Origin: Aestuariibaculum sediminum
GTDB taxonomy: Bacteria; Bacteroidota; Bacteroidia; Flavobacteriales; Flavobacteriaceae
Direction of reading: 5' to 3'
Assembly: GCF_014596945.1 (NCBI RefSeq)
Contig: NZ_JACVXB010000001.1
Span: 804,314-868,313 of the forward strand
DNA length: 64,000 nt
The notes below the pieces were generated by a model. That model searched no databases. It saw nothing but the letters and a program-made list of their open reading frames with translations, and was not told the origin of the DNA. The position numbers and the translations under genes are program-made. Positions 1-64,000 of the stretch are shown one piece after another; position 1 is the stretch's first letter, and every line of letters starts with the position of its first letter.

Positions 1-1
1 G

Positions 2-748
2 CAGGATATTATAAAATCCTTATCGCTAAAATCATATGAAGGAGGCTATAAAGTAATGATTATTTGGATGGCCGAAAAACTGCATACCGCAGCAGCCAAT
101 AAACTGTTAAAGCTTATTGAAGAGCCTCCATCAAAAACTATATTTATTCTTATTGCCGAAGATGAAGAACAAATTATAAATACGATTCGTTCTCGTTGCC
201 AAATACTCCATTTTCCTCCATTGGCCGAACAAGCCATAAAAGAAGCACTTAAATCAAAATACGATTTAAACGATACGGCCGCGAGCAAAATTGCGCATCA
301 ATCTAATGGTAATTTTAACAAAGCCTGCGATTTAGTGTATCAGGATTCCGAAGATATTCAATTTGAAACCTGGTTTATTTTTTGGGTTCGAAGCGCCTTT
401 AAGGCTAAAGGCAATAAAGCAGCTATTCACGATTTAATTTCTTGGAGTGAAGACATTGCTAAAACAGGTAGGGAAACCCAAAAACAATTTCTTCAATTTT
501 GCATTGATTTTTTCCGACAAGCTTTACTTTATAATTATAGCGCCAACAATTTAGTATTTCTGGAACCGAAGACCGAATCTTTTAAGTTAGAAAAATTTGC
601 GCCTTTTGTGCATGGCAATAATATTATGGATATTAGTAATGAACTACAGGATGCGATATATCACATTGAGCGTAACGGAAATTCCAAAATCATTTTAACC
701 GATTTATCAATTAAACTCACGCGATTGTTACACAAAAAAGCTGAATAA
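2..748 (+). CDS. holB: DNA polymerase III subunit delta' (3' part only)
   Basis: Clamp-loader subunit of the replicative DNA polymerase. The reading frame is open from base 2 with no credible start, so the N-terminal ATPase part lies outside the window; 248 residues are visible. The visible part opens with a MAEKLHTAAANKLLKLIEEPP stretch and continues to IRSRCQILHFPPL, the sensor-1/SRC region typical of delta'/gamma AAA+ clamp-loader proteins; the rest is the helical C-terminal collar-like domain, which is poorly conserved. The first in-frame ATG (base 56) lies in the middle of the conserved domain and is not the start. The stop codon abuts the stop of the convergent receptor gene with no spacer. 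I am sure of the family, less so of the symbol because Bacteroidota delta' is divergent. Confidence 0.88.
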   Translation, partial: QDIIKSLSLKSYEGGYKVMIIWMAEKLHTAAANKLLKLIEEPPSKTIFILIAEDEEQIINTIRSRCQILHFPPLAEQAIKEALKSKYDLNDTAASKIAHQSNGNFNKACDLVYQDSEDIQFETWFIFWVRSAFKAKGNKAAIHDLISWSEDIAKTGRETQKQFLQFCIDFFRQALLYNYSANNLVFLEPKTESFKLEKFAPFVHGNNIMDISNELQDAIYHIERNGNSKIILTDLSIKLTRLLHKKAE

Positions 749-3103
749 TTAAAAGTTGACATGCAATAACAGGTTTGGCGTAAATCCAAGAGCATTTTTA
801 TTGATTTCCCTTAAAACAAAACTATCGTCCTCGGCGCTTTGCCTAATCTCATATTTGCGACTTAATACATTCTTTTGATTATAAATATTTAAGAACGACA
901 GACCTACTTTTCCACGCCAGGTGCTGTTTTTAGTAAAATTAAAGCCATAGATTACCGAAAAATCTAATTTATGATAATTGGGTAGTCTAGCACCATTGGT
1001 AGCCTCAAAATCGATTTCAGGCCCTTCATTGGTTTCTATTAACCCGTTTGCCCTAGTGTAAGGAATACCTGTTCTAAAATTCCATCCTAGGGACATTTTA
1101 AAATTTTTCCAGTCGTAACTATGCGACCAAATGACATGATGTGTGATATCGGAATTTCCTGAAAATGGATCGCCATCATTTAAACTGTTAAACGTAAAAT
1201 CATTATCCATAAAAGAATAACTAAACAAAGTGTTATAGCTATTAATTTTCTTTTTTAACAGCACATCTAAACCAAATATTTTGCTTTTACCCTTTGAGAA
1301 GAAATCGTCTATGTTGTCAAAACCCAGCGTAAATGACGTTAGACCATTTATTTTTTTATAATATCCTTCTATATCTAAATACCAATTGTTTTTGTTGAAC
1401 ACAACCCCCGAAGTAATTTGCAAACTGTTTAATACAGGTGTTTCTTCTGTATCAGAAATAACCCAAATCTGATTTTCTAAACCAAATTCTTGTGTATTAA
1501 ATTCAATCACCTGGCTTACGGACTGATGTAAATTTTCAACGGATGTTTTAATTTTAAACGCAGGAGACATATACATTTCGAGTTGCACACGAGGCTCTAA
1601 GAAAAATCTACGTACAGAAGAAAAATAATTGGTGCGACCACCTATATTAACCAACCACTTATCTCTTATTGTGTATTTATAATCGGCATAAATAGCGTGA
1701 CTATTATTCGTTTTATCCCTCATTTCAAAGTAATTATCTTCCGGACTCTCACTGTCTTCAAAGCTCAGTTCATACTTTACGTTGTTTGATGCATATTGAT
1801 ATCCAAAACCAAGTTTCGATATACTATCTAACACATAATTCGCATTAAAAGAGATGCCGGCATCGGTAACTTTATTTTGTTTGTAAAGTCTATCGTTAAA
1901 CTCGTTGGTAATGCTATTTGTGCCTTGATATTCTAAGTTGTAATTTGAATAATAAGCATTAATGTCGTGTGAAAAAGAATTATTGTATTTTCGATTCCAC
2001 GCCAAGCTAGACCCCTCATTTCTAATATCTAATTGGTCTTGTGAAGCTTCATCATATTCTTCAATCAAAAAGCCATAATCTAATTTATTTTTTGTGATAA
2101 TATTACTAAACACTATACTGTTATTCTCATTTGGGTTTATGATGGCTTTTAGTGTCGCGTCATTAAAATAAAATAAATCCATGGTAGTCGTTACATTATC
2201 ATCTTCAAAGACTTTATTCCCTTCTGAAATTTTTGTTTCCTGAAATACGCGCTTGGACAAATTCTTAAACGTTTCTGTATCGACAATATCAGCAATAGAA
2301 CGACGTGCTGCTAACATAATTCCAACTTTTTCATTTATCGGAATTTTTACATTCGCATCACCATGAGTCATATTAAACCCTGCGCCTCCTGAAAACTTTG
2401 ATGTTAAATCTGAATCAGAAGCAATATCAATAACCCCCGATATTCTATTACCATATTTTGCGTTAGTTCCATTTTTATATAACTTGATATCTTCTGTTAT
2501 ATAAGGGTTTAATGCTGATATGGTGCCAAAAAAATGCCCAGAGTTATACATTTTAATACCGTCCCATAAAATTAAATTCTGATCTGGGGTGCCACCACGA
2601 ATAAATAAACCAGAAGCCGTTTCGGTAGGACTTTGAATACCAGGCAGTAGCTGAATAGTTTGTAATACATCGGGCTCAATTAAACCCGGTAAAACTTCTA
2701 TACGCTTGGGTGATAGTTGTATGGAGGTATCATTGTTATTGACACTTATACCAGAGGCAATATATTTTTTAACTACAACACGCTGCAAACGCTGTGTATC
2801 GGTTAAACTTTTATCCTTTATTTTTTTTACTGTATAATAACGTTTAGTCTCCTTTGTAAACGATATATCAGAAATGGACTCTATATCGATTAAAATATCT
2901 TCTAATAACGACTCCTGAGCTATTAGGGAAATACTTTGCTGACCTATGGAGTTTGCATTATAGGCAAACTTCACATTAAATTTCGATTCTAAATCTAATA
3001 GCACTTCCGATAAAGGCACATCTGAATAATTTACAGATACCTTTACCTGAGAAGACATTAAAAATGAGATAAAAAAGAAAAATAATACCAGTTTATATGT
3101 CAT
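749..3103 (-). CDS. TonB-dependent receptor with N-terminal STN signalling domain
   Basis: Outer-membrane, TonB-energised transporter of 784 residues. A signal peptide (about residues 1-18) is followed by a secretin/TonB short N-terminal (STN) domain (about 20-95, containing SVNYSDVPLSEVLLDLESKF), which in this family contacts FecR-type anti-sigma factors. A plug domain follows (about 130-240, with IRGGTPDQNLILWDGIKMY), then a 22-strand type beta-barrel ending in an aromatic residue (LHVNF). Unlike the next receptor, it lacks the carboxypeptidase-like regulatory domain. It is the last gene of a sigma-FecR-receptor run on the minus strand (74 bp after FecR), so it is probably both signal input and target of the sigma factor. 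No SusD partner or hydrolase lies nearby, so the substrate cannot be inferred; siderophore or another small ligand is possible. Confidence 0.9.
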   Translation of the reverse strand: MTYKLVLFFFFISFLMSSQVKVSVNYSDVPLSEVLLDLESKFNVKFAYNANSIGQQSISLIAQESLLEDILIDIESISDISFTKETKRYYTVKKIKDKSLTDTQRLQRVVVKKYIASGISVNNNDTSIQLSPKRIEVLPGLIEPDVLQTIQLLPGIQSPTETASGLFIRGGTPDQNLILWDGIKMYNSGHFFGTISALNPYITEDIKLYKNGTNAKYGNRISGVIDIASDSDLTSKFSGGAGFNMTHGDANVKIPINEKVGIMLAARRSIADIVDTETFKNLSKRVFQETKISEGNKVFEDDNVTTTMDLFYFNDATLKAIINPNENNSIVFSNIITKNKLDYGFLIEEYDEASQDQLDIRNEGSSLAWNRKYNNSFSHDINAYYSNYNLEYQGTNSITNEFNDRLYKQNKVTDAGISFNANYVLDSISKLGFGYQYASNNVKYELSFEDSESPEDNYFEMRDKTNNSHAIYADYKYTIRDKWLVNIGGRTNYFSSVRRFFLEPRVQLEMYMSPAFKIKTSVENLHQSVSQVIEFNTQEFGLENQIWVISDTEETPVLNSLQITSGVVFNKNNWYLDIEGYYKKINGLTSFTLGFDNIDDFFSKGKSKIFGLDVLLKKKINSYNTLFSYSFMDNDFTFNSLNDGDPFSGNSDITHHVIWSHSYDWKNFKMSLGWNFRTGIPYTRANGLIETNEGPEIDFEATNGARLPNYHKLDFSVIYGFNFTKNSTWRGKVGLSFLNIYNQKNVLSRKYEIRQSAEDDSFVLREINKNALGFTPNLLLHVNF

Positions 3104-3177
3104 TAATTCGGCTAAAGTTTGTTAAAACTAAAGTCTAAATTTAAAATAAATTAATATTATTACGATTTTACGAAAGA

Positions 3178-4098
3178 TTATTTTGATTTGAGGACTATTT
3201 TACCCTCTTCAGAATTAAGGGAGTACCCAAATTCCATAGGCACTAAAACAGTGCGTAAAGCCAATTTTAAATCATCATGAATAAAGCCTCCTGTATAACG
3301 CTTATTTACATCAACGTTTGAGGTATCGAAAGAAATATTGTATTGATTTTCTAAAGCAATTAAAACCTGTTGTATTGGGGTGTTAAAAAAAGAACTTTCG
3401 CCTTCCACCCAAAGTGGTTCTTTTAAATTAAAGTTATAGGTTTCAATGGTATCATTAAATATTCGAACAGCGTTACCTGGATGCAATATTTTAGATTCTC
3501 CCGTATTTTTTCTTGTTACACGAACTTTACCCTCTTTACACAACACTTCAAAATACATATTGCGTGTGATTACATTGAATTCGGTACCTAAAACTTCTAC
3601 TTCACCTTGATTGGTAATAACTTTAAAAGACGTCCCCTTCTCAACGTCGAAAAACCCTTCGCCATTAAATTGAATTACTCTATTGTTTTTCCAGTTTCTG
3701 GATTTAAATGAAATATTAGAATTTGAATTAAGCTGCACTTTGGATTGATCGGGAAGTACAATAGCAAGTTTTTCGGAAAAACCTGTTTCGTATTGTGTAT
3801 CTTTTGAAGTGAAATAAAAAATCCCAAAGGCTAAAATAATTGTTGCGGCAACGATATAAGCCCAGTTGGAAATCGATTTTACCTTAGAATTATCTTTTGA
3901 ATTAAACGTTCGATTTGCAATTTTATTAAAGACAGCAATTTTATTAAACTGCGGCCCTTTAATACTTTCGGTAGCCGTATTGATTTTATTGTAAATCTCG
4001 TAATCCTTACTATTCTTAAATTTTTCGAGTTCTTCAGCTGTTAATTCGCCAGCAATCCATCTCGCTAAAAATAATTCATCTTTATTAAAATCTTCCAT
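3178..4098 (-). CDS. FecR-family anti-sigma factor
   Basis: Inner-membrane regulator of 306 residues. The N-terminal cytoplasmic part (about 1-78) has the LFLARWIAGELTAEE type sequence that binds the ECF sigma factor. One transmembrane helix follows (about 79-97, AYIVAATIILAFGIFYF), then a periplasmic FecR domain (about 100-205) and a C-terminal DUF4974 domain (about 228-305), the part expected to receive the signal from the STN domain of the receptor. It sits 52 bp after the sigma gene and 74 bp before the receptor gene, the standard Bacteroidota arrangement. Function by analogy with FecR/FecI; direct partner choice is inference from gene order. Confidence 0.92.
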   Translation of the reverse strand: MEDFNKDELFLARWIAGELTAEELEKFKNSKDYEIYNKINTATESIKGPQFNKIAVFNKIANRTFNSKDNSKVKSISNWAYIVAATIILAFGIFYFTSKDTQYETGFSEKLAIVLPDQSKVQLNSNSNISFKSRNWKNNRVIQFNGEGFFDVEKGTSFKVITNQGEVEVLGTEFNVITRNMYFEVLCKEGKVRVTRKNTGESKILHPGNAVRIFNDTIETYNFNLKEPLWVEGESSFFNTPIQQVLIALENQYNISFDTSNVDVNKRYTGGFIHDDLKLALRTVLVPMEFGYSLNSEEGKIVLKSK

Positions 4099-4150
4099 TG
4101 CTGAATAGTTGTTATATCATTAAAACAGTTTAAACCCGTTGTACCCTACT

Positions 4151-4663
4151 TTAATTATCAATTAATTGATCTCTTAACTGTTGCAAAGCCTGACTCATAC
4201 GCTTTTCAACAGCCTTAACCGAAATACCTACAATCTCGGCAATTTCACTATATTTCTTTTGATCTACTCTACTCAACAAAAATACTTCGCGTTGTTTATC
4301 GGGTAACTTTTCTAAAGCCAATTTTAATTTCCCCAAAAACTCCTTTTCTTCCAACAAATATTGAGGTGTGATTGAATCGTTTTTTTGTTCTTGTAAATTA
4401 AGATGCTCCAAAACTATTTTTTGATGTGCTACTTCATTTAAAAACAAATTTCTTGCTACCGTGTATATATATGATTTGGCTTTTGTAAACAGGACTTTAG
4501 AGCAATTTTTCCAAAGTTTAATGAATGTTTCCTGAACAATATCTTCAGCTTGCTGCCGATCTCCGCATTTGTAATAAATAAATCGATATAAGAGGTCAGA
4601 ATACTGATTATAAATACTTTGAAAGACATTTTGTTCGCAAACAGATTTGTTTTTATGATCCAT
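4151..4663 (-). CDS. ECF-type RNA polymerase sigma factor (FecI-like)
   Basis: Alternative sigma-70 family factor of 170 residues. Region 2 lies at about residues 13-80 (YRFIYYKCGDRQQAEDIVQE, TVARNLFLNE) and region 4 at about 115-165 (LPDKQREVFLLSRVDQKKYSE followed by a helix-turn-helix). Regions 1 and 3 are missing, as in ECF factors. It is the first gene of the sigma-FecR-TonB receptor operon, hence probably activates that receptor gene when the signal arrives. A TAAATTTG box on the minus strand at 4695-4702 matches the Bacteroidota -7 element and may drive the operon, although I see no good -33 partner. Confidence 0.92.
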   Translation of the reverse strand: MDHKNKSVCEQNVFQSIYNQYSDLLYRFIYYKCGDRQQAEDIVQETFIKLWKNCSKVLFTKAKSYIYTVARNLFLNEVAHQKIVLEHLNLQEQKNDSITPQYLLEEKEFLGKLKLALEKLPDKQREVFLLSRVDQKKYSEIAEIVGISVKAVEKRMSQALQQLRDQLIDN

Positions 4664-4862
4664 AATTTGCTAAAATCCTAAGGGGCTAGACATCCAAATT
4701 TAAAAAAATATAAATAAAAAGTAGGGTATCGAAGACTTTAACTGTTCTATAATAAACGAAAGACTTAACATAAGTTAAATTTTACTTAAGTCATTAAGCC
4801 TTTTTTTGTTCCCAATGTAAACCCCAAATCTAGCATTATAGCTAACCTACATCAGGAATGTT

Positions 4863-4949
4863 TTAAGTTAGAGAAGTGAATAGCGAATTTGTTACAAACT
4901 TTATAAACTAAACTTTGTTTCAAATTCGCATCCTTTCACTTTTAAGTTT
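4863..4949. repeat. imperfect inverted repeat between DUF4249 stop and sigma gene
   Basis: The 287-bp gap between the DUF4249 gene (ends 4951) and the sigma gene (starts 4663) contains an imperfect palindrome: AAGTGAA-tag-CGAATTTG near 4873-4891 faces CAAATTCG-catcc-TTTCACTT at 4921-4942, with an A+T-rich loop. It begins right after the stop of the upstream operon, so a transcription-termination or mRNA-end role is likely. A second small palindrome (GACTTAA ... TTAAGTC) lies near 4764-4794. No gene is seen in this gap. Confidence 0.5.
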
Positions 4950-4950
4950 T

Positions 4951-5805
4951 TTATTGAAATGTGTAACTGGTTCTTTCAAACTGACTGGCTCTAAAATATC
5001 CGAAAGAATAGTTTTCCTTATTAGTTACATTAACACAGTTTCCTTTTAAGTTTACACCATTTGAAGAAAATGGATTTCCGCTCGAATAGTATTGCTCAAC
5101 AAGAATACGCATATAGTTAAAGTATCCTTCTGATATCCCGTAAAAATCAATATCTACTGTATCTCCAGGTTGAAATTCGGCTTGATCATTATCCTCATCA
5201 TCTTCCTTTTCAAAAAAGTAACGAATTTCATTTCCATCGGAAAACTCGTCTGGAAAAACTTCTAAATAAGGAAATAAATCACCGTCTTCATAAAATCGAA
5301 TAAAATAATAATTATCAATACCAGCAGGATCATCGAAATAGATATTTACTTCTAATAAATCTTCATCTAACCCTCCGGATACAGATTGATTGACTTCATT
5401 AATATCAGGAACTGACATTAGTGTCTCGGTAGCTCGATATGTTTCATTATTATAAATAACCTCAAGTTGATACGAATTATTCAAAATCGGGTTGAAAGCT
5501 GTTGTTGTATAGGTACCATCGTTTTGATTTGTAAAATTAAACACCTCATTCGTATCCGTATTTGTAACCACAACAGTAGCATTAGTTACAGAGGTGCTGG
5601 TGTTTGTTTCAAAAAATGGCGTAGAGGTACTCAATTTAATGGTTTGATTATTCCCTTGTGTACCTTTCTCCCAGTCTAAAGAGGCCTCAATAACCAATCT
5701 TATTTGGCCTTCCGGAACGTCTACCTCAATAACATCTTCGCAGGAAAACAAACTTAAACCCGCTGCCACCAGAATTGCTATATGTTTAAAATATGACTTC
5801 TTCAT
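4951..5805 (-). CDS. DUF4249 family outer-membrane lipoprotein
   Basis: Surface or periplasmic lipoprotein of 284 residues. The signal peptide ends in a lipobox (LSLFSC, lipid-bearing Cys22). The rest is beta-rich, with immunoglobulin-like early strands and an acidic stretch around residues 195-215 (EKEDDEDNDQAEFQPGD). DUF4249 proteins are regularly encoded directly after a TonB-dependent receptor in Bacteroidota and are thought to be its accessory lipoprotein, in the way SusD serves SusC, but no ligand is established. The gene starts 3 bp after the receptor stop (5809), so the two are translated from one message. Confidence 0.9.
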   Translation of the reverse strand: MKKSYFKHIAILVAAGLSLFSCEDVIEVDVPEGQIRLVIEASLDWEKGTQGNNQTIKLSTSTPFFETNTSTSVTNATVVVTNTDTNEVFNFTNQNDGTYTTTAFNPILNNSYQLEVIYNNETYRATETLMSVPDINEVNQSVSGGLDEDLLEVNIYFDDPAGIDNYYFIRFYEDGDLFPYLEVFPDEFSDGNEIRYFFEKEDDEDNDQAEFQPGDTVDIDFYGISEGYFNYMRILVEQYYSSGNPFSSNGVNLKGNCVNVTNKENYSFGYFRASQFERTSYTFQ

Positions 5806-5808
5806 TTT

Positions 5809-8184
5809 TTAAAATTTAAAATTATATGAAACAGATGGAATAACACCAAAAATTGAAATACGTGTCGCTTCATTAAGTCCAGTTTGGTCGCTTTGGCGGA
5901 ATGATATTGAAGCCGCATTTCTACGATTATATACGTTGTAAATGCCAAATACCCATTCTCCTTTCCAATTATTATCAGGCTTTTTATTAGGCTTATACGT
6001 TGCCGATAAATCTAACCTATGATAACTTGGAAGTCGATCTCCGTTTCTATTTGCATAAGTAGCTACCGAAAGACCTTCATAGGTATATTGTCCGTTAGGA
6101 TACGTTACAGGACGGCCTGTTTGAAATATTAAATTAGAACCAAAACTCCACTTATCGTTAAGTTTATAATTTCCTGTTATCGAAATATCATGAGTTCGGT
6201 CAAAAGGAGTATTATACCAGGCTCCGCCATTTATTCCTGGCCCGCCAGCTTTACCTCCGAGCGTACGTTGTTCTGATTTTGATAAAGTGTAAGCAAACCA
6301 ACCGGTGAAATCTCCTTTATTTTTTCGGAGTAATAGCTCTAAACCATAAGCACGAGCCTCTCCATTTAAAATCTCGGTTTCTATATTGTTATTTCCAATC
6401 AGGTCCGATCCGTCGATATAATCAATTCTATTATCGACCGTTTTGTAATACGATTCTAATTCAAGAGCATAGGTGTTATTCTTGAATTTTGTAAAATAAC
6501 CTATTGCATACTGATTGGAAAGTTGTGGTTTTATGTATTGACCTGAAGGCGTCCACACGTCTAAGGGTGTTACCGAGGATGTATTAGAGAGCAAATGTAA
6601 ATATTGAGCCGCTCTGGTGTAACTCGCTTTAATAGCCGTATTATTATTAAGCTGATAAGAAAGTCCAAATCTCGGCTCCAAATTGTTAAATTTCTTAATA
6701 CTCTCTCCTTTTTCATAATAGGTTTCATCCTGAGCTTCACCGCGTTCGTAAATATCCAAATTAGAATTATAAACAACCGGCTGATCGTTAACATAATTAG
6801 TCATACTTTGTCCGCCTAATCTGAAAAAAGAAGATAATCTTAATCCATATTGCATGGACAATTTATTGCTAATTTCGTGTTCTGCACTTACATATAATCC
6901 TCCTTCAAAAGCCCTTTTTTCATCTAATTTTAAATAATTAATGGACGAGGTTTCGGTACTCGGCTCAATTTCTCCAGGATTTAGATTATAAGTAATACCA
7001 CTAACACCAAAATCAAGGTTTATTTTATCATTTAAGTAATATTTTAAGTCGTATTTGAGGTTATAATTTTTAATATCGGCTAACCAGTCGAGTTCAATAA
7101 AATCGAGTATAATTTGGTAATCATACTTACTGTAAATAAAGGATAAATTAGAAAACAGTTTGTCGCTAAATATGTGGTTCCATCTTAAATTACCCGATGC
7201 ATTACCGTAATTGTTTTTTATAACACTTGAAAGGTTAAATACATCACGACCAAAATAACCCGAAAGGTAAACCCTGTTATTATCATTTATTTGATAATTG
7301 GTTTTTAGATTTAAATCATAAAATGAGATTTTATCATCTTTTAAATCTTCTATCATTTTCATTAACAGATGTGCATATGAAGCTCTACCAGCAACTAAAA
7401 AAGAGCCTTTATCGCCTAATATTGGACCTTCGGCCGCTAACCGACTTGAAATTAATCCTACGCCGCCATTAAAGCTAAAGTCTTTGCTGTTTCCGTCTTT
7501 CTGCCTTACATCTAAAACAGATGATACACGCCCACCAAAATTGGCAGGAATATCGCCTTTGTAAAGCTTTATATCCTTAATCGCATCAGCATTAAACACC
7601 GAGAAGAAACCAAAAAAGTGTGATGTATTATAAATAATCGCCTCATCTAATAACACTAAATTTTGATCGGCCGCACCTCCTCTTACATTAAATCCAGCCG
7701 AACCTTCGCCGTTATTCGTAACCCCAGGAAGTGTTTGAATTGACTTTAAAACATCTACTTCTCCCAGCACCACCGGAATTTGTTTAATAGTACCGGAATT
7801 AAGCTTAGAAACGCTCATTTGAGGTTTTCTAATAGCAATTTGTTCAGGTTCTTCAGCAACCACAACCACTTCATCTAAAGAGGTAGAAAACTCCTCCAAT
7901 TCAAAATCTAAAGTGGTATCTGCATTTAAATCAATTGTTTTAGTAATGGTATTATATCCTAGATACGATACTATTACGGTGTAATTTCCTTTTGGAGCTG
8001 TTAATGAATAAAAACCGTATTCATTGGTAATCGAACCATTATTGGTGCCTTGCAAGAAAATAGTTGCCCCTATTAACGTTTCTCCATTGGAGATGTCCTT
8101 TAAGGTACCTCTTATTGTGTACTTTTCTTGCCCCCATATTAAACAGCTAAATAACATACTTATGCATATCGCAATGTGCCTCAT
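5809..8184 (-). CDS. TonB-dependent receptor with carboxypeptidase-like N-terminal domain
   Basis: Outer-membrane transporter of 791 residues. A signal peptide (about 1-18, cut after IWG) precedes a carboxypeptidase regulatory-like Ig-fold domain (about 23-105, IRGTLKDISNGETLIGATIF). Next come a plug domain (about 125-235, VRGGAADQNLVLLDEAIIY) and a beta-barrel ending in SYNFKF. It pairs with the DUF4249 lipoprotein directly downstream. It has no STN domain, so it is probably not the receptor sensed by the neighbouring FecR. The family is found in most Bacteroidota with unknown substrate; no hydrolase neighbours hint at a glycan. Confidence 0.92.
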   Translation of the reverse strand: MRHIAICISMLFSCLIWGQEKYTIRGTLKDISNGETLIGATIFLQGTNNGSITNEYGFYSLTAPKGNYTVIVSYLGYNTITKTIDLNADTTLDFELEEFSTSLDEVVVVAEEPEQIAIRKPQMSVSKLNSGTIKQIPVVLGEVDVLKSIQTLPGVTNNGEGSAGFNVRGGAADQNLVLLDEAIIYNTSHFFGFFSVFNADAIKDIKLYKGDIPANFGGRVSSVLDVRQKDGNSKDFSFNGGVGLISSRLAAEGPILGDKGSFLVAGRASYAHLLMKMIEDLKDDKISFYDLNLKTNYQINDNNRVYLSGYFGRDVFNLSSVIKNNYGNASGNLRWNHIFSDKLFSNLSFIYSKYDYQIILDFIELDWLADIKNYNLKYDLKYYLNDKINLDFGVSGITYNLNPGEIEPSTETSSINYLKLDEKRAFEGGLYVSAEHEISNKLSMQYGLRLSSFFRLGGQSMTNYVNDQPVVYNSNLDIYERGEAQDETYYEKGESIKKFNNLEPRFGLSYQLNNNTAIKASYTRAAQYLHLLSNTSSVTPLDVWTPSGQYIKPQLSNQYAIGYFTKFKNNTYALELESYYKTVDNRIDYIDGSDLIGNNNIETEILNGEARAYGLELLLRKNKGDFTGWFAYTLSKSEQRTLGGKAGGPGINGGAWYNTPFDRTHDISITGNYKLNDKWSFGSNLIFQTGRPVTYPNGQYTYEGLSVATYANRNGDRLPSYHRLDLSATYKPNKKPDNNWKGEWVFGIYNVYNRRNAASISFRQSDQTGLNEATRISIFGVIPSVSYNFKF

Positions 8185-8274
8185 ATAAATTGCTTTCTTA
8201 AAGTTATTTTAAAAATCAATATTGATATTTTCCTAAACTGGATTAATTTATAATGAAAGAAAAAAGCCACAAAC

Positions 8275-8300
8275 AAAAAAGCTCAGATAATAATCTGAGC
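8275..8300 (-). terminator. intrinsic terminator of the OmpH-like gene
   Basis: On the minus strand an 8-bp perfect stem GCTCAGAT / ATCTGAGC with a 4-base loop is followed by a run of six T. It lies 27 bp after the stop codon of the OmpH-like gene. Confidence 0.9.
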
Positions 8301-8326
8301 CCGTTTATTTGAATTAATTCATTCTA

Positions 8327-8842
8327 TTATTTCTTGTATGCCTCATTTAAAGCATCGGTTATCGTTTTTGTTAAATCATTATCATCAGTTCCGTACATTA
8401 CTGTAGCGGCTGCTTCACTTGTACCTAATATATAAGTATAACCATTTTTCTTGCCATAATCTTTCACAAACGCTTTAACATGATTAATTACAGAATCGAT
8501 ATCCGCCTGGAATTCCTTTTGCATCATTTGCTGCTCCATTTGCATTTGTTGTTGCAATTGCTGCTGCTTTTTATAAATCGGTTCCATTATTTGCTGCGCC
8601 TTGGCCTGAGATGAACGTTGTGCTAGAGCTTGCTTTTCTTGCGCTTCAAGTTGAAACGCCTGCCCTATACTATCGGCCCTTTTTCTAAAAGCAGTTTCCT
8701 TTTCTTCATATTTAGTTTCAACATCCTTCTTCTCTTGATAGTCGTTAATAACCGTTCCGTTATCTACAAAACCAATTTTTGCCTGTTTTTGGCAAGAAGA
8801 AAATGCAATGGCAATTGCTACCAAGTAAATAATTCTTTTCAT
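8327..8842 (-). CDS. OmpH/Skp-family periplasmic chaperone-like lipoprotein
   Basis: Protein of 171 residues from ATG at 8842. A lipobox (AFSSC) follows the short signal MKRIIYLVAIAIA. The mature part has the Skp/OmpH pattern: a short strand (KIGFVDNGTVINDY), two long charged helices rich in Gln, Lys and Met (QQQLQQQMQMEQQMMQ) forming a coiled coil, then a C-terminal strand region (YTYILGTSEAAATVMYG). Skp proteins hold unfolded outer-membrane proteins in the periplasm. A longer frame from TTG 8869 is possible, but the minus-strand TACATTTG at 8867-8874 looks like a -7 promoter box and would overlap that start, so I chose 8842. Unlike classic Skp it appears lipid-anchored. Confidence 0.85.
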   Translation of the reverse strand: MKRIIYLVAIAIAFSSCQKQAKIGFVDNGTVINDYQEKKDVETKYEEKETAFRKRADSIGQAFQLEAQEKQALAQRSSQAKAQQIMEPIYKKQQQLQQQMQMEQQMMQKEFQADIDSVINHVKAFVKDYGKKNGYTYILGTSEAAATVMYGTDDNDLTKTITDALNEAYKK

Positions 8843-8976
8843 GTTAGGTTTGTTAAATTTTAAATTCAAATGTAATAAAGTAATGCCTAAGTTGATAAAT
8901 TTTATATTTTATTTAGATTATAAATAATTCCTATATCTAAAACAACATACAATAAAAGGAACTTATATAAAATAAC

Positions 8977-9005
8977 GTGTTTTAAGACGTTTTAAGACGT
9001 TTTTA
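8977..9005. repeat. short tandem repeat (10-bp unit)
   Basis: The word TTTTAAGACG occurs twice in tandem followed by a partial third copy (TTTTTA) in the A+T-rich gap between the OmpH-like gene and the methyltransferase gene. It lies downstream of the methyltransferase stop. No gene is visible in this 228-bp gap. Confidence 0.6.
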
Positions 9006-9070
9006 TTTTTAAGTCTAGTGTTTCCCTGCAAAACACACTAAAAAACCAAAATAAACCCTTAAAATTAGAT

Positions 9071-9931
9071 TTATTTGTTTTTCAAGACATAAATTAAAGA
9101 AGAAGCTTCTTTTGAGGATATAGCCTTTATATTAGAGCGCAATCCAATAACAAAACCTTTGAGATAATTCATTTTTCCCGTTTTATACTTTTCAGAAAGG
9201 AGACTCACATAAAACGCATCGAAAGGCATTGGAATAATGTTTTTAACATGCATTTCAATTTTTGAAAATAATGAAGCTATTGATTTTGCATTAAAATGCC
9301 AAAGGTGTCTTGGAACATCGTAAGCAGCCCAGAAGGATTTATAATATACCGCATCGTAACTTTTATAATTTGGAACAGCAATTATTAAAGTACCATTTGG
9401 TTTTAGTACTTTTTTAAAACATTTAATTTGTACTTCAAGATTTGGTAAATGTTCTAAAACATGCCAAAGCGTAATCACATCAAAACTATGGGAATCAAAT
9501 TTGGACAACTGATTAACATCAAAAACAGCATTATTGGTTTTCCTGTTTGCAACTCCCCTAGCCTCTAGGTTTGGTTCAATTCCAAAAACAGACCAACCAT
9601 TTTTTTTTGCTGTTTGTAAAAAATCACCTGTACCACAACCAACATCCAAAATAATTTTTGAATCGGTTTGCAATGAATTTATTAATTGCAGTTTTTTGTT
9701 TAAGGCATAACTTCTAACAAGATGATACGCTTTTTCAAAAACATTTCGTTTCGCATCGGTATGCGAAATATAATCGTCGCTTTTGTAATATTGAGGAAGT
9801 AATTTTAAATCGGGTTGCGGATGCGTTTCCAAAAATCCATATTCAGAATTTTCAATTAAACTAAACTCCTCTCCAGAAACAGAATGGTCTTTTACTTTTA
9901 AATACACGTTTTTTGTGTTTTCTTTTACCAC
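9071..9931 (-). CDS. class I SAM-dependent methyltransferase
   Basis: Cytoplasmic methyltransferase of 286 residues. The SAM-binding motif I is at about residues 93-103 (IILDVGCGTGDF), with motif post-I at FGIEPN and motif IV near VITLWHVLEHLPN. This 'WHVLEH' pattern is typical of the Methyltransf_23 / UbiG-like group. The N-terminal 50 residues resemble the leader found in related proteins that act on glycans or lipids, but the substrate cannot be told. The start is GTG at 9931: an in-frame stop lies 18 bp upstream and no ATG is found near. It follows mnmG on the minus strand after the parS-like palindrome at 10001-10030. Confidence 0.88.
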   Translation of the reverse strand: MVKENTKNVYLKVKDHSVSGEEFSLIENSEYGFLETHPQPDLKLLPQYYKSDDYISHTDAKRNVFEKAYHLVRSYALNKKLQLINSLQTDSKIILDVGCGTGDFLQTAKKNGWSVFGIEPNLEARGVANRKTNNAVFDVNQLSKFDSHSFDVITLWHVLEHLPNLEVQIKCFKKVLKPNGTLIIAVPNYKSYDAVYYKSFWAAYDVPRHLWHFNAKSIASLFSKIEMHVKNIIPMPFDAFYVSLLSEKYKTGKMNYLKGFVIGLRSNIKAISSKEASSLIYVLKNK

Positions 9932-10000
9932 GAATAAAACTAAATTTTAATGAGTTTAAACGATTTTATCGCGAATAACTTTCTGTTTTATCCAACATAT

Positions 10001-10030
10001 TTTTAAACGTTCCACGTGGAACGTTTAAAA
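10001..10030. promoter_or_regulatory. candidate parS site 1: 30-bp perfect palindrome
   Basis: The left half TTTTAAACGTTCCAC (10001-10015) is mirrored exactly by 10016-10030. The central 14 bases GTTCCACGTGGAAC (10009-10022) match the parS pattern bound by ParB (TGTTTCACGTGAAACA and its TGTTCCACGTGGAACA variants). It lies between the mnmG stop (10032) and the methyltransferase start. It could also fold as an RNA hairpin at the end of mnmG, but there is no T-run after the stem, and the same core recurs at 11923-11936, where a terminator would make no sense. Confidence 0.75.
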
Positions 10031-10031
10031 T

Positions 10032-11903
10032 TTATCTTCCCATATAAACTAATAAAACAGAAATATCATTAGGAGAAACACCACTAATTCGTGATGCCTG
10101 AGAGACTGTAGTTGGTTGTACTTTTTTTAATTTTTCACGAGCCTCAAAACTCATTGATTTAATTTTAGAATAATCGAAGTTCTCAGGAATTTTTACATAT
10201 TCCAAACGACTCAATTTATCGGCATTATTTTTCTCTTTTGCAATATACCCCGAATACTTTACTTGTATTTCGGTTTGCTCTATAATTTCACGATCTAAAT
10301 TATTTTCTTGAATATAATTCTCTACACTTTCAATATTTCTAACATCATCCATTTCGATATTAGGACGGGCAAAAATTTTAAATAATTTTCCAGATTGTTT
10401 TACTGGTGCCGATTTTTTTAATTCAAGAATAGGATTTATCTCCTCAGGTTTTACACTTGTCGCTTCAAAAAAGGACACAAATTCTTTAGCCGCTTCATGC
10501 TTTTCCTCCATACGTCGTAAACGCTTTTCAGAAGCCAGACCTAGGTCATAACCTTTTGGAGTTAATCTTAAATCCGCATTATCCTGACGTAACAATGTTC
10601 GGTATTCCGCACGAGACGTAAACATGCGATAAGGTTCTTCTGTACCTTTTGTTATTAAATCATCAATTAATACTCCAATATAAGCTTCATCTCTTTTTAA
10701 GGTAAACGGTTCCTTTTCCTGAACTCTTAAACTTGCATTAATACCAGCCATTAGTCCTTGAGAAGCTGCCTCCTCATAACCGGTAGTACCATTAATTTGC
10801 CCAGCAAAATAAAGTCCATTTATAATCTTAGTTTCTAACGTGTGTTTTAATTGCGTAGGTGGAAAATAATCATATTCGATAGCATAGCCAGGTCTAAAAA
10901 ATTTCACATTTTCAAAACCAGCTACAGAACGTAAGGCGTTAAATTGTACATCTTCTGGAAGCGAAGTTGAAAAACCATTTACATAAACTTCACACGTATT
11001 CCAACCTTCCGGTTCAATAAATAATTGATGTCGGTCCTTGTCCGCAAAACGATTAATTTTATCCTCAATAGATGGACAATATCGTGGACCCAAACTCTTA
11101 ATTCTACCATTAAACATTGGCGACCTGTCAAACCCTTCACGTAACAAATCGTGCACCAACTCACTTGTATAAGTCATGTGACAAGAGCGTTGTTTTGTTA
11201 ATGGTTTTGTAACATCTAAATAAGAAAACTTTTCAGGATTATCGTCCCCTGGCTGTTCAGTCATTTTTGAATAATCCAGAGAACGTCCATCTACACGTGG
11301 CGGTGTTCCTGTTTTCATTCTACCAGAATCAAAACCTAAATCCACAAGTTGTTCCGTAATACCAGTTGCGGCCTTCTCTCCTGCCCGACCGCCACCGAAA
11401 TTTTTATCACCTATATGAATCAAACCGTTTAGAAATGTTCCATTGGTTAATACCACCGAACGCGCTTTTATTTCAATTCCTAAGGATGTTTTTACACCTA
11501 CAATTTGATTACCTTCTATGAGTAAACCTGAAACCATTTCCTGGTAGAAATCTAAATTTGGAGTACCTTCTAAAAGCATGCGCCAGTCTTCTGCAAAACG
11601 CATACGATCACTTTGCACTCTTGGACTCCACATCGCCGGTCCTTTAGATTTGTTTAGCATTTTAAATTGAATAGCTGAAGTATCGGAAACAATTCCACTA
11701 TACCCTCCTAAAGCATCAATTTCTCTAACAATTTGCCCTTTTGCGATACCACCCATTGCAGGATTACAAGACATTTGAGCAATGTTTTGAAGGTTCATGG
11801 TAATAAGTAATGTTTTACTCCCCATGTTAGCAGCAGCAGCAGCAGCTTCACTTCCTGCATGACCTGCACCAACAACTATAACATCATAAACATCATTAAA
11901 CAT
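10032..11903 (-). CDS. mnmG: tRNA uridine-5-carboxymethylaminomethyl(34) synthesis enzyme MnmG
   Basis: With MnmE it builds the cmnm5 group on wobble uridine 34 of several tRNAs, using FAD and a folate donor. Full length (623 residues). The N-terminal dinucleotide-binding motif is VIVVGAGHAGSEAAAAAANM (about residues 8-27), followed by the GidA signatures NPAMGGIAKGQIVREIDALGG and, near residue 270, GPRYCPSIEDK; the C-terminal helical domain ends in SRISGVSPNDISVLLVYMGR. ATG start at 11903. A promoter-like TTG-N22-TATATTTG lies at 11965-11997. The gene is bracketed by two parS-like palindromes, one of them inside its 5' leader. Confidence 0.98.
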   Translation of the reverse strand: MFNDVYDVIVVGAGHAGSEAAAAAANMGSKTLLITMNLQNIAQMSCNPAMGGIAKGQIVREIDALGGYSGIVSDTSAIQFKMLNKSKGPAMWSPRVQSDRMRFAEDWRMLLEGTPNLDFYQEMVSGLLIEGNQIVGVKTSLGIEIKARSVVLTNGTFLNGLIHIGDKNFGGGRAGEKAATGITEQLVDLGFDSGRMKTGTPPRVDGRSLDYSKMTEQPGDDNPEKFSYLDVTKPLTKQRSCHMTYTSELVHDLLREGFDRSPMFNGRIKSLGPRYCPSIEDKINRFADKDRHQLFIEPEGWNTCEVYVNGFSTSLPEDVQFNALRSVAGFENVKFFRPGYAIEYDYFPPTQLKHTLETKIINGLYFAGQINGTTGYEEAASQGLMAGINASLRVQEKEPFTLKRDEAYIGVLIDDLITKGTEEPYRMFTSRAEYRTLLRQDNADLRLTPKGYDLGLASEKRLRRMEEKHEAAKEFVSFFEATSVKPEEINPILELKKSAPVKQSGKLFKIFARPNIEMDDVRNIESVENYIQENNLDREIIEQTEIQVKYSGYIAKEKNNADKLSRLEYVKIPENFDYSKIKSMSFEAREKLKKVQPTTVSQASRISGVSPNDISVLLVYMGR

Positions 11904-11920
11904 AACGTTATTTTTTTTAT

Positions 11921-11938
11921 GTGTTCCACGTGGAACAC
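11921..11938. promoter_or_regulatory. candidate parS site 2: 18-bp perfect palindrome in the mnmG leader
   Basis: GTGTTCCAC is mirrored by GTGGAACAC; the core GTTCCACGTGGAAC (11923-11936) is identical to that of the 30-bp palindrome at the other end of mnmG. It lies between the predicted mnmG promoter and its ATG, 18 bp upstream of the start codon. The match to the ParB-binding parS consensus is close. Confidence 0.75.
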
Positions 11939-11964
11939 TAACCGATTTTTAAATTTTGAATTTG

Positions 11965-11997
11965 CAAATATACATTGATTTACTGAATATTATGCAA
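11965..11997 (-). promoter_or_regulatory. Bacteroidota-type promoter for mnmG
   Basis: On the minus strand TTG (11995-11997) and TATATTTG (11965-11972) are separated by 22 bases, fitting the TTG/TAnnTTTG pattern. The -33 element falls within the last codons of ybeY. Confidence 0.6.
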
Positions 11998-12400
11998 GCT
12001 GTTCCAAATAGTAATCCTCCTTTTCCCGCATCAACTTAGCTTCAGAAGTTGATTTATCCTTATAACCACAATAATGTAACACACCATGAACTATAACCCT
12101 TTGAAGCTCTTTATTGAAAGGCACATTAAAATCTTGAGCATTTTCCTTAACACGCTCCACTGATATGAATATATCACCCTGTATTAACTTACCAACAGTA
12201 TAATCAAAACTAATTATATCAGTAAGTGTCTCATGATCTAAAAATTCAACATTCAGTTTATATAAATAATCGTCATCACAAAACACATAATTTATTTCTT
12301 CTAACTTAAAACCTTCTGTCTCAATTACAGTAACAATCCAATTTGTTATTTGGTCTTCATTATCTATTTTAAAATCTGTTTCGTAATTAAAATTAATCAT
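11990..12400 (-). CDS. ybeY: endoribonuclease YbeY (rRNA maturation factor)
   Basis: Small metal-dependent RNase (136 residues) involved in 16S rRNA 3' maturation and ribosome quality control. The signature HGVLHYCGYKD is at about residues 105-115, corresponding to HGxLHxxGYDH; the first two metal-binding His are kept, while the third ligand position holds Asp, which I believe is common in Bacteroidota members. The upstream motif LTDIISFDY is also typical. The start overlaps the end of the DUF4175 gene by 8 bp, indicating translational coupling, and mnmG follows 86 bp downstream. Confidence 0.93.
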   Translation of the reverse strand: MINFNYETDFKIDNEDQITNWIVTVIETEGFKLEEINYVFCDDDYLYKLNVEFLDHETLTDIISFDYTVGKLIQGDIFISVERVKENAQDFNVPFNKELQRVIVHGVLHYCGYKDKSTSEAKLMREKEDYYLEQLA

Positions 12401-15400
12401 CCTGTTGTTTAAAATATACTTTAACTTTCTTTTTATAATCCGGCTGCAAAGGTAATGTTTGTTTATTCAATATTTCAGTAGTATTAAAATATTGTTTTGC
12501 ATTTGGTAGTTGATTAGAAGTACTGTTTTTAAATTGCGAAAGATTAGTATCTGACTTTCTTTTATTATCTTCTCCTTGTTCGAATTCAGCCTTTTCTAAC
12601 TTCAATAATTGATGCTTTAAATTAGTCATACGTTGAAGGGTTTGCTGATTAAAACCTTTATTCAATAAATCAAGTTCAATCTGCTCCATAGATCTTGTAA
12701 GACGATCTGTATTAGAATTAGAACCTTGATTGGAAATCCTTTCTTCCAAAGCATTTCTTAACTCCTGTTGTTTCTGATAAATCTCATACAACAACCCATT
12801 AAGATCTTCATTATTACCTTCACCATCCTTACTATCATTACCCTCCTGACCACTTTTCTCTTTTCCTTTATTGTCTTTCTGTCCTTCCTTTTGGCCTTCG
12901 GACTCCTCTTGCTTTGGTTCACCTTCTTCACCCTTCTTCATTCCCTCTTCCATCATCTTATTTAATTCTTCCTGGCTCATAATAATATCTTGCAACTGCA
13001 TATCACCTTGTCCATTAGAACTTGCAGACATGTTCAATTGTTCTTCCATATTATCCAAAATAGTACTTAAGAGATTAGCAAGATTATTTGCTGCTGTTAT
13101 GGTGAATTGTTGACTTGAAATGCCCTGATACAATTGTCCTTCAGATAAGGAATTCAATGCTTTATCTATATTATAATACACCTCTGTAATTTCTTTATTA
13201 ACTTGCTCCGATAATTTAGGTTGACGCAACGACAACGCAAACAAACTGTCATCAACGTGCTCAAAATGTTCTTTAAGATTATTTTGTGTTTTTAAATAAT
13301 TGGCATACTTACTATGGCCATCTTCAATACCTTTAAACTGATTCATTAACGCTTCTTCATCAAAAGAAAATAGAACAAGATTATCTAATATTTGTCTCAG
13401 CATTTCTACATCCTCTTGCAATTGATCTCCGCTACTACCCTGCATAGACATTTGCATGCTCTCGGCATACTTTTTCATTTTTTGAGCAGCCCTCTTTTGA
13501 CTATTTTTTACATCGTTAAGTCCACCTTCTTTAGTTTGATTCTCATTTCCATTCTTATCACCAGGTTTATTTTCTTCTAATTTTTCGAGACCATCCAAAG
13601 CTTTATGTTGTTCTTCCTTTATATCCATTTCCTCTAATTTATCTTGAGGTACATCCAATGGCTTTTTTAACTGTTTATTTTCCTTTTTGAGTTCATTTAG
13701 TTCTTCGGTTAATTTTTCGAAACCCTTGTTTAAATCTTCCTGCTTTTCCTTAGTATTTTCATCTTTATTTTGATTTGATAACTTATCTTGATTTATAGCC
13801 TGTTTCATTAAATCCTGCTGCAACCTATCTAATTTTTGTTGTACATAAAAACGTTTCGTTAGTTCCACCAATTGTTCCAAACTACGTTTCTTATTTTTAT
13901 TTTGTTTAGCTAGTTCATCCAATTGCTTAGCCAATTGTTCTTTAGTAATTTTGTCTTTAAACTTTTCAAGTTCTTCTAATAATTTCTCATCTTGCTTAAG
14001 TTTTTGTTCATTTTCTTCAAGTCTTTTTTCAAGATCTTCTTTAAAACTATCATTTTCATTATTAGGAATTTTCTGAATATTTTCCTTAAGTTTTTTATTA
14101 AATAGTTTCATCATTTCATCTTGCTGCTTTTGCCGCTCAAAAAACGATTCTATCTTCCTTTTGTCATTAAAACTTAAAGATTCCTTTTCCTTTTGTGTAT
14201 TTGACAATTGTTCTAACTGCTTCTCCTGTTCTTCAAAAGATTCTAGAGATTTATTTAAGTCATGAATGGTTTCCTTTTGCTCATTTAAACGCTTTTCTGT
14301 TTCTTCTTTCTCAGTACGTTTTCTATAGGAGAAAACTTCAGATTTAACACTTTTATAATTATTAATTGCATCATTATCTGTGGCCTCGAAAAATAGTTCA
14401 TACGCCATCCCTTCTTTTATTTCCAAATCATTTGGAAATGCTGATATAAATTCATCAAAATTGGATTTCTTTATATCAATATTCACCTTGGAAACCAATT
14501 GAGGATTATCTACCGGATAATAAATCAATTGTAAATCTCGTAAACCATAATCATCACTAACCTGTCCATAAAAATAAAGAGTTTGTAAATCCAAACTATC
14601 CATTTTTTTTGTGACATTTAACTCGGGAAAAGCATCTTTTACCACGTTAATACTAAATCCTAAACTTTCGTAATTTTTCAAGTGTTCATTACTGGTACTA
14701 ATTGTATAATTTAGTGACCTTCTAACCTCCCTATTGGTATAAAAAACACTATTATCTCGCTTAAATAGCACAGTATCGTTTGCAATAAGCGTTACTTCTT
14801 CAGTAGATTTTGTATTTAACCGCCATTCAATTTTTGTGCCTTCAGGAACAATAGCGTTACCAGTACTTTTTAATATTTCATTCTGTTTTTTAGTATATGA
14901 TGGATAATTTAAATGCATTTGAAAATCCAACAAACTCGGAACTTTAACAACATTTAATCGATATGGCTTTGATGTTACATTATTTGACGTGAGTTGAAAT
15001 TCTATGGATTCCTTAGGACTTAAAAAAACATATTCAAACGCACCAGAACCCTTCTGCTGTAAATAATAGGATTCATCATTAAAAACTATTTCAACATTCT
15101 CAGGAATCACATCACCTGTGGTTCTCACTTCAAGCTTAAAATTATCGTCTTCTACTGCATTTAAATGTTCATTAACAACAAAAAACTTAAATGGTGCTGG
15201 TCGTTCATAGGCCGTTTTATAATCCATGACTCTTTGGTAACTTTCACCAAAAACATCCGCTTTTCCACTAATAAAAATTAACAATAAGAGAACAACAGGA
15301 ATAGCAGCATACTTCACATATTTAATATTGGTATTTAAATTAATTGCGAGTTTAAAAGGAACTGGTGACAGCTCAACCGATTTTTGCTCAATACTTGCTA

Positions 15401-15773
15401 ATAATAACTCATTCTTGTTATCGCTACGATGAAGTTGTAAAACATTTAAAAGTTTATCATTCACCTCAGGAAAGTGCTTTCCGATAATTCTGGAAGCTTG
15501 CTCATAATTTATACCTTTTTGAATTTTAAATAATTTAGCGAGTGGCCAAACTAGAAATTTTAACAATAATCCAACTTCAACACATATAAAAAGCCAAAAT
15601 AAAAGTGTGCGAATATGTGTAGGTAACCATAACGCATATTCAATGAATAATGTTAATAGAAAATATAAAAAACCTATTGAGAAAAATAATATAGCCCCTT
15701 TTAATAATTCATTATAATAATAACGTTTTATAAAGGCTTCAAGCTTTCGTAATATATTGTTAAAATTGGTCAC
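12393..15773 (-). CDS. DUF4175 family membrane-anchored coiled-coil protein
   Basis: Very long protein (1126 residues). Three transmembrane helices lie in the N-terminal 170 residues (about 22-44, 54-76 and 150-168). A beta-rich extracytoplasmic region follows (about 190-470, with Ig-like strands), then a long Glu/Lys/Gln/Asn-rich helical part (about 480-1080) predicted to form coiled coils. The DUF4175 family is conserved in Bacteroidota, next to ybeY or mnmG, and has no proven role; an envelope-structural or scaffold function is my guess. The start is GTG at 15773; no ATG lies nearby and the first helix starts soon after. It reads into ybeY with an 8-bp overlap. Confidence 0.85.
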   Translation of the reverse strand: MTNFNNILRKLEAFIKRYYYNELLKGAILFFSIGFLYFLLTLFIEYALWLPTHIRTLLFWLFICVEVGLLLKFLVWPLAKLFKIQKGINYEQASRIIGKHFPEVNDKLLNVLQLHRSDNKNELLLASIEQKSVELSPVPFKLAINLNTNIKYVKYAAIPVVLLLLIFISGKADVFGESYQRVMDYKTAYERPAPFKFFVVNEHLNAVEDDNFKLEVRTTGDVIPENVEIVFNDESYYLQQKGSGAFEYVFLSPKESIEFQLTSNNVTSKPYRLNVVKVPSLLDFQMHLNYPSYTKKQNEILKSTGNAIVPEGTKIEWRLNTKSTEEVTLIANDTVLFKRDNSVFYTNREVRRSLNYTISTSNEHLKNYESLGFSINVVKDAFPELNVTKKMDSLDLQTLYFYGQVSDDYGLRDLQLIYYPVDNPQLVSKVNIDIKKSNFDEFISAFPNDLEIKEGMAYELFFEATDNDAINNYKSVKSEVFSYRKRTEKEETEKRLNEQKETIHDLNKSLESFEEQEKQLEQLSNTQKEKESLSFNDKRKIESFFERQKQQDEMMKLFNKKLKENIQKIPNNENDSFKEDLEKRLEENEQKLKQDEKLLEELEKFKDKITKEQLAKQLDELAKQNKNKKRSLEQLVELTKRFYVQQKLDRLQQDLMKQAINQDKLSNQNKDENTKEKQEDLNKGFEKLTEELNELKKENKQLKKPLDVPQDKLEEMDIKEEQHKALDGLEKLEENKPGDKNGNENQTKEGGLNDVKNSQKRAAQKMKKYAESMQMSMQGSSGDQLQEDVEMLRQILDNLVLFSFDEEALMNQFKGIEDGHSKYANYLKTQNNLKEHFEHVDDSLFALSLRQPKLSEQVNKEITEVYYNIDKALNSLSEGQLYQGISSQQFTITAANNLANLLSTILDNMEEQLNMSASSNGQGDMQLQDIIMSQEELNKMMEEGMKKGEEGEPKQEESEGQKEGQKDNKGKEKSGQEGNDSKDGEGNNEDLNGLLYEIYQKQQELRNALEERISNQGSNSNTDRLTRSMEQIELDLLNKGFNQQTLQRMTNLKHQLLKLEKAEFEQGEDNKRKSDTNLSQFKNSTSNQLPNAKQYFNTTEILNKQTLPLQPDYKKKVKVYFKQQDD

Positions 15774-15843
15774 AGATATTGGCTTTATAACCTATAAATC
15801 TACAATTTTATTTTTTAGAGTGTTTATAATAATGTGTTAATTG

Positions 15844-15851
15844 TATCTTTG
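15844..15851 (+). promoter_or_regulatory. -7 promoter box of gltX
   Basis: TATCTTTG, 17 bp before the ATG, matches the Bacteroidota TAnnTTTG element. The -33 partner is only a TTT near 15822, so the call rests on the -7 box and its position. Confidence 0.5.
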
Positions 15852-15868
15852 CAGCAAATTTTTCAAAC

Positions 15869-17380
15869 ATGACTAAAAATGTTCGTGTGCGTTTTGCACC
15901 CAGCCCAACAGGACCTTTACATATAGGAGGTGTTCGTACTGCATTATTTAATTATTTATTTGCTAAAAAACACAACGGCACTTTTGTTTTAAGAATAGAA
16001 GACACCGACCAGAATCGTTATGTGGATGGTGCCGAAAAATACATTATAGATGCTTTAAACTGGTGTGGCATTCCTTATGATGAAGGAATTAACAAAAACG
16101 AAAAATTTGGCCCATACAGACAAAGTGAACGCAAACATTTGTATAAATCTTATGCCGAGCAACTTATAGCTAATGGCAAAGCATATTATGCATTCGATAC
16201 AGCCGAAGCCTTAGACGCACATAGAAAGGATCATGAGGAAAAAGGAAAAACTTTCATTTATAATTGGCATAATCGTTTAAAATTAAACAATTCACTATCG
16301 CTAAGCGCTGAAGAGGTAAATGCAAAATTAGATGCTGGAGAGGATTATGTTATTCGTTTTAAAAGCCCTCAAGATGAAACGCTTCATTTAAAAGATATTA
16401 TCCGTGGTGATATTAAAATAGACACTAATATTTTAGATGATAAAGTACTTTTTAAAAGTGATGGAATGCCAACATACCATTTGGCAAATATTGTAGACGA
16501 TCATTTAATGGAAATCACCCACGTTATTCGTGGTGAAGAATGGTTGCCAAGTTTAGCATTACATTACCAATTGTACGAAGCCTTTGGATGGCAAGCTCCA
16601 GAATTTGCTCATTTACCATTAATTCTTAAACCAACAGGAAAAGGAAAGTTAAGCAAACGTGATGGTGATAAATTAGGATTCCCTGTATTCCCTCTAAAAT
16701 GGACAGATCCAAAAACAAACGATGTATCACGTGGATACAAAGAAGATGGCTACTTTGCCGAATCTGTAGTAAACTTTTTAGCCTTTTTAGGATGGAATCC
16801 AGGTACGGAACAAGAGATTTTTAGTTTAGAAGAATTAGTACAATCGTTCGATTTAGCACGTGTCAATAAAGCAGGAGCTCGTTTCGATCCCGATAAAATT
16901 AAATGGTTTAACCACCATTATATGCAAGAACAGCATAACGACGAATTAGCAGAATCATTTAAATCCCAACAACCTGAAATAGCTCATATTGATATTAATT
17001 ATATTTCGTTGGTTATCGGTCTCGTTAAAGAACGTGCGACATTTGTTAGCGACTTCTGGGAATTAAGTCATTACTTCTTTATTGCTCCAACAGAATATGA
17101 TTCTAAAGCCTCTAAAAAAGCATTTAAAGAAGGTACTAAGGAAATTCTATCTCAGGTTATTACAATACTTGAAGCCAATGAAGATTTTACTGTTGACACT
17201 CTTCAAAATGAGATTAAAGGTTGGATAACTTCTAACAGTATTGGTTTTGGTCAGGTAATGATGCCTTTACGTTTAGCCTTAGTTGGGGCGTTACAAGGTC
17301 CTGATGTTTTTGATATAATTTACATGATTGGTAAAAATGAAACCATAAAAAGAATTCAATCTGTAATTTCACAATTATAA
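15869..17380 (+). CDS. gltX: glutamate--tRNA ligase
   Basis: Class I aminoacyl-tRNA synthetase of 503 residues that charges tRNA-Glu. The nucleotide-binding HIGH motif appears as HIGG at residues 18-21 (FAPSPTGPLHIGGVRTALFN), as is usual in GluRS. The second signature KLSKRDGD is at about residues 265-272. The Glu-specific sequences LRIEDTDQNR and IVDDHLMEITHVIRGEEW are present, and the C-terminal anticodon-binding helical domain is complete. It is the only plus-strand gene in the first 18 kb and is monocistronic, ending at a bidirectional terminator. Confidence 0.98.
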   Translation: MTKNVRVRFAPSPTGPLHIGGVRTALFNYLFAKKHNGTFVLRIEDTDQNRYVDGAEKYIIDALNWCGIPYDEGINKNEKFGPYRQSERKHLYKSYAEQLIANGKAYYAFDTAEALDAHRKDHEEKGKTFIYNWHNRLKLNNSLSLSAEEVNAKLDAGEDYVIRFKSPQDETLHLKDIIRGDIKIDTNILDDKVLFKSDGMPTYHLANIVDDHLMEITHVIRGEEWLPSLALHYQLYEAFGWQAPEFAHLPLILKPTGKGKLSKRDGDKLGFPVFPLKWTDPKTNDVSRGYKEDGYFAESVVNFLAFLGWNPGTEQEIFSLEELVQSFDLARVNKAGARFDPDKIKWFNHHYMQEQHNDELAESFKSQQPEIAHIDINYISLVIGLVKERATFVSDFWELSHYFFIAPTEYDSKASKKAFKEGTKEILSQVITILEANEDFTVDTLQNEIKGWITSNSIGFGQVMMPLRLALVGALQGPDVFDIIYMIGKNETIKRIQSVISQL

Positions 17381-17400
17381 TTTGATACTCTATAACATTA

Positions 17401-17433
17401 AAAAAGCCATCTTTAAACGAAGATGGCTTTTTT
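17401..17433. terminator. bidirectional intrinsic terminator
   Basis: Perfect stem AAGCCATCTT / AAGATGGCTT flanked by an A-run on the left and a T-run on the right. It serves gltX on the plus strand and the convergent barrel gene (stop 17454) on the minus strand. Confidence 0.93.
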
Positions 17434-17453
17434 ATAAACTAAATTTTGATTGA

Positions 17454-18137
17454 CTAAAAGGATACATTTAATCCTAACACCAACATATTTTGATGTCCTT
17501 TAAACGTAGATTTTCCGCCGTCGGTATTTAAATTTTTCGAATTCAATTTCTTTAACATATTGGTGGCCCCGTACAAATACTGGGCTCGTAGTTTTACATA
17601 CTTATACCCTGCAGTAATACCTGCAACTCCATTAATATTAAAACGTGTTATGCTTGTAATATCTGCTGCCTGTAACAGGTTATAATTATTAACGTAATAG
17701 TCTTCATAGGCTTTATCCTTTAGTTCCAAATCGCTATTATACTGTAACATCGGCCCAAAATCTAAAGTTACATGAGGCGTACCTAATTTAATATGCCCTA
17801 ATAATGCTATTTGAGCAGCAAACATTTTATATTCTACAAATTCCTGTTCATTACTGATAATTTCAGGACGGCTAGAAACACCTATATTACTCTCTGAAAG
17901 TTGCATTCCAAAACTAACATTATACCAGCGGTGTGGAATATCGACAGTAGCCCACATTCCCCCTAAAAAACCCCATTCTTTACTGGTAGTAAAATTGTCG
18001 GTAGCAATATCAAATTGAGTCATGGCTCCAAATATAGAAAAGCCATTAGTGATTTGATAATTTCGATGTTGAGAAAAAGATTTTGTAACAAAACATAGCA
18101 CAATGGCTACTAATAAAAAGAAAGGTTTAAAATTCAT
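17454..18137 (-). CDS. exported outer-membrane beta-barrel-like protein of unknown function
   Basis: Protein of 227 residues. A clear signal peptide (MNFKPFFLLVAIVLCFVTKSFS, then QHRNY) is followed by alternating hydrophobic/polar segments rich in Gly, Tyr and aromatic residues (GITAGYKYVKLRAQYLYGATN). It ends with the strand MLVLGLNVSF, whose terminal Phe is typical for BAM-assembled barrels. I do not recognise a specific family; small porin-like or structural barrels of this type are common in Flavobacteriaceae. It stands alone, divergent from the SPFH gene, with which it shares a 76-bp promoter gap. Confidence 0.7.
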   Translation of the reverse strand: MNFKPFFLLVAIVLCFVTKSFSQHRNYQITNGFSIFGAMTQFDIATDNFTTSKEWGFLGGMWATVDIPHRWYNVSFGMQLSESNIGVSSRPEIISNEQEFVEYKMFAAQIALLGHIKLGTPHVTLDFGPMLQYNSDLELKDKAYEDYYVNNYNLLQAADITSITRFNINGVAGITAGYKYVKLRAQYLYGATNMLKKLNSKNLNTDGGKSTFKGHQNMLVLGLNVSF

Positions 18138-18213
18138 TGGTTAGTAGTTTATCAACCAAATATAACATATAATTTTTGTATCTTAATTTATTATAACTTA
18201 ATTAAATATTCTC

Positions 18214-19140
18214 ATGAACTTCTTCTACATTCCCGTCGTTATACTCGTTGCTTTTATTTTTATTTCCTTTGTATTTACCGTAAAACAACAAACCGCTGCT
18301 ATTATTGAGCGCTTTGGAAAATTTCAGAGCATTCGCCATTCTGGGTTTCAGTTAAAAATTCCGCTTATTGATAGAATTGCGGGCAGACTTAGTTTAAAAA
18401 TTCAGCAATTAGATGTTATTGTAGAAACGAAAACTTTAGATGATGTTTTTGTTCGCTTAAAAGTTTCGGTGCAGTATAAAGTAATAAAAGATAAAGTTTA
18501 TGATGCCTTTTATAAACTTGATTATCCTCACGACCAAATAACCAGTTATGTTTTTGACGTGGTACGTGCCGAGGTACCCAAGATGAAACTCGATGACGTT
18601 TTCGTTAAAAAAGATGATATTGCCTTAGCTGTAAAAGCAGAATTAAATGACGCCATGTTAGATTATGGTTTCGATATTATAAAAACTTTAGTTACCGATA
18701 TTGACCCCGATGCACAGGTTAAAGCAGCCATGAATCGCATTAATGCTGCAGAACGTGAAAAAACAGCTGCACAATATGAAGGTGATGCGCAACGAATTTT
18801 AATTGTTGAAAAAGCCAAAGCGGAAGCCGAAAGTAAGCGTTTACAAGGTCAAGGTATTGCCGACCAACGTCGTGAAATAGCAAGGGGTTTAGAAGAATCG
18901 GTTGAAGTTTTAAACCGTGTTGGTATAAATAGTCAGGAGGCCTCCGCCCTTATTGTCGTGACACAACATTACGATACTTTACAATCGTTAGGAGAAGAAA
19001 CTAATAGTAATTTAATTTTACTACCAAATGCGCCACAGGCCGGAAGCAACATGCTTAACGACATGGTTGCCAGTTTTACCGCAAGCAACCAAATTGGAGA
19101 AGCCATGAAACAACAGAAAAATAAAAAAACTAACGATTAA
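18214..19140 (+). CDS. SPFH/Band 7 (stomatin-like) membrane protein
   Basis: Membrane-anchored scaffold protein of 308 residues. One N-terminal transmembrane helix (about residues 3-22) precedes an SPFH/PHB domain (about 25-190, AAIIERFGKFQSIRHSGFQL). A helical region with the typical repeated Ala/Glu pattern (AAEREKTAAQYEGDAQRILIVEKAKAEAES, split here only for naming) lies at about 175-215. Such proteins (stomatin/HflC/YbbK type) organise lipid microdomains and often control membrane proteases; no NfeD-like partner is encoded next to it. ATG at 18214; intrinsic terminator at 19146-19176. Confidence 0.9.
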   Translation: MNFFYIPVVILVAFIFISFVFTVKQQTAAIIERFGKFQSIRHSGFQLKIPLIDRIAGRLSLKIQQLDVIVETKTLDDVFVRLKVSVQYKVIKDKVYDAFYKLDYPHDQITSYVFDVVRAEVPKMKLDDVFVKKDDIALAVKAELNDAMLDYGFDIIKTLVTDIDPDAQVKAAMNRINAAEREKTAAQYEGDAQRILIVEKAKAEAESKRLQGQGIADQRREIARGLEESVEVLNRVGINSQEASALIVVTQHYDTLQSLGEETNSNLILLPNAPQAGSNMLNDMVASFTASNQIGEAMKQQKNKKTND

Positions 19141-19145
19141 TAAAA

Positions 19146-19176
19146 CAAAAAAGCCCTTCAATTGAAGGGCTTTTTA
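19146..19176. terminator. bidirectional intrinsic terminator
   Basis: Stem AAGCCCTTCAA / TTGAAGGGCTT with an A-run before and T-run after. It sits between the convergent SPFH gene and the triple-repeat protein gene. Confidence 0.93.
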
Positions 19177-19202
19177 TCTAGTTTTCAATTATGAAGTAAC
19201 TA

Positions 19203-19532
19203 CTAATTACTTGCTGTATAAATACGAGCTTCTTTGTCCTTTTTACCAGGTTTGTAATTTTTATATGCAGGTCCCATTAACTCAGATCTTTCATGACCTG
19301 TAGCTACCTTTGTATATTCTGCATCGGATTCCTTTTTCCAAACTTTTCTGTTTTTATAAGCAGGTCCTGTTAAATTAGACTTTGTTTCGCTTGTAAAAGC
19401 AGGTTTGGCTTCAGTTTTATGTTTCCAAGGTTTATAATTTTTATATGCTGGACCTTTTAAATCGCTTCTATCTTGAGAAAATGCACTAAAAGATACAAAC
19501 ACAAAAGCAAGGATAAATAATAGATTTTTCAT
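19203..19532 (-). CDS. small exported protein with three GPAYKN(Y/R)K repeats
   Basis: Protein of 109 residues. A signal peptide (MKNLLFILAFVFVSFSAFSQ) is followed by three near-tandem repeats of about 31 residues, each with the core GPAYKNxKxxK: GPAYKNYKPWKHK (about 27-39), GPAYKNRKVWKKE (about 56-68) and GPAYKNYKPGKKD (about 86-98), each preceded by (R)S(D/N/E)L. The mature part is strongly basic. Related small proteins appear to be widespread in Flavobacteriaceae, but I know of no function; a cell-wall, nucleic-acid or polyanion-binding role would fit the charge. A -7-like box (TAACTTTG, minus strand) is at 19554-19561, 22 bp upstream of the ATG. It lies immediately downstream of the two-component system genes but is not obviously in the same transcript. 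Confidence 0.85.
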   Translation of the reverse strand: MKNLLFILAFVFVSFSAFSQDRSDLKGPAYKNYKPWKHKTEAKPAFTSETKSNLTGPAYKNRKVWKKESDAEYTKVATGHERSELMGPAYKNYKPGKKDKEARIYTASN

Positions 19533-19633
19533 GATATATGTATTTTGTTTTTACAAAGTTACATGCAAAACCTATGTTTTTGAGATATGCGAAATCACGG
19601 AATTTTAATCCGTATAAATACGGATAAATGACC

Positions 19634-20266
19634 TTAAATTAAATTTAATTGCGTGGCTTTTTTAATTAATTCGGCGGTATTTTTTACTTCCAGTTTCTTT
19701 AAAATGTTAGCCCGATGTGTTTCAATCGTTCGGCTACTTACAAATAATTGCGATGCTATTACTTTTGTTGTCAACCCTTCGGCTATTAACCCCAACACTT
19801 CTTTTTCTTTTTTTGATAAAATATTTTCACTTACCTTTTGATCAGACATAAAATTGATCATTTTTTCAGCAATTGTCGGACTAAAATATTTTTTACCCTT
19901 ATTTACAATTCTAATAACCTTAATAAGCTCGTCCTGGTCTGTATTCTTCAATAAATAGCCATATGCGCCACTTTTTGCACATTTTGCTATATAGTTACCA
20001 TCATCATGCATAGAAATGATTACAGGCTTTATTTTAGAGTTTAAGCTTTTTAGTTGCTTTAATACTTCAAATCCATCCATATTTGGCATGGTAATATCTA
20101 ATAATACAATATCAATTTCTGGATGTTCCTTAATAACCTCAAAAAAGGCATTTCCGTCGGCAACACTTTTAATGATATTAACATCGTCATATTTCTTTAA
20201 CAACTCGGTTAAACCATTTCTAAATAGTTCGTGATCGTCTGCTATAATAAGATTAATTGGAATCAT
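19634..20266 (-). CDS. NarL/FixJ-family response regulator
   Basis: DNA-binding response regulator of 210 residues. The receiver domain (about 3-120) has the acidic pair D10/D11, the phospho-acceptor D57 in LLDITMPNMDGFEV and the conserved Lys near residue 107 (YLLKNTD). The C-terminal LuxR-type helix-turn-helix (about 145-208) contains LSKKEKEVLGLIAEGLTTK and SSRTIETHRANILKKL. It overlaps the 3' end of the histidine kinase gene by 14 bp, so the two form a cognate, translationally coupled pair. Targets unknown. Confidence 0.95.
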   Translation of the reverse strand: MIPINLIIADDHELFRNGLTELLKKYDDVNIIKSVADGNAFFEVIKEHPEIDIVLLDITMPNMDGFEVLKQLKSLNSKIKPVIISMHDDGNYIAKCAKSGAYGYLLKNTDQDELIKVIRIVNKGKKYFSPTIAEKMINFMSDQKVSENILSKKEKEVLGLIAEGLTTKVIASQLFVSSRTIETHRANILKKLEVKNTAELIKKATQLNLI

Positions 20267-21911
20267 AATTTACGGGAAGTTCTATTTCAAATGTTGTTTC
20301 TCCTTTCTGGGAATTTATATCTATTTTACCGTTACATATTTCAACGCGTTCCTTAATATTAATTATACCTGAACCTAATTTTACGGTTTCCATATTGAAA
20401 CCAATACCATCATCGAAATAAAAAAAGGAAATAAAATTTTCAAACTCCGACAAGGATAATCTTATATGTTTGGCTTGTGCATGTTTTAGACTATTATTTA
20501 TCAATTCCTGTCCTATTCGAAATAAATTAATAGCTTGATTTTTTGTTATTCTACTTTCTTCTGCATTCGTTAAATCTTCAAATACGATATCAATATCAGA
20601 AGATTGTTTAACATTTTCTACGAAATTACGCAAAGCGGCACCAACACCAAAATCATCAATAGTTGATGGCATTAAATCGTTAGACATTAATCGGATTTCC
20701 GAAATCGTTGCATCCAACAATTTAATCATTTCCTTTCGCTTTTTTTTATTCTCAATTCTATTTTCAACATAAAATTTTAAAGAGGTTAATAACGGACCTA
20801 TACCATCGTGCAACTCTCGTGATAGTCTACGCCTTTCGTTTTCCAATCCATCAACCATTAATCGTTTTGTATTGATGCGATTTCTATTTTCGTTATTCCT
20901 AAATTCAATAAGCTTATCACGCATTTTTAATAAACTTATCCCCAATACATCGTTATCTCCTTTTGGGGTATACTCCGCATTTAAATTCATTTCCCCAATT
21001 TCTTTAGAAAAGGTAACAGCTCCCTGTAATGCCTTTTTTAAATTATCTAATGCATTAAACATTTCCCTGATTTCAATAGAATTTTTATTGAAACCTTTGC
21101 TTTTATGATAATTTCCAGAAGCCATAATTTTTAGACTTCTTTGCATATTTATAATTGGTGCCGTGATATAACGTGTAATAAAAAGTGATAAAATAACAGC
21201 TATAACCATGGTAACGATAATTAAACCAATAAGCCGAGTTTTTAATTTTTGTAAAGGAGCTATTACCTCGCTCCTATCAATTTCAGAAAGTATAGCTAAG
21301 TTTAAATGTGATATAGAAATTGGCCCGTATACACTATAAACTTCGACGCCTCGGTAATCTTTAATTACAGCTCTGCCTTCATTTCCAGATAAACCTTCTT
21401 TAACGCCTTTTGTGTCTACTGTAATTTGAGTAGGCATTTTATCTGGCCAAAATCTGGAAGGCGAACGCATGGTGTAATTTGCACCTACCAAATAAGATTC
21501 TCCGGTATTTCCCATGCCTGTCCGCTCTAGTAAAATGGACTTTAATTTATTATAATCAATTTGTTTTATAAACCTTTTTTCATTTTCACTTTTTATTAAT
21601 CCAATGACAGGTTCACCAGATTGATCGTATTCGGATAAATCGTAAATACCAGATTTGAAATTCTGTGGAATTTTTTGTGTTGACATTAACACAGAATCTT
21701 CTGGAACCCCGTCTTTTTTAAACGTATTCCATTCATTTTGAATTAATTTTTCAATCTGAACTTTTTTTAACGTTTTTATAGAATTTAACTGAAGTAAAAT
21801 GCGGTCCTCTATAACCTTTGAAAACTCATTATAAAAGGTGATGGATAATATTAAAACCACTATAAAAATTAAGCTATTAACGATAACAACTATAAGGGTT
21901 TTAATGCGCAT
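20253..21911 (-). CDS. sensor histidine kinase (Cache-HAMP-HisKA_3)
   Basis: Membrane sensor of 552 residues from ATG 21911; a TTG at 21953 would only add a poorly supported 14-residue extension ahead of the first membrane helix. Transmembrane helices at about 5-27 and 226-246 enclose a periplasmic Cache-like domain (with GNTGESYLVGANYTMRSPSR). HAMP follows (about 247-300), then a HisKA_3 dimerisation domain with phospho-His about residue 368 (RRRLSRELHDGIGPLLTSL), and a HATPase_c domain (N box ELINNSLKHAQ, DDGIGF, GSGIINIKER). Cache domains commonly bind small ligands directly. It phosphorylates the overlapping NarL-type regulator by family analogy. Confidence 0.93.
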   Translation of the reverse strand: MRIKTLIVVIVNSLIFIVVLILSITFYNEFSKVIEDRILLQLNSIKTLKKVQIEKLIQNEWNTFKKDGVPEDSVLMSTQKIPQNFKSGIYDLSEYDQSGEPVIGLIKSENEKRFIKQIDYNKLKSILLERTGMGNTGESYLVGANYTMRSPSRFWPDKMPTQITVDTKGVKEGLSGNEGRAVIKDYRGVEVYSVYGPISISHLNLAILSEIDRSEVIAPLQKLKTRLIGLIIVTMVIAVILSLFITRYITAPIINMQRSLKIMASGNYHKSKGFNKNSIEIREMFNALDNLKKALQGAVTFSKEIGEMNLNAEYTPKGDNDVLGISLLKMRDKLIEFRNNENRNRINTKRLMVDGLENERRRLSRELHDGIGPLLTSLKFYVENRIENKKKRKEMIKLLDATISEIRLMSNDLMPSTIDDFGVGAALRNFVENVKQSSDIDIVFEDLTNAEESRITKNQAINLFRIGQELINNSLKHAQAKHIRLSLSEFENFISFFYFDDGIGFNMETVKLGSGIINIKERVEICNGKIDINSQKGETTFEIELPVNYDSN

Positions 21912-22038
21912 AATTAAAATGAAATGAGATAAAAATTGATTAACATTATACAAATACCACTGTATACACGATGAAGTACTAATCTAAGCATTATTTTTGA
22001 ACGTTGTTTTACTAAACATATCTTTGATGTGATAATTT

Positions 22039-22389
22039 CTATTTATCGAATGTAATTTTCAGCTTTGCTTCCGTTTTATAAACAATCAAAAACACCCACA
22101 AAAGGTTAGTAAACATAACTATTCCAAGAGATAGAAGGTGATTTCGTTCATCGATAAAAAACCCTACTATCGATGTGAAAAATAAAATTAATGAATATTT
22201 TATCATATTCTCTGCTCCACATTTCTGTGCAAAATCCCATTTTTCCTGACTTTCCATTGCTCGTTTTGTTCGATATCCATACCACCAATTAATGTCTTTT
22301 GGAGGATATTTTTTTAAAATTGCTCCGGCAATTAATCCAACAGAACCCGTCAGGATACTTGTAAATATTATGATAAAATTGAACGTCAT
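22039..22389 (-). CDS. SdpI family membrane protein
   Basis: Integral membrane protein of 116 residues with about three transmembrane helices (about 4-25, 63-79 and 84-105). The family signature NWWYGYRTKRAMESQEKWDFAQ lies in the first loop. In Bacillus, SdpI gives immunity to the SdpC toxin; in Bacteroidota short SdpI-like proteins are common with no toxin nearby, and none is seen here. The gene is 15 bp upstream of the 3' end region of the oxidoreductase gene on the opposite side in map order, and may be co-transcribed with it. Confidence 0.85.
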   Translation of the reverse strand: MTFNFIIIFTSILTGSVGLIAGAILKKYPPKDINWWYGYRTKRAMESQEKWDFAQKCGAENMIKYSLILFFTSIVGFFIDERNHLLSLGIVMFTNLLWVFLIVYKTEAKLKITFDK

Positions 22390-22404
22390 AATTATGGATG
22401 ATGA

Positions 22405-23322
22405 TTATAAGATATCAATAGTCACATTTCCTCTTTTTCGCCCTTGGTCAACATACGCATGTGCTTTTACTATATCATTAAGCTTAAAGGTTTTATCTAT
22501 AAAAGGTTTTAACTGCCCGTTCTCGGCCATTTTTTTTATAAGTTTAAGGTGTTCATCTTTCTCTTTGGTTAGCATTTTTACAGAAATAAATACTCCGTTT
22601 GTTTTCAACACCTTCTTTGCTTTTGATTTTGTAGTTTTTCCAACAGCATCAAAAACTATATCGAATTTTTCAACGCCTTTAGAATAGTCCTCCTTTTTAT
22701 AATCTAATAAACCTGAAGCTCCTAATGATCTTACCATATCAAAATTGGAAGCACTGCAAACACCTTTTACCGAGGCACCTTTCTGATTTGCGATTTGAAC
22801 AGCATAGCTTCCAACACTTCCCGATGCACCATAAACTAAAACGTTTTGTTCTTTTTTTAAATTAGCTTTCTCCAAAAGGTATATAGCCGCCATTGCTCCA
22901 ACAGGTAATGCCGCAGCTTCATGAAAACTCAAGTTTTTAGGCATTAAATCAACTACACCGTGTTTCCATTTTTGTGGTAAACATATATATTCAGCATACG
23001 AACCTGTTTTTAACATTGTAGTGGTTCCAAATACACAATCTCCAACATTAAATCTAGTTATACTATTTCCAGTTTCTTCAACAATTCCTGCCAATTCATG
23101 TCCTAAAATTTTTTTCTTAGGTTTGAAAAGTCCGAAAATTAATCTTGCAGGAAGCCAAAATATCCAAGGGAAATCAAAACTTCTTAGTCTAACATCTCCT
23201 GTAGTTACGGTAGCTGCATGTATTTTTACCAGAATTTCTTCATCTTTAGGTTTGGGCTTTTCGATATCCTTTAGTTTAAGGACTTCTGGTGGCCCATATT
23301 TTTCATGAACTACTGCTTTCAT
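22405..23322 (-). CDS. NAD(P)-dependent medium-chain alcohol dehydrogenase / quinone reductase-like protein
   Basis: Cytoplasmic oxidoreductase of 305 residues. The N-terminal GroES-like domain (about 1-120) starts MKAVVHEKYGPPEVLKLKDI, as usual in MDR enzymes. The Rossmann domain (about 125-260) has VLVYGASGSVGSYAVQIA as its nucleotide-binding motif. The structural zinc cysteines are missing and the chain is short, which points to the zinc-free quinone reductase/reticulon-4-interacting-like branch. ATG start at 23322. The substrate cannot be inferred. The SdpI gene follows after 15 bp. Confidence 0.9.
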   Translation of the reverse strand: MKAVVHEKYGPPEVLKLKDIEKPKPKDEEILVKIHAATVTTGDVRLRSFDFPWIFWLPARLIFGLFKPKKKILGHELAGIVEETGNSITRFNVGDCVFGTTTMLKTGSYAEYICLPQKWKHGVVDLMPKNLSFHEAAALPVGAMAAIYLLEKANLKKEQNVLVYGASGSVGSYAVQIANQKGASVKGVCSASNFDMVRSLGASGLLDYKKEDYSKGVEKFDIVFDAVGKTTKSKAKKVLKTNGVFISVKMLTKEKDEHLKLIKKMAENGQLKPFIDKTFKLNDIVKAHAYVDQGRKRGNVTIDIL

Positions 23323-23440
23323 AGTTAATTTTTAGAAATTGTTGAACTATTTAAATGTTACCAATATCAGAATTAATAAAAAATTTCTGTTGTTCATGTG
23401 GTTAAAATTATTATTTCTTTTGCGTTTGGTCACAATGAAT

Positions 23441-23570
23441 GGCAACGGTTGGTGCATGTTTAGTTACGAGTCTCGCACAACTAATTTAACAAAAGGAAAC
23501 TGACCCTTAGAGAAATCCAAAGGATTTTCCGAGTAACAAAGAACCAAGCAATTAATTATACACGTTATGG
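23441..23570. repeat. structured attC-like intergenic element
   Basis: About 130 bp of non-coding DNA downstream of the orphan lipoprotein gene. On the minus strand it starts with CCATAACGTGTATAATTAAT and ends with CATGCACCAACCGTTGCC; the termini are partly inverted copies of each other (AACG-TGT vs GGCAACGGTTGGT on the other strand). Inside are a hairpin AAATCC-AAA-GGATTT (23513-23527) and a hairpin TTAGTT-CGAG-T-CTCG-AACTAA (23460-23484). I recognise the same words from intergenic elements of other Flavobacteriaceae genomes from memory, so this looks like one copy of a dispersed family. It resembles an integron attC site in shape, but a matching integrase is not seen here. Confidence 0.65.
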
Positions 23571-23588
23571 ACAATCGTATTTATTTTT

Positions 23589-24284
23589 TTAATAAACTAT
23601 TTCGGTTATTATTAATCGTTTTATGAAATAGTCGTTTAAATCAACTTTTGATTCCAGCATTCGCTCAGCAAAAATATCAGGATTAATTTTTCCAGCAGCG
23701 TCACGTATTTTAATATATTCCGTTAGAAAATCCGATTTATTTGATATTGCGTTTAATGCCCTCGAATAGCTTCCATCATAATTTATATCACTCCAATTTT
23801 TTCGAGATTCGACTAGTATTGAATCTTCATCGATAGGTTCTTTGTATCGAAAATCTGATACTGATGTTTCATATCTAAATGTTCCGTCTGACTTTAAATG
23901 TTTTCGTCGGATATTTAACGTCGCATCACTGTTTTTGTAGAAAGTCAGTTTTTTAGGGTCACTTTCAATCCAAATAGAATCTGGAACGCTGTAAATTTCT
24001 AATCTTAATGTGCTTCTTTTTAAATATTCCCTGCTGTTTTCAGAAATGTTTTGACGATACTCCGTCTTTCCTTTAGATAATTCCGCTAAGAATTGATTGT
24101 AAGCCTTTTTTATGCCTATATTAGGGTATTGTCTTTTTAAAAAGTCAGATTCAAAGTCATTCACAAGACAAGTTAGTGTTGCGCTGTTTTCTTTTCCTAA
24201 AATCTTTTCAAATTCCGTTATTTCTTTTTGGTTTGAACAACTAAGAGTTAGATGTAAAATTATAATTAGATTGATGTATCTCAT
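23589..24284 (-). CDS. lipoprotein of unknown function
   Basis: Protein of 231 residues. The signal peptide ends in a lipobox (LTLSC, Cys16). The mature part is charged, mixed alpha/beta and has no motif I recognise; a Trp/Asn-rich stretch (NWSDINYDGSYSRALNAI) is the most notable. It is not in an operon: there is 155 bp to the next gene upstream, and the attC-like element at 23441-23570 follows 19 bp after the stop. The gene-plus-element arrangement is what a cassette would look like, so recent acquisition is possible. Confidence 0.75.
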   Translation of the reverse strand: MRYINLIIILHLTLSCSNQKEITEFEKILGKENSATLTCLVNDFESDFLKRQYPNIGIKKAYNQFLAELSKGKTEYRQNISENSREYLKRSTLRLEIYSVPDSIWIESDPKKLTFYKNSDATLNIRRKHLKSDGTFRYETSVSDFRYKEPIDEDSILVESRKNWSDINYDGSYSRALNAISNKSDFLTEYIKIRDAAGKINPDIFAERMLESKVDLNDYFIKRLIITEIVY

Positions 24285-24439
24285 TCTTCTGATTCATGTT
24301 TCCCTCTAAGATATAAGAGTATTACTTAAAGTACAAATTCAAACTGTAATAAATTATTTATAAAATCGTAAGCTATTTTTTTTTATAAGACATTGATCTC
24401 TAAATTTTTCTATATTAGAATAACGTGACGTATTACTAT

Positions 24440-24667
24440 TTATGAAGAAGCGATAATACCTTTTTCCAGTTTATAATTATGAAGAATAGATTTTAAAGTA
24501 TCTAAATAATTCTGCATGGATTCGATGTCTAAATCCAACTTAGGACTCATAGTATTGGTTAAAGTAACCGGATTTTCATCTAAATGCTGATAAAGTTCGG
24601 GATAATCAGTTTCTATATAACGTATAAGATGCGATATTTTGGATAGTGTTTTGGTTAAAGGTTTCAT
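24440..24667 (-). CDS. small conserved-looking protein of unknown function
   Basis: Protein of 75 residues, helical, cytoplasmic (no signal peptide). It begins MKPLTKTLSKISHLIRYIET and has a central NPVTLTN segment, then a helix with DLDIESMQNYLDTLKSILHNY. I recall similar 70-80-residue proteins in other Flavobacteriaceae but no assigned role. It follows the acyltransferase-like gene's promoter side by 70 bp, on the same strand. Coding nature is supported by its codon usage and clean ATG start; still, short length leaves some doubt. Confidence 0.65.
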   Translation of the reverse strand: MKPLTKTLSKISHLIRYIETDYPELYQHLDENPVTLTNTMSPKLDLDIESMQNYLDTLKSILHNYKLEKGIIASS

Positions 24668-24737
24668 ATTATTATAAAATTAATTAAAGACTTCCTTAAT
24701 ATATTAATTTTTAAGCGTTTATAAAAGGATTTTAACA

Positions 24738-25886
24738 CTACTTAAAAGGATGTCTTGCTTCCCATTGCTGATTAGGATTCATTAATTTAAAAACCTGTTT
24801 TAAAACAGCGTTTAATAAACCATTGGTGTGTTTTAAGTACATAACCATTGGTTTAGCCTCTGCGCCTACCGAACTTTTAATCTCCATTGCAGTTCGCGCA
24901 TAAACTATATTTAAAAACCTATTATTTATACCAAACTCAGCCATATCGTAAAGCATATTTAAATACAACTGATTTTCATATTGGTGCTCGGCGTCGTACC
25001 CTAAAAAATAAGTTTCTAAATCCTTATCGTTTAAAATTAGGGTATAAAACCCAATAAGCTGATCATTTAAATAATAACCAAAAACCTTAAATCTATTATT
25101 TAGCTGAAGTTTTAATTGATAAAAATGATTTTTTGGCAGTATAAACGTATTGAATTTAGCATTATTAGACACATTTAAATACAAGGAATACAGCTTATCC
25201 TGAAGGTGATTAATATCGTGTAAGTCAAGCTCTTTTGTTAATACCCCATTACGCTTCTTTCTAGCCCGTTTGTATCGAGCTCTATATTTCTTATTTAACG
25301 ACGACAAATAATCATTAAACGATTCCCAACTTTTAGACACTCCCATAATCATATTAGGTTGCACCTTTACTTTATGTAAGTTATGCAGGTTAAAAAATTG
25401 ATGCTCATTATTTATAGCATCATCTAGAAAATAATCCTTAAATACCAAAGCACGTATTTTTTTATTTTCATTGGTAAATATGCTTTTTTCCAGATCTTCT
25501 AAGGCTTCAAAAACGGTATTTAAAAATACATCACTTCTTATCAAGGCTCCATCAAAATAGATACCGTGCTGACCAGTATGCATTAAATTTCCAACCACTA
25601 AAAGGTTACCTTTTAAAATTTTTGAAACCTGATTTTTAAAAAAATCCTTAGCACAGGAAACTTGAGTGGTTCTAAACATATCTTTTAAGTACAGCTTCAC
25701 ACGCTGTACAATAGCAACACCTGCTAATTCATTGTCTTTAAAAACACCTATATAATAAAACTTAATATTATCGGGCGAGGCATGCTCTAATGCTTTTAAA
25801 TATTGAGATTGAAGAAAAATATCGTGCGAAACAAACGAATTCCATGAATCGGGTAAATGCGTAACATCGCTATATATTTTATACAT
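24738..25886 (-). CDS. GNAT/FemAB-like acyltransferase-fold protein
   Basis: Protein of 382 residues from ATG 25886; the TTG three codons earlier is less likely. Two GNAT-like halves are suggested, as in FemAB/BioF2-like proteins: the first contains YYIGVFKDNELAGVAIVQ, the second FKVFGYYLNDQLIGFYTLIL. A strongly basic central segment (KKYRARYKRARKKRNG) may bind RNA or acidic partners. The C-terminal part (LGYDAEHQYENQLYLNMLYD) matches the acceptor-side pattern of peptidoglycan- or lipid-modifying acyltransferases. No substrate can be named. It is followed by a small protein gene and preceded by a terminator of the DUF1761 gene. Confidence 0.75.
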   Translation of the reverse strand: MYKIYSDVTHLPDSWNSFVSHDIFLQSQYLKALEHASPDNIKFYYIGVFKDNELAGVAIVQRVKLYLKDMFRTTQVSCAKDFFKNQVSKILKGNLLVVGNLMHTGQHGIYFDGALIRSDVFLNTVFEALEDLEKSIFTNENKKIRALVFKDYFLDDAINNEHQFFNLHNLHKVKVQPNMIMGVSKSWESFNDYLSSLNKKYRARYKRARKKRNGVLTKELDLHDINHLQDKLYSLYLNVSNNAKFNTFILPKNHFYQLKLQLNNRFKVFGYYLNDQLIGFYTLILNDKDLETYFLGYDAEHQYENQLYLNMLYDMAEFGINNRFLNIVYARTAMEIKSSVGAEAKPMVMYLKHTNGLLNAVLKQVFKLMNPNQQWEARHPFK

Positions 25887-25903
25887 ATGCTCCAAAGAAA
25901 ATA

Positions 25904-25932
25904 AAAAAGACTGAAGTTGTTTCCTTCAGTCT
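25904..25932 (-). terminator. intrinsic terminator of the DUF1761 gene
   Basis: On the minus strand the stem AGACTGAAG / CTTCAGTCT is followed by a T-run. It lies 27 bp after the DUF1761 stop and directly before the acyltransferase-like gene. Confidence 0.9.
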
Positions 25933-25958
25933 CTATATAATTTTAAAAATTACAAAAA

Positions 25959-26441
25959 TTATTGCCAAGCACAAATTATACCACCCATAATAGCTAATGT
26001 TACAATCCAGTAACCCGCATTGACAACTATATATTTTCCACTTTTACGTTCAAAAAGGGCATTAGTACCCAGAATTGGGAGCGCAACAAAAATACCTGCT
26101 ATGACTCCGTGTAAAGCTCCATGACCAAAAGTTCTGTGAGCCGTACCGTAGTCTTCCATAAATGCATGAAATGAGGGTAAAGCATTATCTATATCGCCAC
26201 CAACCATGCTTATTGCTCCTGTTTGGTGAATGGTAAAAACCTGAAGTGCGAAGGCTAATAAAAAAGCAAAAAATAGTGCTAAACCAAAAATAACGCCCAT
26301 GTTTGCGCCTTTCATTTTTTCGTCAGTCATGTCGGCAGCCTTCATCCAAGTAGTACCAAAAACTTTAGGATTATACCAAATTGATCCTACGACCAAGGCC
26401 GAAATTGCAGCAACAAGAATTGCTAATACATTAAATTCCAT
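25959..26441 (-). CDS. DUF1761 family membrane protein
   Basis: Integral membrane protein of 160 residues with four predicted transmembrane helices (about 4-22, 49-70, 103-125 and 136-157). The start NVLAILVAAISALVVGSIWY and the motif GSIWYNPKVFG are the DUF1761 signature; a His-rich loop (TAHRTFGHGALHG) precedes the third helix. The family has no known function. It is monocistronic with its own terminator. Confidence 0.9.
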   Translation of the reverse strand: MEFNVLAILVAAISALVVGSIWYNPKVFGTTWMKAADMTDEKMKGANMGVIFGLALFFAFLLAFALQVFTIHQTGAISMVGGDIDNALPSFHAFMEDYGTAHRTFGHGALHGVIAGIFVALPILGTNALFERKSGKYIVVNAGYWIVTLAIMGGIICAWQ

Positions 26442-26548
26442 GATTAATTAGTTATAGTTAGATACTCTAAATATAGCTAAAATAATCTTGAGTTTGTTAA
26501 GTCCGTTTTTAAAATAAAATCTTAAGCGGTTCAAAATTTAAAAGACGA

Positions 26549-26735
26549 AAGTCATTTGGAAAACAACAATACATTCAAGGTTATCTAAACTTAAATTATT
26601 TATTTTACATTGTACTCCAAATGACTTATAATTTTGCAAAAGCGAAAGCAGCGGTAACTTTTGTAAAATTGGTATCGAGAACCTAATTTTACAAAACTAT
26701 AGCGTATAGCGCGATGGCTTGCCATTTGCCTTTGA
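26549..26735. repeat. intergenic repeat element, copy downstream of glnS
   Basis: The 298-bp gap between glnS and the DUF1761 gene holds structured repeats and no gene. A 12-bp perfect inverted repeat AAGTCATTTGGA / TCCAAATGACTT lies at 26549-26560 and 26616-26627. A long hairpin TTTTGTAAAATTGGT / ACC-t-AATTTTACAAAA spans 26659-26696, with GAGAACC in the loop region. The block ending GGCTTGCCATTTGCCTTT (about 26686-26735) recurs, about 83 percent alike by eye, at 31551-31597, again right after a minus-strand gene. Confidence 0.75.
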
Positions 26736-26739
26736 AACA

Positions 26740-28755
26740 CTAATTAATACTCTGAGCCTCGGTTACTAAAATAGGGTTTTTGTCTTCTAAAGCTTTATCT
26801 ATAAATTCCTGAACTTCGCTATTTTTTTCTAAACCATTATCCAATAAAACACCTAAAGTAAGCGTCACGGCGATTCGTGTTCCAACTTTTTTAATAGCCG
26901 TATTGAATAACGGTTGAAGTTCTTCGTAACGTACCTCTTTAGCTAATTCTAAAATCTCAGTTTTTACTTTTCGCTGTTTAGCTTCGGGTAAATTGGTGTA
27001 TTTTTTACCCAATTGCTGAATAACATCAATAGCTTTTTTCTTTGGTGGCTGATTTTTTGGCTTAGTATTTTGATTATTATTTTGCGAATTAGCTGGTTTT
27101 TGTTTTGCCCAAGTGTCGCGTAAACCAACCGTTTTATTAAATACTAATTTATCCGACGTTGAATCATTATCTACATTAAAATACCCCAGACGTTGGAACT
27201 GGAATCGGTCGCCGATTTTAGCATCAACTAAACTTGGTTCGACGTAAGCTTCAATAAGTTTTAAGGACTTCGGATTTAAAAATTCCATAAAATCTTTATC
27301 CTGATGACTGTCGGGAGCTTCATCCATAAACAAACGATCATATTCTCTAACTTCGGCTTTAACCGCATGTTTTATAGATACCCAATGCAACGTTCCTTTT
27401 ACTTTTTTAGCCGTGTCTTCGGAATAGGTACAATGAATTTCAGTGATCTCACCGTTATCATCTTTAACTATACTATTCGCTTGAATGATATACGCATTTT
27501 TAAGACGCACTTCACCACCTAATTTCAAACGGAAAAACTTACTTCCTGCTTCTTCTTTAAAATCGTCTTTTTCAATATAAATTTCTCTAGAAAAAGGCAC
27601 TTTTCTAAATCCGGCGCTTTCGTCTTCCTGATTGTTTTCGGCATCTAACCACTCTTCTTTGCCTTCCGGATAATTAGTAATAACCACTTTAACCGGGTTT
27701 AAAACCGCCATAACACGCGGTGCGGTTTTGTTTAAATCTTCGCGAATACAGAATTCTAAAAGTGATACATCGATAACATTATCTCGTTTAGCTACCCCTA
27801 CGGTTTCAACAAATTTTCTTAATGCCGCAGGTGTATAACCACGACGGCGTAACCCTGAAATAGTAGGCATACGCGGGTCGTCCCAACCAGCAACCACTTT
27901 ATCATTAACCAATTGTAGTAATTTGCGCTTACTCATAATGGTATAACTTAAGTTTAAACGGGCAAACTCACGTTGTTTAGGTAATAACGGATATTCGTTT
28001 TTACTATAATTATAAACCTGCTCTTTAAACCAGTTGTATAATTCACGGTGAGGCTTAAATTCTAGAGAACATAACGAATGTGATACCTGTTCTAAATAAT
28101 CACTTTCGCCATGGGTCCAGTCGTACATTGGGTAAATACACCAATCGTTTCCTGTACGGTGATGGTGCTTTTTCATAATACGATACATTATAGGATCGCG
28201 CATAAGCATATTGGGATGCTGCATATCTATTTTAGCACGCAAAATATGTTCACCTTCATTAAACTCACCAGCTTTCATTCGTTCGAACAAATCTAAATTT
28301 TCCTCAATGGTACGATTTCTGTAAGGCCCATCTACACCAGGTTGTGTTGGAGTTCCTTTTTGTTCGGCCATGGCTTCGCTAGTTTGCGAATCCACATACG
28401 CTTTTCCGTCTTTAATTAATTGAACCGCCCAGTCGTATAACTGCTGAAAATAATCTGAAGAATACAGTTCTTTATCCCATTTATAACCCAACCAGGCCAC
28501 ATCTTCTTTAATTGCATCGACATATTCCTGCTCCTCCTTTGCTGGATTAGTATCATCGAAACGTAAGTTTACTGGCGCGCTATATTTTTCTCCTAAACCA
28601 AAGCTAATACCTATAGCTTTAGTATGACCAATATGTAAATAACCGTTTGGTTCTGGTGGAAATCGAAATCTAAGGTTGTTTTTTGGCATGCCATTAGCCA
28701 AATCCTCTTCTATAATTTGCTCTAAAAAATTGAGCGATTTTCTTTCTTCAGACAT
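26740..28755 (-). CDS. glnS: glutamine--tRNA ligase with C-terminal extension
   Basis: Class I synthetase charging tRNA-Gln, 671 residues. The HIGH motif is at residues 41-44 (FPPEPNGYLHIGHTKAI) and the KMSKS-like motif is IMSKRKL. The catalytic core and the two anticodon-binding beta-barrels end near residue 560, about the full length of E. coli GlnRS (roughly 550). An Asn/Gln/Lys/Pro linker (about 562-590) then leads into a helical domain of about 80 residues, the part often annotated as YqeY-like in Bacteroidota; in other proteins YqeY-like domains help tRNA binding. A TAATTTTG -7 box (minus strand) lies at 28786-28793. Together with gltX this means both Glu and Gln are charged directly. 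Confidence 0.97.
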   Translation of the reverse strand: MSEERKSLNFLEQIIEEDLANGMPKNNLRFRFPPEPNGYLHIGHTKAIGISFGLGEKYSAPVNLRFDDTNPAKEEQEYVDAIKEDVAWLGYKWDKELYSSDYFQQLYDWAVQLIKDGKAYVDSQTSEAMAEQKGTPTQPGVDGPYRNRTIEENLDLFERMKAGEFNEGEHILRAKIDMQHPNMLMRDPIMYRIMKKHHHRTGNDWCIYPMYDWTHGESDYLEQVSHSLCSLEFKPHRELYNWFKEQVYNYSKNEYPLLPKQREFARLNLSYTIMSKRKLLQLVNDKVVAGWDDPRMPTISGLRRRGYTPAALRKFVETVGVAKRDNVIDVSLLEFCIREDLNKTAPRVMAVLNPVKVVITNYPEGKEEWLDAENNQEDESAGFRKVPFSREIYIEKDDFKEEAGSKFFRLKLGGEVRLKNAYIIQANSIVKDDNGEITEIHCTYSEDTAKKVKGTLHWVSIKHAVKAEVREYDRLFMDEAPDSHQDKDFMEFLNPKSLKLIEAYVEPSLVDAKIGDRFQFQRLGYFNVDNDSTSDKLVFNKTVGLRDTWAKQKPANSQNNNQNTKPKNQPPKKKAIDVIQQLGKKYTNLPEAKQRKVKTEILELAKEVRYEELQPLFNTAIKKVGTRIAVTLTLGVLLDNGLEKNSEVQEFIDKALEDKNPILVTEAQSIN

Positions 28756-28893
28756 ACGTGAATTTTATTTCAACTAAATAAGGCTCAAAATTACATAAAA
28801 ACAAGTTATTATAATGGAATATTGACTATAAGCGTAACAAAATTTAACTAAACGTTACTAATAATTTAAATCTTCTAAACCCCGTTATAAACA

Positions 28894-29100
28894 ATGAAAA
28901 ATACTAACTACATTTGCCCTAAATGTGCGAATAAAACTTTTGAAACTGGAGAAATACGTGCAACTGGTGGTACCTTGTCGAAAATTTTTGATGTTCAAAA
29001 CAAGAAATTCACTTCGGTAACCTGTTCCAATTGTACCTATACCGAGTTTTATAAAGCAAAAACCAGCGCATTAAGTAATATTTTTGATTTATTTACATAA
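28894..29100 (+). CDS. zinc-ribbon nucleic-acid-binding-like protein (DUF2082 type)
   Basis: Small protein of 68 residues. Two Cys pairs, CPKC (residues 8-11) and CSNC (44-47), form a zinc ribbon, and the sequence ETGEIRATGGTLSKIFDVQN matches the family described as nucleic-acid-binding Zn-ribbon. Function is not established. It ends 3 bp before the folB ATG, so both are on one message. Confidence 0.88.
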   Translation: MKNTNYICPKCANKTFETGEIRATGGTLSKIFDVQNKKFTSVTCSNCTYTEFYKAKTSALSNIFDLFT

Positions 29101-29103
29101 TCC

Positions 29104-29475
29104 ATGGGCATAATTAAAGTAGAAAATATTCGTGTATTTGCTTATCACGGATGTTTAAAAGAAGAAACTAAAATAGGTAGTGATTATCGTGTTGACTTAG
29201 AAGTAAAAGCCGACTTGCAACCTTCGGCAAAATCAGATCACTTAAAAGACACGGTAGATTACGTTTTATTAAATCGCATTATAAAAGAAGAAATGGCTAA
29301 ACCATCTCACCTTTTAGAAACGGTAGCTCGCCGAATTTTAGACCGAATTTTTAAAGAAGATGCTTTAGTGAGAAAAGCGACCGTTTGGGTAAGTAAATTA
29401 AATCCTCCCATTGGTGGTGATGTAGAAAAAGTAACTATCAAGATGATAGACCGACGCAAAACTGTTCAGGATTAA
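29104..29475 (+). CDS. folB: dihydroneopterin aldolase
   Basis: Folate-pathway enzyme (123 residues) that converts 7,8-dihydroneopterin to 6-hydroxymethyl-dihydropterin and glycolaldehyde. Typical features are the start IKVENIRVFAYHGCLKEETKIG with the Tyr-His-Gly active-site region, DTVDYVLL, and HLLETVARRI with the catalytic Glu. The length equals that of the family. It is co-transcribed with the upstream zinc-ribbon gene. Confidence 0.95.
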   Translation: MGIIKVENIRVFAYHGCLKEETKIGSDYRVDLEVKADLQPSAKSDHLKDTVDYVLLNRIIKEEMAKPSHLLETVARRILDRIFKEDALVRKATVWVSKLNPPIGGDVEKVTIKMIDRRKTVQD

Positions 29476-29571
29476 CATACTATCTACCCGCTACTTGTTA
29501 ATTTTTTATTTTTAAATAAAGCCGGAGTTAATTTTAATCTCTATTATCGATTAAAAATTAATTTTAAGCTA

Positions 29572-29600
29572 TTGTAAAGTCTTATTTTTTTTTACATTTG
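29572..29600 (+). promoter_or_regulatory. Bacteroidota-type promoter for tRNA-Cys
   Basis: TTG (29572-29574), 18-base spacer, TACATTTG (29593-29600): a very good fit to the TTG/TAnnTTTG pattern. The tRNA begins 80 bp downstream, leaving a leader of about 70 bases to be processed. Confidence 0.75.
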
Positions 29601-29679
29601 CATCCGCTTAACGGCAGTACATATATTTTTTGTAGATTTACTTCGTAATCGAAATTAATATCGTTGCAGTTAATTTAAT

Positions 29680-29751
29680 GGCGTCGTGGCCGAGGGGCTT
29701 AGGCACAGGTCTGCAAAACCTGCTACAGCGGTTCGAATCCGCTCGACGCCT
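29680..29751 (+). tRNA. tRNA-Cys (anticodon GCA)
   Basis: A complete cloverleaf of 72 bases. The acceptor stem GGCGTCG pairs with CGACGCC (29744-29750), with a U discriminator. The anticodon stem CAGGT / ACCTG encloses CTGCAAA, so the anticodon is GCA. The T-arm carries GGTTCGAATCC. The 3' CCA is not encoded. Confidence 0.97.
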
Positions 29752-29754
29752 CAA

Positions 29755-29789
29755 CAAAAAAACCTTCAAGAAATCTTGAAGGTTTTTTT
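29755..29789. terminator. bidirectional intrinsic terminator
   Basis: Perfect stem AAACCTTCAAG / CTTGAAGGTTT with a 4-base loop, A-run before and T-run after. It ends the tRNA-Cys transcript and also the convergent LysE-family gene (stop 29788). Confidence 0.93.
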
Positions 29790-30468
29790 AATTTATAGGA
29801 TTAATCTTCTCTAATCTTTCCTTAATCAATTCCTTTTCTTTCGGAAAGAATCCCTGTGTAAGTAATAATACACCGAATCCTAAAATTACTAAGGCAATTA
29901 TTTTTTTGGTTTTAAATATTAAGCGTGGTGTTAAATGATGTCGCAGTTTTTTTGCAACGGCAATTTTTACTAAATCTATTAAAAAATAAACTATTAAAAT
30001 AGTCGCCAAAAAAATAATTACCCCATCTTTTGATGTGGTTAGCGTATTTCCTAATACAATAAACGCCACCCAGCCTAACAGTACCCCAATATTGATAAAA
30101 TTAAGAAGGAAACCTTTTAAAAATAATTTTCCATAACCCTTTTTTATCTGTACTTTATGATATTCACGCACGATTTCACGAAACGATTTTGAAGTTTTCA
30201 TAAATGAAATAATACCGTATACAACCAATAGTACGCCACCGAAAATTAAAAAGTTTGGATCGTCTTTTATTTTATCCAGTAGTTTATTAGTACTAAAAAA
30301 TGCTACAAAAATAAAAACGACATCGGCTAACATAACGCCTAAATCAAAAATTAAGGCACTTTTAAATCCTTTAGTAATGCTCGTTTCAAGAAGTACAAAA
30401 AAAACAGGACCTATAGTAAATGCTAACACAATTCCAAAAGGAATAGCGGCTAAAATATCATCAAACAT
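29788..30468 (-). CDS. LysE/RhtB family transporter
   Basis: Inner-membrane exporter family protein of 226 residues with about six transmembrane helices. The N-terminal AAIPFGIVLAFTIGPVFFVLLETSITKGFKSAL is the LysE pattern (the GPVFF region of helix 1; split here as AIPFGIVLAFTIGPVFF and the following residues). LysE-type carriers export amino acids or similar small molecules; substrate unknown here. The gene stands alone, between convergent tRNA-Cys and a head-GIN gene on the same strand. Confidence 0.85.
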   Translation of the reverse strand: MFDDILAAIPFGIVLAFTIGPVFFVLLETSITKGFKSALIFDLGVMLADVVFIFVAFFSTNKLLDKIKDDPNFLIFGGVLLVVYGIISFMKTSKSFREIVREYHKVQIKKGYGKLFLKGFLLNFINIGVLLGWVAFIVLGNTLTTSKDGVIIFLATILIVYFLIDLVKIAVAKKLRHHLTPRLIFKTKKIIALVILGFGVLLLTQGFFPKEKELIKERLEKINPIN

Positions 30469-30550
30469 AATTATGCGAGAGTTTCAACACAAAGTAAAGA
30501 AATATATTTTATAAATTAAATGTTAGACCGCTACACAGGTAGATTTTAGC

Positions 30551-30580
30551 AAAAAAAAACCGATAATTATGTTACCGGTT
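30551..30580 (-). terminator. probable intrinsic terminator of the head-GIN gene
   Basis: On the minus strand AAACCGGTAA and TTATCGGTTT form a hairpin with one mismatch, followed by a run of T. It lies 27 bp after the stop codon. Confidence 0.8.
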
Positions 30581-30606
30581 TATCATCTATATTGAAAATA
30601 AGATTG

Positions 30607-31281
30607 TTAATTCATTCGATGCACTTTCCCTCCTATAACAGTCGTTTCGTTAATAGTTGTTGGTTTTCCATAAATATAAACATTTCCACCAGCACGTACG
30701 GTTGCATCGACCTGCTCAGAAGCTCTTACATAAGCTTCGCCTGCCGCATTTATGGTTACATCGGTATATTTAGTTTCTAAATGAGTACCTTTAAAAACGC
30801 CACCAGTTCTTAAAGCAACAGTTTGCTCTTTAGCGGTTCCTTTTGTTTCAACAATACCTCCAGTTACTGCTTTTGTGTTTACAACTGAAACATTAATTGG
30901 AACTTTAATAATACCACCTTCCTGAGCACGTAAATTAACTTCAAACTGTTTTATTTCATCATCGCTTTCAACTTTAGATCCTTCATTTACATCAATAGTA
31001 TCAAAAGAAGTATAATACAAAGTTACATTTGTAGCATCGCCATCAAAAAGTTTTTCGAATTCCATTTTAATCTTTAAAACACCGTTTTTATTATTAAAAA
31101 CCACGTTGTTTTTATTTTTACCAGAAATTACGGCCTTATTTTCATTAGCCTTTACCAGTTTCACCTGAATTAAATCGTATACTTTTAATTCGTTGAATTC
31201 TCCAATTTCCGTTTCAACGGGTGCTTGAGCGTAAATGATTGTTGTTATACAAAAAACGAATAGTTTTATTAAGGTTTTCAT
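30607..31281 (-). CDS. head-GIN domain (DUF2807) exported protein
   Basis: Protein of 224 residues. A signal peptide (MKTLIKLFVFCITTIIYA) precedes a right-handed beta-solenoid-like domain with repeated V-x-S-x-G-x-I patterns (AQEGGIIKVPINVSVVNTKA; GGIVETKGTAKEQTVALRTG). This is the putative auto-transporter adhesin head-GIN fold common in Bacteroidota; function is not established. In front of it is a 336-bp gap filled with repeats, which must also hold its promoter. Confidence 0.85.
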   Translation of the reverse strand: MKTLIKLFVFCITTIIYAQAPVETEIGEFNELKVYDLIQVKLVKANENKAVISGKNKNNVVFNNKNGVLKIKMEFEKLFDGDATNVTLYYTSFDTIDVNEGSKVESDDEIKQFEVNLRAQEGGIIKVPINVSVVNTKAVTGGIVETKGTAKEQTVALRTGGVFKGTHLETKYTDVTINAAGEAYVRASEQVDATVRAGGNVYIYGKPTTINETTVIGGKVHRMN

Positions 31282-31366
31282 TTGTAATTAAAATTTTAAT
31301 TTAGGAGTGATTTTATCAATAATTGTACCGTAGTAAATATGGTTTTGGATTTTTATTAAAAACAAT

Positions 31367-31421
31367 AAATTTAAGAGTTCTTGATACAATTTTTCGTTCT
31401 TCGAAATTACTTGAACTGACG
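31367..31421. repeat. intergenic repeat, degenerate copy B
   Basis: On the minus strand it reads CGTCAGTTCAAGTAATTTCG ... AAATTGTATCAAGAACTCT. It is a degenerate version of copy A (31487-31548), about 66 bp away in the same orientation. The AGTTC(G/A)AGT and GTAT(C/T)(A/G)AGAAC ends are imperfect inverted copies of each other, giving a hairpin. Confidence 0.7.
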
Positions 31422-31486
31422 CTTCAGTTTTACAAAGTCTTTTTAAGTTATTTACCCTGCCAAAGGATAGTAGCAGCAGCTTTTTT

Positions 31487-31548
31487 AAAATTAGGTTCTC
31501 AATACAAATTTTTCTCATTTTCAATCGAAAAATTCACTCGAACTGACG
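31487..31548. repeat. intergenic repeat, copy A
   Basis: On the minus strand it reads CGTCAGTTCGAGTGAATTTT ... AAATTTGTATTGAGAACCTA. Same layout as copy B, with imperfect inverted ends. The 336-bp gap between the head-GIN gene and rnr holds these two copies and the GGCTTGCCATTCGCCTT block; no gene is supported. Confidence 0.75.
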
Positions 31549-31550
31549 AA

Positions 31551-31597
31551 TTTTACAAAACTACAGCGGATAGCGCTGTGGCTTGCCATTCGCCTTA
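31551..31597. repeat. block shared with the repeat downstream of glnS
   Basis: TTTTACAAAACTACAGCGGA ... GGCTTGCCATTCGCCTT closely matches 26687-26733. Both lie directly after the stop codon of a minus-strand gene (rnr here, glnS there) and in the same orientation. Confidence 0.75.
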
Positions 31598-31617
31598 ATG
31601 TTTATTTGAAATAAAAA

Positions 31618-33810
31618 TTATTCATTTTCATATTTACCAATAAGGTTAAAATCGAGATGTTTTTTAACCAAATCGGTATTTTTAACTTTTACCACAACCT
31701 CGTCACCTAACTGATACATATTTTTTGTCGATCGACCTATCATGGCATACAAATCCTGATCGAAAGCATAATGGTCGTCGTTCATATCACGAACACTTAC
31801 CATACCTTCACATTTATTTTCGATAATTTCGACATAAATTCCCCAGTCGGTAACACCAGATATTACACCAACAAAATTTTGATCTTTGTGATCTTCCATA
31901 AACCGAATTTGCATGTATTTTATAGAATCGCGTTCGGCTTTAGTGGCTAAATTTTCCATATCGCTGGAATGTTTACACTTATCTTCGTAAGCCTCTTCAT
32001 TAGCCGATTTTCCACCATCGAGGTAATGTTGTAATAAGCGATGCGCCATCACATCGGGGTAACGACGAATAGGTGATGTAAAATGGCTGTAATAATCAAA
32101 AGCCAGTCCGTAATGCCCAATATTATGCGTTGTATATTCGGCTTTACTCATACTTCTTATGGTAAGCGTATCAACTAAATTTTGCTCCTTTTTACCAACA
32201 ACTTCACTTAATAAATTATTTAACGAAGCCGATGTGGTTTTTCTATCTTTAAAATTTAGTTTGTATCCAAACTTCGAAACGATGCCTTGTAAGTTTGCAA
32301 GTTTACTCACATCTGGCTCATCATGAACTCGATAAACAAATGTTTTTTTCGGCGATTGTTTTCCTATAAACTCAGCAACTTTTCGATTGGCTAACAACAT
32401 AAATTCTTCAATAAGTTTATTAGCGTCTTTACTGGTTTTGAAAAATACACCAATTGGATTTGCCTCTTCGTCAAGATTAAATTTTACTTCCACTTTATCG
32501 AACGAAATGGCACCGTTGCGCATGCGTTTGTTGCGCATTTTTTTCGCCAGTTCGTCCATTTTTAAAATGGCTTCTGCTATTTTTTCATCGGTTTGATATG
32601 CTTTACCAGTTAACGACACCTCTTGCGGAATTTCATTTGTTTTTGATTCGATGATAGCCTGAGCTTCTTCGTAAGCAAAACGCGCATCGCTATAAGTTAC
32701 AGTTCTACCAAACCACTGGTTTTTAATTTCGCATTTATCATTCATTTGAAAAACAGCCGAAAACGTATATTTTTCTTCATGTGGACGTAGCGAACAAGCG
32801 TTGTTAGAAAGTACTTCTGGTAACATAGGTACTACCCTATCAACTAAATAAACAGAGGTTGCCCGTTCGTAAGCTTCATCATCTAAAACTGTACCTTCCT
32901 TAACGTAATGCGATACATCGGCAATATGAATTCCTATTTCATACAAACCATCTTTAAGTAAGGTAAAGGATAAGGCATCATCGAAATCTTTAGCATCTTT
33001 TGGATCGATAGTAAAGGTTAAATCGTTACGCATATCGCGACGCCTGGCAATTTCTTCTTTGGTTATTGAAGTATCTAAATCATTAGCAAATTTTTCAACT
33101 TCATAAGGAAATTCAAAAGGCAAACCATATTCTGCTAAAATCGCATGAATTTCTGTATTATGTTCTCCTGGTTTTCCTAAAACTTCAATAACTTTTCCAT
33201 AAGGTGAATCGGCTTTCTCTGGCCAATCTTCCAATCGAACTAAAACTTTATCGCCATCTTCAGCTTTATTAACCTTGTTAATCGGGATAAAAATATCTTT
33301 ATACATTTTATTGCTGTCGGCAATAACGAATGCATACTTCTCATGAAGCTGAATAACGCCCACGTATTCGTTTTTCTCTCGTTTTATGATATTGACTATC
33401 TCTCCTTCAATTTTACCGCGTTTACGGCGCTTATACACGTAAAATTCAACTTCGTCTCCATTTAATGCTTTATTGATATTATTTGAAGCTATAAACACGT
33501 CCTCATCGAAGTCATCGCAAATAACGTATCCAGTCCCTTTGCCTGAGAGATCTAAAATACCTGTATGGTATTCGGTATTAATAACAGCTTTAAATTTACC
33601 GCGTTCTACTTCTTCTATTTCCTTTTTACCTTGTAGGTCGCGTAATTTTTTTATAATTTGATTTCGGCTACTGGCATCATTAACGCCTAACTTTGCAGCA
33701 ATTTGTTTATAGTTGAAAGTTTGATTTCTTTCTTTTTTTAAAATACTAAGAATGGTATTTGATAGGTTGGAAATACCTTTTTTCGATTTCCTTTTTCTTT
33801 TTTTACTCAT
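31618..33810 (-). CDS. rnr: ribonuclease R
   Basis: 3'-to-5' exoribonuclease of 730 residues that degrades structured RNA, also acting in rRNA and tmRNA-linked decay. An N-terminal helix-turn-helix region rich in Lys/Arg (about 1-65) precedes two cold-shock-type domains (about 75-230). The RNB catalytic domain (about 250-585) has the metal-binding Asp cluster in TIDPKDAKDFDDALSF, and a C-terminal S1 domain (about 640-725) contains VGVISGVTDWGIYVEI. Full length. A -7-like box (TAACTTTG, minus strand) is at 33904-33911. The gene diverges from rpiB across the origin-like gap. Confidence 0.97.
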   Translation of the reverse strand: MSKKRKRKSKKGISNLSNTILSILKKERNQTFNYKQIAAKLGVNDASSRNQIIKKLRDLQGKKEIEEVERGKFKAVINTEYHTGILDLSGKGTGYVICDDFDEDVFIASNNINKALNGDEVEFYVYKRRKRGKIEGEIVNIIKREKNEYVGVIQLHEKYAFVIADSNKMYKDIFIPINKVNKAEDGDKVLVRLEDWPEKADSPYGKVIEVLGKPGEHNTEIHAILAEYGLPFEFPYEVEKFANDLDTSITKEEIARRRDMRNDLTFTIDPKDAKDFDDALSFTLLKDGLYEIGIHIADVSHYVKEGTVLDDEAYERATSVYLVDRVVPMLPEVLSNNACSLRPHEEKYTFSAVFQMNDKCEIKNQWFGRTVTYSDARFAYEEAQAIIESKTNEIPQEVSLTGKAYQTDEKIAEAILKMDELAKKMRNKRMRNGAISFDKVEVKFNLDEEANPIGVFFKTSKDANKLIEEFMLLANRKVAEFIGKQSPKKTFVYRVHDEPDVSKLANLQGIVSKFGYKLNFKDRKTTSASLNNLLSEVVGKKEQNLVDTLTIRSMSKAEYTTHNIGHYGLAFDYYSHFTSPIRRYPDVMAHRLLQHYLDGGKSANEEAYEDKCKHSSDMENLATKAERDSIKYMQIRFMEDHKDQNFVGVISGVTDWGIYVEIIENKCEGMVSVRDMNDDHYAFDQDLYAMIGRSTKNMYQLGDEVVVKVKNTDLVKKHLDFNLIGKYENE

Positions 33811-34509
33811 GTAATTTCATTGATTCATTGTCATTTCCTAAGATACAGGAAATTCAGTTAAAAAATAGCTTAAATAAAAGCGAAGTATTTGCTATTTCTT
33901 CTTCAAAGTTACAATTAAAAATTTAAACTATGTTTAGCTTATGTTAAATTACAAAAACAGCCTCGAATATTAAAAAGTCATAATCACAACTATAAAACTT
34001 TAAAACCAAAGTTAAATATCGAGTTATCCACAATAGATATAATAATCATTTATCTTCTTTTAAAAATTAAAAAAAAATGATGTGTTATTATTGTCTGTTA
34101 ATATCTAGAATAACTTTTTTAGGATTGATTAGGAATATTTGTTCTTTACAAACTGTTAGAGGGATATTAACAGATAAAAGCATAGTTAAATAGCTAGTAA
34201 TAAAACGCTTTTAAACTACTATTAACAGTTGTTGATAACCGTTAGTAACAGCTTTTTTTTAATATTTAATTTTAATAATCATGTTTATATCACCCATTTT
34301 TTAGTCTTATAATTATGCTAAAAAAAGTAGACTTATTTTTTGGTGAACTGTTATTGATTTTTGATTGGAAAAAAAATTGAGAAAACAATAAATTATTTTT
34401 GAGTAAGTATTAACAGGTATTAACAAGTTGTTAATATACTATTACACAATTCACGTAAATCATTTTTAGTTAGTACTTTTGTATTGTTATTTACTTTAAT
34501 ATATAAACA
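33811..34509. other. 699-bp A+T-rich non-coding region with DnaA box and TATTAACA repeats (candidate oriC)
   Basis: The longest gap in the window, between divergent rnr and rpiB, with no plausible ORF. It contains a perfect DnaA box TTATCCACA (34024-34032), followed by TA-rich triplets, and a one-mismatch box TTATCAACA on the minus strand near 34213-34221. The word TATTAACA occurs at least six times on either strand (near 34098, 34158, 34217, 34407-34435), including the inverted pair TCTGTTAATATC / GATATTAACAG. Base composition is extreme, with long A and T runs. These are features of a replication origin, but they are not proof; a long regulatory region or degraded sequence is possible. Confidence 0.45.
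34474..34481 (+). promoter_or_regulatory. -7 promoter box of the rpiB operon
   Basis: TACTTTTG, 28 bp before the rpiB ATG, matches TAnnTTTG; the -33 element is unclear. Confidence 0.5.
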
Positions 34510-34944
34510 ATGAATATTTCTATAGGAAACGATCATGCCGGAACCGATTATAAATTTGCTATTGTAAAGCATTTAGAATCAAAAGGTTTTACTGTAAAAA
34601 ATTATGGTACCGATAGTGACAGTAGTGTAGATTATGCCGATTTTGTACATCCAGTTGCTACCGATGTTGAGAATAAAGATGCCGATTTTGGAATCTTAAT
34701 TTGCGGTAGTGCTAATGGTGTGGCAATGACTGCTAATAAACACCAAAAAATACGTGCTGGATTATGTTGGAACAAGGAGATTGTACATTTAATTCGTAGT
34801 CATAATAATGCTAACATTTTATGTATTCCAGCAAGATTTACAGCTATCCAACAAGCTATTGAAATGGTGGATGTGTTTTTAAATACCGAATTTGAAGGTG
34901 GCAGACATCAAACACGTATTGATAAAATACCTTTATCTTGCTAA
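34510..34944 (+). CDS. rpiB: ribose-5-phosphate isomerase B (RpiB/LacA/LacB family)
   Basis: Interconverts ribose 5-phosphate and ribulose 5-phosphate in the pentose phosphate pathway. 144 residues, the family length. The opening ISIGNDHAGTDYK has the substrate-binding Asp/His. The catalytic Cys is about residue 65 in GILICGSANGVAMTANK, and the His of RSHNNANI is near residue 98. The stop codon directly abuts the ATG of the CDF transporter (TAAATG). Confidence 0.95.
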   Translation: MNISIGNDHAGTDYKFAIVKHLESKGFTVKNYGTDSDSSVDYADFVHPVATDVENKDADFGILICGSANGVAMTANKHQKIRAGLCWNKEIVHLIRSHNNANILCIPARFTAIQQAIEMVDVFLNTEFEGGRHQTRIDKIPLSC

Positions 34945-35862
34945 ATGTCGCACGGGCACTCGCATAACCACGCGCATGCGCACGAAGATTTAAAAGGCCG
35001 TAATCTTTTAATATCTATAGTATTAAATATAGTTATTACGGCCTCACAAATTATTGGTGGTTTAGTGTCTGGAAGTCTGGCATTATTAAGTGATGCGCTT
35101 CATAATTTTAGTGATGTTTTATCTTTAATAGTTAGTTATATAGCTAATAAACTTTCTAAAAAAGAAGCTTCAATACACAGAACATTTGGTTATAAACGTG
35201 CAGAAATATTAGCAGCCTTCATTAATGCAGCAACTTTAATTATTGTAGCAATTCTTTTAATTATTGAAGCTGTAAAACGTTTTCAACATCCCGAAGAAAT
35301 TAAAACAGGACTGGTTATTTGGTTGTCTTTAATAGCTATTATTGCTAACGGTGCCAGTGTGTTACTACTAAAAAAAGATGCCAATTCTAACATGAATATG
35401 CGTAGTGCATATTTACACTTATTAACAGATATGTTAGCAAGTGTTGCCGTACTTATTGGTGGTTTATTAATGAAGTTTTATCAGGTTTTTTGGGTAGATA
35501 GTGTACTTACCTTAGCTATTGCTATCTATTTAATTTATATGGGATACGATTTATTAAAAACATCAACTAAAGTGCTTATGTTATTTACGCCAGATCACAT
35601 ACCAGTAAAACAAATAGTTAAGGAAATTAATGCTATTGAAGGTATTAAAAATGTACATCATGTGCATGTTTGGCAGCTTAATGAGGATGAAGTTCATCTA
35701 GAAGCTCATATTGATTTTTATAAAGATATTACGTTATCTCAGTTCGATGAAGTTTTACACAATATTGAAGATTTAGTGTTAATAAGGTATAATATCAATC
35801 ATGTGAATATTCAGCCAGAATTCAGAAAATCAGACGATAAGGAGGTTATTGTACAAGATTAA
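34945..35862 (+). CDS. cation diffusion facilitator (CDF) metal exporter
   Basis: Inner-membrane antiporter of 305 residues, probably for Zn2+ (possibly Co2+/Cd2+). The His-rich N-terminus MSHGHSHNHAHAHEDL is a metal-binding feature. Six transmembrane helices follow, with the conserved metal-site motif LALLSDALHNFSDVLSL in helix 2 and HLLTDMLASVAVL in helix 5. A cytoplasmic ferredoxin-like C-terminal domain (about 215-295) has HHVHVWQLNEDEVHLEAHI. It is translated directly after rpiB. Confidence 0.95.
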   Translation: MSHGHSHNHAHAHEDLKGRNLLISIVLNIVITASQIIGGLVSGSLALLSDALHNFSDVLSLIVSYIANKLSKKEASIHRTFGYKRAEILAAFINAATLIIVAILLIIEAVKRFQHPEEIKTGLVIWLSLIAIIANGASVLLLKKDANSNMNMRSAYLHLLTDMLASVAVLIGGLLMKFYQVFWVDSVLTLAIAIYLIYMGYDLLKTSTKVLMLFTPDHIPVKQIVKEINAIEGIKNVHHVHVWQLNEDEVHLEAHIDFYKDITLSQFDEVLHNIEDLVLIRYNINHVNIQPEFRKSDDKEVIVQD

Positions 35863-35916
35863 TATTTTTATTATCTTGTTAATAACCTTGAGTAGTAATT
35901 ATCGAAACCCTAATTT

Positions 35917-36360
35917 ATGCTAAGTATACAAGTTAAAACTTTCGACGAACTCAATATTCACGAATTGTACAATATATTACAATTACGTTCTGAAGTATTT
36001 GTTGTAGAACAAAACTGTGTCTATCAGGATGTCGATGGTAAAGATCCAAGGGCCATACATATTTTAGGTTTTAAAAACAATAAAATTGTCGCTTATGCAC
36101 GAGCTTTTAAACCTGGTGATTATTTTGAGTTTTCGAGTATTGGCCGTGTTGTAGTAGACTTAAATGAGCGTGATTTTAAATATGGTTATGATATAATGAA
36201 AGCGTCTATTAAAGCGATAAAAACACATTTTAATGAAACCACAATTCGACTTTCCGCTCAGGTTTATTTGAAAAATTTCTATAACAATTTAGGATTTGTT
36301 GAAGTTGGTGAGACGTATTTAGAAGATGATATTCCACATATTGCTATGGTTAAAGAATAG
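35917..36360 (+). CDS. GNAT family N-acetyltransferase (ElaA-like)
   Basis: Protein of 147 residues with the ElaA-type opening ELYNILQLRSEVFVVEQNCV and YQDVDGKDPRAIHILG. The acetyl-CoA motif region SSIGRVVVDLNERDFKYGYD shows the R-x-x-x-R/K-G-like arrangement in modified form. Substrate unknown. It lies 54 bp after the CDF gene and ends in a hairpin shared with the convergent OmpA gene. Confidence 0.88.
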   Translation: MLSIQVKTFDELNIHELYNILQLRSEVFVVEQNCVYQDVDGKDPRAIHILGFKNNKIVAYARAFKPGDYFEFSSIGRVVVDLNERDFKYGYDIMKASIKAIKTHFNETTIRLSAQVYLKNFYNNLGFVEVGETYLEDDIPHIAMVKE

Positions 36361-36377
36361 TGTTATAACTATTCTTT
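36352..36377. terminator. convergent hairpin overlapping two stop codons
   Basis: Perfect 10-bp stem AAAGAATAGT / ACTATTCTTT with a 6-base loop. It includes the GNAT stop (36358-36360) and touches the OmpA-domain stop (36376-36378). A T-rich tract follows on the plus strand (36386-36395). Probably a two-way terminator. Confidence 0.65.
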
Positions 36378-37257
36378 ATCTAGAGATTTTTTTTGCTTTA
36401 TCATCTACGTAAGTAATTACAATTTCTACACGACGGTCGTATTTTGGATCTCCTCCAAGCGGAAATTTACGTCGCATACCTAGATAGCGCATACGTTTTT
36501 TACTCACGCCTTTTTTAGCAAAATAATCGTATACAAATTTAGCTCTGGCCACCGATAAATTACGTTGTTTTGTTTTACGATCTATAGCATCTCGACTAAA
36601 CTGGGTGCAACACACATGTCCCTCTATAGTAAAGTAAATATCCTCACGTTCCACTAAAGCATCCGCTATATCGTTCAGGGTTTTTTTAGATTCCGGATTA
36701 ATAACGCTGTATCCTGTTTTAAATAGAATATTTTCAAACCTTATTTTATCTCCAACTTTAACGTCACCTTTTATAACTTCGGCAGTTTCTAATTTTTTTT
36801 CTTCAACAGAAGCTTCTTTTTTAGTTGCTTCCACTGGTTTTGGTAGGATAGGTGGTTTTGGATTTATTATAATTTGAACCTTTCGGTTTAATCCGCGGAT
36901 TTTAGCAACATTAGTTTCGTTTACTATTTTAAGTAATATTTCGCCTTTACCATCTACATTGGTAATTACGTTTTCGCTAATTTCATGATTAGATAATATG
37001 GCTTTTATAGCTTCGGCACGTTGCTGCGAAAGTTTTTGATTATAACTATCGGCACCCACATCATCGCAAAAACCGAATATTGCTATAGATTCAATATCTA
37101 TATCTGCTAATCCAGAAATAAAAAGCAATAGTCGGTTTTCTTCGGTAGTTATAACCTCATACTTATCGGTTTCAAAATAAACTTCGTGAGTAATGTTATT
37201 TTGAGCATAGGTTATACTAACAAAGAATAGTATGGTTAATGTGAATAGTTTATTCAT
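36376..37257 (-). CDS. OmpA-family protein with two tandem OmpA-like domains
   Basis: Exported protein of 293 residues; signal peptide MNKLFTLTILFFVSITYA. The first OmpA-like domain (about 22-132) has IFGFCDDVGADSYNQKLSQQRA in the peptidoglycan-binding region (shown here as GFCDDVGADSYNQKLSQQRA). A Lys/Glu/Pro-rich linker (about 133-165) follows. The second domain (about 170-288) contains FTIEGHVCCTQF and LSVARAKFVYDYF. OmpA domains bind the peptidoglycan diaminopimelate. There is no N-terminal barrel, so the protein is probably periplasmic. The gene follows the S41 protease gene on the same strand with a 69-bp gap. Confidence 0.9.
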   Translation of the reverse strand: MNKLFTLTILFFVSITYAQNNITHEVYFETDKYEVITTEENRLLLFISGLADIDIESIAIFGFCDDVGADSYNQKLSQQRAEAIKAILSNHEISENVITNVDGKGEILLKIVNETNVAKIRGLNRKVQIIINPKPPILPKPVEATKKEASVEEKKLETAEVIKGDVKVGDKIRFENILFKTGYSVINPESKKTLNDIADALVEREDIYFTIEGHVCCTQFSRDAIDRKTKQRNLSVARAKFVYDYFAKKGVSKKRMRYLGMRRKFPLGGDPKYDRRVEIVITYVDDKAKKISR

Positions 37258-37326
37258 AATTTGTAAAAATATACACGTTTATAAATATACTATTTTTAAC
37301 GAAATTTAATGAGAATTTATTAGATT

Positions 37327-38961
37327 CTATCTTAAAAACCCGTTGTAAACTGAAGGATTACTAAGAATTTCGGTTGCTTTTTTAATTTCGTTATCATGGG
37401 TTTTATAATAGTCGTATAATCCTTCACGATATACGTAACGTTTAACAATTTCCTCGGTTAATAATTCAAGTAAATAGTCTTTATTATCATCTAAAATACT
37501 GGTTTTAGATTTGTTTAAATTATTTATAAGCGTTTTAAAATCTTTATCAATTGTTATGTTTAATTCTTCTTTTGTTGCAGCTTCATAAGCTTTATTTAAG
37601 GCTTTTTCAGTTTCCGTTTCGAAAGAAAAATTATTCGATTTTAAATAGGATTTAAAATCATTAAAATCGCTATCTGTAAGTTTAAAATTATCTATATTTT
37701 CTACTTTATGATTATAGTAATACTTTGTTGCAAAATCAAATATTAAATTGTTTTTAAGAATAGCGTTGGTTATTGCTGGGTTGTTAGAAGTTTCAACTCG
37801 GGCATCGGGAAATATACCGCCACCATCAAATACTTTTCTACCACTTTTGGTTTTGTATTCGTTATAATTTTCTTGTTTTACTCGTACTGCTTCTCCTTTT
37901 TCATTTCTATGCCAGTAATCTAAAGCCTGTATACAACGTCCCGATGGAGTGTAATATCTTGAAATTGTAATTTTAACCTGAGTACCGTAAATAAGTTGTT
38001 TTGGACGTTGCACTAAGCCTTTACCAAAACTTCTGGAGCCTACAATAACAGCGCGGTCTAGGTCTTGTAAGGAGCCAGAAACAATTTCGCTGGCAGAAGC
38101 ACTGCTTCCATCAATTAAAACAACTAATGGAATTTCGGTATCAATAGGTTCGTCTTGTGTGTAATAGGTTTTATTATATTTTTTTACTTTCGATTTTGTG
38201 GTTACTACCAGCTGTCCTTTTGGAACAAATAAGTTAACAATTTTAATAGCTTCATTTAATAATCCACCTGGATTTCCACGTAAATCAAGTATAATACGTT
38301 GCGCTCCCTGAGCCTTTAAATCACGTAAAGCATAGTTGGTTTCTGAGGCAGCTTTTTCATTAAAACGCGATAATACAATATACCCTGTGTTATCGTTTAT
38401 TTTAGAATAATAAGGAACCGCTTTAATTTCAACTTCAGCACGATCAATAGTGGTTGTAAACGTTTTTCCTTGACGTTTATAAGTTACTTCAACACTGCTA
38501 CCAGTAACGCCCCTTAATAGCTCTCCTGCATTATCTTTATAATCTTGAATAAGTATATTACCAACCTTTAATATTTCGTCGCCAGCTTTTAAACCTGCTT
38601 TATCTGCTGGATAATCTTTATAAGGTTCTATAACAATTAACTTATCTTTTAATGTTTTTATTTTAGCTCCAATACCTGTGTAATCGCCGGTGTTATTAAT
38701 TCGTGCAGCTTCAACGTCCTGCTCATTCATGAAATTAGTATACGGGTCTAAATCGGCGAGCATACTTTTTATTGCGGTATCCATTAAATCACCAGGGTTG
38801 GTTTCATCAACATAATTCATGTTGAGCTCTTTAAATAAAGTTGTGAAGATTTCGAGTTGTTTAGCAATCTCAAAAAAATCATTTTTAAAGGCTGTTGTGG
38901 TTAAAAATAAACCACATGCCAGTACCGGAATGATAACGCTTTTTTTTAGTAACCTTTTCAT
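37327..38961 (-). CDS. S41 family C-terminal processing peptidase (CtpA/Prc type)
   Basis: Exported serine protease of 544 residues. The signal/anchor helix is about residues 8-24. A PDZ domain is at about 90-165 (GIGAKIKTLKDKLIVIEPY). The catalytic domain has GYIVLSRF, LDLRGNPGGLL and the nucleophile Ser289 in DGSSASASEI with base Lys314 in SRSFGKGLVQ, spaced as in E. coli Prc. Such proteases trim or degrade periplasmic proteins by their C-termini. The gene starts 19 bp after rnpA, an arrangement common in Bacteroidota. Confidence 0.95.
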   Translation of the reverse strand: MKRLLKKSVIIPVLACGLFLTTTAFKNDFFEIAKQLEIFTTLFKELNMNYVDETNPGDLMDTAIKSMLADLDPYTNFMNEQDVEAARINNTGDYTGIGAKIKTLKDKLIVIEPYKDYPADKAGLKAGDEILKVGNILIQDYKDNAGELLRGVTGSSVEVTYKRQGKTFTTTIDRAEVEIKAVPYYSKINDNTGYIVLSRFNEKAASETNYALRDLKAQGAQRIILDLRGNPGGLLNEAIKIVNLFVPKGQLVVTTKSKVKKYNKTYYTQDEPIDTEIPLVVLIDGSSASASEIVSGSLQDLDRAVIVGSRSFGKGLVQRPKQLIYGTQVKITISRYYTPSGRCIQALDYWHRNEKGEAVRVKQENYNEYKTKSGRKVFDGGGIFPDARVETSNNPAITNAILKNNLIFDFATKYYYNHKVENIDNFKLTDSDFNDFKSYLKSNNFSFETETEKALNKAYEAATKEELNITIDKDFKTLINNLNKSKTSILDDNKDYLLELLTEEIVKRYVYREGLYDYYKTHDNEIKKATEILSNPSVYNGFLR

Positions 38962-38980
38962 TTTTTACCGTTTTAAAGGA

Positions 38981-39352
38981 TTAAGAAACTTGATTTTTAA
39001 ACTTATTGAAAAGATGCTGCATTCTATTTTCAATTTGATTTAAAGTAGGTTTCTCTTTACCAATGTACAAAATCATAAACGCATATTGGGTTGAAATGTT
39101 GTTAAAATATGAAGCTTTGTTTAAGCGGTAGGCTTCTCTCATTAATCGTTTTATACGATTTCGAGCCACAGCCGTTTTAAATTGTCGTTTACTTACAGAC
39201 ACGCCAGTTTTAGCTACTATAGGTTCATTAAAAGCTGTTTGTATATATACCAATCGTAATGGGTAGGCCGAAACAGATTGTCCCTCGGTAAATAGCTGTT
39301 CAATAAGCTTTTTACTTTTTACTTTTTCTTTTTTATTGTAAGTAAATTTCAA
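38981..39352 (-). CDS. rnpA: ribonuclease P protein component
   Basis: Protein subunit of RNase P (123 residues), which with the RNA subunit trims the 5' ends of tRNA precursors. The RNR motif reads AVARNRIKRLMREAYR, and TGVSVSKRQFKTA precedes it. The N-terminus YNKKEKVKSKKLIEQLF is typical. The start is TTG (39352): no ATG is in frame nearby. It begins a two-gene unit with the S41 protease gene. rpmH is not adjacent. Confidence 0.95.
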   Translation of the reverse strand: MKFTYNKKEKVKSKKLIEQLFTEGQSVSAYPLRLVYIQTAFNEPIVAKTGVSVSKRQFKTAVARNRIKRLMREAYRLNKASYFNNISTQYAFMILYIGKEKPTLNQIENRMQHLFNKFKNQVS

Positions 39353-39390
39353 TTTAAATATTTTAATGGCTCAAAGGTACGGAATTAAAA

Positions 39391-39415
39391 AAATCACTTA
39401 TATACTAAGTGATTT
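39391..39415. terminator. intrinsic terminator of the DUF3826 gene
   Basis: Perfect stem AAATCACTTA / TAAGTGATTT with a 3-base loop, with A-run and T-run on either side. It lies 29 bp after the stop of the DUF3826 gene, ahead of rnpA. Confidence 0.9.
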
Positions 39416-39443
39416 TTGTACTAATATTAATCGTTTTATATCA

Positions 39444-40085
39444 TTATTTTTGCGTTCCTATACGGTCGTTGTAGCTTTTATATAAACGATCCCAATTACG
39501 TCCCTTACGTTTTAAAAAGGCAATATTTTTGGTGTTATATATTTCAAAAATAGCCGAAATTTGAGCTTCATTTTTAAAATCGATAGCCATTTCTCGAGCT
39601 TTCTTAAGGTTTTTAATGAGCTCGGTTTGCTCATATGATTTTAAATAAAATAAAATATCTTTATATTTTTTCATGGTTTCCTCTACTCTATTGCTTGTAT
39701 ACTGATCTAGAATAAAGTCTATTTGAGTTTGATTTAAATGTTTTCGTAACCCATTCATTAATTCTGAATGTACTTCATCTGGTAATGCCGAATCGACGAT
39801 AATAGAGCGGTCTAATTCTGTTAATTCTTCTCCTGTAATCGGGTTGATACCCTCTGGAACATCATTAATAGAATGACTGTTATGCCAATTTCTTACCGCT
39901 GTTAAATGCGATGTTATAATGGATGTAACCGTTGTTTTGGTATCATCATTATTGATATTAATTTGATTTACCCAACCACTAGCTTTGTCCCATAAACTTT
40001 CTGTTTGTGAACTTGCTGAATATGAAGTTAAAACAATTAGAATCAGACCAATTTTTGAAAGTATGTTTTTGTTTAAATTTAGCAT
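39444..40085 (-). CDS. DUF3826 family exported protein
   Basis: Protein of 213 residues; signal peptide about residues 1-26 (cut near YSASSQ). The mature part is helical and carries the family's conserved stretches: HLTAVRNWHNSHSINDVPEG, LDRSIIVDSALPDEVHSEL, and NEAQISAIFEIYNTKNIAFL before the GRNWDRLYKSY end. DUF3826 occurs in Bacteroidota, often near carbohydrate loci, but no function is known and no such genes are adjacent here. It has its own terminator. Confidence 0.9.
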   Translation of the reverse strand: MLNLNKNILSKIGLILIVLTSYSASSQTESLWDKASGWVNQININNDDTKTTVTSIITSHLTAVRNWHNSHSINDVPEGINPITGEELTELDRSIIVDSALPDEVHSELMNGLRKHLNQTQIDFILDQYTSNRVEETMKKYKDILFYLKSYEQTELIKNLKKAREMAIDFKNEAQISAIFEIYNTKNIAFLKRKGRNWDRLYKSYNDRIGTQK

Positions 40086-40229
40086 GTTTTAGGTTAATAG
40101 GTTTTAGATTGTATAAATGTAAATTAAATGTTACGCAATCTCAAACTTATAACCGATAATCGATATTTTTATATTTTAGGTTAATTTATTGAATAAACTA
40201 TCTTTTGTAAATCATTTAGAAATATTAGT

Positions 40230-41351
40230 TTATCCTACTGGCCAATTGTTTTCCCAGTCTTTCCATACAGGTTCTAAACCTTGTTTTTGCAACATATTGA
40301 TTATTGATTCAGTAGGACGTTCGTCGGATATCTCAAATTGTTCTAAAGATTGCGGTTCTACGGCATACCCACCTGGGTTGGTTTTCGATTCGGCACTTAT
40401 TGAAGTTATGCCAAGATTTACAATATTATTTCTAAAAGTTTCACTTTCTCGCGTGCTCATAGATAACTCAACATCTTCGTCTAACAGTCTGAAGGCACAA
40501 ATGGTTTGCACTAAATCCCGATCGGTCATTTCAACTTTGGGTTCTAAACCTCCACTATGTGGTCTTAGGCGCGGAAATGAAATTGAATACTTGGTTTTCC
40601 AGTAGGTTTTCTGAAGGTATTTTAAATGCAAGGCTGTAAAAAAACTGTCCGCACGCCAATCTTCTAAACCAAATAAAGCACCTAATCCAATTTTATGAAT
40701 TCCGGCGCGTCCCAAACGGTCTGGTGTTTCCAAACGAAAATTGAAATTCGATTTTTTTCCTTTTGGGTGATGCTTTTTATATTCAGCTCTGTTATAGGTT
40801 TCCTGATATACTAAAACCGCATATAGATTGGCTTGAATCAGTTCTTCATATTCATTTTGATGTAAGGGCTGAACTTCAATAGTAATGTTTGAAAACTGAC
40901 TTTTAATCAGTTCCATGGCATGTTTTATATAAGGTACACCCACTGTTTTATTTGCTTCACCCGTAACCAACAGGATGTGATCGTAACCTTTGGATTTTAA
41001 GAAGGCAACTTCCTTTAAAATTTCAGCATCGGTTAAGGTTCTTCTGGGAATTTTATTAGTCATACTAAAACCACAATAGGTACAAATGTTTTGGCATTCG
41101 TTAGACAAATACATAGGCACATACATTTGAATGGTATTACCAAATCGTTTTTTTGTAATTAGTTGACTTTGCTGAGCCATTTGTTCTAAATAAGGTCTGG
41201 CCGCAGGTGAAATCAAGGCTTTAAAATCTTCTAAGTCGCGTTTGGTTTTAGCTAAGGCAAATTCAACGTCTTGTGTTGTTTTAACTTGAATACTTTTTAA
41301 AGTCTCTTCCCAATTATAAGTATTAAAAATGGTTTGAAACGAGGTGTTCAT
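40230..41351 (-). CDS. thiH: 2-iminoacetate synthase (radical SAM)
   Basis: Cleaves tyrosine to dehydroglycine (2-iminoacetate) and p-cresol, feeding the thiazole ring. 373 residues. The radical-SAM cluster motif C-x3-C-x2-C is in LSNECQNICTYCGFSM; the typical PRLRPHSGG follows. Last gene of the thiamine operon, 6 bp after thiG. Tyrosine lyase use suggests an anaerobically tolerant route as opposed to ThiO. Confidence 0.97.
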   Translation of the reverse strand: MNTSFQTIFNTYNWEETLKSIQVKTTQDVEFALAKTKRDLEDFKALISPAARPYLEQMAQQSQLITKKRFGNTIQMYVPMYLSNECQNICTYCGFSMTNKIPRRTLTDAEILKEVAFLKSKGYDHILLVTGEANKTVGVPYIKHAMELIKSQFSNITIEVQPLHQNEYEELIQANLYAVLVYQETYNRAEYKKHHPKGKKSNFNFRLETPDRLGRAGIHKIGLGALFGLEDWRADSFFTALHLKYLQKTYWKTKYSISFPRLRPHSGGLEPKVEMTDRDLVQTICAFRLLDEDVELSMSTRESETFRNNIVNLGITSISAESKTNPGGYAVEPQSLEQFEISDERPTESIINMLQKQGLEPVWKDWENNWPVG

Positions 41352-41357
41352 AATAAC

Positions 41358-42128
41358 TTAATTTAAAAAACTGGTTAATGGGCTGCTGGCTTCAGCATGC
41401 GTTTTAACAGATGCGAGTTTCGCATTGTAGGCCATACGACCAGCTTCAACCGCCATTTTAAAGGCTTTTGCCATCATTATCGGATCTTGTGAGACCGCAA
41501 TTGCGGTATTTACTAAAACAGCGTCGGCACCTAATTCCATGGCATGAGCAGCATGCGACGGACTTCCAATTCCGGCATCTACAATAACAGGTACATTACT
41601 TTGTTCAATAATTATGTCTAAAAAATCTAAAGTTTTTAAACCTTTATTCGTGCCAATAGGTGCACCTAAAGGCATGACGCATTGAGTTCCTACATCTTCA
41701 AGTCGTTTGCATAGTACCGGATCGGCATGTATGTATGGCATCACAACGAAGCCTAATTTTATTAGTTCTTTCGCGGCTTTTAAGGTTTCAATAGGATCTG
41801 GTAGTAAATATTTTGGATCAGGATGAATTTCTAATTTTATCCAGTTTGTTTCCAGAGCTTCTCTGGCTAATTGGGCAGCGAAAACGGCTTCTTTTGCATT
41901 GCGAACCCCCGATGTATTTGGCAATAAATTAATAGTTGGACGCATAATACTTTTCAGCATTTTGTCTTGTTCATTATTTACATCTACACGTTTTAAAGCT
42001 ACGGTTATAAGTTCGCTTTCACTGGCAATTAATGCGTCGGACATGAGTTGATTGGAACTAAATTTTCCGGTTCCCGTGAATAATCTGGATTGGAAGGTTT
42101 TATCTGCTATGTTTAGTAAATCTGTCAT
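41358..42128 (-). CDS. thiG: thiazole synthase
   Basis: Condenses 1-deoxyxylulose 5-phosphate, dehydroglycine and the ThiS thiocarboxylate into the thiazole phosphate. 256 residues, full length. A TIM barrel with the active-site Lys region [10 protein letters not shown], and the family motifs [20 protein letters not shown] and [20 protein letters not shown]. Two bases separate it from thiE. Confidence 0.97.
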
Positions 42129-42130
42129 AA

Positions 42131-42772
42131 TTAAAAAGTGTGTCGTTGTTCTAAAGTTGCTGATGCGTTTAGTAATTTGTTGAATTTTGAGAGATTATTG
42201 AAATTCTGTGTTATTGATCCCGACATCGCTATTCCATAAACACCTGATTTTATTAGCGCTGTAATATCTTCTTCAACTATACCGCCAATTGCTATAATTG
42301 GCGTTTTAGTTTTTAATTCCTTAAGAATAAGTTGATAACCTTCTAAACCTAAAATCGGACTTAAATTTTCCTTTGTTTTAGTAAATCTGTAAGGACCTAA
42401 ACCAATATAATCCACTTTTTTTGAAATTAGATTTTTACAATCTTCAAGGGTGTTTGCGGTTCCTCCTATAATAAACCATTTACCTAAATATTCCCGGGCA
42501 ATGGTGGGACATATATCTGTTTTACCTAAATGAACCCCATCGGCATTTACTGCTTTCGCTATTTTGTAATGGTCATTAATAATTAATCGCGTTTGATAAT
42601 GTCCTGTAATAGCACGGGCTTTTTCAGCAGTTTTTAAAATGGTATTTTCTTCTGTATTTTTAAGTCGAAGTTGTACCAATTCGGCACCATAGGTGCAAGC
42701 TTTTTGTATGTTTTGAAGATGTTCTTCTGGTGTGTTTCCTTGTGATATATAATGTAATTTGGCGATGTTCAT
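42131..42772 (-). CDS. thiE: thiamine-phosphate synthase
   Basis: Joins the HMP-diphosphate and thiazole-phosphate halves. 213 residues from ATG 42772, which fits the [10 protein letters not shown] opening; a longer frame from 42808 would overlap thiD and adds no conserved residues. Motifs: [48 protein letters not shown] and [13 protein letters not shown], all in the ThiE order. It lies 4 bp after the thiD stop. Confidence 0.93.
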
Positions 42773-42776
42773 GTTG

Positions 42777-43541
42777 TTATTTTTGTATTTGGTAGGTGTG
42801 ATTTCCAAGTAAACTCGGGTTAGAATTTAAAAACTGTTCGGTGTAATATTTTGCTAGTTTTGAAGCATCTTCCAATGGCAGCTCTAAAGCTAAATTCGAA
42901 GCTAATGCCGATGATAATACACAACCACTACCATGTTTATTAGAAATGATTTGAGTATGAGGCGGTATGTTTACCATAACAATACGAATGTAATACAGCT
43001 CGTCCCATCCTTTTTTGTCTTTCCGATGTCCTCCTTTTAAATGAATATTAGTGAATTTTGAAATGTGTTCCAGAGTTTCCTGAAAATCTAATTCAGGATA
43101 AAGGTTTTTAACTTCATCGTAATTCGGGGTAATAATATCGCAGTAGGTCCAAACGGCATCTAAAGTAGATTGGTTGTTTTTAGAATGAAAATCAAAACCA
43201 GAGCTTGCTTTTAAAATAGGGTCTAAAACAACCTTTATATTAGAGTTTAGGTGTTTTAATTGCTTTAAAATTTGAAGTAATATATCCCAGGATTGTATAA
43301 TCCCTATTTTAACGACAGTTATGTCAAAACGTTCAAAGAGCGTTTTAATTTGAGCCGAAATGATGTCAGGATGCGTCCAGATACATTCTTTAAAATCAAT
43401 ATCATTTTGAACCGTTATAGCTGTACAAACCGATAATCCGTAAAGGCCATGTGCTTCAAAGGTTTTTATATCCTGAGTAATTCCGGCCCCACTACTGGGG
43501 TCGAATCCCCCGATGGATAATATGTATTTTTTCGTATTCAA
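42777..43541 (-). CDS. thiD: hydroxymethylpyrimidine/phosphomethylpyrimidine kinase
   Basis: Phosphorylates HMP to HMP-P and then HMP-PP. 254 residues in the ribokinase fold. The substrate motif is SIGGFDPSSGAGITQDIKTF and the nucleotide-site/anion-hole motif is SNKHGSGCVLSSALASNLAL. The start is TTG (43541); an in-frame stop lies directly upstream and no ATG precedes the conserved SIGGFDPSSGAG. It follows the ThiE-like gene by 4 bp. Confidence 0.95.
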   Translation of the reverse strand: MNTKKYILSIGGFDPSSGAGITQDIKTFEAHGLYGLSVCTAITVQNDIDFKECIWTHPDIISAQIKTLFERFDITVVKIGIIQSWDILLQILKQLKHLNSNIKVVLDPILKASSGFDFHSKNNQSTLDAVWTYCDIITPNYDEVKNLYPELDFQETLEHISKFTNIHLKGGHRKDKKGWDELYYIRIVMVNIPPHTQIISNKHGSGCVLSSALASNLALELPLEDASKLAKYYTEQFLNSNPSLLGNHTYQIQK

Positions 43542-43545
43542 CTAA

Positions 43546-44130
43546 TTAGTTTTTATAATGCTTTTGCATAATTTTAAAATCTTCTACTGGCGTTTCACTG
43601 TTCCAAATGCTACCTAAAACACCAATACCTTTATAACCGAGCTTATCAAACACAGTAAGGTTTTTGGTTGTAACACCTCCCATTCCTATAACTGTTTTGT
43701 TAATGTGATTTACATTGAATTCCTGCCCTTCATATCCTTGTTTTGAAATCGATGAAAATACCGGACTCAAAAAATAATAATCAAAATTAAACTTGCAATT
43801 AGTAAGTTCATTAGGTGAATGAAAAGAACTACTAATCGTTATAGTCGAATTGTCTCTTAGGTTTTGAAATGTGTCTAACGTTAAAGTTCTTCTTTTGGTT
43901 TCCTGAAAATGAAGACCTTTTAAGTTATAATCATCTAAAAGCTTGTGAGATTGATGAACCACTACCCTATTATGGAATTTAGAATCTATTTGATTTAAAT
44001 ACACTTCATACGCGGTATATGTTTTATGTGGTTTTCTTAAATGATAGTATTGTAATCCTTCGTGAAATAATTCGTGAAGGATTACAATTTCATTTTTTAT
44101 ATCATGCTCAGGCGCAATTACAATGATCAT
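43546..44130 (-). CDS. divergent ThiE/TenI-like protein
   Basis: Protein of 194 residues in the thiamine-phosphate synthase superfamily but well diverged. Recognisable elements are YYHLRKPH (opening strand and Arg-Lys), GLHFQETKRR (in place of the GVHLGQxD motif), ISSSFHSPNEL, YYFLSPVFSSISKQGY and VIGMGGVTTKNL. The Asp/Asn of the metal-binding INDH motif is replaced (VVHQSHK). It may be TenI-like (thiazole tautomerase, as in Bacillus TenI) instead of a second synthase. It sits between thiC and thiD, so a thiamine role is likely. Confidence 0.8.
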   Translation of the reverse strand: MIIVIAPEHDIKNEIVILHELFHEGLQYYHLRKPHKTYTAYEVYLNQIDSKFHNRVVVHQSHKLLDDYNLKGLHFQETKRRTLTLDTFQNLRDNSTITISSSFHSPNELTNCKFNFDYYFLSPVFSSISKQGYEGQEFNVNHINKTVIGMGGVTTKNLTVFDKLGYKGIGVLGSIWNSETPVEDFKIMQKHYKN

Positions 44131-44139
44131 ATTTTAAAT

Positions 44140-46225
<2,086 letters not shown>

Positions 46226-46273
46226 TTACAATACATTTTATATCGTAAACTGAAGAGGAAAATAATGACTTTG

Positions 46274-46301
46274 AAAAAAAGTACTTCACGATTTGAAGTA
46301 C
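46274..46301 (-). terminator. intrinsic terminator between TPP riboswitch and thiS
   Basis: On the minus strand GTACTTCA / TGAAGTAC with a 5-base loop is followed by seven T. It lies between the TPP aptamer and the thiS start (46225), as expected for a transcription-attenuating expression platform. An extra hairpin TAGCCTG / CAGGCTA at 46318-46339 separates aptamer and terminator. Confidence 0.85.
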
Positions 46302-46342
46302 ACTAATGAAAAGGTGCTAGCCTGCATTGCAACAGGCTATTC

Positions 46343-46425
46343 AACTTTTCCCTTCGACGGTACTAACCGTATCAGGTTCAAAGGGTATGTCTCAGTTCTA
46401 TATGGTTTAGAACACCCCTAAAGTT
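46343..46425 (-). promoter_or_regulatory. TPP (thi-box) riboswitch
   Basis: The minus strand carries the conserved aptamer pieces: GGGGTG near 46419, CTGAGA (46390-46395), ACCCTTTGAACCTGATACGG (about 46366-46385), GTTAGTACCG and CGAAGGGA. The closing stem P1 pairs 46343-46348 with 46420-46425 (AACTTT / AAAGTT). It controls the whole thiS-C-E-D-E-G-H operon: with TPP bound, the terminator at 46274-46301 is expected to form. Confidence 0.95.
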
Positions 46426-46432
46426 TACGTTA

Positions 46433-46464
46433 CGAAGGTATTAAAAAATATATGGTTAGGACAA
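46433..46464 (-). promoter_or_regulatory. probable promoter of the thiamine operon
   Basis: Minus-strand TTG (46462-46464), 21-base spacer, TACCTTCG (46433-46440), one base off the TAnnTTTG element. It lies just upstream of the riboswitch. Confidence 0.5.
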
Positions 46465-46493
46465 ATGATTATAAGATTTTTAAAATTATTAAA

Positions 46494-46528
46494 TAAAAAA
46501 GAGGCTCCTTAAATAAAAAGAAGCCTCT
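46494..46528 (-). terminator. intrinsic terminator of the M1 peptidase gene
   Basis: Minus strand: GAGGCTT-CTT / AAG-GAGCCTC stem followed by six T. It lies 32 bp after the peptidase stop and before the thiamine promoter. Confidence 0.85.
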
Positions 46529-46559
46529 CAAATTTGAAAAAGTAGTTAAACTTTTTGCT

Positions 46560-48404
46560 TTACTTTTTGTTGTTTTCTCTGTTAATATCGGCCATCATCT
46601 TTTTAGGGTCGATTTGCACCGATTTAACTGTTTTATTAGCTTTTAACGTATACACAGGGTATGCCCATGCCCAGTCTGGTGCTATAGTTGCTGATGTAGG
46701 TTTTTCACCACGCATCATTTGTAACGGAATATAGAAATCTTCGGTTGTTCCGTCGGTGTATGTTACTGTTAAATCTATAGGCATTGGCATTAAACCGATA
46801 CGTTCTAAAGTAATGTTTTCACCATTAATTACTTTTACAGCATAATCAATGGTATTTGTGGTACGCGTCCAGTCGTTTAAGTACCAATCTAACTCAAGGC
46901 CTGAAACTTTCTCAGCAACTCTAATAAAATCGGTACGTGTTGGATGTTTAAAAGACCAGTCTTTAAAGTATTGTTTGATGGTTTCTTTCTGGTTTTCTTC
47001 ACCTATAATATAGGCCAATTGATTTAAGAAAATATACCCCTTATAGTAAGCTGAAATTGATGATGATCGGTTGTAGTTAAAACGATCGGCGTGTGTGGTT
47101 TGTGGTTGTTCGGTTCCTGATTTTACATAGGCATAATACACATCGTAAATACGTTGTGTAGGTTCTTCAAAAGGTGTATTAAATATACTACTACCCGCTA
47201 ATTCCCCGAAATATTCGGTAAAACCTTCGTCCATCCAATAGTTAGTTAATTCGTTGGTTGCTAATAAAAATTGAAACCACGTGTGTGCCATTTCGTGCGC
47301 TGTAACACCAAAAAGCCCATCGAATGTTCCTTCTCCCAGAATAAGGGTACACATCGCGTATTCCATACCGCCGTCTCCGCCTTGAATAATAGAATATTGT
47401 TTATATGGATATTGACCAATATTACTGCTGTAAAACTGCATTAACTGAACTGCTCTTTTTTGAAGGTTTTTCCAGTTATCCAGTTTATCTTTAGCCATGG
47501 TTTTTTTGTATAAGAAGTGTAAAAGCGGACCATTAGGAACCTGCATCGTATCATGGATATAATCTGGGTCGGCAGCCCAGGTAAAATCGTGCACATTTGG
47601 TGCTACAAAATGCCATGTTAATTTTTCTCCATCAGGACGATTAACGGTTGACGTTTCGTAACCATATCCAATCTCGTTAGGGTTTTGAAGGTAACCAGTT
47701 CCGCCTACTACGTAATTTTTATCAATATGAAGGGTAACATCGAAATTACCCCAAACGCCGTGAAATTCACGACCTATATAAGGGTCGGTGTGCCAGCCTT
47801 CGTAATCGTATTCTGCTAATTTTGGATACCATTGAGACATTGAAAGAGCTACACCTTCTTTGTTATTTCTTCCAGAACGACGAATTTGAACAGGCACCTG
47901 GGCATTGTATACCATATCGAAAGTAACACTTTCCCCCGGTTGAATAGGTTTTTCTAAATTTACCTCTAAAACAGTTCCGACTGTTTCGTAAGTTAAATTT
48001 GTACCATTTTGTTTCAACGAGTTAACTTTAATGTATCCTATTTCATCTGGTTTAAGTTTACTTATGCGGTCTTTTACTCTGCCATCAGGATCGGCGATGG
48101 TGCGAGAACGTACATCCATTTCGCTTCCTGGTTGAAACGCGTTGAAGTACAAATGATAGAATACTTTATTTAATACATCTGGAGAGTTGTTTGTGTAAAC
48201 TAAAGTTTGTTTTCCTTTGTATTGATAGGCGTTTACATCCATGTCGATATCCATAGTGTAATCTACATGTTGTTGCCAATAGGTAGATGCTGCCGGGGCA
48301 TTAGGAATAACGGGAACCGTTGGCGTAATCGTTCTGTACTCTTTAGAGCCACCACAAGCCATTAACAAGGATAAACTTAAAATAGAGATAAAAAGCTTTT
48401 TCAT
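46560..48404 (-). CDS. M1 family aminopeptidase-like lipoprotein
   Basis: Exported zinc metallopeptidase of 614 residues. The lipobox is SLLMAC (Cys17). An N-terminal beta domain (about 45-270) is followed by the gluzincin catalytic domain with zinc ligands His370/His374 and Glu393 (TAHEMAHTWFQ ... WMDEGFTEYFGE). The exopeptidase motif, usually GxMEN, is GGMEYA here (about 345-350): Asn is replaced. The C-terminal ARM-like part typical of longer M1 enzymes is short. Probably surface- or periplasm-anchored and used for peptide nutrition or turnover. Confidence 0.93.
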   Translation of the reverse strand: MKKLFISILSLSLLMACGGSKEYRTITPTVPVIPNAPAASTYWQQHVDYTMDIDMDVNAYQYKGKQTLVYTNNSPDVLNKVFYHLYFNAFQPGSEMDVRSRTIADPDGRVKDRISKLKPDEIGYIKVNSLKQNGTNLTYETVGTVLEVNLEKPIQPGESVTFDMVYNAQVPVQIRRSGRNNKEGVALSMSQWYPKLAEYDYEGWHTDPYIGREFHGVWGNFDVTLHIDKNYVVGGTGYLQNPNEIGYGYETSTVNRPDGEKLTWHFVAPNVHDFTWAADPDYIHDTMQVPNGPLLHFLYKKTMAKDKLDNWKNLQKRAVQLMQFYSSNIGQYPYKQYSIIQGGDGGMEYAMCTLILGEGTFDGLFGVTAHEMAHTWFQFLLATNELTNYWMDEGFTEYFGELAGSSIFNTPFEEPTQRIYDVYYAYVKSGTEQPQTTHADRFNYNRSSSISAYYKGYIFLNQLAYIIGEENQKETIKQYFKDWSFKHPTRTDFIRVAEKVSGLELDWYLNDWTRTTNTIDYAVKVINGENITLERIGLMPMPIDLTVTYTDGTTEDFYIPLQMMRGEKPTSATIAPDWAWAYPVYTLKANKTVKSVQIDPKKMMADINRENNKK

Positions 48405-48466
48405 CTAAAAGTATGATTTATAAATTAAAGAGATTTGTTTTCACAAATTATAGTACTTTATAATTT

Positions 48467-48493
48467 AAAAAAGAGGCTCAACGCCTCTTTTTT
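48467..48493. terminator. intrinsic terminator of the S8 peptidase gene
   Basis: Stem AAAAAAGAGGC / GCCTCTTTTTT with a 5-base loop; T-run on the minus strand. It lies 18 bp after the S8 stop. Confidence 0.9.
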
Positions 48494-48510
48494 AATTATG
48501 AATTGATTGT

Positions 48511-50121
48511 TTATTTAGCCGCTACTTTTGCAGCCATAATTAAAGCGTTGTAAGCATTTACTATGCGTCCTGATGTTGAGAGTTCGCTAAATGGTTTTAC
48601 ATTATTAGTATCGCCTCCAACAACAACTTTTACGTTTAAGGCTAAACCAGAATCTAATATAATTTGTTTTACTTGTTCAGCACTTAATTCAGGGAAATTT
48701 GAACGAATTAAAGCAGCTACACCGGCAACAGCAGGTGCTGCCATAGAGGTACCTCCTTTAGTATCGTATTCGTTTTCAGGAGTTGTTGAATACACTTTTG
48801 CACCTGGAGCAAAAACATCAACATTCTTTTTACCATAGTTAGAGAATCCTGCCACCATTCCAGAACCGTATTTAGGTTCTAAGGCACCTACTCTAATATA
48901 ATTTTTGGCTACTTCAACGTAGTTTACGTTATCGTCTGGGAAGTTAGATTCTACGTCAACATCTTTACTATCGTTACCTGCTGCATGTACAAAAACAACA
49001 TCGTTATCGGCAGCATATTTAATAGCATCACGCACCCATTCACTGTGTGGTGAGTAACTTTTACCAAAACTTCCGTTGATTACTTTTGCGCCATTATCTA
49101 CAGCATAACGAATTGCTAAAGCAACATCTTTGTCGTACTCATCGCCGTTTGGTACTGCTCTTACAGACATAATTTTAACGTTATTTGCTACGCCATCGGC
49201 ACCTAATCCATTTCCGCGCTCAGCAGCAATAATTCCTGCAACGTGTGTTCCGTGACTTTCTGATTTCTTAACAGGTTTAACGTTGCCGTTACCATAATAT
49301 TTGGTAGACATATCTTCAGCGTCATCTCCAGTTACACGACCATTAAAGTTTAGGTTTAAATTATAGTTTAAACGATCGGTAATACTTTCAAGTCCACCTT
49401 TAATTTCTTTTTTAGCATCTTGAATAGATTCTAAACCATTACTAAACATAAAGTTTGCCATTTGTACGGCTTGTTTTAAGTCAGCATTTGCGGTTTCTCC
49501 AATAGCATTGATGTCTTCTTTAGTATAATCTGCTTTATTGAAGTGTTTTGTAAAAGCTTCGTCGGCCGATTTAATTTGCGCATAAATTTGCTCGTAACGC
49601 ATTTTTCTTTCAGACCATTTTTTAAATTCTTCATCATATTCGGCCTTAGCTGCTGCGTATTGCGGATTACTGGTGTCGCCACTTGCAACAATACGGGTAA
49701 GCTCTAGTTGTTCGTCGTAACCATCTCCTAAGAAATTCCAACCATGAACATCATCAATATAACCATTTTTGTCATCGTCGATACCGTTTCCTGGAATTTC
49801 ATCTTCGTTTGTCCAGATAACATCATTTAAATCTTCATGGTCAATATCAATACCAGAGTCTATTACTGCTACAATAATGCTGTTTCCTTTTTTCTTTTTA
49901 AGTAACTCGGCATACGCTTTTTCAACACTCATTCCTGGAATGGTATCTTTAACTAAATCTAAATGTCCCCAAGTGTGTTTTTCTTGTTCGGTTAATTCAG
50001 AAACTTTTAAAGGAGAAGAGTCTATATTTTCAACTGGGGTAGATATGAAACTTGAGCCACCGCAACCAGATAATATAGCTGTTGCAGCCACTGATAATGA
50101 TAATCTTTGAATTGTTTTCAT
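48511..50121 (-). CDS. S8 family subtilisin-like lipoprotein peptidase with helical insert
   Basis: Exported serine peptidase of 536 residues. The lipobox is ILSGC (Cys20). The catalytic triad is Asp88 (VAVIDSGIDIDH), His290 (SESHGTHVAGIIAA) and Ser459 (GGTSMAAPAVAGVAALI), with the oxyanion Asn383 (HAAGNDS). Between Asp and His there are about 200 residues instead of about 35-40, made mostly of charged helices (about 137-260, SNPQYAAAKAEYDEEFKKWS). No Por-type C-terminal sorting domain is present. Probably an outer-membrane-anchored protease. Confidence 0.93.
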   Translation of the reverse strand: MKTIQRLSLSVAATAILSGCGGSSFISTPVENIDSSPLKVSELTEQEKHTWGHLDLVKDTIPGMSVEKAYAELLKKKKGNSIIVAVIDSGIDIDHEDLNDVIWTNEDEIPGNGIDDDKNGYIDDVHGWNFLGDGYDEQLELTRIVASGDTSNPQYAAAKAEYDEEFKKWSERKMRYEQIYAQIKSADEAFTKHFNKADYTKEDINAIGETANADLKQAVQMANFMFSNGLESIQDAKKEIKGGLESITDRLNYNLNLNFNGRVTGDDAEDMSTKYYGNGNVKPVKKSESHGTHVAGIIAAERGNGLGADGVANNVKIMSVRAVPNGDEYDKDVALAIRYAVDNGAKVINGSFGKSYSPHSEWVRDAIKYAADNDVVFVHAAGNDSKDVDVESNFPDDNVNYVEVAKNYIRVGALEPKYGSGMVAGFSNYGKKNVDVFAPGAKVYSTTPENEYDTKGGTSMAAPAVAGVAALIRSNFPELSAEQVKQIILDSGLALNVKVVVGGDTNNVKPFSELSTSGRIVNAYNALIMAAKVAAK

Positions 50122-50147
50122 TTGGTAATTATTGTTTTAGTCTATTT

Positions 50148-51008
50148 TTATTTGAATATATCTTTAGCAGTAAAAACTTCATGTAGTCGAACGCCTTTGT
50201 CGGTATGCTTTACCGTAATAATTGGGTTGTGTGCATCGTGTTCTAAAAACAAATAGAAGTTTTCGTTTGCCGCAAGATTTAAAAATTTTTCTTTTTCATC
50301 AAGAGTTAATAGAGGTCTTGTGTCGTACCCCATAACATAAGGTAATGGTAAATGCCCAGCAGTAGGTAATAAATCGGCCATAAAAGCAATGGTTTTCCCT
50401 TGATACTTTATCATCGGAATCATTTGTTTTTCGGTATGACCATCGGCAAAATAGATATCGAAACCTAGTTCTGAATTACTTAAGATATTGCCCTCTGGAA
50501 GCTCTGTAAATTTTAATTGTCCGCTTTCTTCAATAGGGAAAATATTTTCTTTTAAAAATGAAGCCTGTTCCCTTCGGTTGGGTTCGGTTGCCCATTGCCA
50601 ATGATTTTTATTACTCCAAAAACGAGCATTTTTAAATGCGGGTTCATACCCTGTTTTATCTTTATTCCATTGAATAGCACCGCCGCAATGATCGAAATGT
50701 AAATGGGTTAGAAATACATCTGTAATGTCGTCGCGATGAAATCCAAACTGTTTTAAAGATTTATCAATAGAATCGTTACCCCACAAATGGTAATACCCGA
50801 AAAATTTATCAGATTGTTTATTACCCATCCCGGTATCAATTAATATCAACCGCTTGTCATGTTCAATTAATAAACATCGCGCTGCAATATCAATCATATT
50901 ATTAGCATCGGCAGGATTTGTTTTTTGCCAAAGCGTTTTTGGAACTACTCCAAACATAGCACCACCATCGAGCTTAAAGTTTCCTGCGTTTATAGGGTAT
51001 AAATTCAT
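50148..51008 (-). CDS. metallo-beta-lactamase fold hydrolase
   Basis: Protein of 286 residues with the di-metal motif T-H-L-H-F-D-H at 101-107 (FLTHLHFDHCGGAIQW), the further ligand His in YFADGHTEKQM and a C-terminal His in FLEHDAHN. The start CRLLIEHDKRLILIDTGMGN-like segment is typical of the quorum-quenching-lactonase/MBL group. The substrate is unknown; many relatives in Bacteroidota are merely named MBL hydrolases. It lies 26 bp upstream of the S8 peptidase gene and may share its transcript. The 286-bp gap on its other side (51009-51294) holds no feature I can support. Confidence 0.9.
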   Translation of the reverse strand: MNLYPINAGNFKLDGGAMFGVVPKTLWQKTNPADANNMIDIAARCLLIEHDKRLILIDTGMGNKQSDKFFGYYHLWGNDSIDKSLKQFGFHRDDITDVFLTHLHFDHCGGAIQWNKDKTGYEPAFKNARFWSNKNHWQWATEPNRREQASFLKENIFPIEESGQLKFTELPEGNILSNSELGFDIYFADGHTEKQMIPMIKYQGKTIAFMADLLPTAGHLPLPYVMGYDTRPLLTLDEKEKFLNLAANENFYLFLEHDAHNPIITVKHTDKGVRLHEVFTAKDIFK

Positions 51009-51294
51009 AAGTCGTGCAAATTACTAAAAATACAGTAATTGCTTAAAATTGTTAAGAATATATTAAGAAGAAATTAGCAAATTAGGTAGTGTGAAATAGA
51101 ACATATCATAAAATGAAGGACGCATTTTTATGAATTAGATATGAAAAACAGAGTTTTTAAAGTTTTAAAAGAATAAGGAAAAGCCATAGTTTGAAAACTG
51201 CTAATAGATGTAAAGATTAAAAACTATTGGATTTATGGGAAATTACGTGGTCAAAATCGTTTAAATTACTATTTTTAGTCGAAAACAAAAGTAT

Positions 51295-53130
51295 ATGATT
51301 GAACTAGCAGGAATTATAATTTTAGGAATTTTGGCTCAATGGGTAGCTTGGAAATTTAAAATTCCCGCAATTTTACCTTTAATTTTAATAGGGCTTTTAG
51401 TAGGGCCTATTGCCGCCGAATTTTTAAGTGAAGATGGCACCAAATGGATACAGCCTGTATATAAAAATGGAAAAGGTTTGTTTCCTGATGAAAGTCTGTT
51501 TTATTTCGTTTCGCTTGCCATTAGTATAATTCTGTTTGAAGGTGGATTAACTCTTAGAATGGGCGAAATAAAAAATGTAGGGCCTGTTATAACTAAACTT
51601 ATAACCGTAGGCTCTGTGGTTACCTTTTTTGGAGGTGCCGTAGCAGCACATTTTGTATTTCATCTAAATTGGGAGATTTCTTTTTTATTTTCAGCTTTAA
51701 TTATCGTAACGGGTCCAACCGTAATAACACCAATTTTAAGGAATATACCGCTTAAAAAAGATGTGTCCGCCGTTTTAAAGTGGGAAGGTATTTTAATAGA
51801 CCCTATTGGAGCATTAGTAGCCGTATTGGTTTTCGAATTTATTAGTGTTGATGCTGGAGGTGAGTTTACAAAAACGGCGTTTATTGAATTCTTCAAGATT
51901 GTTCTTTTTGGGTTTACCTTTGGGTTTACTTTTGCTCATGCTTTAAATTTCGCGATTAACCGTCGATGGATACCACATTACTTATTAAACGTTTTTGCTT
52001 TAGCTTCAGTGTTAGGCGTCTTTGTTTTATCTGATGCTTTTGCTCATGAATCTGGACTTTTAGCTGTTGTTGTTATGGGTATGGTTTTAGGGAATTCTAA
52101 ATCACCATATTTAAAGGAACTGTTATATTTTAAAGAATCATTAAGTGTGTTACTTATTTCCATATTATTTATCCTGCTTTCAGCAAATATTAATATGGAC
52201 GACTTGTTATTAATTTACAATTGGGAAACGCTGGCATTATTTGCTATTGTAGTGTTCATTTTAAGGCCAGTTGGTGTATTCCTTAGTACACAAGGATCAT
52301 CATTAAAACTTAACGAACGATTATTTATTAGTTGGGTTGGTCCGCGTGGTATTGTTGCTGCAGGTATCGCTTCTTTATTTGGTATTACTTTGTCCAAAAA
52401 CGGTGTTGAAAATGCCGAATATATAACACCTTTGGTTTTTGTAATTGTATTGGGTACCGTTTTACTAAATGCCACTACAGCGAGAAGTTTTGCTAAAGCA
52501 TCGGGTGTTTTCTTAACCAAATCGGGAGGTATTTTAATTGTTGGTGCTTCAAAAATATCAAGATTACTCGGGCATTACCTTGAGGATAACGGCCGTCATG
52601 TGGTTTTAATTGATAGTAATGAGAATAATATCTCTAAAGCACGTGAATTAGGTTTAGAAGCATTAACTACAAATATTTATTCTGATAATTTAATAGATAA
52701 TATTGAACTTAACGATGTTGGTTATTTAATGGCATTAACCGCAAACCCCGATATCAATAAATATGCAATAAACAAATTCAGTAAACAATTTGGAGAAAAT
52801 GGGGCGTTTAGAGTGGTTACCAGTCAAGAGATATTAGATAAAAAGAGCAGGCCTAAAGAAGGCTTATTTTCATATAAAGATGATTACAATTCCCTTTCGG
52901 AGGTAACCGATAAATTTCCTTCTATTCAGGAGATTGATTTAGAAAGTCGTGATCACTATCAAAACTTGATATCAATTACCGATAAGGATGATGATATTAT
53001 TCCGTTGTTCATAAAGGATAATGGTGGAGAGCTTCATATTATTTCATCTAATAATTTGAATGTAGACAGTATAAAGAAAGGTTATAAGTTAGTTTATCTG
53101 GGAAAACCTTTTGATGTAGAAAAAGTATAG
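51295..53130 (+). CDS. CPA-type cation:proton antiporter with C-terminal TrkA-N-like domain
   Basis: Inner-membrane Na+(K+)/H+ antiporter of 611 residues. About 12-13 transmembrane helices fill residues 1-400, starting LAGIIILGILAQWVAWKF; SLAISIILFEGGLTLRMGEI and FISWVGPRGIVAAGIASLFG are CPA1/NhaP-like signatures. The C-terminal part (about 405-540) is a Rossmann/TrkA-N-like domain with GGILIVGASKISRLLGHYLE and VVLIDSNENNISKARELGLE, expected to bind a nucleotide and gate the carrier. Monocistronic; terminator at 53183-53218. Confidence 0.93.
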   Translation: MIELAGIIILGILAQWVAWKFKIPAILPLILIGLLVGPIAAEFLSEDGTKWIQPVYKNGKGLFPDESLFYFVSLAISIILFEGGLTLRMGEIKNVGPVITKLITVGSVVTFFGGAVAAHFVFHLNWEISFLFSALIIVTGPTVITPILRNIPLKKDVSAVLKWEGILIDPIGALVAVLVFEFISVDAGGEFTKTAFIEFFKIVLFGFTFGFTFAHALNFAINRRWIPHYLLNVFALASVLGVFVLSDAFAHESGLLAVVVMGMVLGNSKSPYLKELLYFKESLSVLLISILFILLSANINMDDLLLIYNWETLALFAIVVFILRPVGVFLSTQGSSLKLNERLFISWVGPRGIVAAGIASLFGITLSKNGVENAEYITPLVFVIVLGTVLLNATTARSFAKASGVFLTKSGGILIVGASKISRLLGHYLEDNGRHVVLIDSNENNISKARELGLEALTTNIYSDNLIDNIELNDVGYLMALTANPDINKYAINKFSKQFGENGAFRVVTSQEILDKKSRPKEGLFSYKDDYNSLSEVTDKFPSIQEIDLESRDHYQNLISITDKDDDIIPLFIKDNGGELHIISSNNLNVDSIKKGYKLVYLGKPFDVEKV

Positions 53131-53182
53131 TACGCCAATTATTAGTATAGATAACGCTTTTAATTTTAAGTAGCATAAGTAT

Positions 53183-53218
53183 AAAAAAAGCTCACTGATT
53201 TACCAGTGAGCTTTTTTA
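53183..53218. terminator. bidirectional intrinsic terminator
   Basis: Stem AGCTCACTG / CAGTGAGCT with A-run and T-run. It ends the antiporter gene and the convergent GH31 gene (stop 53240). Confidence 0.93.
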
Positions 53219-53239
53219 GTTTTAATACTGTTGTTTTTG

Positions 53240-55639
53240 TTACAGAATATGTAAATCGGTAAAATCCTTTTCAATAACAAAAGCGTTATTTTCGTCTATT
53301 TTAAGATCTTTAATAGAATATTCCACCTTATCAATGATTACTTTTTTTATTTTAAATGGTAAACCATGTAATTGCACTTTAAACGTATTGTAAGGGGTGG
53401 TATATTTTCCAGATTTATGTTGTTGAATCACTAATTGATTTTTCTCTCCGTTTAGCGTAAAATTTCTCAGGCTGTAACGCCCTTTAATATAATCATAGCC
53501 ATCGTGAGCATCCTCATAAACTTCTGAAGTTTCCTTTCCTAATTTAAAGTATACCTCAAGTTTTAATTCATCGATATCCTTTTCTCCAACATATTGCTGT
53601 ACGGGATATTTAGGAATGATAGCACCTGCTTTTACGAATACAGGCATACTGTCTAAGTCGGCATCAGCCCATAGTTCTTGTCCACCTTCCACAACTTCAT
53701 CCGTCCAGAAATTATACCATTCTCCTTTCGGGAAATACATGCGTCTGCCTTTAGCGTTGGGTTCTAAAATAGGACAAGCCAGTATTTTTTCTCCACAAAT
53801 AAATTCGTCGCTTCTGTAATGTGTATGCGTGTCCTCCTGATCGTATAATACCAAAGATTTAAGCATTGGTATACCTTCTTCGGCGTAACGCCAAAAACAG
53901 GTGTATAAATAGGGCAGAAGCTCATATCTTAACTCTATAAACTTACGAACTACATCGGTAATGTTTTTACCAAAAGTCCAGGGTTCTTGATCGCCATGAT
54001 CTCCAGACGAGTGTGTTCTACAAAATGGGTGGAAAATTCCTAACTGAATCCAACGCGCATATAGTTCGCCATTAGGTTGTTCGGCGAAACCGCCAATATC
54101 CGATCCTATAAAAGAAAATCCAGACATACACATGCGCTGAGCCTGAATGTTAGCAATGGATAAATGTTCCCATGAAGCCACGTTGTCGCCAGTCCAGCTA
54201 GATGTATAGCGTTGTGTTCCTGAATATGCAGCACGTGTAATAACAAAAGGTCGTTTTGGATAAGCAAACTTTTTCAATCCTTGATAGGTTGCTCTGGCCA
54301 TTTGCATACCGTAAATATTATGTGCTTTTCGGTGGCTACAAGGGTTGCCTTCGTAATCATGACGCACGTCGTCTGGAAATGTTTTTCCAGGGACATCCAT
54401 AACCGCAGGTTCGTTCATGTCGTTCCAAACACCTTTTACACCAATATCTTCAATTAATTCCTGAAATAAATTCGACCACCATTCGCGAACTTCGGGATTT
54501 GTAAAATCGGGGAAATAACATTCTCCAGGCCATACTTTACCTTTCATATAAGGTCCATCGGCACGTTTACAAAAATAATCTTTATCTAAGCCTTCTTTAA
54601 ATACCGAATACTCGTGATCTATTTTAATTCCTGGATCGATAATAACGATGGTTTTAAAACCATCATCAGCTAGTTCCTTCACCATGCGTTTAGGGTCTGG
54701 AAAATATTCTTTACTCCAGGTAAAACATCTAAAGCCTTCCATATAATCGATGTCTAGATATATGGCATCACATGGTATTTTAAGTTCTCTGAATTTATTG
54801 GTTATTTCTTTTACTTTAGATTCCGGATAATAACTCCATTTACATTGATGGTAGCCTAACGCCCATAGTGGTGGTAATTGATGCGGTTTTCCTGTTAAAT
54901 CGGTATAATTAGCCACAACCTCAGACATATCAGGACCATAAATAAAATAATAATTCATTTCACCACCTTGTGCCCAAAAGCTAGACACATTACGTCGTTC
55001 CTGGCAAAAATCGAAATAAGACCTAAAGGTATTGTCGAAAAAGATGCCATAGGATTTTTTATGATGCAATGCCGTATAAAACGGAATGGTTTTATAGATA
55101 GGATCGGTGTGTTTACCGTAGGCATACGAATCGGTTACCCAATTTTCAAAACGTTTACCCTTTAAGTTTACATCGGCTGGTTTATCACCCAGACCGTAGT
55201 AGCTTTCACCTTCCTGAGAAACTTTAGACATCTTAACAATATCGCCGCCAAACTCATAGCTTTCTTCCCAATGGAAACCTAATTCGTCTTCACATAGTAA
55301 TTGTTCTGTTTTAGCTTCGTAAATAGCCGTTCTTAAATCTGTTTTATTAATCTCGCATTTAAGTTTAGAGGTAAGAATGATGTATTTATCATTTTCTTCT
55401 TTTACTTCGAGATGATTATATCCGCGACTAGCGTATTTGGTAATGGCATACGAGAAGTCGTTTTCAAAACTACCAGTTGTACTATATCTAAATCGCAATA
55501 CGCTATCACGTAGCACGGTTATTTGTAAAATAACTCCGTTGGCTGTTGTAAAATTAAGGGTGTCTAGGTTTTTTTCGAAGGCTATTATATTGGAAGGGAA
55601 TAAGTTGCCCTTGTACTCTAATTCTGTGTTTAAAATCAT
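53240..55639 (-). CDS. glycoside hydrolase family 31 alpha-glucosidase
   Basis: Protein of 799 residues. The N-terminal galactose-mutarotase-like domain (about 20-250) precedes the (beta/alpha)8 catalytic domain. The nucleophile is Asp407 in GVWNDMNEPAVM and the acid/base is Asp485 in SSWTGDNVASWEH, the GH31 signatures. No signal peptide, so it acts in the cytoplasm. It is the last gene of the glycogen cluster (145 bp after glgB, behind a weak hairpin), so it probably cuts glucose from maltodextrins made during glycogen turnover. Confidence 0.95.
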   Translation of the reverse strand: MILNTELEYKGNLFPSNIIAFEKNLDTLNFTTANGVILQITVLRDSVLRFRYSTTGSFENDFSYAITKYASRGYNHLEVKEENDKYIILTSKLKCEINKTDLRTAIYEAKTEQLLCEDELGFHWEESYEFGGDIVKMSKVSQEGESYYGLGDKPADVNLKGKRFENWVTDSYAYGKHTDPIYKTIPFYTALHHKKSYGIFFDNTFRSYFDFCQERRNVSSFWAQGGEMNYYFIYGPDMSEVVANYTDLTGKPHQLPPLWALGYHQCKWSYYPESKVKEITNKFRELKIPCDAIYLDIDYMEGFRCFTWSKEYFPDPKRMVKELADDGFKTIVIIDPGIKIDHEYSVFKEGLDKDYFCKRADGPYMKGKVWPGECYFPDFTNPEVREWWSNLFQELIEDIGVKGVWNDMNEPAVMDVPGKTFPDDVRHDYEGNPCSHRKAHNIYGMQMARATYQGLKKFAYPKRPFVITRAAYSGTQRYTSSWTGDNVASWEHLSIANIQAQRMCMSGFSFIGSDIGGFAEQPNGELYARWIQLGIFHPFCRTHSSGDHGDQEPWTFGKNITDVVRKFIELRYELLPYLYTCFWRYAEEGIPMLKSLVLYDQEDTHTHYRSDEFICGEKILACPILEPNAKGRRMYFPKGEWYNFWTDEVVEGGQELWADADLDSMPVFVKAGAIIPKYPVQQYVGEKDIDELKLEVYFKLGKETSEVYEDAHDGYDYIKGRYSLRNFTLNGEKNQLVIQQHKSGKYTTPYNTFKVQLHGLPFKIKKVIIDKVEYSIKDLKIDENNAFVIEKDFTDLHIL

Positions 55640-55719
55640 ATAAAAATAACTTTAGGATAAATAGTTATTAAAATTAGTAAAACAAATAAAGTTTAATATG
55701 ATATAATCTGTAAAAATAT

Positions 55720-55754
55720 AACCCATATATTAATTTAATATCAACATATGGGTT
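55720..55754 (-). terminator. possible terminator after glgB
   Basis: Stem AACCCATAT / ATATGGGTT with a 17-base A+T loop, then only a short T-run on the minus strand. It may partly separate the glgACB transcript from the GH31 gene. Confidence 0.45.
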
Positions 55755-55783
55755 GTTTAATTGCTTATTGTATAACGAAAACG

Positions 55784-57700
55784 TTAACCGTGATTATAGC
55801 TGAAAACTGTAATAGCCAAAGGCGGTAATGTAATAGCTGCCGAATGGGGCTTCCCATTCCATGGTTTTTTCTTTATAGTTATGGCTTTTGAATTGGTTAC
55901 ACCACTTCCTCCAAAATCCTTAGAGTCGCTATTAAATATTTCCTTGATTTTCCCGCTAACCTCTGGTAGGCCTATTTTGTAGTTTTCGTGAATGGTTGGT
56001 GTTAAATTACATACAACAATAACATTTTCATTTGGGTTGTCGCCTTTACGAATATATGAGATTACTGAGTTTTCATGATCGCCGTAATTTATCCATTCAA
56101 AACCTTCACCTGAAAACGCTTTTTCAAATAGAGCTGGTGTTGTGGTATATAATTTATTTAATGCTTTGTAATAGTTTTGAAGGTTTTTATGCGGTTCGAA
56201 TTCTAATAAATTCCAATTTAAACTCGCTTGAAAATCCCATTCATTATACTGTCCAAATTCACCTCCCATAAATAGCAGTTTTGTGCCTGGATGTGTAAAC
56301 ATATACCCATAAAGCAAGCGAAGGTTCGCAAAACGCTGCCATTCGTCGCCAGGCATACGTCCTAAAATGGAATTTTTGCCGTAAACGACTTCGTCGTGAG
56401 ACAATGGTAACATAAAGTTTTCAGAAAAGGCGTAAGCCAAACTAAACGTGATGTCGTTTTGATGATATTTGCGATATACGGGATCTTTACCAAAGTATTC
56501 TAAGGTATCGTGCATCCAACCCATCATCCATTTCATACCAAATCCTAAACCTCCTGTAAAAACAGGTTTAGATACGCCTGGGAAGGCCGTAGACTCTTCG
56601 GCGATGGTTTGTACATCCGGATACGAAGCATAAATTTCTTTATTTAATTCTTTCATGAATTCTATAGCTTCCAGATTTTCTCTTCCGCCATAAATGTTCG
56701 GTTCCCATTCGCCGTCTTCTCGAGAGTAATCTAAAAAGAGCATAGAAGCTACCGCATCAACGCGTAGGCCATCGGCATGATATTGGTCTAACCAAAAAAT
56801 GGCATTACTTATTAAAAACGATTTGACTTCATTGCGGCCGTAATTAAAAATTAAACTTTTCCAGTCTTGATGATAGCCTTTGCGTTTATCGGGATGTTCA
56901 TAAAGATTCGAACCATCAAAAAAGCCAAGACCGTGGGCATCTTCAGGGAAATGAGACGGTACCCAGTCTAAAATAATACCAATTCCATTTTGATGAAGTT
57001 TATCTACCAGATATTTAAATTCTTCTGGATAACCATAACGCGAAGTTGGCGCAAAATACCCTGTAATTTGATAACCCCAAGACGGGTCATAAGGAAATTC
57101 CATAACAGGCATTAATTCGACGTGAGTAAAATTCATATCCTTCACGTAGTTTACCAAGTCGTCTGCCAATTCAAAATACGATAATGAGCGGTCTTCTTCT
57201 AAGTTGCGTTTCCAAGAGCCTAAATGAACTTCATATACTGAATAGGGTGCATTCAAAGCATTGTGCTTTTTGCGGGTTTTCATCCAGTCGTTATCTTTCC
57301 ATTTGTATTTATCTTCCCAAACAACAGAAGCTGTTTTGGGTGGATGCTCACAGCGTCTGGCGTAGGGGTCGGCTTTTTCGGTTTTTATGCCATTGTTATG
57401 GCTTTCTATTTTGTATTTGTAAATGTTTCCTTTTCCAACAAAGGGAATAAAACCTTCCCAAATACCACTGCTATCCCAGCGCACGTTTAATTCGTGTTCA
57501 CCTTCGGTCCAGAAGTTAAAATCGCCAATTACCGAAACACGTTTTGCGCTTGGTGCCCAAACGGCAAAGTAGGTGCCTTCAATGCCATCTACTGTTACTA
57601 TATGAGAGCCAAATTTTTCGTAAAGCCTATAGTGTTTACCAGCTTTAAATAAATTGATATCGAAGTCTGTGAATAGACTATAAACTTTTGTTTGAGCCAT
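55784..57700 (-). CDS. glgB: 1,4-alpha-glucan branching enzyme
   Basis: Makes the alpha-1,6 branches of glycogen. GH13 enzyme of 638 residues. A CBM48/N1-type domain (about 30-130) with GTYFAVWAPSAKRVSVIGDF precedes the barrel. The nucleophile is Asp315 (DGLRVDAVASMLF), the acid/base Glu is in TIAEESTAFPGVS (about 366-378), and the transition-state Asp is in PLSHDEVVYGKNS. Only 3 bp separate it from glgC. Shorter than E. coli GlgB (about 730) because the extra N-terminal domain is absent. Confidence 0.97.
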   Translation of the reverse strand: MAQTKVYSLFTDFDINLFKAGKHYRLYEKFGSHIVTVDGIEGTYFAVWAPSAKRVSVIGDFNFWTEGEHELNVRWDSSGIWEGFIPFVGKGNIYKYKIESHNNGIKTEKADPYARRCEHPPKTASVVWEDKYKWKDNDWMKTRKKHNALNAPYSVYEVHLGSWKRNLEEDRSLSYFELADDLVNYVKDMNFTHVELMPVMEFPYDPSWGYQITGYFAPTSRYGYPEEFKYLVDKLHQNGIGIILDWVPSHFPEDAHGLGFFDGSNLYEHPDKRKGYHQDWKSLIFNYGRNEVKSFLISNAIFWLDQYHADGLRVDAVASMLFLDYSREDGEWEPNIYGGRENLEAIEFMKELNKEIYASYPDVQTIAEESTAFPGVSKPVFTGGLGFGMKWMMGWMHDTLEYFGKDPVYRKYHQNDITFSLAYAFSENFMLPLSHDEVVYGKNSILGRMPGDEWQRFANLRLLYGYMFTHPGTKLLFMGGEFGQYNEWDFQASLNWNLLEFEPHKNLQNYYKALNKLYTTTPALFEKAFSGEGFEWINYGDHENSVISYIRKGDNPNENVIVVCNLTPTIHENYKIGLPEVSGKIKEIFNSDSKDFGGSGVTNSKAITIKKKPWNGKPHSAAITLPPLAITVFSYNHG

Positions 57701-57703
57701 ATG

Positions 57704-58969
57704 TTATATTACAAATCCGTTAGGTATGGTTGCACCATTTTTTACTACTACAATGCCATCTCGTATAGCATACATGTCATTTTCGGTGTCTTCGAGATGT
57801 TTGCCTCCATTTATTCTTACATCGTCTCCAATGCGGCAATTTTTGTCTAGAATCGCGTTTTTAATGAAACAACGCTCGCCAATACCCATTAATATTTTTA
57901 TGTTTTTATTTTCAATTTCTTCAAGTGTTTCATAGGAATCGCATCCCATCATGTAGGTTTTAATTACTGTGGATTCTTTTCCTATTCTTGAACGAATTCC
58001 AATAACAGATTCTTCAATTTTAGCGGCTGAAATTATACAGCCTTCGGCTATTACGGCTTTGTCCAGAGATGTTCCTGCTAATTTGGTTGTTGGCAACATT
58101 CGGGCATGCGTGTAAATACGTCTGCGTTCGTCGTATAAATCGAATTTTGGAATATCGTCGGTTAATTTAATGTTGGCTTCAAAGAAGGATTCTATAGTTC
58201 CAATATCGGTCCAGTAGCCTTCATATTGATAACTTAGTGTTTTGTGTTTATCGATAGATTGTGGAATGATTTCTTTACCGAAATCGATTGTAGATTCGTC
58301 ATTCATTAACTCGATTAACAAATCTTTGTTAAAGATGTAAATACCCATTGAAGCCAAATAGTGGCGACCTTCTTTTTTCATCTCGTCGCTTACTTCCGAC
58401 GTCCATTCTGGTAATAAACTTGAATCTGGTTTTTCGATAAAAGATGTTATAATGCTTTCATCGTTCGATTTTAGAATACCAAAGCCAGGGGCGTCTTTAG
58501 CGTTCACAGGGATGGTAGCAATTGATATTTCGGCTCCACTTTTTTCGTGTGCTTCAATCATTTTATCGTAGTCCATTTGATAAAGTTGGTCGCCAGACAA
58601 AATTAAAATGTATTCACATTCATGTCTTAAAACATGGTGCATACTTTGTCTTACGGCATCGGCAGTACCTTGAAACCAACCTTTGTTTTCTGGAGTTTGC
58701 TCGGCAGCAAGAACATCAACAAAAGCACTGCTAAAAAAACTAAAATGGTACGTATTTTTAATATGTCGGTTTAGTGAAGCTGAGTTAAACTGAGTTAATA
58801 CAAACATGCGCTTAATATCGGCATTAATACAGTTTGAAATAGGTATATCTACCAACCTATATTTTCCTGCAATAGGGACTGCCGGTTTAGATCGCTTCTC
58901 TGTTAAGGGGTGTAATCTAGATCCTTGACCGCCACCTAATATGATGGCTAAAACCTTGTTGTTAATCAT
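57704..58969 (-). CDS. glgC: glucose-1-phosphate adenylyltransferase
   Basis: Makes ADP-glucose, the committed step of glycogen synthesis. 421 residues. The N-terminal nucleotidyl-transferase domain begins with AIILGGGQGSRLHPLTEKR and continues RSKPAVPIAGKYRLVDIPIS, including the catalytic and regulatory Arg/Lys positions. A C-terminal left-handed beta-helix domain (about 300-420) is present. The gene overlaps the 3' end of glgA by 8 bp, so translation is coupled. Confidence 0.98.
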   Translation of the reverse strand: MINNKVLAIILGGGQGSRLHPLTEKRSKPAVPIAGKYRLVDIPISNCINADIKRMFVLTQFNSASLNRHIKNTYHFSFFSSAFVDVLAAEQTPENKGWFQGTADAVRQSMHHVLRHECEYILILSGDQLYQMDYDKMIEAHEKSGAEISIATIPVNAKDAPGFGILKSNDESIITSFIEKPDSSLLPEWTSEVSDEMKKEGRHYLASMGIYIFNKDLLIELMNDESTIDFGKEIIPQSIDKHKTLSYQYEGYWTDIGTIESFFEANIKLTDDIPKFDLYDERRRIYTHARMLPTTKLAGTSLDKAVIAEGCIISAAKIEESVIGIRSRIGKESTVIKTYMMGCDSYETLEEIENKNIKILMGIGERCFIKNAILDKNCRIGDDVRINGGKHLEDTENDMYAIRDGIVVVKNGATIPNGFVI

Positions 58970-60383
58970 TTCTGGTAAGTTTTAATGTGTTATATAAATT
59001 AATGTACTCTACGGCAGAAGCGTCCCAAGAATGGTCGATATCCATTATTTTTTTTCTAATGCCTTTATAGGTTGGTTGGTCTTTAAATAGGGTAATTCCT
59101 CTGTTTATGGCTTCATTTATTTCTGTAACGGTAGTGTTTTCATGACAAATTCCGAAACCGTTTTCTTCACTAATATCTATAACGGTGTCTTTTAAACCGC
59201 CAATACTTCGCACTATTGGAATAGTCCCGTATCGTAGGGCATACATTTGGTTTAGGCCGCAAGGCTCAACCCGAGAAGGCATAAGTAAAAAGTCTGCTCC
59301 CGCGTATATAATATGCGATAATTTTTCGTCGTAACCAATAAAAGCATTGTAAATTCCTTTAAATTCACTTTTTAAGGCTTCTAATTGCGCTTCAACTTCA
59401 GGGTTTCCAGACCCAAGAAGTAACATAGAGCAAGAATTGGTTTCCAAAGCATTTTTAAAAACTTCGGGAAATAAGTCTGATCCTTTTTCGCCTACCAGTC
59501 TTCCAATAAATGCAAATAACGGTTTCTTGTAATCAAGATTAAACGTTTCACATAAATGCTTTTTATTAGCGTTGGCTCCTTGAGTTACACTTTTTTGTGT
59601 ATAATTTTTTATTATATAGTTATCTGTATTAGGATTCCATACATTGGTGTCGATTCCATTTAAGATACCAACACATTTTTCGCTTTCAGCACTTAACAAA
59701 CTTTCTAAACCATTTGCAGCGTGCTTCAGTTCTTCCATATAGCTTGGTGAAACGGTAGTAACACGCCATGCACATTTAATAGCAGCAGCCAAAGGGTTAA
59801 TTTGTCCGCCCCAATCCAATAAACCAACATGATCAAAATTGAATGGCGGAATTAAGCCTACTTTATCATGTGAAAACCAACCTTGATACTGCGCATTGTG
59901 TATGGTTAATAAGTTTGGAATATCTCTAAAAGCTTCATATTTGTAACTTTCCTGAAGCATAAAAGGCACTAGCCCAGTATGGTGGTCGTGACAATGAATA
60001 ATATCGGGGTAAGCATCCCAGGTTAATAACCAATCTAAACTTGCTATTTGAAAGGCTAAGAATCGTTCGGTGTCATCAAAAGAGTACACATAATCTTTAA
60101 ATAACAAATCAGGCACATTAACAAAAAACACATCGAAATCTAATGGTTTTTCCTGAAGTACCATTATTTGAAAATTGTAGGAGGTGTCTCCTAAATTTAG
60201 TTCACCATCGTAAACTGAATGGAAGGTGTTGTTTTGGGTAAATTTATTATCATAAAAAGGCATGATAACCTGCGCTCTGTTACCATTACTGTTTTGATAT
60301 TTAGGTAAGGCTCCTACAACATCGGCCAAACCCCCAACTTTTGCAACGGGATAGCACTCTGCGCTAACATGTAAAATAGTCAT
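58962..60383 (-). CDS. glgA: glycogen synthase (GT5)
   Basis: Elongates glycogen from ADP-glucose. 473 residues with the GT-B fold. The N-terminal substrate motif KVGGLADVVGALP follows the start MTILHVSAECYPVA. The C-terminal motifs are PLFAFIGRLVGEKGSDLFPE, PSRVEPCGLNQMYALRYGTI and GGLKDTVID. First gene of the glycogen cluster; a TATTTTTG box on the minus strand (60412-60419) is a possible -7 element. Confidence 0.97.
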   Translation of the reverse strand: MTILHVSAECYPVAKVGGLADVVGALPKYQNSNGNRAQVIMPFYDNKFTQNNTFHSVYDGELNLGDTSYNFQIMVLQEKPLDFDVFFVNVPDLLFKDYVYSFDDTERFLAFQIASLDWLLTWDAYPDIIHCHDHHTGLVPFMLQESYKYEAFRDIPNLLTIHNAQYQGWFSHDKVGLIPPFNFDHVGLLDWGGQINPLAAAIKCAWRVTTVSPSYMEELKHAANGLESLLSAESEKCVGILNGIDTNVWNPNTDNYIIKNYTQKSVTQGANANKKHLCETFNLDYKKPLFAFIGRLVGEKGSDLFPEVFKNALETNSCSMLLLGSGNPEVEAQLEALKSEFKGIYNAFIGYDEKLSHIIYAGADFLLMPSRVEPCGLNQMYALRYGTIPIVRSIGGLKDTVIDISEENGFGICHENTTVTEINEAINRGITLFKDQPTYKGIRKKIMDIDHSWDASAVEYINLYNTLKLTRND

Positions 60384-60531
60384 TAAATACTTTTGGTTTT
60401 TGATAAACTTACAAAAATATTATCCACTATTTTAACATAGGTTCATTTTTAAAGAAAAAATTACATTATCGAAATAATACGAAAATATCAATAATAATTT
60501 CCTAGAAAAACGAAAGATGATTGTAAAAATG

Positions 60532-62328
60532 TTAGTCGTTAAGCTTTAATACCGCCATAAATGCTTGTTGCGGTATTTCTACATTACCTACTTGCCTCAT
60601 GCGTTTTTTACCTTTTTTCTGTTTTTCGAGTAATTTACGCTTACGAGAAATATCGCCACCATAACATTTAGCGGTTACATCTTTACGTAACGCTTTTATG
60701 GTTTCTCTTGAAACTATTTTAGCTCCAATGGCAGCTTGTACGGGAATGTCAAATTGCTGACGCGGGATAAGTTCTTTTAATTTTTCACACATTTTTCTAC
60801 CTATAGTTTGTGCATTATCGGCGTGTATTAAAGCTGAAAGTGCATCAACAGGTTGTGCATTTAAAAGAATATCTAAACGTACCAGTTTTGAAGGCTTCAT
60901 TCCTATAGGATGGTAATCGAAAGAAGCGTAACCTTTAGAAACGGTTTTTAGACGATCGTAGAAATCAAAAACAATTTCAGCTAAAGGCATTTCAAATGAT
61001 AATTCAACACGTTCTGGTGTTAAATATGTTTGATTGGTAACTATACCACGTTTTTCAATACATAGAGACATGACGTTACCAATAAAGTCTGACTTGGTAA
61101 TAATGGTTGCCTTAATATAAGGTTCTTCAACACGGTTTAAGGTAGAAGGATCTGGTAAATCAGAAGGATTGTTTACAATAATGGTTTCTTCAGTGTTTTT
61201 ATTGGTGTAGGCGTGGTAAGATACGTTGGGTACGGTAGTAATAACCGTCATATCGAATTCACGTTCTAAACGCTCCTGAATAATTTCCATGTGAAGCATA
61301 CCTAAAAATCCACAACGGAAACCAAAACCTAATGCTGCCGAACTTTCTGGTTGGAAAACCAAAGAGGCATCATTTAATTGAAGTTTTTCCATCGAGGCAC
61401 GAAGGTCTTCATAGTCTTCTGTGTCAACAGGGTATATTCCGGCAAAAACCATAGGTTTTACATCTTCGAAACCTTCAACGATATTTTGCGTAGGTTTTTC
61501 GAAATCGGTAATGGTATCACCAACTTTTACTTCTTTGGCTGTTTTAATACCTGTAATAAGGTAGCCTACATCGCCAGTTTTAATATCTTTTTTAGCGACC
61601 TGAGTCAATTTTAAAGTACCAACTTCGTCGGCATAATAATCTTTACCCGTAGCTACGAATTTAATGTGCTGTCCTTTTTTAATTTCACCATTAAATACTC
61701 TAAAATAGGTCTCAATTCCTCTAAAAGTGTTGTAAACTGAATCGAAAATTAATGCTTGTAAAGGCGCTTCTGGATCACCTTTAGGAGCAGGAATACGTTC
61801 AATAATGGCTTTTAATATGTTGTCTACACCAAAGCCTGTTTTTCCACTGGCGTGAATAACTTCTTCAGGGGCGCATCCTAATAAATCCACAATATCATCG
61901 GTCACTTCTTCAGGGTTGGCACTAGGCAGGTCTACTTTATTTAATACAGGAATAATTTCCAGGTCGTTTTCTAGAGCTAAATATAAATTAGAAATAGTTT
62001 GCGCCTGAATACTTTGTGCGGCATCTACAATAAGAAGAGCACCTTCACAGGCTGCAATAGATCGCGATACTTCGTACGAGAAATCGACATGGCCTGGGGT
62101 GTCAATAAGATTTAAAATATAGTGTTCACCCTCATAGATGTAATCCATTTGAATGGCGTGCGATTTAATAGTAATTCCACGCTCGCGCTCCAAATCCATA
62201 TTATCTAATAGCTGGTTTTGTTTTTCTCTTTCGGTCACCGAACCAGTATAATCTAATAGGCGATCTGCAAGTGTACTTTTCCCGTGATCGATATGCGCAA
62301 TAATGCAAAAGTTTCTAATATTCTTCAT
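60532..62328 (-). CDS. lepA: elongation factor 4 (LepA)
   Basis: Ribosome-associated GTPase (598 residues). G1 motif [16 protein letters not shown]3 [13 protein letters not shown]4 [10 protein letters not shown]. The LepA-specific C-terminal domain ends [18 protein letters not shown], as in full-length family members. The upstream promoter TTG-N22-TATATTTG is at 62357-62389. Stands alone. Confidence 0.98.
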
Positions 62329-62356
62329 AAACGAATCTAAACCTAGATATAATTTG

Positions 62357-62389
62357 CAAATATAGATGTTTTCAAGTAGTATATCTCAA
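62357..62389 (-). promoter_or_regulatory. Bacteroidota-type promoter for lepA
   Basis: Minus-strand TTG (62387-62389), 22-base spacer, TATATTTG (62357-62364), 28 bp ahead of the ATG. Confidence 0.65.
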
Positions 62390-62530
62390 TATTTATTAGA
62401 CTTGTTATCATTGTCTATTCATAAATTAACTTTTGACAATAATTATGATAAGGAAAATGTTTATTTGATACTTTAGTTTAAACTTTTACCTACATTTATT
62501 GTCCAAGCAAAGGATTATTAAGTTAGGTAA

Positions 62531-64000
62531 ATGCAAAATCATTTTATAAAAACTTTAAAAGGTTTGTTTTTAGTTGTTTTGGCGATTATTTCAACAACTG
62601 TAATGTATTCTCAAACCGAAAATAAGCTTCCCAGTATTGAAAAAGTGTATGTGCACACCGATAGGTCTAGTTATACTATTGGTGAAACCCTGTGGTACAA
62701 AGCGTATTCTGTTTTGGCTTATAATAACCTGCTTATCGATCAAAGTAAAGTGCTTTATGTGGAATTAATTTCTCCCAGTTCCAAAATTATAGCCCGCAAT
62801 AAAACGAGGTTGGAAAGTGGTTTGGGACATGGTGATTTTAAGTTGTCGGATTCTTTAGGTGTTACCACCGGTGGTGTATATCAGTTAAGAGCTTACACGA
62901 ATTGGGATCGGAATTTTGGTCACGATTTTGTGTTTGAAAAAACTATAGAAATTATAGACGTATTTAACGATGGCATTCAGAAAACGGAAGACAAAGAGCG
63001 CAGGCGGAAAAAGGAAACAACTCAAACAGCTGTTCTGGAAAAACCTAAATATAATTGTCAATTCTTTCCGGAAGGAGGAAACCTTGTAGAAAACATAACC
63101 AGCCTTGTAGCTTTTAAAACTTCCGATCAAAATGGCAATCCAGTCGAGGTAAAGGGGCAAATTTTTGACAGTGAAGGCGATTTAATTACTATGTTTTCCA
63201 GTATACACGATGGCATGGGGCGTTTTCAATTTTTGCCCCTGCCTGGTATGAAATATAAGGCCGAACTAACTTTTAAGTCAGGTGAAAAACAAGAGTTTTT
63301 GTTGCCAGAAATTAGCGAAACGGGTTTATTATTAAGTATGCTTAAGGTAAAAGGTAAGGATGTGGTTTCTGTAAAAACAAATGATAAAACCTTTAAAAAT
63401 AACAATGGCAAACCTATTGCTGTTGTAGCCAGAGTAAGAGGTGTTACTTATTTTCAGGGCGAATTAGCTTTTAATGAAAAGCAGATTTTTTTTGAATTAC
63501 CGAAAGAAAAAATCCCAGAAGGTATCTGTCAGGTTACTGTATACGATGCACAGGGAATTCCGCAAAGCGAGCGCTTAGTTTATATCGATAAAACTTCAGA
63601 ATCCGATTTAAATATTCGTTTAACAACCGATAAAAAAAGTTACAAGCCTGAAGAGCAAGTTGCCTTAACTGTAGTTGCTAAAAATAAAGCTGGAGATCCT
63701 GTTTCTGCAAGCTTTTCGGTGAGTAGTGTTGACGAAAGTAGTGTAACGGATGATGCAAAGTTTGGAACAACCATTTGTTCTTATTATTTAATGGAATCGG
63801 ATATTAGAGGTAAAGTACATAATCCTGGATTTTATTTTGATGTAAATAATAAAAAACGATTGTTGTTTTTAGATCTGCTTCTTTTAACGCAGGGTTGGCG
63901 TGATTTTTTATGGAAAAGCATTCCTGAAATAGATAAAAACCCTGAATTTAAAATAGAAAAAGGCTTTCCTGTTTCTGGTACTATAAAACAGCTTTTAGGA
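62531..64000 (+). CDS. MG2-domain exported protein (5' part, TonB-receptor-plug type)
   Basis: Open frame of 490 residues running off the window end, so it is incomplete. Signal peptide about residues 1-28 (GLFLVVLAIISTTVMYSQ). After this come KVYVHTDRSSYTIGETLWYK, the opening of MG2/alpha-2-macroglobulin-type proteins of Bacteroidota, and an Ig-like series with a second MG2-like start at TTDKKSYKPEEQVALTVVAK. Full-length family members of roughly 800-950 residues carry a TonB receptor plug-like domain at the C-terminal end; whether that is the case here cannot be seen. Role unknown. Start ATG 62531; nothing competes upstream. Confidence 0.88.
   Translation, partial: MQNHFIKTLKGLFLVVLAIISTTVMYSQTENKLPSIEKVYVHTDRSSYTIGETLWYKAYSVLAYNNLLIDQSKVLYVELISPSSKIIARNKTRLESGLGHGDFKLSDSLGVTTGGVYQLRAYTNWDRNFGHDFVFEKTIEIIDVFNDGIQKTEDKERRRKKETTQTAVLEKPKYNCQFFPEGGNLVENITSLVAFKTSDQNGNPVEVKGQIFDSEGDLITMFSSIHDGMGRFQFLPLPGMKYKAELTFKSGEKQEFLLPEISETGLLLSMLKVKGKDVVSVKTNDKTFKNNNGKPIAVVARVRGVTYFQGELAFNEKQIFFELPKEKIPEGICQVTVYDAQGIPQSERLVYIDKTSESDLNIRLTTDKKSYKPEEQVALTVVAKNKAGDPVSASFSVSSVDESSVTDDAKFGTTICSYYLMESDIRGKVHNPGFYFDVNNKKRLLFLDLLLLTQGWRDFLWKSIPEIDKNPEFKIEKGFPVSGTIKQLLG

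Follow-up and report, generated by a model that had tools for sequence, protein, structure and literature searches.

What is the folded intergenic element that follows an orphan lipoprotein-like gene in Aestuariibaculum sediminum, and what does it do there? An earlier note, made from the letters alone, had described about 130 bp with partly inverted ends and internal hairpins and had compared the gene-then-folded-element layout with an integron cassette. We examined the element in the window, that is, the whole 64,000-nucleotide stretch of contig NZ_JACVXB010000001.1 that was analysed, and in related genomes. The window element is probably a decayed solitary docking site of an integron-like gene-capture system, and judging from the comparative sequence data, elements of this type very likely serve as the recombination sites of such a system in Flavobacteriaceae and other Bacteroidota.

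The element in the window and its relatives

All of the words quoted before are present in the window sequence, with AACGTGTATAATTAAT at one end and CCAACCGTTGCC at the other on the minus strand, and the core of the flagged element was refined to 126 bp at 23444–23569. From the match to a covariance model (R1), an alignment (A2) and the sequence itself, this core was annotated as a putative attC-like cassette recombination site on the minus strand, solitary and partly decayed. R1 scored the window copy at 84.9 bits (E 3e-16), the match G000:C11:827757-827879 corresponding to 23444–23566 of the window. The left (5') arm, GTGTATAATTAATTGC in gene sense, lies at 23548–23563 (minus strand; columns 9–24 of A2) and pairs with the right (3') arm, GTAACTAAACATGCAC in gene sense, at 23452–23467 (minus strand; columns 115–132 of A2), keeping two of three characteristic A.C positions and reading A.A at the other. 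The internal hairpin TTAGTT-CGAG / CTCG-AACTAA does exist at 23460–23484 on the plus strand, but it overlaps the conserved right arm, and in the conserved fold the two outer arms pair with each other. The sequence CGTT at 23444–23447 (minus strand) represents the 4 bp that hold the cassette crossovers in relatives, as located by an identity profile along 52 pairs of homologous cassettes. In place of the outer AAC triplet the window copy has CAT and is therefore probably decayed.

The gene just upstream of the site (23589–24284, minus strand; an ORF whose stop lies 19 nt ahead of the site) encodes the lipoprotein-like protein of 231 aa, in which no Pfam family was found at E 0.01, and is likely the cassette gene of the window copy. 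Gene and site belong to an accessory insertion of about 2.5 kb (about 21912–24431), delimited by blastn and tblastn against the loci L326–L329 and by Pfam, which also holds an SdpI/YfhL-family gene (22039–22389, minus strand) and a zinc-type alcohol dehydrogenase / quinone oxidoreductase-like gene (22405–23322, minus strand), both assigned by ORF, Pfam and genus-mate comparison. The insertion is missing from four of four genus mates, in which the flanking genes are about 150–170 bp apart, and the expectation that site copies fall at breakpoints of gene gain and loss was borne out. Folded alone, the window copy is no more stable than its dinucleotide shuffles (z 0.24, 0.23 and −0.35), which counts against the integron-like reading, and it belongs to no Rfam family, with sub-threshold chance matches only. 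Since its structure stands at chance level when taken alone, the reading is carried by the comparison with relatives. Elsewhere in the window, a TPP riboswitch lies at 46332–46429 (minus strand; Rfam RF00059, 76 bits).

The putative docking site is carried by most genera of Flavobacteriaceae. BLAST matched 94 of the 199 family genomes examined (one per genus plus one extra congener), and R1, built from 53 sites, found the site in 172 of the 199 and in 151 of the 165 better ones; homologues do occur across Flavobacteriaceae, as the earlier note had suggested. Across the phylum, R1 detected the site in 58 of 247 genomes, comprising 16 of 27 from the same family and 42 of 220 from outside it. R1 gave 12 copies in the A. 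sediminum genome, where BLAST gave one and its "single copy" was therefore misleading, and 102 in another genome (G014); the per-genome R1 counts of the family and phylum surveys are lower bounds, few candidates having been scored, as the 102 may be too.

Among relatives the layout recurs as cassettes in head-to-tail arrays, in keeping with the cassette comparison drawn before. We found 393 sites in 53 of 59 regions that had been chosen for having sites or recombinases, with 56 sites over 60 kb in one genome (G068) and 37 over 60 kb in another (G157), each array in a single orientation. A motif scan of named genomes gave at least 117 loci with 370 sites among the matches listed; 88 of these 117 listed loci had two or more sites, and orientation was mixed in one. 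The listed loci include Winogradskyella, Psychroserpens, Polaribacter, Maribacter, Tenacibaculum, Lacinutrix, Olleya, Algibacter and others. By title, the listed matches are Flavobacteriales except for three metagenome-assembled genomes labelled Bacteroidia, Bacteroidetes and Algicola, the last being a gammaproteobacterial genus name that is given here as deposited. In genome G014 (L040, L041, L107), one 558-bp cassette occurs in nine near-identical copies in differing contexts.

Cassettes, crossover point and fold of the site

A cassette is mostly one gene followed by one site of ~125 nt. Among 268 cassettes (median 877 bp), the longest ORF lay on the sense strand in 242 and on the opposite strand in 5, and 21 had none; the ORF starts a median of 31 nt past the cassette start and stops a median of 10 nt ahead of the site. 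The 247 cassette proteins fell into 213 families. A scan of 100 of 211 protein representatives, taken in random order with two short ones left out, yielded 38 Pfam families at E 1e-4, with RDD, GNAT acetyltransferase, ParE and KAP NTPase among the 25 listed, and 31 PADLOC models at E 1e-5, with QatA, SduA, PifA and SAVED among the 25 listed, each of the latter 25 being matched by one protein and several by the same protein.

The crossover point was located in 52 pairs of homologous cassettes from 13 families. Identity was 0.98–1.0 up to and including CGTT and 0.22–0.45 over the next 7 nt, and on the start side it was 0.95–1.0 from CG onward; 51 of the 52 pairs come from within one genome, which is a point against the integron-like reading. 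We then compared the nucleotides after CGTT at the cassette start with those before AAC at the end of the same cassette, using the 346 of 393 sites with an anchor at each end (anchoring failed for 27, and the others were cut or partial). The two ends of a cassette were complementary at 5.65 of 8 positions in 280 cassettes, compared with 2.64 (sd 0.086) after permutation and with 2.92 of 8 between the ends of a single unaltered site. A first replication in the named loci gave 5.90 of 7 vs 2.72 (147/187); because 29 of these 117 loci have an exact 60-mer in common with the first set, it was repeated without them, and the 88 loci without sampled exact 60-mer overlap gave 5.69 of 7 vs 2.75 (sd 0.13) over 134 cassettes, of which 98 matched at 6 or more of 7. 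Position 8 at the cassette start was A in 187 of 187 cassettes of the named loci and stood opposite C in 163. Together with the crossover data, the end complementarity indicates that each mobile unit brings its own outer stem and that the cut falls within CGTT.

The inner arms of the site covary, with 72 double-change cells vs 16.6 (sd 3.2) and 8–15 in slid controls. On the gene strand, in 335 of the 346 sites, three arm positions are A.C in 90, 45 and 84% and one is C.A in up to 21%, and G.T or T.G reaches at most 1% at any arm position; the A.C mismatches of the gene strand, which are fixed, and its C.A mismatches are G.T pairs on the bottom strand. The bottom strand folded better in 196 of 198 rebuilt sites, in 198 of 198 when the arms were taken alone and in 189 of 198 when sites were folded as they stand in the array; these 198 sites were pre-selected for end matches of at least 6 of 7 and a spacing of at most 2 kb, so the stability is inflated and the strand difference is not. 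We infer that the substrate is a single bottom strand. An RNA structure on the bottom strand would likewise favour G.U, which is a point against the integron-like reading. The same holds for mismatches other than A.C at arm positions 11–16 (for example A.G in 48 and T.C in 55 of 335 sites), which are probably an effect of counting right arms of 17 nt with no gap. Against a left arm of 16 nt, the right arm measures 16 nt in 40 of 53 sites, 17 nt in 12 and 15 nt in 1, and most sites therefore lack the bulged bases of attC; in these 53 sites the unpaired spacer is 3 nt vs 5–6 nt and the inner part 72–81 nt. According to an excerpt of PMC2727003, attC carries two or three extrahelical bases on one arm, and recombination persists when these are missing, although the choice of strand is then less marked.

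An experiment on a phage bears on the strand. Two attC sites had been predicted in Polaribacter phage P12002L, and IntI1 recombined the bottom strand of one of them with attI1 at the junction G/TT as well as the positive control, while its top strand and the other site did not recombine (excerpt of PMC9892861). This assay supports bottom-strand use, and canonical IntI may recognise relatives of the sites described here. R1 found eight sites in P12002L at E <1e-4, the assayed site being not necessarily among them; the phage genes run opposite to most of the sites, which counts against the integron-like reading. Some R1 sites in this lytic phage (L423, L424) are just 54–57 nt long and stand among methyltransferase genes.

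BLAST of one site against phage records returned no match, and we consider this search too insensitive because R1 finds the eight sites in P12002L and the site motif occurs in nine IMG/VR viral contigs (L414–L422). The nine contigs suggest that phages may carry cassettes; a recombinase query against viral contigs returned integrases at 29–44% identity. On the Tenacibaculum finnmarkense plasmid CP116296 (L293:4786-9125), two copies of the site each adjoin a pair of an IS91-family transposase and a tyrosine recombinase, as if an IS91-family element with a tyrosine recombinase targeted the sites, and in L309 a comparable recombinase fragment (8156–8668) is found close to a site.

The recombinase at the array end

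A tyrosine recombinase stands at the array end. Its sites lay downstream and co-directional in 21 of 26 cases, the regions being partly chosen; one recombinase was divergent with sites at its 5' side, and 4 of the 26 had no site within the fetched DNA, which is listed against the integron-like reading. Among the motif-found loci listed, 9 of 10 recombinases were co-directional and one divergent; 6 of these loci overlap the first set, and the remaining 4 are all co-directional. Just past the recombinase stop lies an attI-like site that ends in GTT, directly ahead of the first cassette start. Within 170 bp after the stop, 22 of the 31 testable loci among 39 recombinases matched at 6 or more of 7 positions (21 of 30 without one duplicate locus), compared with a mean of 2.1 and a maximum of 6 of 31 in shuffled controls; the 9 of 31 that scored below 6 of 7 weigh against the integron-like reading. 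Divergent recombinases had the attI at the 5' side in three of three loci, with 7, 6 and 7 of 7 matches. A second recombinase form of 277–306 aa, divergent, without the long N-terminal extension and with a 5' attI, was seen in L109/L153 (same locus), L295 and L297.

The search for tyrosine recombinases that had been proposed led to an array-type recombinase elsewhere in the A. sediminum genome. Contig C6 carries this gene (G000:C6:24258-25415), an attI ending in ACACGTT, a lipoprotein cassette, a site and a second cassette, followed near the contig end by a further site-like stretch. In the family survey, sites were present in 122 of the 126 genomes whose recombinase match was strong (threshold set at a gap in the scores) and in 50 of the other 73 (p 3.6e-8, phylogeny not corrected); 34 genomes with at least five sites and without a strong match count against the integron-like reading.

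The catalytic residues R-K-H-R-H-Y, a feature of the tyrosine recombinase superfamily, are intact in 29 of 29 array recombinases. From the lysine-box Arg to HxLRH they span 58–59 residues in 29 of 29, compared with a median of 100 (63–100) in 23 IntI and 62–66 in host Xer, and the IntI-specific insertion is absent from all 29. An N-terminal extension of at least 60 residues is present in 23 of the 29 vs 1 of 23 IntI and 0 of 19 host Xer. Trees placed IntI on one side of a branch, the 19 host Xer rows on another and the array recombinases apart from both, also after columns filled in <70% of rows were dropped; these were quick trees with long branches, without IntI locus L275, and were used solely for the separation of IntI and host Xer. 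The best solved relatives in a profile search were 4a8e (XerC-like, archaeal) and 5hxy (XerA), then IntI4 (2a3v). A Chryseobacterium plasmid (NZ_CP041688, L294) carries a recombinase annotated "site-specific tyrosine recombinase/integron integrase" with two weak sites downstream, at 8385–8508 and 9101–9225.

No Pfam family covers the N-terminal extension in its first member, and a solved-structure search with the extension gave chance-level matches. AlphaFold2 predicted a beta-beta-alpha-beta-beta-alpha-beta domain (pLDDT 78). In a structure comparison with VIA, the top seven rows for the isolated model were XPB N-terminal domains at Z 6.3–7.3, a range in which, according to the program's own warning for Z under 8, the likeness may reflect a common arrangement only. 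XPB-N-like domains read DNA junctions. Because Foldseek gave E 0.10 for XPB and 0.03 for its best row, YciH, we treat the likeness as a lead.

From these comparisons we propose the following mechanism. A cassette is usually one gene and then its ~125-nt site, and the bottom strand of this site would fold into a long hairpin, in which a cassette-specific outer stem that includes AAC/GTT is followed by an unpaired spacer, an inner stem of 16 bp where fixed G.T pairs occur, and a variable end. The XerA/IntI-related tyrosine recombinase at the array would carry out cassette recombination, joining the GTT of a site to the GTT of the attI beside its own gene, so that cassettes would be added next to attI; by joining site to site, the same enzyme would excise or reshuffle cassettes. 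The process is presumably active, and the window copy would be a decayed solitary site.

Alternative explanations and known systems

An ordinary integron remnant (CALIN), whose attC sites were made and moved by a canonical IntI, is an unlikely source of the sites, even though it would share attI, array, AAC/GTT boxes, unpaired spacer and bottom-strand hairpin, and NCBI names some array recombinases "site-specific tyrosine recombinase/integron integrase". Recombination by IntI1 of one predicted attC from the Polaribacter phage, which carries R1 sites, has made us rate this explanation slightly higher than before (PMC9892861, excerpt). Against it, no IntI above the TIGR02249 cut-off was found in the 199 family genomes, and the 70 of 247 phylum genomes that have one include none of the 27 from Flavobacteriaceae; in G248 and G263 the R1 sites adjoin a non-IntI recombinase and IntI lies on a separate contig. 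R1 gave no match at four IntI loci from this phylum, which are known by IntI alone, nor at a plasmid-borne integron carrying dfrA1 and aadA1. The left outer box of attC is RYYYAAC. Its right box is G|TTRRRY (PMC9892861, excerpt); AAC and GTT are conserved in our sites, but the boxes fit RYYYAAC and GTTRRRY in only 14 and 13 of 346. The array recombinases also lack the IntI insertion, and IntI forms a separate clade.

Dispersed repeats (REP-like or transcription terminators), with arrays shuffled by homologous recombination only, are a very improbable explanation: the sites do sit just past stop codons and fold, but homologous recombination would set breakpoints anywhere in the 125 nt, whereas they were observed within CGTT, and both the complementarity of cassette ends and the attI beside the recombinase gene would be left unexplained. 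Xer-type modules, in which chromosomal XerC/D would act on dif-like sites flanking each gene, are scarcely tenable in spite of the XerA-like core of the array recombinases, given that host XerC/D form a separate group (19 rows), that the sites are ~125-nt covarying imperfect palindromes while dif is about 28 bp long, and that a dedicated recombinase stands at the array end.

With an integron-like gene-capture system as the preferred reading, we think it fairly likely that a second integron lineage exists in Flavobacteriaceae and other Bacteroidota. Its tyrosine recombinase, which is not IntI, has no I2 insertion and often has a new N-terminal domain, would act on folded single-stranded bottom-strand hairpins with fixed G.T instead of bulges; the lineage would be separate from the canonical integrons that coexist in some genomes of the phylum, and the N-terminal domain would take over the hairpin reading of I2. 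Searches of open-access PMC, with bioRxiv preprints outside their scope, gave no description of this system among the matches listed, the closest of those found being PMC9892861. Integrons have been called unique platforms for recombining single-stranded DNA, and the I2 insertion is said not to have been identified elsewhere (PMC4792948, excerpt). The IntegronFinder 2.0 survey names, in an excerpt, one complete integron in Bacteroidetes proper (PMC9024848); Bacteroidota are among the phyla listed with integrons (PMC9668308, excerpt), and an excerpt of PMC10013915 reports no integrons by IntegronFinder 2.0 for a Tenacibaculum genome outside those searched here. The system matters because integrons have hardly been reported from Flavobacteriaceae. 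If a whole family uses a system that works without I2, comparing it with integrons would allow a test of what I2 contributes; the private complementary pair of ~11 nt found at the ends of most cassettes would offer a clean case for cassette birth; and the arrays would add a large pool of mobile genes, some of which match defence models.

Comparison with known systems places the flavobacterial system close to integrons. Both have a recombinase gene beside attI, a one-direction array of mostly single-gene cassettes with diverse functions, a site whose outer boxes contain AAC/GTT and whose fold has an unpaired spacer, an inner stem and a variable end, a crossover at the GTT triplet and a bottom-strand asymmetry, the folded site and its asymmetry being predicted from folding here. 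The canonical integron has an IntI with an additional domain around patch III (PMC9668308, excerpt). Unlike it, the flavobacterial recombinase lies outside the IntI clade without this insertion, bears an N-terminal extension in 23 of 29 cases and is usually oriented toward the array, attI lying 3' of it. The flavobacterial boxes are not GTTRRRY, both inner arms are 16 nt long and free of a bulge in 40 of 53 sites, with fixed G.T positions instead of extrahelical bases, and the outer stem of ~11 nt is cassette-specific. The attC-like reading of the earlier note was largely right. Because recombinase and box consensus depart from two defining features of canonical integrons, and most sites lack bulged bases, the system is not a canonical integron, and an assignment of the element to the attC of a known integron type was not supported. 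With XerA and XerC-XerD the array recombinases share the core-binding and catalytic domains; in contrast to these, they fall outside the host XerC/XerD clade, sit at arrays, have 58–59 vs 62–66 residues between the two catalytic motifs compared above, and would act on an attI plus folded sites.
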